DNA from: Candidatus Beckwithbacteria bacterium CG23_combo_of_CG06-09_8_20_14_all_47_9
GTDB taxonomy: Bacteria; Patescibacteriota; Microgenomatia; UBA1400; CG1-02-47-37
NCBI GenBank assembly: GCA_002772455.1
Contig: PCSQ01000086.1
Coordinates: forward strand, 1 to 11,704
Length of the DNA: 11,704 bases
Direction: 5' to 3'
Shown one piece after another: positions 1 through 11,704 of this stretch; position 1 is the stretch's first letter, and every line of letters begins with the position of its first letter. A program made the position numbers and the translations under genes. The notes below the pieces were generated by a model. The model ran no database searches. It was not told where the DNA came from and saw only the letters and a program-made list of their open reading frames with translations.

Positions 1-426
1 TTTTTGATTTTATTCTTTTTGCCTTTTTTCTTACCCGTAAACGCTTTTAGCCAAACATGCTTCCCTCCATGCCCTACGGGTTACTCTTGTGAAAATAAAC
101 CAGGAATAGGCGTTGGATGTGTTGCTTCTAGTAGTTCATGCACTAATTCCAGTGATGTTTTTACTGCCCTTGGTTGTATTCCCACCGATCCGGCAGAATT
201 GGTCAAGTGGATTTTGGGTTGGTCGATTGCCATGGGCAGCGGCATTGCTTTTTTATTGGCACTCTGGGGTGGTATCACCATTGTCCTAGCCGGAGGCAAC
301 CCAGAAAAGATAAATGAAGGTAAAGAGGTTATTACCTCGGCCGTTTCCGGTTTGCTGTTCATTTTGTTTTCAGTTTTCTTATTAAGATTCATCGGCGTCG
401 ATATATTAGGAATTCTTACAAAATAA
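1..426 (+). CDS. VirB2/TrbC-like pilin-family protein with Cys-rich N-terminal segment, 5' partial
   Basis: The reading frame is open to the left edge, so the true start may lie outside; a TTG at 4 is the first possible start inside. The visible protein begins with a hydrophobic stretch ending near VNAFSQ that looks like a signal peptide. A segment with six cysteines follows (about residues 19-58, including CFPPC). Next come a first membrane helix (about 68-93), a short polar Gly-rich turn AGGNPEKINEGK, and a second helix (about 107-131). This helix-AGGNPEK-helix layout is shared with all the other small membrane proteins here and resembles type IV secretion pilins of the VirB2/TrbC kind; the pilin role is inferred. 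The Cys-rich N-terminus is unique in this window and could be disulfide-bonded outside the membrane. The gene ends 4 nt before the next pilin-like gene. Confidence 0.75.
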   Translation, partial: FLILFFLPFFLPVNAFSQTCFPPCPTGYSCENKPGIGVGCVASSSSCTNSSDVFTALGCIPTDPAELVKWILGWSIAMGSGIAFLLALWGGITIVLAGGNPEKINEGKEVITSAVSGLLFILFSVFLLRFIGVDILGILTK

Positions 427-430
427 TAAT

Positions 431-766
431 ATGGCTGTAGATTTCCCCACTTATGGAAAAATTGATGAAGACCCAACAACTTTTCCATATGGAAACCTTA
501 AGGGTCCGTTTAATCTTGCCGGGAAAACACCGGCACAAATTATTGAAGTTGTTCTCCCCTTTGTCTTTGTCATCGCCGGATTGATTTTATTTGTCATGTT
601 TATTTTCGGCGGCTTTACCATCTTTGTTTCTGCCGGCAGCCCGGAAAAAATGAAACAGGGCCAGGGCATGATCGTCAATGCCTTAATCGGCTTTTTAGTT
701 ATTTTTGCCGCCTACTGGATTATCCAGATTCTGGAAACCACTCTCGGGTTTAAAATCACCGCATGA
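431..766 (+). CDS. VirB2/TrbC-like pilin-family small membrane protein
   Basis: This 111-residue protein has a polar N-terminus of about 37 residues and no obvious signal peptide. Two membrane helices follow (about 40-65 and 80-104), joined by the turn SAGSPEKMKQGQG. It is closest to the protein at 8808-9119: both have ILF.M...GG in helix 1, an AG..EK.KQ turn and FAAYWI near the end of helix 2, including a 17-nt identical DNA stretch coding for FAAYWI. The family resembles VirB2/TrbC-type pilins of type IV secretion systems, but function is inferred from architecture only. No Shine-Dalgarno site precedes the ATG. Its TGA stop overlaps the ATG of the prenyltransferase gene (ATGA), so the two are probably translationally coupled. 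Confidence 0.8.
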   Translation: MAVDFPTYGKIDEDPTTFPYGNLKGPFNLAGKTPAQIIEVVLPFVFVIAGLILFVMFIFGGFTIFVSAGSPEKMKQGQGMIVNALIGFLVIFAAYWIIQILETTLGFKITA

Positions 767-1413
767 GCTTACCCCGGCATATTGCCATTATCTGCGACGG
801 CAACCGCCGCTGGGCTAAAAATAAAAGCCTGCCGGAATTTGCCGGCCACCGCCGCGCCGTCGAAGTCACCATGGAGCAGTTAATCGACCGCTGCGTTGAA
901 CTTAAAATTCCCTACTTAACTTTTTGGGTTTTTTCCACCGAAAACTGGCATCGGGGTAAATCATGGGTCGATAAATATTTCAAATTACTGCGGCAATTAT
1001 TTACCAAAAACTTCCAAAAACTCCACCAAAAAAACGTCAAATTAAACCTGATCGGCGACGTCACCAAATTACCTCAAGATATCCAAGATTTATTTAACGA
1101 GTGGCTTAACAAAACTAAAAATAATCAAAAACTGACCCTAACGATAGCCATCAACTACGGCGGCAGAGACGAGATTTTGAGAGCAATTGCAAAAGGGCCT
1201 TTCCCAAAACACTTAGACACGGTCGGCCTCCCCGACCCCGATCTGCTCATCCGCACCGCTCCCAACAACCACCGCCTGTCCGGCTTTATGCTCTGGCAAA
1301 TTGCCTACACCCAGCTCTATTTTACCGATACTTTATTCCCGGATTTTGATGGGAAAGAACTGGATAAAGCCATCGCCTGGTGGCAGGAACAAACACAAAA
1401 TCTGGGCGCATAG
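763..1413 (+). CDS. uppS: Isoprenyl (undecaprenyl-type) diphosphate synthase, cis-prenyltransferase
   Basis: This enzyme adds isopentenyl diphosphate units in cis to an allylic primer, giving the long polyprenyl diphosphate used as wall lipid carrier; it works at the membrane face. Visible family motifs in order are HIAIICDGNRRWAK (residues 6-19, with the Mg-binding Asp), GHRRAVE, TFWVFSTENW, AINYGGRDEI, and PDPDLLIRT followed by HRLSGFMLWQIAY. It is 216 residues, shorter than the 253-residue E. coli enzyme; the region before PDPDL (IAKGPFPKHLDTVGL) is compressed. Two key regions differ: RTSGE/RTGGE of the family reads RTAPNN, and the Glu of AELYF, which helps bind Mg in E. coli UppS, is Gln (TQLYF). 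DGNRR rather than DGNGR is common in archaeal and eukaryotic cis-prenyltransferases. The stop codon lies in the left arm of the palindrome at 1405-1506. The gene is coupled to the pilin-like gene upstream and faces the mevalonate operon that would supply its substrate. Confidence 0.93.
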   Translation: MSLPRHIAIICDGNRRWAKNKSLPEFAGHRRAVEVTMEQLIDRCVELKIPYLTFWVFSTENWHRGKSWVDKYFKLLRQLFTKNFQKLHQKNVKLNLIGDVTKLPQDIQDLFNEWLNKTKNNQKLTLTIAINYGGRDEILRAIAKGPFPKHLDTVGLPDPDLLIRTAPNNHRLSGFMLWQIAYTQLYFTDTLFPDFDGKELDKAIAWWQEQTQNLGA

Positions 1414-1506
1414 CGAAACACACAAATTTCAGGAGCGCAGTCGCGTTACCTAGGTGCATGGCACGCATGAGCACCTGGAAATTTCGTGTGCAAGCTATAC
1501 GAGCCG
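1405..1506. repeat. Large imperfect palindromic element between convergent 3' ends (element E1)
   Basis: The left arm (1409-1433) and right arm (1474-1499) form a long imperfect inverted repeat: ATAGC pairs with GCTAT, ACACAC with GTGTG, AAATTTC with GAAATTT, and AGG with CCT. An inner hairpin has arms AGGTGC (1452-1457) and GCACCT (1470-1475). Each arm supplies a stop codon: TAG at 1411-1413 ends uppS and, on the other strand, TAG at 1495-1497 ends the decarboxylase gene. Bounding blocks GGCGCA (1405-1410) and CGAGCCG (1500-1506), plus an internal TGAGCAC, recur in the same order in the insertion within the HMG-CoA reductase gene. No T-run follows on either strand, so it is not a classic intrinsic terminator, though it could still act as a bidirectional one. 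This stretch is also the only non-coding gap of any size between the prenyltransferase and mevalonate genes. Confidence 0.75.
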
Positions 1507-2352
1507 AGCGCCGCGGCCAATTTTATCCCGCCTCACCTTTATCACACACCCGGTGTGTGATAATTTATCTATTAGTTTATTTTCATTTTTCGGCTCGCAA
1601 AACACAAACACATTTTGCCCGGTATTGATCGTGAAATAGTTTTCCAAACCCTCTTCTCTCCATTTTCTCACTGACCGTATTACCGTTTTTGTTGCTGGCA
1701 AAAGATAATTCAACGGCGGTGATTGTGTCTGCATCACCCGATGCATATTTAAACAGTCTTCTTCCATAATTTCACCAATAACGGTAAAGTTTTTTTCTTT
1801 GATGGCGGATTTTATGCGGCTGATTTTACTATTTATTCCTTTAATTCTGGCTTGATAAAATGGGCTCGTTGCCGCCAATTCCTGCCCGGCAGTCGAACTC
1901 ACCGATTTCTTTTTATCACTCAAAATCACCACCAAAATCCGCAAATCCCAATAATCTGCCGGGAAAATAGTTTTGGCATAAGAAGTTTGATCATTACCAG
2001 TCACCCACTCCGCCCAACCGTCGGGAATGCTACGGCAGGCCGAACCCGAACCCAAACGCGCCAGCCTCGACAAATCTTTTTGGGAAAGTTTTAAACCGGC
2101 GGCGGCGGCCATGGCCACTGTCATAGCCGCATAGCCGGATGCCGAAGAAGATAAACCCACACTCATAGGGAAATTATTTTCGGTAATAATTTTTGGCTCG
2201 CTGTTTTTTGCCCATTCCACCGTCGTCGTTGTTCCTAATTTGGTCAAATTGACCGACAACGAAGCATTTGCCGGCAAACGGAGCTTTTCATCAACTTTCC
2301 CCCAATACTTAATCAGGGCCACATTAACCGGGGCAAATGCCGTCGCTTTCAT
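1495..2352 (-). CDS. mvaD: Diphosphomevalonate decarboxylase-like GHMP protein (catalytic Asp replaced by Asn)
   Basis: The family phosphorylates the 3-hydroxyl of mevalonate 5-diphosphate and decarboxylates it to isopentenyl diphosphate. Motifs seen: NVALIKYWGK (residues 10-19), LPANASLSVNL (26-36), the ATP loop GLSSSASGYAA (66-76), RLGSGSACRS (99-108) with the active-site Arg, and SDKKKSVSSTAG (145-156). The C-terminal motif that normally reads DAGPN, with the catalytic Asp, reads NTGQN at residues 243-247, while the active-site Lys (KYWGK) and Arg (ACRS) remain. At 285 residues it is shorter than the usual 320-330. Its ATG overlaps the TGA of the upstream kinase gene (ATGA), and it is last in the operon. 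The codons for LSHTGCVI lie in a perfect palindrome at 1539-1563. Being last after two kinases supports a decarboxylase role, but the Asn leaves open a different phospho-mevalonate substrate, a kinase-only activity or a divergent mechanism. Confidence 0.88.
   Translation of the reverse strand: MKATAFAPVNVALIKYWGKVDEKLRLPANASLSVNLTKLGTTTTVEWAKNSEPKIITENNFPMSVGLSSSASGYAAMTVAMAAAAGLKLSQKDLSRLARLGSGSACRSIPDGWAEWVTGNDQTSYAKTIFPADYWDLRILVVILSDKKKSVSSTAGQELAATSPFYQARIKGINSKISRIKSAIKEKNFTVIGEIMEEDCLNMHRVMQTQSPPLNYLLPATKTVIRSVRKWREEGLENYFTINTGQNVFVFCEPKNENKLIDKLSHTGCVIKVRRDKIGRGARLV
1539..1563. repeat. Perfect 25-nt palindrome inside the decarboxylase gene
   Basis: The arms TTATCACACACC (1539-1550) and GGTGTGTGATAA (1552-1563) are exact reverse complements around a single central C. 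The palindrome lies in the coding sequence for LSHTGCVI near the C-terminus of the decarboxylase. It could fold as a cruciform in DNA, or act as a dyad operator, or be a small repeat tolerated near a protein end. The sequence alone does not choose between these. Confidence 0.85.
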
Positions 2353-3197
2353 AGAGCCAATTTTACTCTGATAATTTCTCCGCCAACCAGCTGAATTGCT
2401 TTTTCAACTGCGGCTTTTTTCCCTTCGTTAGCAAGGGCTATCATACAGTCGCCGCCGCCGGCGCCGGACAGCTTTGCCCCCCAGGCGCCAGCGGCTAAAC
2501 TTGCCTGAATTAACTGTTCCAGTTTTGGTGTACTCACACCAATCTTTCTTAAAATTTCCTGATTTTGATTCATTAATTTTCCGGCCGTTTCCCAATCTTG
2601 TTTTTCTAACGCCACCCGTGCCTGCTCGACAATTATTTCTGATTTTTGTAAAAAACTTTGACTGATTCTGGCTCTTTTAATCATTGTAGCAGTGTCGGCC
2701 TTGACGCCGCTGTAACCAACCACTAACGGCAATTCTTTAACCGCTAATTTTTCGATCTTTTTCCCGCCGGTAACAAAATAAACCATCCCGCCGTAAATCG
2801 CCGCGGCCAGATCAAAACCGCTGCCCACCCCCTGAACCTCTTTAACTACTTGGTAGCAAAAATCAAATAATTCTTTATTGGTAATTTTAATTTCTTTCAA
2901 CTTAAATAACGCCTTAGTTAAAGCCACGGTTACGGCTGCTGACGAACCCAAGCCATGCTCACTGCCAAAACTGCTAACCGTTTTTACGGTAGCTTTAATT
3001 TCACCGAATTGCTGACTAAAATTATCAATGACCGTTTTTACAAACACTGATTCATTAACTTTGTCTCTTTTTCCTTCAACAACTTTTAGGGTTAAGCTTT
3101 TATCAATGGCGGCGACTAAACACGGTCGGTTATGCAACACCGCATACTCCCCAAAAAGCATGAGCTTGCCCGACGCCGAAGAGTTAATTTTTCTCAT
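2349..3197 (-). CDS. GHMP kinase, probable phosphomevalonate kinase
   Basis: This protein of 282 residues has the three GHMP kinase motifs: SASGKLMLFGEYAVLHN (residues 7-23), the ATP loop GLGSSAAVTVAL (82-93), and GAKLSGAGGGDCMIAL (240-255). The Asp-containing GSGFDLAAAIYGG (125-137) resembles the SGGD.AAS.YGG signature of phosphomevalonate kinases, and GEYAVL instead of GEH also fits that enzyme. It would phosphorylate mevalonate 5-phosphate to the 5-diphosphate. Placement between a clear mevalonate kinase and a decarboxylase supports this, but the protein is shorter than typical bacterial phosphomevalonate kinases (about 335-370), so a second mevalonate-kinase-like activity cannot be excluded. 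Its ATG overlaps the end of the mevalonate kinase gene by 14 nt, and its TGA overlaps the next ATG. Confidence 0.85.
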   Translation of the reverse strand: MRKINSSASGKLMLFGEYAVLHNRPCLVAAIDKSLTLKVVEGKRDKVNESVFVKTVIDNFSQQFGEIKATVKTVSSFGSEHGLGSSAAVTVALTKALFKLKEIKITNKELFDFCYQVVKEVQGVGSGFDLAAAIYGGMVYFVTGGKKIEKLAVKELPLVVGYSGVKADTATMIKRARISQSFLQKSEIIVEQARVALEKQDWETAGKLMNQNQEILRKIGVSTPKLEQLIQASLAAGAWGAKLSGAGGGDCMIALANEGKKAAVEKAIQLVGGEIIRVKLAL

Positions 3198-4182
3198 AGC
3201 TTAAACCAGTAACGCCTAATTCTACGGTGTAATATTCCCAACCCTTTTCTTTGACCAATTTTTTTAACCGTTGTGGTTGTCCATGATAGGCTAACATCGT
3301 TCCCGCCCCAGCTTTTACTCCCCCGGCGCCGCAGATTTTGACCGACCCGCCAATCCTCTCAATTTCGGCAACAATCATTTTGGCTTTTTCTCCTACCACT
3401 CCCAGCTCTTCTAAATATTTTTCATTCTGTTTAATTAATTGACTAATGTTGCCGCCCTTCAGCCACTGTTCACTTATCTGACTAATTTGACTGCAAATTG
3501 TTTTTAATTTTTCCTGGTCAGCTTTAAAGCGCTCGACAACCATGGCCACCATTTCCCCGGTGCTTTCTGCTGGTTTACCGCTGTTAATTAGAATAAATTC
3601 CGGCAACTGGTGATTAAATTCTGCCGGTTTAATCATTTTCTGACCGTCTACCTTTTGGTACTCAACCAATCCCCCATTTAACACTGTTGCCTGATCGGCA
3701 CCGCTGGGATTGCCATGCTGGCAGCGCTCACTCACCGTTACTGCTTCATCCAATTCTTTGCCGCTTAAACCAACTGCCGTCCCCAAAGCCGTGGCTACGG
3801 CCGCCGACGAACCCATGCCCGCACCCATTGGAATTAATGATTCAATCTTTAATACCACTCCGGATTTTCCGCCTTTAATTAAACTTTCACCTAAAACGAT
3901 TTTTATCAAACTGTCTTTGCCACTCATCCACTGCTTTAGAGGATTAAAATTTCCGTTTTGCTGGAATTCCTGCCATAGTGTTTTAGCCTGATCGGCAAAC
4001 TCAATTAATTTTTTATCTTGGTAGTTCTTACTATTTACCGTAATAGTGTCGACCGTGCCAGACTTAACCTTAACCGCGCACCTTAAACCCACGGCCGCCA
4101 ACACTGCCTTGGCTCCGTAAACCACTGCGTGCTCCCCGGCTAAAAAAACTTTTCCTGGAACTGAAATAGTTAAACTATTCAT
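3184..4182 (-). CDS. mvk: Mevalonate kinase
   Basis: This enzyme phosphorylates mevalonate at the 5-hydroxyl with ATP. The 332-residue protein starts MNSLTISVPGK and shows PGKVFLAGEHAVVYG (residues 9-23), the ATP loop IPMGAGMGSSAAVATA (about 117-132), HGNPSGADQ (about 156-164, with the expected catalytic Asp) and CGAGGVKAGAGTML (about 285-298). Length fits archaeal and bacterial mevalonate kinases. An upstream in-frame ATG at 4242 would add 20 residues that are not kinase-like (MVQIAKRESC...), so the ATG at 4182 is preferred; it lies 4 nt before the phosphate-binding motif region and overlaps the stop of the likely shifted frame of the preceding small gene (ATGAATAG). Its 3' end overlaps the next kinase gene. 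Confidence 0.93.
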   Translation of the reverse strand: MNSLTISVPGKVFLAGEHAVVYGAKAVLAAVGLRCAVKVKSGTVDTITVNSKNYQDKKLIEFADQAKTLWQEFQQNGNFNPLKQWMSGKDSLIKIVLGESLIKGGKSGVVLKIESLIPMGAGMGSSAAVATALGTAVGLSGKELDEAVTVSERCQHGNPSGADQATVLNGGLVEYQKVDGQKMIKPAEFNHQLPEFILINSGKPAESTGEMVAMVVERFKADQEKLKTICSQISQISEQWLKGGNISQLIKQNEKYLEELGVVGEKAKMIVAEIERIGGSVKICGAGGVKAGAGTMLAYHGQPQRLKKLVKEKGWEYYTVELGVTGLSYEKN

Positions 4183-4473
4183 TGAAATAAGGTTTATTTG
4201 GAACCGTGGAAAACAGCTTTCCCTTTTTGCTATCTGGACCATATTCTTGCATCACCTGATCCCAAGCACCCATTCGCTCCAAGGCCTGTTGCCATAAAGC
4301 CTCCTTTTTTTAAAACTTTTAAAAAATCTTCCCGCCATTGCTTCAATGGACTGATTAAATTCAGAATCGTTAACCTTGTTAAAAATTTGTTGAAGGGCTT
4401 CATCTTCTGCTAACCAAATTTCCCGCATAAACGGCTGGCTTCTTAAAAATGTCTCGACGCGGGCAATAGACAT
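4175..4473 (-). CDS. Unknown small protein gene, apparently split by a -1 frameshift at an A7 tract
   Basis: I do not recognise this gene. The chosen ATG at 4473 follows a good ribosome site (GGAGG, 11 nt upstream) that overlaps the end of the DUF35 gene; a longer frame begins at 4506, but its extra residues overlap that gene. Frame 0 gives MSIARVETFLRSQPF and a helical, charged protein up to FFKSFKK, then runs through RRLYGNRPW to a stop at 4252 (73 residues). At the A7 tract (4305-4311, T7 on plus) the -1 frame opens, right after an in-frame TAA, and reads on for 44 codons with helical, protein-like content (EALWQQALERMGAWDQVMQE, then a basic stretch and PNKPYFNE). It stops at 4175-4177 within the start of mevalonate kinase. 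Joined, this gives about 99 residues and an overlapping junction like all others in the operon. It may be a real mutation, a sequencing error, or slippage-dependent expression. Confidence 0.6.
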
Positions 4474-4474
4474 G

Positions 4475-4759
4475 TTAGTATTTCCTCCACTTGACCCCGT
4501 ACTCAATCACTTCGGACGGTTCAACATCCCCAATCCGCCGCAAAATGCCAATCGTTTTCATGCCGATTTTCGGCTCGGCCTCGTCGGCCCACTGGCCAAC
4601 CGTCCGCCCCTGTTTCAACTGTACCAACACCACCCAGTAGGGACCAATAAATCCGCTCGGGGTTTCAATAATCCGGGTTTTCGACACCACTCGGCCAACT
4701 GCCCCTAAATTTCGATAATTAGTTTTTTGCCGGCGCCAAATGGCCACTGGTGATTTCAT
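4475..4759 (-). CDS. DUF35-type OB-fold protein lacking the zinc ribbon
   Basis: In archaea a DUF35 protein bridges acetoacetyl-CoA thiolase and HMG-CoA synthase in one complex and shares a CoA-binding site with them. This 94-residue protein has the N-terminal helix residues (IWRRQKTNYRNLG), then the OB-fold (GRVVSKTRIIETPSGF, PYWVVLVQLKQG, GQWADEAEP, IGMKTIGILRRIG) and ends YGVKWRKY, matching the usual YG.KF.P ending. The rubredoxin-like segment with two CxxC pairs that normally follows the helix is missing, and the protein has no cysteine at all; typical members are about 130 residues. The gene starts on the TGA of the thiolase gene (ATGA), the usual neighbour of this partner. The assignment is firm from order and motifs; the effect of losing the zinc site is unknown. 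Confidence 0.85.
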   Translation of the reverse strand: MKSPVAIWRRQKTNYRNLGAVGRVVSKTRIIETPSGFIGPYWVVLVQLKQGRTVGQWADEAEPKIGMKTIGILRRIGDVEPSEVIEYGVKWRKY

Positions 4760-5874
4760 AATTTCCTTAAAATATTTACCACGGCCGTCCCGCCCGAACC
4801 GCCCACGTTATGGGTTAAACCAATCCGGATATTTTTCACCTGCCGGGCTCCGGCCCGGCCGCGCAATTGATCGACGATTTCCGCTATCTGCTTCACGCCG
4901 GTCGCCCCCACCGGATGGCCGCAAGCCTTCAAACCGCCGGACAAATTTACCGGCAACCGGCCATTGTGGTCAAAGTCGCCGTTTTTAATCGTTTCGGCCC
5001 CCTCGCCTTTTTGGCAAAAACCCAGATCTTCCACGGCCATAATCTCGGCAATCGAAAAACAATCGTGGACTTCGGCTAAATCAATGTCTACCGGGCCAAC
5101 TTCGGCCTGGGCATAGGCCTTTTTACCGGCAATTTTGGTAGCTTTTAACTCTGTCAATGACTCTCTTTCTGTTAAAGAAACGCTATCTGTAGCAATTTGG
5201 CTGGAAACCAGTTCAACCTCGCCAAATTGATTACTCACTACCACGGCCGCCGCGCCGTCGGTGATCGGCGCACAATCAAATAAGTGGAGCGGCGAAGCCA
5301 CGCAACTGCTTTTCAACACTGTTTCCATTTCCACCGGGAACGGATACTGGGCTTTGGGATTACGACTGGCATGACGATGATTTTTAATGGCCACATAGGC
5401 TAAATCGTTTTTGGTAATCTTAAACCGGTCAAAATAGGCCCGGGCCATCAAACCGTATAAACCGACAAAGGTTAGGCCCGCCTGCCTTTCAACTTCGCTG
5501 GCGGCGCCCATTAACGCTAGGGCAATTTGGCCGTTACTTTTATCGGTCATTTTTTCGGCGCCGATCACTAAAACATTTTCCGCCGCGCCGGCTTTAAGCG
5601 CTGTTACCGCCTGGCTAACCGCCACCCCGCCGGAAGCGCAGGCGGCCTCGACCCGCAACGCCGGCACCTGATCCAAACCCAATAGTTGGACCGCCAAAGC
5701 CCCTAAATGATTTTGTTCGGCCAACATATTGGCCACAATCACTAAATCAATTTTATTTTTAGGCAAACCGGCGTCTTTAATTGCCCCCTCGCCGGCTTCA
5801 ACAATTAAATCCTCTAAAGATTGCTCCCACAATTCTCCGAATTTGGTTTGAAAAGCGCCGCGAACTGTAATCAT
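4756..5874 (-). CDS. Acetoacetyl-CoA thiolase, archaeal (SCP-x-like) type
   Basis: This enzyme condenses two acetyl-CoA into acetoacetyl-CoA, the first step of the mevalonate pathway. The 372-residue protein carries the nucleophilic Cys in VEAACASGG (Cys79), the active-site His in EVHDCFSIAE (His270), GHPVGATG (His320) and the C-terminal GGSGG loop. HDCF in place of the NEAF motif of bacterial biosynthetic thiolases puts it with archaeal/SCP-x-type thiolases. It lacks the longer loop domain of bacterial AtoB, and its length is near the archaeal 380-390. Its ATG overlaps the TGA of the HMG-CoA synthase gene, and its own stop overlaps the DUF35 start. This gene trio in this order matches the archaeal thiolase/HMG-CoA synthase/DUF35 complex that channels acetoacetyl-CoA. 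Confidence 0.93.
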   Translation of the reverse strand: MITVRGAFQTKFGELWEQSLEDLIVEAGEGAIKDAGLPKNKIDLVIVANMLAEQNHLGALAVQLLGLDQVPALRVEAACASGGVAVSQAVTALKAGAAENVLVIGAEKMTDKSNGQIALALMGAASEVERQAGLTFVGLYGLMARAYFDRFKITKNDLAYVAIKNHRHASRNPKAQYPFPVEMETVLKSSCVASPLHLFDCAPITDGAAAVVVSNQFGEVELVSSQIATDSVSLTERESLTELKATKIAGKKAYAQAEVGPVDIDLAEVHDCFSIAEIMAVEDLGFCQKGEGAETIKNGDFDHNGRLPVNLSGGLKACGHPVGATGVKQIAEIVDQLRGRAGARQVKNIRIGLTHNVGGSGGTAVVNILRKL

Positions 5875-6827
5875 AATTTTGTCAGGCTCAAATTATCGCT
5901 GCCGGCACCCGAACCGTAACTGGTTACCAAAATTTTTTGCTGTTTTTTGGCTTTTTCCAGAACGGCGGCCAAACCCAACAAACTGGAGGCCGAGTACGGG
6001 TTGCCGATCTGCGGCACTAAAAATCCGGTTTTCAATTGGCTCTCGCTCGCCCCCAAAATTTTTGCCGCCCGGGTGGGAAACTTGCTGTTGGGCATATGAA
6101 AAACCACGTGTTGATAATCGCTGATTTTTGTTTTAGTTTGCCTTAAAAACTTTTCCGTCGCCCCAACCACGTGCCTAAAATAAGCCGGCCCGGCCGTAAA
6201 TCTCCCGGCGTGGCTGGGGTATTTTTCTCCCTGCCGGCGCCAAAAATCCGGCGTGTCCGAAGTAAAGCTGCCAACCTGGTTTAACCGGGCTAACCAACGG
6301 AATTTTTTATTTCCCAAAATATAAGCCCCGGCCCCGGCCCCGGCGGTAAATTCCAGCGCATCGCCCGGTTTGGCCTGGGCCACGTCCGCGCCGATCGCCA
6401 AACCGCAATCAATCAACCCGGCTTCAATCAAACCGGCAATTAAGATAATCGCGCTCGTTCCCGCCTTGCAGGCAAATTCCAAATCCACGGTCAAATAGTC
6501 GTTGCCCACCCCTAAAATCTCCCCCACGATCGAGCCTGTCGGCTTAACCGCATACGGATGACTTTCACTCCCGACTATAATCGCTCCGATTTGTTCCGGT
6601 TTGATTTTCGACTGAAGTAGTGCCAGCCTGGCCGCCTCGACGGACAAACTAACCGTGTCTTCGTCCCGGTCGGCCACGGCTTTTTGTTTTACGCCTAGTG
6701 AAGCAGTCACCTGTTCGGGCGATTTTCCCTGCTTTTGGGCAATCTCCGCCACACTGGCCCGGCCGGCCGGAATATATCCGCCGAAACCAACCACACCAAC
6801 TTTGGTAAAAGACTTACTGTTAATCAT
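5871..6827 (-). CDS. Hydroxymethylglutaryl-CoA synthase, archaeal type
   Basis: This enzyme condenses acetyl-CoA with acetoacetyl-CoA to HMG-CoA. Signature segments are VGVVGFGGYIP at the start, GSESHPYAVKPT, the catalytic Cys in DLEFACKAGTSA, IGADVAQAKPGDALEFTAGAG, DTPDFWRRQGEKYPSH, the active-site His in VVFHMPNSKFP, IGNPYS and YGSGAGSD. About 318-322 residues is compact compared with the archaeal enzymes of about 350, and much shorter than eukaryotic HMGCS. Two starts are possible. The ATG at 6839 gives MGHVMINSK and lies just after the arm of an inverted repeat, while the ATG at 6827 gives MINSKSFTK and overlaps the reductase stop by 8 nt. I chose 6827 because a short overlap is the operon norm and the extra residues show no family match. 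Neither start has a clear ribosome site. Confidence 0.93.
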   Translation of the reverse strand: MINSKSFTKVGVVGFGGYIPAGRASVAEIAQKQGKSPEQVTASLGVKQKAVADRDEDTVSLSVEAARLALLQSKIKPEQIGAIIVGSESHPYAVKPTGSIVGEILGVGNDYLTVDLEFACKAGTSAIILIAGLIEAGLIDCGLAIGADVAQAKPGDALEFTAGAGAGAYILGNKKFRWLARLNQVGSFTSDTPDFWRRQGEKYPSHAGRFTAGPAYFRHVVGATEKFLRQTKTKISDYQHVVFHMPNSKFPTRAAKILGASESQLKTGFLVPQIGNPYSASSLLGLAAVLEKAKKQQKILVTSYGSGAGSDNLSLTKL

Positions 6828-7992
6828 AACGTGCCCCATTAAGGTCCGACCTTATTGGAGATTTGTTTCCTAAAAGGTCGGACCTTGTGGGTTTTGGTCT
6901 CCCAAGTTTCTGATGCGCCTTGGCCAAATCCCCACTGGCCAGAGCGGCCGTCAAAGACAGCTCCCCTGCCAATACCGATCCGCCGATAATTCCAGCCAAT
7001 TCGATGGCGCTCGGATTACCCAGCATTTTTAATACCTGTTGCTGACTCGGCAAACGCGTCCCGCCGCCAACCATCCCCACCATTAAATCCGGCAGATAAA
7101 CGGAAAAATACAAATCCGGCGCAGGCCAAGCAGAACGACGCGCGCAACCTCTCGCCTCTCCCGGCAGGTGTGAGCACGTCGCACGTCTGCTGGCCGAGCC
7201 GGACTGTAACTCTGCTATGGTCACTCCCAAGCTCGCCTCCACCACGTGGGCCATATCCTGCCCGGTGGCTAAAAATAAAGCGGCCGCAATATTGGCAAAG
7301 TGGCCATTGGCTCCCATCGACCCGGACATAATCGAACCCAGCCACTGTTTACTTTTGACCACTTCAATAATTTTTTCCGGAGTGGTTTTTAAAACATCTT
7401 TAACAATAATTCTTTTGATCATCGCTTCCGCCCAAACTTTTTTCCCTCGGCCCTCAATAAAATTTAGCCAGTTGGCTTTTTTATCCACACAAAAATTGCC
7501 GGATAAAGCCAGACATTTTATTTTTAATTTATCCTCGATCAGTTCAACAATTTTTTGCGTGGCAATTGTCACCATATTCATCCCCATGGCTTCGCCGGTA
7601 TTAAACCTGAACCTCAACCACGCGTTTTTTCCGGCCATGGTTGACGTAAAATCCACCAGTTTTAAATGTTGACTGGTGGCTTCAGCGGCTTTTTGGACTA
7701 ACTTAAAGTTGTCTTTTACCCAATTGATTAATTTTTTCCCCTCGTCTATCCCCTTTACCCGAAATACCGGTCCGCGCGTGGCCCCGACGTTTTCCACTAA
7801 AACTTTAATGCCGCCGGATAAACGCGTGGCTTTACAACCGCGATTAACCGAAGCAACTAATGCTCCTTCTGTAGTCGCCAAAGACAAATCATAGTTTTTA
7901 TTATTCACCAATAATGGCCCGGCTTGACCTAATGGCACTTTAGTCCAACCAATCATATTTTCAATATTCCCGGTTAACGACTGCGCCATAAC
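6820..7992 (-). CDS. HMG-CoA reductase, class I, with an in-frame hairpin-encoded insertion
   Basis: This enzyme reduces HMG-CoA to mevalonate, probably with NADPH as in other class I enzymes. All four catalytic residues are visible: Glu41 in TTEGALVASVNRG, Lys in FCVDKKANWLNFIEGRGK, Asp in ATGQDMAHV, and the C-terminal His in AKAHQKL. The substrate motif ENMIGWTKVPLGQAGPL is near the N-terminus. The ATG at 7992 is preferred: the longer frame to 8154 is an out-of-frame reading of the overlapping membrane protein. The result lacks the N-terminal helices (about 30-40 residues) that usually precede ENxIG. Residues 264-292 are a 29-residue Arg/Ala/Ser-rich insertion between TIAELQ and DLYFSV, where the family has only a short turn; it is coded by an 87-nt palindrome. 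The tail after the catalytic His reads RSDL twice, coded by a pair of inverted repeats. It is about 390 residues in total and overlaps its neighbours on both sides. Confidence 0.9.
   Translation of the reverse strand, partial: VMAQSLTGNIENMIGWTKVPLGQAGPLLVNNKNYDLSLATTEGALVASVNRGCKATRLSGGIKVLVENVGATRGPVFRVKGIDEGKKLINWVKDNFKLVQKAAEATSQHLKLVDFTSTMAGKNAWLRFRFNTGEAMGMNMVTIATQKIVELIEDKLKIKCLALSGNFCVDKKANWLNFIEGRGKKVWAEAMIKRIIVKDVLKTTPEKIIEVVKSKQWLGSIMSGSMGANGHFANIAAALFLATGQDMAHVVEASLGVTIAELQSGSASRRATCSHLPGEARGCARRSAWPAPDLYFSVYLPDLMVGMVGGGTRLPSQQQVLKMLGNPSAIELAGIIGGSVLAGELSLTAALASGDLAKAHQKLGRPKPTRSDLLGNKSPIRSDLNGARYD
6841..6886. repeat. Pair of 13-nt inverted repeats coding for the HMG-CoA reductase tail
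   Basis: AAGGTCCGACCTT (6841-6853) and AAGGTCGGACCTT (6874-6886) are exact reverse complements, 20 nt apart. Each copy is also nearly palindromic by itself (AAGGTC, one base, GACCTT), so the pair can be read as inverted or as direct repeats 33 nt apart. Both copies are translated as RSDL in the last 25 residues of HMG-CoA reductase, and the distal copy lies just before the possible HMG-CoA synthase start at 6839. In the mRNA this could be a hairpin with a 20-nt loop sequestering that start, or the copies could be tandem protein-binding dyads. Confidence 0.85.
7116..7202. repeat. 87-nt palindromic element inserted in frame in HMG-CoA reductase (element E2)
   Basis: The ends CCGG match as an inverted repeat, and the arms pair imperfectly over about 33 nt: on the plus strand, CCGGC, GGCC, AGCAGA and CG at the left pair with CG, TCTGCT, GGCC and GCCGG at the right. 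The centre holds ACCT (7147-7150), a loop and AGGT (7166-7169). It shares with the palindrome at 1405-1506, in the same order, GGCGCA at the left end (7118-7123), an ACCT core, TGAGCAC (7170-7176) and CGAGCCG at the right end (7195-7201), although the stems differ. It is much richer in G+C than the flanking gene. Its length is exactly 29 codons, and it has no stop codon in the reductase frame. Confidence 0.8.
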
Positions 7993-8312
7993 CTCATCCA
8001 CCAATAACTGATATAACTGCCCACCGCCATAAAGCCAAGAATGCCTAAGCTGAACATTAATTTTGCCCCCATACCCCACGCAGGCGTTGTCGCTAGTAGC
8101 CTCCGGCCAGCCCAGGTGAAAAGCGTGGCTAAAAATAAAACGTACGCCGGCCAACCAAGAATCAACAATTGCTGCGATCGGTCTTTTTCCCGGGACAGTA
8201 CTGCCAAAGTTTTAAACGGGTGCCAGGCTAAACCGAGGGAATTCCGGACAAATAAATAACTTTCCTTAAACGAAAGGAGTAAACCTAACCTGGCGATTTT
8301 CTTGACTTGCAT
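7974..8312 (-). CDS. Small two-helix membrane protein downstream of the sigma factor (possible anti-sigma)
   Basis: I do not recognise a named family. The protein of 112 residues has a basic N-terminal half, probably cytoplasmic (FKESYLFVRNSLGLAWHPF, then a REKDRSQQ stretch). Two membrane helices follow (about 50-68 and 84-104), and the end is short and basic (MRLWRSR). The ATG at 8312 lies inside the end of the sigma factor gene (47-nt overlap); no later in-frame ATG leaves a comparable protein, and the WHPFKTL...EKDRS segment looks genuinely coding. Its 3' end overlaps the HMG-CoA reductase start by 19 nt. A membrane protein following and overlapping an ECF-type sigma gene is the common position of an anti-sigma factor, so that is a reasonable but unproven role; no zinc-binding HxxxCxxC motif is present. 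Confidence 0.7.
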   Translation of the reverse strand: MQVKKIARLGLLLSFKESYLFVRNSLGLAWHPFKTLAVLSREKDRSQQLLILGWPAYVLFLATLFTWAGRRLLATTPAWGMGAKLMFSLGILGFMAVGSYISYWWMRLWRSR

Positions 8313-8781
8313 AAAGTTTTTGGAAGGCCAACCGCGCCCGGGTCAATCTCGACTCAACCGCTTTCACCGTCAGATTCAACTCTTGTCCAATCTGCCGCAT
8401 TGATAGCTCTTCCACATACTTTAGTCGCAAAATCCGGGAATATCCTTCGCTTAAGTGTTTAAAGGTTTTAACAATCTTCTTTTTAGTTTCCAGCTCCTGA
8501 TAGGCCAACTCCGGCCCCAAAGCCTGGCTCACCAGTTCCCGTAACCATGGCAAACGGGAAAAAACAATCTGCTTAAATTTCTTTTTGCGGTAGAAGTCGG
8601 CCAATTCGTGCCGGGCAATCGAGTAGGCCCAGGTCAAAAACGAGCTTTTCCCTTTAAATAACGGCAGGCTATCATAGATAGCTACAAGGGTTTCCTGAAC
8701 AATATCCTCGGCATCGGCCGGATCGGCCACCTTGCGGCTAATAAAACAAAACAGTCTTTTTCTTAACAGCTCTGGCGTCAT
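8266..8781 (-). CDS. ECF-like sigma-70 family RNA polymerase sigma factor
   Basis: This protein of about 171 residues, from the ATG at 8781 (MTPELLRKR), has region 2 (FISRKVADPADAEDIVQETL, then FLTWAYSIARHELADFYRKKK) for core and -10 binding. Region 4 (LSEGYSRILRLKYVEELSM, then QIGQELNLTVKAVESRLTRAR) is a helix-turn-helix for -35 binding. Regions 1 and 3 are missing, as in ECF sigma factors. A longer frame reaching 8856 would run through the divergent pilin gene and reads MFYFHQATIPVQYQ, which is not sigma-like. It is the first gene of the operon. The membrane protein that follows overlaps it and may be its regulator. Its position suggests that it controls, or is expressed with, the mevalonate genes; the divergent pilin array is another possible target. 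Confidence 0.9.
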   Translation of the reverse strand: MTPELLRKRLFCFISRKVADPADAEDIVQETLVAIYDSLPLFKGKSSFLTWAYSIARHELADFYRKKKFKQIVFSRLPWLRELVSQALGPELAYQELETKKKIVKTFKHLSEGYSRILRLKYVEELSMRQIGQELNLTVKAVESRLTRARLAFQKLYASQENRQVRFTPFV

Positions 8782-8787
8782 CTGGTG

Positions 8788-8801
8788 TATTGTACTATAT
8801 T
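8788..8801. promoter_or_regulatory. Divergent start region between sigma and pilin genes
   Basis: Only 26 nt separate the ATG of the sigma gene (8781, minus) from the ATG of the pilin-like gene (8808, plus). The gap is A+T rich and holds back-to-back -10-like hexamers: TATATT (8796-8801) on plus, ending 6 nt before the pilin ATG, and TACAAT (8794-8789) on minus, ending 7 nt before the sigma ATG. Both would place transcription starts at or next to the ATG, giving leaderless or nearly leaderless mRNAs. No consensus -35 is seen at the right distance on either strand, so other sigma specificity is possible. Confidence 0.4.
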
Positions 8802-8807
8802 CAAAGT

Positions 8808-9119
8808 ATGGCGTTTGATATTGGACAGGAATTGTGGCTTGATGAAAGTAAAACAACTATCCAGTCAAAATTAGGAACAACTTTATTTCCTAGTTTTTGG
8901 GTAATCATTAAAAACATTTACGTGTTAACTGGGATCATCTTATTTTTTATGATCGTGGTGGGCGGCGTGGGCATGATTGCCAATGCCGGTAACGCGGAGA
9001 AACAAAAACAATCGAGCCAAACCATTACCAGCGCCGTCATCGGTTATGTAATTATGTTTGCCGCCTACTGGATCGTCAAAATCATCGAAATTGTTACCGA
9101 TAAAAAAATCTTTTTATGA
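8808..9119 (+). CDS. VirB2/TrbC-like pilin-family small membrane protein
   Basis: This is the first gene of the right-hand pilin array, 103 residues from ATG 8808 (MAFDIGQEL). An in-frame TTG at 8790 would add six residues but sits in the divergent promoter gap. A polar N-terminus of about 30 residues precedes two membrane helices (about 33-57 and 72-96) joined by NAGNAEKQKQSSQ. It is the closest relative in the window of the gene at 431-766 (shared ILFFM, GG, AG-EK-KQ and FAAYWI positions), although the whole mevalonate island lies between them. Its TGA overlaps the next ATG (ATGA). Function is inferred from the family only. Confidence 0.8.
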   Translation: MAFDIGQELWLDESKTTIQSKLGTTLFPSFWVIIKNIYVLTGIILFFMIVVGGVGMIANAGNAEKQKQSSQTITSAVIGYVIMFAAYWIVKIIEIVTDKKIFL

Positions 9120-9472
9120 TTTTACAAAGTGTTTTCGGCAATATTGGTAATCCGTTAACCAAAGACACTGTTTCCGGTACTGGTTACGGCGATCTAGCCA
9201 GCACCGATCTGGTCAAATTCTTAAATAATGTCGTTGCCCTAATCATCGTCATTGCCGGCATTTGGACGGTGTTTAACTTTATTAGCGCCGGTTATATTTA
9301 TTTAAACTCCAACAACCAGCCGCAGAAATTAACCGACGCCGGTAATAAAATTTTACAGTCGGTCATCGGTCTCGCGATTGTGGCCGCCGCCTATACCATT
9401 GCCGGCATTCTCGGATTTATCCTGTTTAAAGACGCGACTAAATTATTAGACTTTAAATTATTTGAATTATAA
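9116..9472 (+). CDS. VirB2/TrbC-like pilin-family small membrane protein
   Basis: This protein of 118 residues has a polar N-terminus of about 36 residues (SVFGNIGNPLTKDTV...), a first helix (about 37-60), a turn reading LNSNNQPQKLTDAGNK in place of the usual SGGNPEK, and a second helix (about 78-102) ending AGILGFILFKDATK. That ending matches AGILGLIFFGDATA in the gene at 9838, so the two form a subgroup within the array. It starts on the stop of the preceding gene (ATGA) and ends 2 nt before the next ATG. Confidence 0.8.
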   Translation: MILQSVFGNIGNPLTKDTVSGTGYGDLASTDLVKFLNNVVALIIVIAGIWTVFNFISAGYIYLNSNNQPQKLTDAGNKILQSVIGLAIVAAAYTIAGILGFILFKDATKLLDFKLFEL

Positions 9473-9474
9473 CT

Positions 9475-9834
9475 ATGCCCGTACCAACACTAAAAGATAT
9501 CGGCGTATTTAAATCTATCTCCGGTAAAGGTTATTTAGAAACAACTTCGACCGGGGCGCCGACGGCTGACTTGACTAAAATAGTTTCCAATCTTTTGGCG
9601 ATCATTACCATAATTGCCGGCGTCGGTTTTTTGTTTTACTTTATCTTCGGCGCGGTCAATTGGATCACTTCCGGCGGCGACGCTCAAAAAGCGGCGGCAG
9701 CCCGCAATACGATTTTAAACGCGGTAATCGGTTTGGTGATTACCGTAATTGCCTACCCGGCGATATTATTAATTAGTAAATTAGCTGGCATTCCCCTGGC
9801 CGATCCGGGAAAATTATTTACCCAATTTCAATAA
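9475..9834 (+). CDS. VirB2/TrbC-like pilin-family small membrane protein
   Basis: This protein of 119 residues has a polar N-terminal 34 residues with a Gly/Thr-rich stretch (SGKGYLETTSTGAPTADL). Helix 1 (about 38-62) ends FGAVNWITSGG, followed by the turn SGGDAQKAAAARN, helix 2 (about 79-104) and a short polar tail. The FxFxxGAVxW(I/T)xSGG pattern is shared with the gene at 10175, the likely sister copy. No Shine-Dalgarno site is seen; spacing to both neighbours is 2-3 nt. The pilin role is by family resemblance. Confidence 0.8.
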   Translation: MPVPTLKDIGVFKSISGKGYLETTSTGAPTADLTKIVSNLLAIITIIAGVGFLFYFIFGAVNWITSGGDAQKAAAARNTILNAVIGLVITVIAYPAILLISKLAGIPLADPGKLFTQFQ

Positions 9835-9837
9835 ATT

Positions 9838-10185
9838 ATGGAATTAACAGATTTTTTTGGGACCAGCGGCGCCGAGAAACCATCAATTCTGGATAAATAT
9901 ACCGGCAATGATCCCGGCGCTTTGATTCTTTTTGCCAACAATATTATGAAGGTCATGATCTACGGCTCGATGATTATTGCCGTCGTCAATCTGCTGGTTT
10001 CCGGCATCCAATTTATGAGCTCCTCCGGCAACCCGGAATACATCAAAACCGCTTCCGGCCGGATCTGGATCTCGCTGTTAGGCCTAGTGGTGGCCGGCGC
10101 CAGTTTGGTGATTGCCGGAATTTTAGGTTTGATTTTTTTCGGCGACGCCACCGCTATTATTTCTCCAGCTATCTATGGTCCATAA
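9838..10185 (+). CDS. VirB2/TrbC-like pilin-family small membrane protein
   Basis: This protein of 115 residues has a polar N-terminus (MELTDFFGTSGAEKPSILD...), helix 1 (about 36-60), a turn SSGNPEYIKTASGR, and helix 2 (about 75-101) with AGILGLIFFGDATA near the end. That places it with the gene at 9116 as a subgroup. It overlaps the next pilin-like gene by 11 nt, which suggests coupled translation. Confidence 0.8.
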   Translation: MELTDFFGTSGAEKPSILDKYTGNDPGALILFANNIMKVMIYGSMIIAVVNLLVSGIQFMSSSGNPEYIKTASGRIWISLLGLVVAGASLVIAGILGLIFFGDATAIISPAIYGP

Positions 10186-10552
10186 TTTACTCGCTCAAAC
10201 TAAAACACCGTTGCCAAGTATTTCCGGTTTTGACGGCGGGTTATTCCAATCGGCGGGCAGCACCCCGGACACCCGCCTGACTCAAATAATTTCCAACATC
10301 GTCGGCGTTTTAACTATTTTTGGCGGCTTGGCTTTTTTAACCTGGTTTGTCATCGGGGCCGTTCAGTGGACCGCCTCCGGCGGCAACCCGGAGCAAATGA
10401 ACAAAGCCAAAAGCCAAATGAGTACGGCCATCGCCGGTTTATTTGTTTTAATTTTATCAATGGCCGTAGTTTGGATTTTGGGGAAAGTTACCGGGTTGGA
10501 TATAATCAACCTAGAAGTATTAATTAATAAGGTAGGCCCTAATGCCGATTGA
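10175..10552 (+). CDS. VirB2/TrbC-like pilin-family small membrane protein
   Basis: This protein of 125 residues is one of the longest complete members. The N-terminal 45 residues are polar and rich in Ser/Gly/Pro (KTPLPSISGFDGG). Helix 1 (about 47-70) ends WFVIGAVQWTASGG, the turn is SGGNPEQMNKAKSQM, and helix 2 (about 85-110) is followed by a hydrophobic tail (GLDIINLEVLI). The turn is the clearest form of the shared motif. The start overlaps the previous gene by 11 nt and the end overlaps the next by 11 nt. Confidence 0.8.
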   Translation: MVHNLLAQTKTPLPSISGFDGGLFQSAGSTPDTRLTQIISNIVGVLTIFGGLAFLTWFVIGAVQWTASGGNPEQMNKAKSQMSTAIAGLFVLILSMAVVWILGKVTGLDIINLEVLINKVGPNAD

Positions 10553-10853
10553 AAATAAAGCCATTCCCGCCTTAGCCACAATGACCGGCGGTCAGGCCTT
10601 TGCCAGCTACATTGCCATTTTCTGGCAGTTCATGGTTATCGTCGGCGGCTTGGCCGTCCTGCTGTATCTAATCTGGGGAGCGCTCGACTGGATCTTTGCC
10701 GGCAACAACGCCGACCGGATGAAACGGGGCAAAGACAAGCTTTTTGATGGCATTTTCGGTTTGGTACTGCTGGTTTTATCTTACCTGATCATTAAAATTA
10801 TTTCCACGGTTACCGGCTTAAATATCGTCAATCCTGACTGGCCGACGCTCTAA
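10542..10853 (+). CDS. VirB2/TrbC-like pilin-family small membrane protein
   Basis: This protein of 103 residues has a short N-terminus (MPIENKAIPALATMTGGQAF), helix 1 (about 22-47) with LLYLIWGALDWIFAGN, a basic turn NNADRMKRGKDK, helix 2 (about 63-88), and a tail TGLNIVNPDWPTL. The IWGALDW pattern links it to the two following genes (IWGGIQW, VWGGIQW). The first nine bases of the gene (ATGCCGATT) are the same as those of the gene at 11222. It ends 3 nt before the next ATG. Confidence 0.8.
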   Translation: MPIENKAIPALATMTGGQAFASYIAIFWQFMVIVGGLAVLLYLIWGALDWIFAGNNADRMKRGKDKLFDGIFGLVLLVLSYLIIKIISTVTGLNIVNPDWPTL

Positions 10854-10856
10854 CTT

Positions 10857-11189
10857 ATGGCTAAACTCACCAACATTGACTCCGAAGTCCAGCGCAGCAA
10901 TTTTTTCAAATTTGACTCCATTGGCGAATTTATTGTCAATATGTTCCAAGTGACTTTGATTATTGGTTCAATTATGACTTTCTTTTATTTAATCTGGGGC
11001 GGCATCCAGTGGATTACTTCCGGCGGCAACCAGGAAGCCGCCAAAGGCGCCAAAGAAAAAATCACCGACGCGATTTTCGGTCTGGTTTTTTTGGCCGCCG
11101 TCTGGATAATCTGGCGCCTGATTATTTATTTCCTGGGAATTACCTCGTCAGTTCGGGGTCCGTTTAATCTCAAGTTACCCCAGCCTTGA
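10857..11189 (+). CDS. VirB2/TrbC-like pilin-family small membrane protein
   Basis: This protein of 110 residues has a polar N-terminus of about 23 residues, helix 1 (about 24-50) ending LIWGGIQWITSGG, the turn SGGNQEAAKGAKEK, helix 2 (about 66-92) with AAVWIIWRLIIYFLGI, and the tail VRGPFNLKLPQP. A similar KGPFNL occurs in the N-terminal region of the gene at 431 (14 nt shared). It is most like the following gene. Its TGA stop lies inside the predicted -35 hexamer TTGACA of the next gene's promoter. Confidence 0.8.
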   Translation: MAKLTNIDSEVQRSNFFKFDSIGEFIVNMFQVTLIIGSIMTFFYLIWGGIQWITSGGNQEAAKGAKEKITDAIFGLVFLAAVWIIWRLIIYFLGITSSVRGPFNLKLPQP

Positions 11190-11215
11190 CAAAAATTTAC
11201 TAACATGACCATAAT
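11186..11215 (+). promoter_or_regulatory. Predicted sigma-70 promoter for a leaderless pilin transcript
   Basis: A perfect -35 hexamer TTGACA (11186-11191) lies 18 nt from a -10 hexamer CATAAT (11210-11215, one mismatch to TATAAT). The ATG of the next pilin-like gene is at 11222, 7 nt after the -10, where transcription would begin, so the mRNA would be leaderless. The gap is the only intergenic space in the right-hand array longer than 3 nt (32 nt), which fits an internal promoter. Confidence 0.6.
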
Positions 11216-11221
11216 CAACTA

Positions 11222-11554
11222 ATGCCGATTATCAAAGCCGCGCTGGCCCAAGCCTCGATTACCATCAAAGAACCGCAAGCCGGGGTTAAAGACATCGGCA
11301 AATTTATGTCCGCCGCCATCCAGGTGGCCATGATTATTGCCGCCATCCTGACCTTTGCCTTTTTGGTTTGGGGCGGCATCCAGTGGATCTTGTCCGGCGG
11401 CGATAAAACTCAAACTCAAGCCGCCCGCGACCGGATCACTATGGCCTTGGTCGGCCTTGGCATTGTGGCCGCCGCCTGGGCTTTAATGAAAGTCATCGGT
11501 TACTTTTTCGGCATCGACGTCTTTCAGTTCAACATCCCCACTGCCGGCGGCTAG
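11222..11554 (+). CDS. VirB2/TrbC-like pilin-family small membrane protein
   Basis: This protein of 110 residues has an N-terminus (MPIIKAALAQASITIKE) that is partly amphipathic and may be a short signal or helix. Helix 1 (about 32-57) ends FLVWGGIQWILSGG, the turn is SGGDKTQTQAARDR, and helix 2 (about 72-97) is followed by FGIDVFQFNIP. It is the sister of the gene at 10857 (shared WGGIQWI.SGG and YF.GI). It has its own predicted promoter and may start a new transcript that continues into the last, truncated gene. Confidence 0.8.
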   Translation: MPIIKAALAQASITIKEPQAGVKDIGKFMSAAIQVAMIIAAILTFAFLVWGGIQWILSGGDKTQTQAARDRITMALVGLGIVAAAWALMKVIGYFFGIDVFQFNIPTAGG

Positions 11555-11557
11555 AAC

Positions 11558-11704
11558 ATGGCCGTTTGCCCTATCACCACAAGCACCGCGGCTCCATTAA
11601 GTGAACTTGAATGCCTAATGAGAAACGTTTTCTCAATTATTATTCCCTTCGCCGGTTTGGCCGCATTTGTAGTTTTAATTGTGGGTGGGTTTTCCTATTT
11701 AACT
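11558..11704 (+). CDS. VirB2/TrbC-like pilin-family protein, 3' partial
   Basis: The gene is cut by the right edge; 49 codons are visible. The ATG lies 3 nt after the previous stop. The protein starts MAVCPITTSTAAPLSELECL, with two cysteines, then enters a hydrophobic helix (FSIIIPFAGLAAFVVLIVGG) that ends GGFSYLT, just where the SGG turn would follow. Spacing, order and helix pattern fit another member of the array. The two N-terminal cysteines recall the Cys-rich member at the left edge of the window. Confidence 0.65.
   Translation, partial: MAVCPITTSTAAPLSELECLMRNVFSIIIPFAGLAAFVVLIVGGFSYLT

Follow-up and report, generated by a model that had tools for sequence, protein, structure and literature searches.

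What is the long extra loop in the HMG-CoA reductase of Candidatus Beckwithbacteria bacterium CG23_combo_of_CG06-09_8_20_14_all_47_9? We addressed this question in a stretch of 11,704 nucleotides from this genome (G000), hereafter called the window, where an initial annotation had described the DNA of the loop as a palindrome inserted in frame. We consider it likely that the insert is one copy of a dispersed, non-autonomous, REP/RPE-like hairpin family, whose single-stranded DNA would be recognised in trans by a putative enzyme and which is tolerated here as a protein loop.

The extra loop of HMG-CoA reductase

The gene lies at 6820-8154 on the minus strand. It was identified by homologues and by a PF00368 match that covers residues 9-371 of the translation; the listed start is a TTG, and translation probably begins downstream of it. 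As had been proposed, the frame has no stop across the insert and the four catalytic residues are intact: the positions that we take to be catalytic (Glu E48, Lys K177/K178, Asp D252 and His H366) are invariant in a 25-row alignment (A4). The 87 nt at 7116-7202 fold at -47 kcal/mol compared with a mean of -34.5 for shuffled sequences (z -4.02), and none of 200 shuffles equalled this value. The GC content of the insert is 0.71, against 0.48 in its flanks. These results, together with the PF00368 assignment, bear out the description of an imperfect, in-frame palindrome that is richer in G+C than its surroundings.

The 87-nt edges given for the element are approximate because divergence is too high to place them to the base; a covariance model puts them at 7115-7203 on the plus strand (89 nt). 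It is unlikely that the insert arose by an assembly slip, because the database cluster representative P0001 carries the same insert. This protein, which stands for a cluster of 19 member sequences, differs from the 444 residues encoded in the window at one position.

The annotation had expected only a short turn at this place in related enzymes, and this is what most of the listed homologues have. Among 120 matches listed of 7,978 (E 1e-20), the segment between TxAEL and LYFS measures 3-4 residues in 104, 7-8 in seven and 15-72 in nine. In the window's cluster it has 30 residues (TIAEL to DLYFSV). In G001, a genome of the same genus whose enzyme is 77% identical over the queried part, it reads TTAELEKRDLYFSV, that is, TTAEL-EKR-DLYFSV. 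Thus, the extra loop is where it was said to be, but compared with G001 the enzyme is longer by a net 27 residues (81 nt), not by exactly 29. A Beckwithbacteria-labelled homologue, P0021, is 71% identical to the window's enzyme. P0004, which is 75% identical, has a 33-residue loop that, judged from protein, is apparently of the same hairpin type in another frame. In a tree of 27 HMG-CoA reductases the hairpin loop requires two changes, and a single origin is still compatible with it.

The TxAEL-LYFS loop looks like an insertion hotspot, mostly as judged from protein. P0002, P0003, P0009, P0013 and P0025 carry apparent REP products there, derived from different and shorter palindromes as far as the proteins tell. 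Short inserts are present in P0007, P0026 and G003, the last of them a short palindromic one seen in DNA, and long inserts of 72 and 56 residues occur in P0024 and P0052.

An AlphaFold model of the window's enzyme, built with a 25-row alignment, had a mean pLDDT of 78.4 and a pTM of 0.76. Insert residues 270-298 are mostly below pLDDT 50 and form a loop between the strands at 263-269 and 299-309. Confidence is low also at the termini and at residues 173-180 and 226-232. The insert is therefore predicted by the model to be a disordered loop at the tip of a beta-hairpin, and translation through it is plausible.

Copies, distribution and architecture of the family

A DNA search found the core of the hairpin at a second genomic site, with 93% identity over 41 nt, in frame in mnmA of the same genome. 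The core of copy 1 is also common to G000:C28 and G001:C24. We built a covariance model, R1, from eleven aligned copies (MAFFT alignment A2; L042 and L045/L006 were excluded from it and are present in A3), and a second model, R2, from an alignment of 31 matches (30 distinct). Copy 1 scores 76.1 bits with R1 (E 8.8e-19, copy 1 itself being among the sequences that built the model) and 72.4 bits with R2. The window holds another copy at 1409-1499 on the plus strand (R1 40.2 bits, E 4.2e-8; R2 56.6 bits, E 5e-12; fold -34.2), which overlaps the last codons of the converging genes uppS (763-1413, plus strand) and mvaD (1495-2352, minus strand). In G002, too, uppS has a copy at its 3' end. The initial suggestion of an inserted palindrome similar to the Rickettsia palindromic elements (RPEs) is thus supported from two sides: G001 and most of the listed homologues are without the loop, and G000 has two copies besides that of HMG-CoA reductase.

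R1 found three copies in G000, five in G001, 11 in G002 and three in G003, including those from which it was built. Counts from searches over more than 40 genomes are lower bounds, as stricter filters were applied and no more than 49 candidates per genome were scored in the order, and no more than 11 in the class and the phylum. R1 matched at least 8 of 88 genomes of the order. In the class (Microgenomates-type Patescibacteria), R2 matched at least 40 of 373 genomes, with up to nine copies found in any one of them. In a sample of the phylum whose share outside the class was not given, at least 4 of 379 genomes matched, and all four belong to the class. Within the samples searched, the family is confined to this one class of Patescibacteria, the Microgenomates group. 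When one genome per species was scanned with a strict core pattern, which misses many members, ten stretches were returned, seven from Shapirobacteria, two from Gottesmanbacteria and one from Roizmanbacteria, all of which we take to be Microgenomates. Some of what the core-pattern search returned, L009 and L020 among them, matched by chance. Six matches on viral contigs have no matching arms and look like chance as well.

The copies share one hairpin plan, with arms that are paired but variable and a conserved, strand-specific, mismatched core. In copy 1, read on the plus strand, an outer helix H1 (TCCGGC at 7115-7120) pairs with GCCGGA at 7198-7203, as judged by the fold and by two-sided changes in A2. 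It is followed by an unpaired GCA (7121-7123) opposite GA (7196-7197). The left variable arm (7124-7140) pairs with the right one (7177-7195), as indicated by the fold and, for the left arm, by covariation. Between them lies the conserved core (7141-7176), CGCGCAA ... TGAGCA, with C.A and G.A mismatches and a variable apex. The general plan is common to 30 distinct copies from eight genomes, 75-117 nt long and mostly under 100 nt: a variable H1 of about 6 bp, an internal loop that in 19 of 31 aligned rows is GCA/GA, arms that are paired but vary in sequence, and a core close to CGCGCGCAA, an apex and GTGAGCACG. The C.A mismatch is present in 27 of the 31 rows, with A.A in the other four, and the G/A mismatch in 29.

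In the 31-row alignment, which was fitted to the structure, 86.2% of cells are paired compared with 66.8% after shuffling, 25 of 27 pairs show two-sided changes, and covariation is 0.481 compared with 0.164. The unfitted MAFFT alignment of 11 copies gave a covariation of 0.367 compared with 0.170 and two-sided changes in 14 of 27 pairs, including all six of H1. Related sequences may beat such shuffles without any structure, but when the partners were slid by 1-3 columns pairing fell to 27-43%. The number of further pair types in this alignment was ordinary (77 of 500 shuffles were as high). G160 has seven dispersed copies that are closely alike: over 87 positions, six of them match at 82-87 and the other at 77 or more. 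Because the six match in H1 too, H1 is part of the element in this genome.

We also considered whether arms follow the locus and the core follows the genome. This idea failed a permutation test, in which 327 of 5000 permutations for the arms and 1690 of 5000 for the core were as high. The mnmA copy of G002 has a left arm resembling that of G000 and a right arm resembling other G002 copies, which hints at recombination.

Genomic context and alternative explanations

We examined the context of 57 copies, 22 from the family, eight from elsewhere in the order and 27 from the class. Most are intergenic, and by our reading ten are inside genes and in frame. Besides the HMG-CoA reductase of G000, these are in mnmA (G000, G002 and G052) and, twice, in one ATP-grasp gene of G002. 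Four more were assigned from the annotated domain family and an open frame only: one in peptide deformylase (G193), two in radical SAM proteins (G385 and G390, apparently at one site) and one in a class II tRNA-synthetase-like protein (G333). L095 was dropped from this count, as its start codon was probably called too early, and was kept in the orientation count below. Two of the three reading frames on the coding side are used. By eye, the HMG-CoA reductase insert and the first ATP-grasp insert are in one frame and the mnmA and second ATP-grasp inserts in another, and the two radical SAM copies also differ in frame.

Several of these sites differ between relatives. The HMG-CoA reductase insert is present in G000 and absent from G001, and the first ATP-grasp insert of G002 is absent from six orthologues. 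At the second ATP-grasp site the orthologues have no detectable hairpin and loops of varying length, with a longish loop in G000 in which no element is detectable. The MnmA loop after ATGHYA varies widely in length among the 16 of 17 sequences of the order that could be read; a hairpin is detectable in G000, G002 and G052, and the other loops may contain decayed elements. The proposal that a mobile or copied element was inserted into the HMG-CoA reductase gene is thus strengthened by presence and absence and by the dispersed copies, while movement itself is still inferred.

The alternative that survives best is a cis-acting RNA element at the 3' ends of genes (an mRNA stabiliser, processing site or attenuator), with the in-gene copies being accidental. 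We regard it as unlikely, but it accounts for two features of the data. In the order, all 24 copies that could be placed have one orientation relative to the gene that contains or precedes them (30 were examined and six were unplaceable; some loci are represented by two genomes). Additionally, where a hairpin lies between co-directional genes, it is mostly close to the upstream stop codon: in 25 of 34 cases (12/14, 4/4 and 9/16 in the three sets) the codon ends no further than 9 nt before the hairpin and no deeper than 5 nt within it. However, in the rest of the class orientation is mixed (nine opposite and 12 same, L095 included among the latter, for 21 placeable copies of 27), and short intergenic gaps alone could place surviving inserts beside stop codons. 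The ten in-gene copies also argue against a 3'-end element. If selection acted on one RNA strand, G.U pairs should be in excess, whereas the paired cells contain G.T and A.C about equally (27 and 22), and of 30 copies just 13 fold better as the strand that is transcribed in the order. Thus, no RNA strand is favoured, and this balance, taken with the strand-specific fixed mismatches, points to recognition at the level of DNA.

An improbable explanation is that the hairpins are REPs (or BIMEs) mobilised by RAYT transposases of the same genomes. These genomes, of about 0.5-1.0 Mb, do contain Y1_Tnp matches (seven in G000, seven in G001, six in G002 and two in G003), most of them of RAYT-like length, and short palindromes flank many of these genes (L188-L207). 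One element of G001 is 1.7 kb from a Y1 gene, and on contig C2 of G164 (about 20832-24227) an element and a Y1 transposase gene are about 3 kb apart. However, the palindromes that flank the RAYT-like genes are short (about 20-27 bp) and have other sequences. G000-G003 have 22 Y1 genes, and R2 was run on 20 stretches surrounding 20 of them; no element directly flanked a Y1 gene, and the one at 1.7 kb was the only element to appear. IS200-like Y1 proteins are present in 12 of 16 carrier genomes compared with 6 of 10 controls, and are absent from the element-rich G160, G357, G305 and G204. The REP tags are also rare: in the first or last 18 nt of the 57 copies, GTAG occurs in four, and CGTC is near one end in three on the model strand and in 12 on the other strand (GACG in the first 18 nt).

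Integron attC sites act as single-strand hairpins, with a variable stem sequence, a constant fold and strand-specific unpaired bases. The hairpin logic of our family is alike, its copies are commonly 3' of genes, and one G002 contig has five sites in the same orientation. That they are attC-like recombination sites of a cell-encoded integron is nevertheless very improbable. No integron integrase (TIGR02249 over the cut-off) was found in any of 28 genomes, and weaker matches occur also in all 14 control genomes. By our reading the neighbours are largely housekeeping genes, and the element ends differ from attC in being without its R-box sequences.

Finally, although relatives do hold other inserts in the same enzyme loop, we can virtually dismiss the idea that this is an ordinary variable loop whose GC-rich codons fold by chance, given the z score of -4.0, the 93% match of its core to an unrelated gene of the same genome, and the R1 score, even with copy 1 in that model.

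Known elements and a proposed mechanism

In-frame palindromes have been described for Rickettsia, Wolbachia and, as short REPs, some other bacteria (PMC10969869, PMC3733652, PMC3767692). RPEs are the closest to our family in behaviour, and REPs come next. The RPE families and their Wolbachia equivalents are reported to be palindromes of about 100-150 bp in small genomes, some of them in frame in unrelated genes, and different inserts are possible at one site of orthologues (PMC3767692, PMC10969869); RPEs are described as encoding a conserved peptide (PMC10969869). The likeness to our hairpins is in the in-frame palindrome plan. The hairpins described here are mostly shorter, use two reading frames with no single conserved peptide frame, have arms that covary and, in the core-pattern scan, were found in Microgenomates-type records only.

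GTAG and CGTC REPs are described as dispersed hairpins that are mostly downstream of genes, with some intragenic and sometimes two in one gene, and CGTC REPs are stated to lack a dedicated transposase (PMC3733652). Our family has this dispersal in common with them, including the placement mostly downstream, at times inside genes and at times twice per gene. It differs in that its hairpins are about three times longer, have a mismatched core and carry no constant GTAG or CGTC tag. MITEs, given as 70-300 bp in the same source (PMC3733652), are likewise small and dispersed. We rejected this assignment: there is no constant terminal inverted repeat, as H1 varies at all six pairs. An exact repeat of at least 4 nt directly outside H1, as a target-site duplication would leave, was found in just 2 of 56 copies. 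The earlier statement that no named family matches holds as far as tested. None of four sequences compared with Rfam (the window, L003, L005 and L006) matched a family at E <= 1, and we found no report of such elements in Patescibacteria, CPR or Microgenomates among the papers listed in a literature search limited largely to open-access journal articles.

We return to the dispersed hairpin family and propose a model for its spread. We propose that the folded single-stranded DNA of the element would be recognised by a putative enzyme acting in trans. Near-constant, strand-specific mismatches in a stem of otherwise free sequence are what would be expected if a protein reads a folded DNA strand. 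Elements may land widely, and the survivors would be those that fell into a narrow space between genes or into a protein loop that tolerates them, in either stop-free frame of the core. In-gene copies would be translated through, as is thought for the Rickettsia palindromic elements. Movement is suggested by the sequences themselves, that is, by presence and absence and by near-identical dispersed copies, and the enzyme and the non-autonomy of the family are presumed. None of the Y1 proteins and integron integrases that we looked for in carrier genomes emerged as the mobilising enzyme.

Like the failure to find a mobilising enzyme or target-site duplications, two further observations weigh against this reading. 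First, many copies appear to be old, judging by the loci shared among G000, G001 and G002. By inspection, five of the eight G000/G001 loci have an apparent counterpart at the same gene in G002, with gene pairs 48-76% identical: mnmA, uppS, a RimK-like gene, a 497-codon gene (as fetched) with a Maf-like neighbour, and a transporter-like gene. These shared loci indicate that several copies are probably old, and little movement may be left in the family. Second, the model does not account for the single orientation of all 24 placeable copies in the order.

A broader version of the model is one that we hold only tentatively, and with more doubt than belief. It would be a class-wide Microgenomates system in which a folded strand of about 90 nt, read by its mismatched core and closed by arms that vary freely yet stay paired, is moved by a putative recombinase and has repeatedly seeded loops in housekeeping proteins. 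If this is true, one element family generates protein insertions in bacteria with genomes of about 1 Mb. The hairpin family explains unusual additional loops of HMG-CoA reductase, MnmA and ATP-grasp proteins, and the covariance model of this class-wide family with its strict fold can be used for annotation. It also becomes possible to test by what route hairpin DNA gets into streamlined genomes and what enzyme mobilises it.

The window has other features of its own. HMG-CoA reductase ends in a C-terminal tail that is encoded in frame by another palindrome pair (AAGGTCCGACCTT ... AAGGTCGGACCTT, 6841-6886). This pair is unrelated to the hairpin, resembles a REP pair and is found also within the uppS ORF of G002. 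In the homologues P0006 and P0012 the tail is similar, but GSDP replaces RSDL. The C-terminal part of the mvaD ORF contains TTATCACACACCCGGTGTGTGATAA at 1539-1563, and the same palindrome core flanks RAYT-like Y1 genes in G002 and G003 (L205 and L206). Two ORFs at 4-766 and eight at 8790-11554 bracket the mevalonate gene cluster and encode small proteins of 103-140 residues that, by eye, resemble one another and seem membrane-bound.
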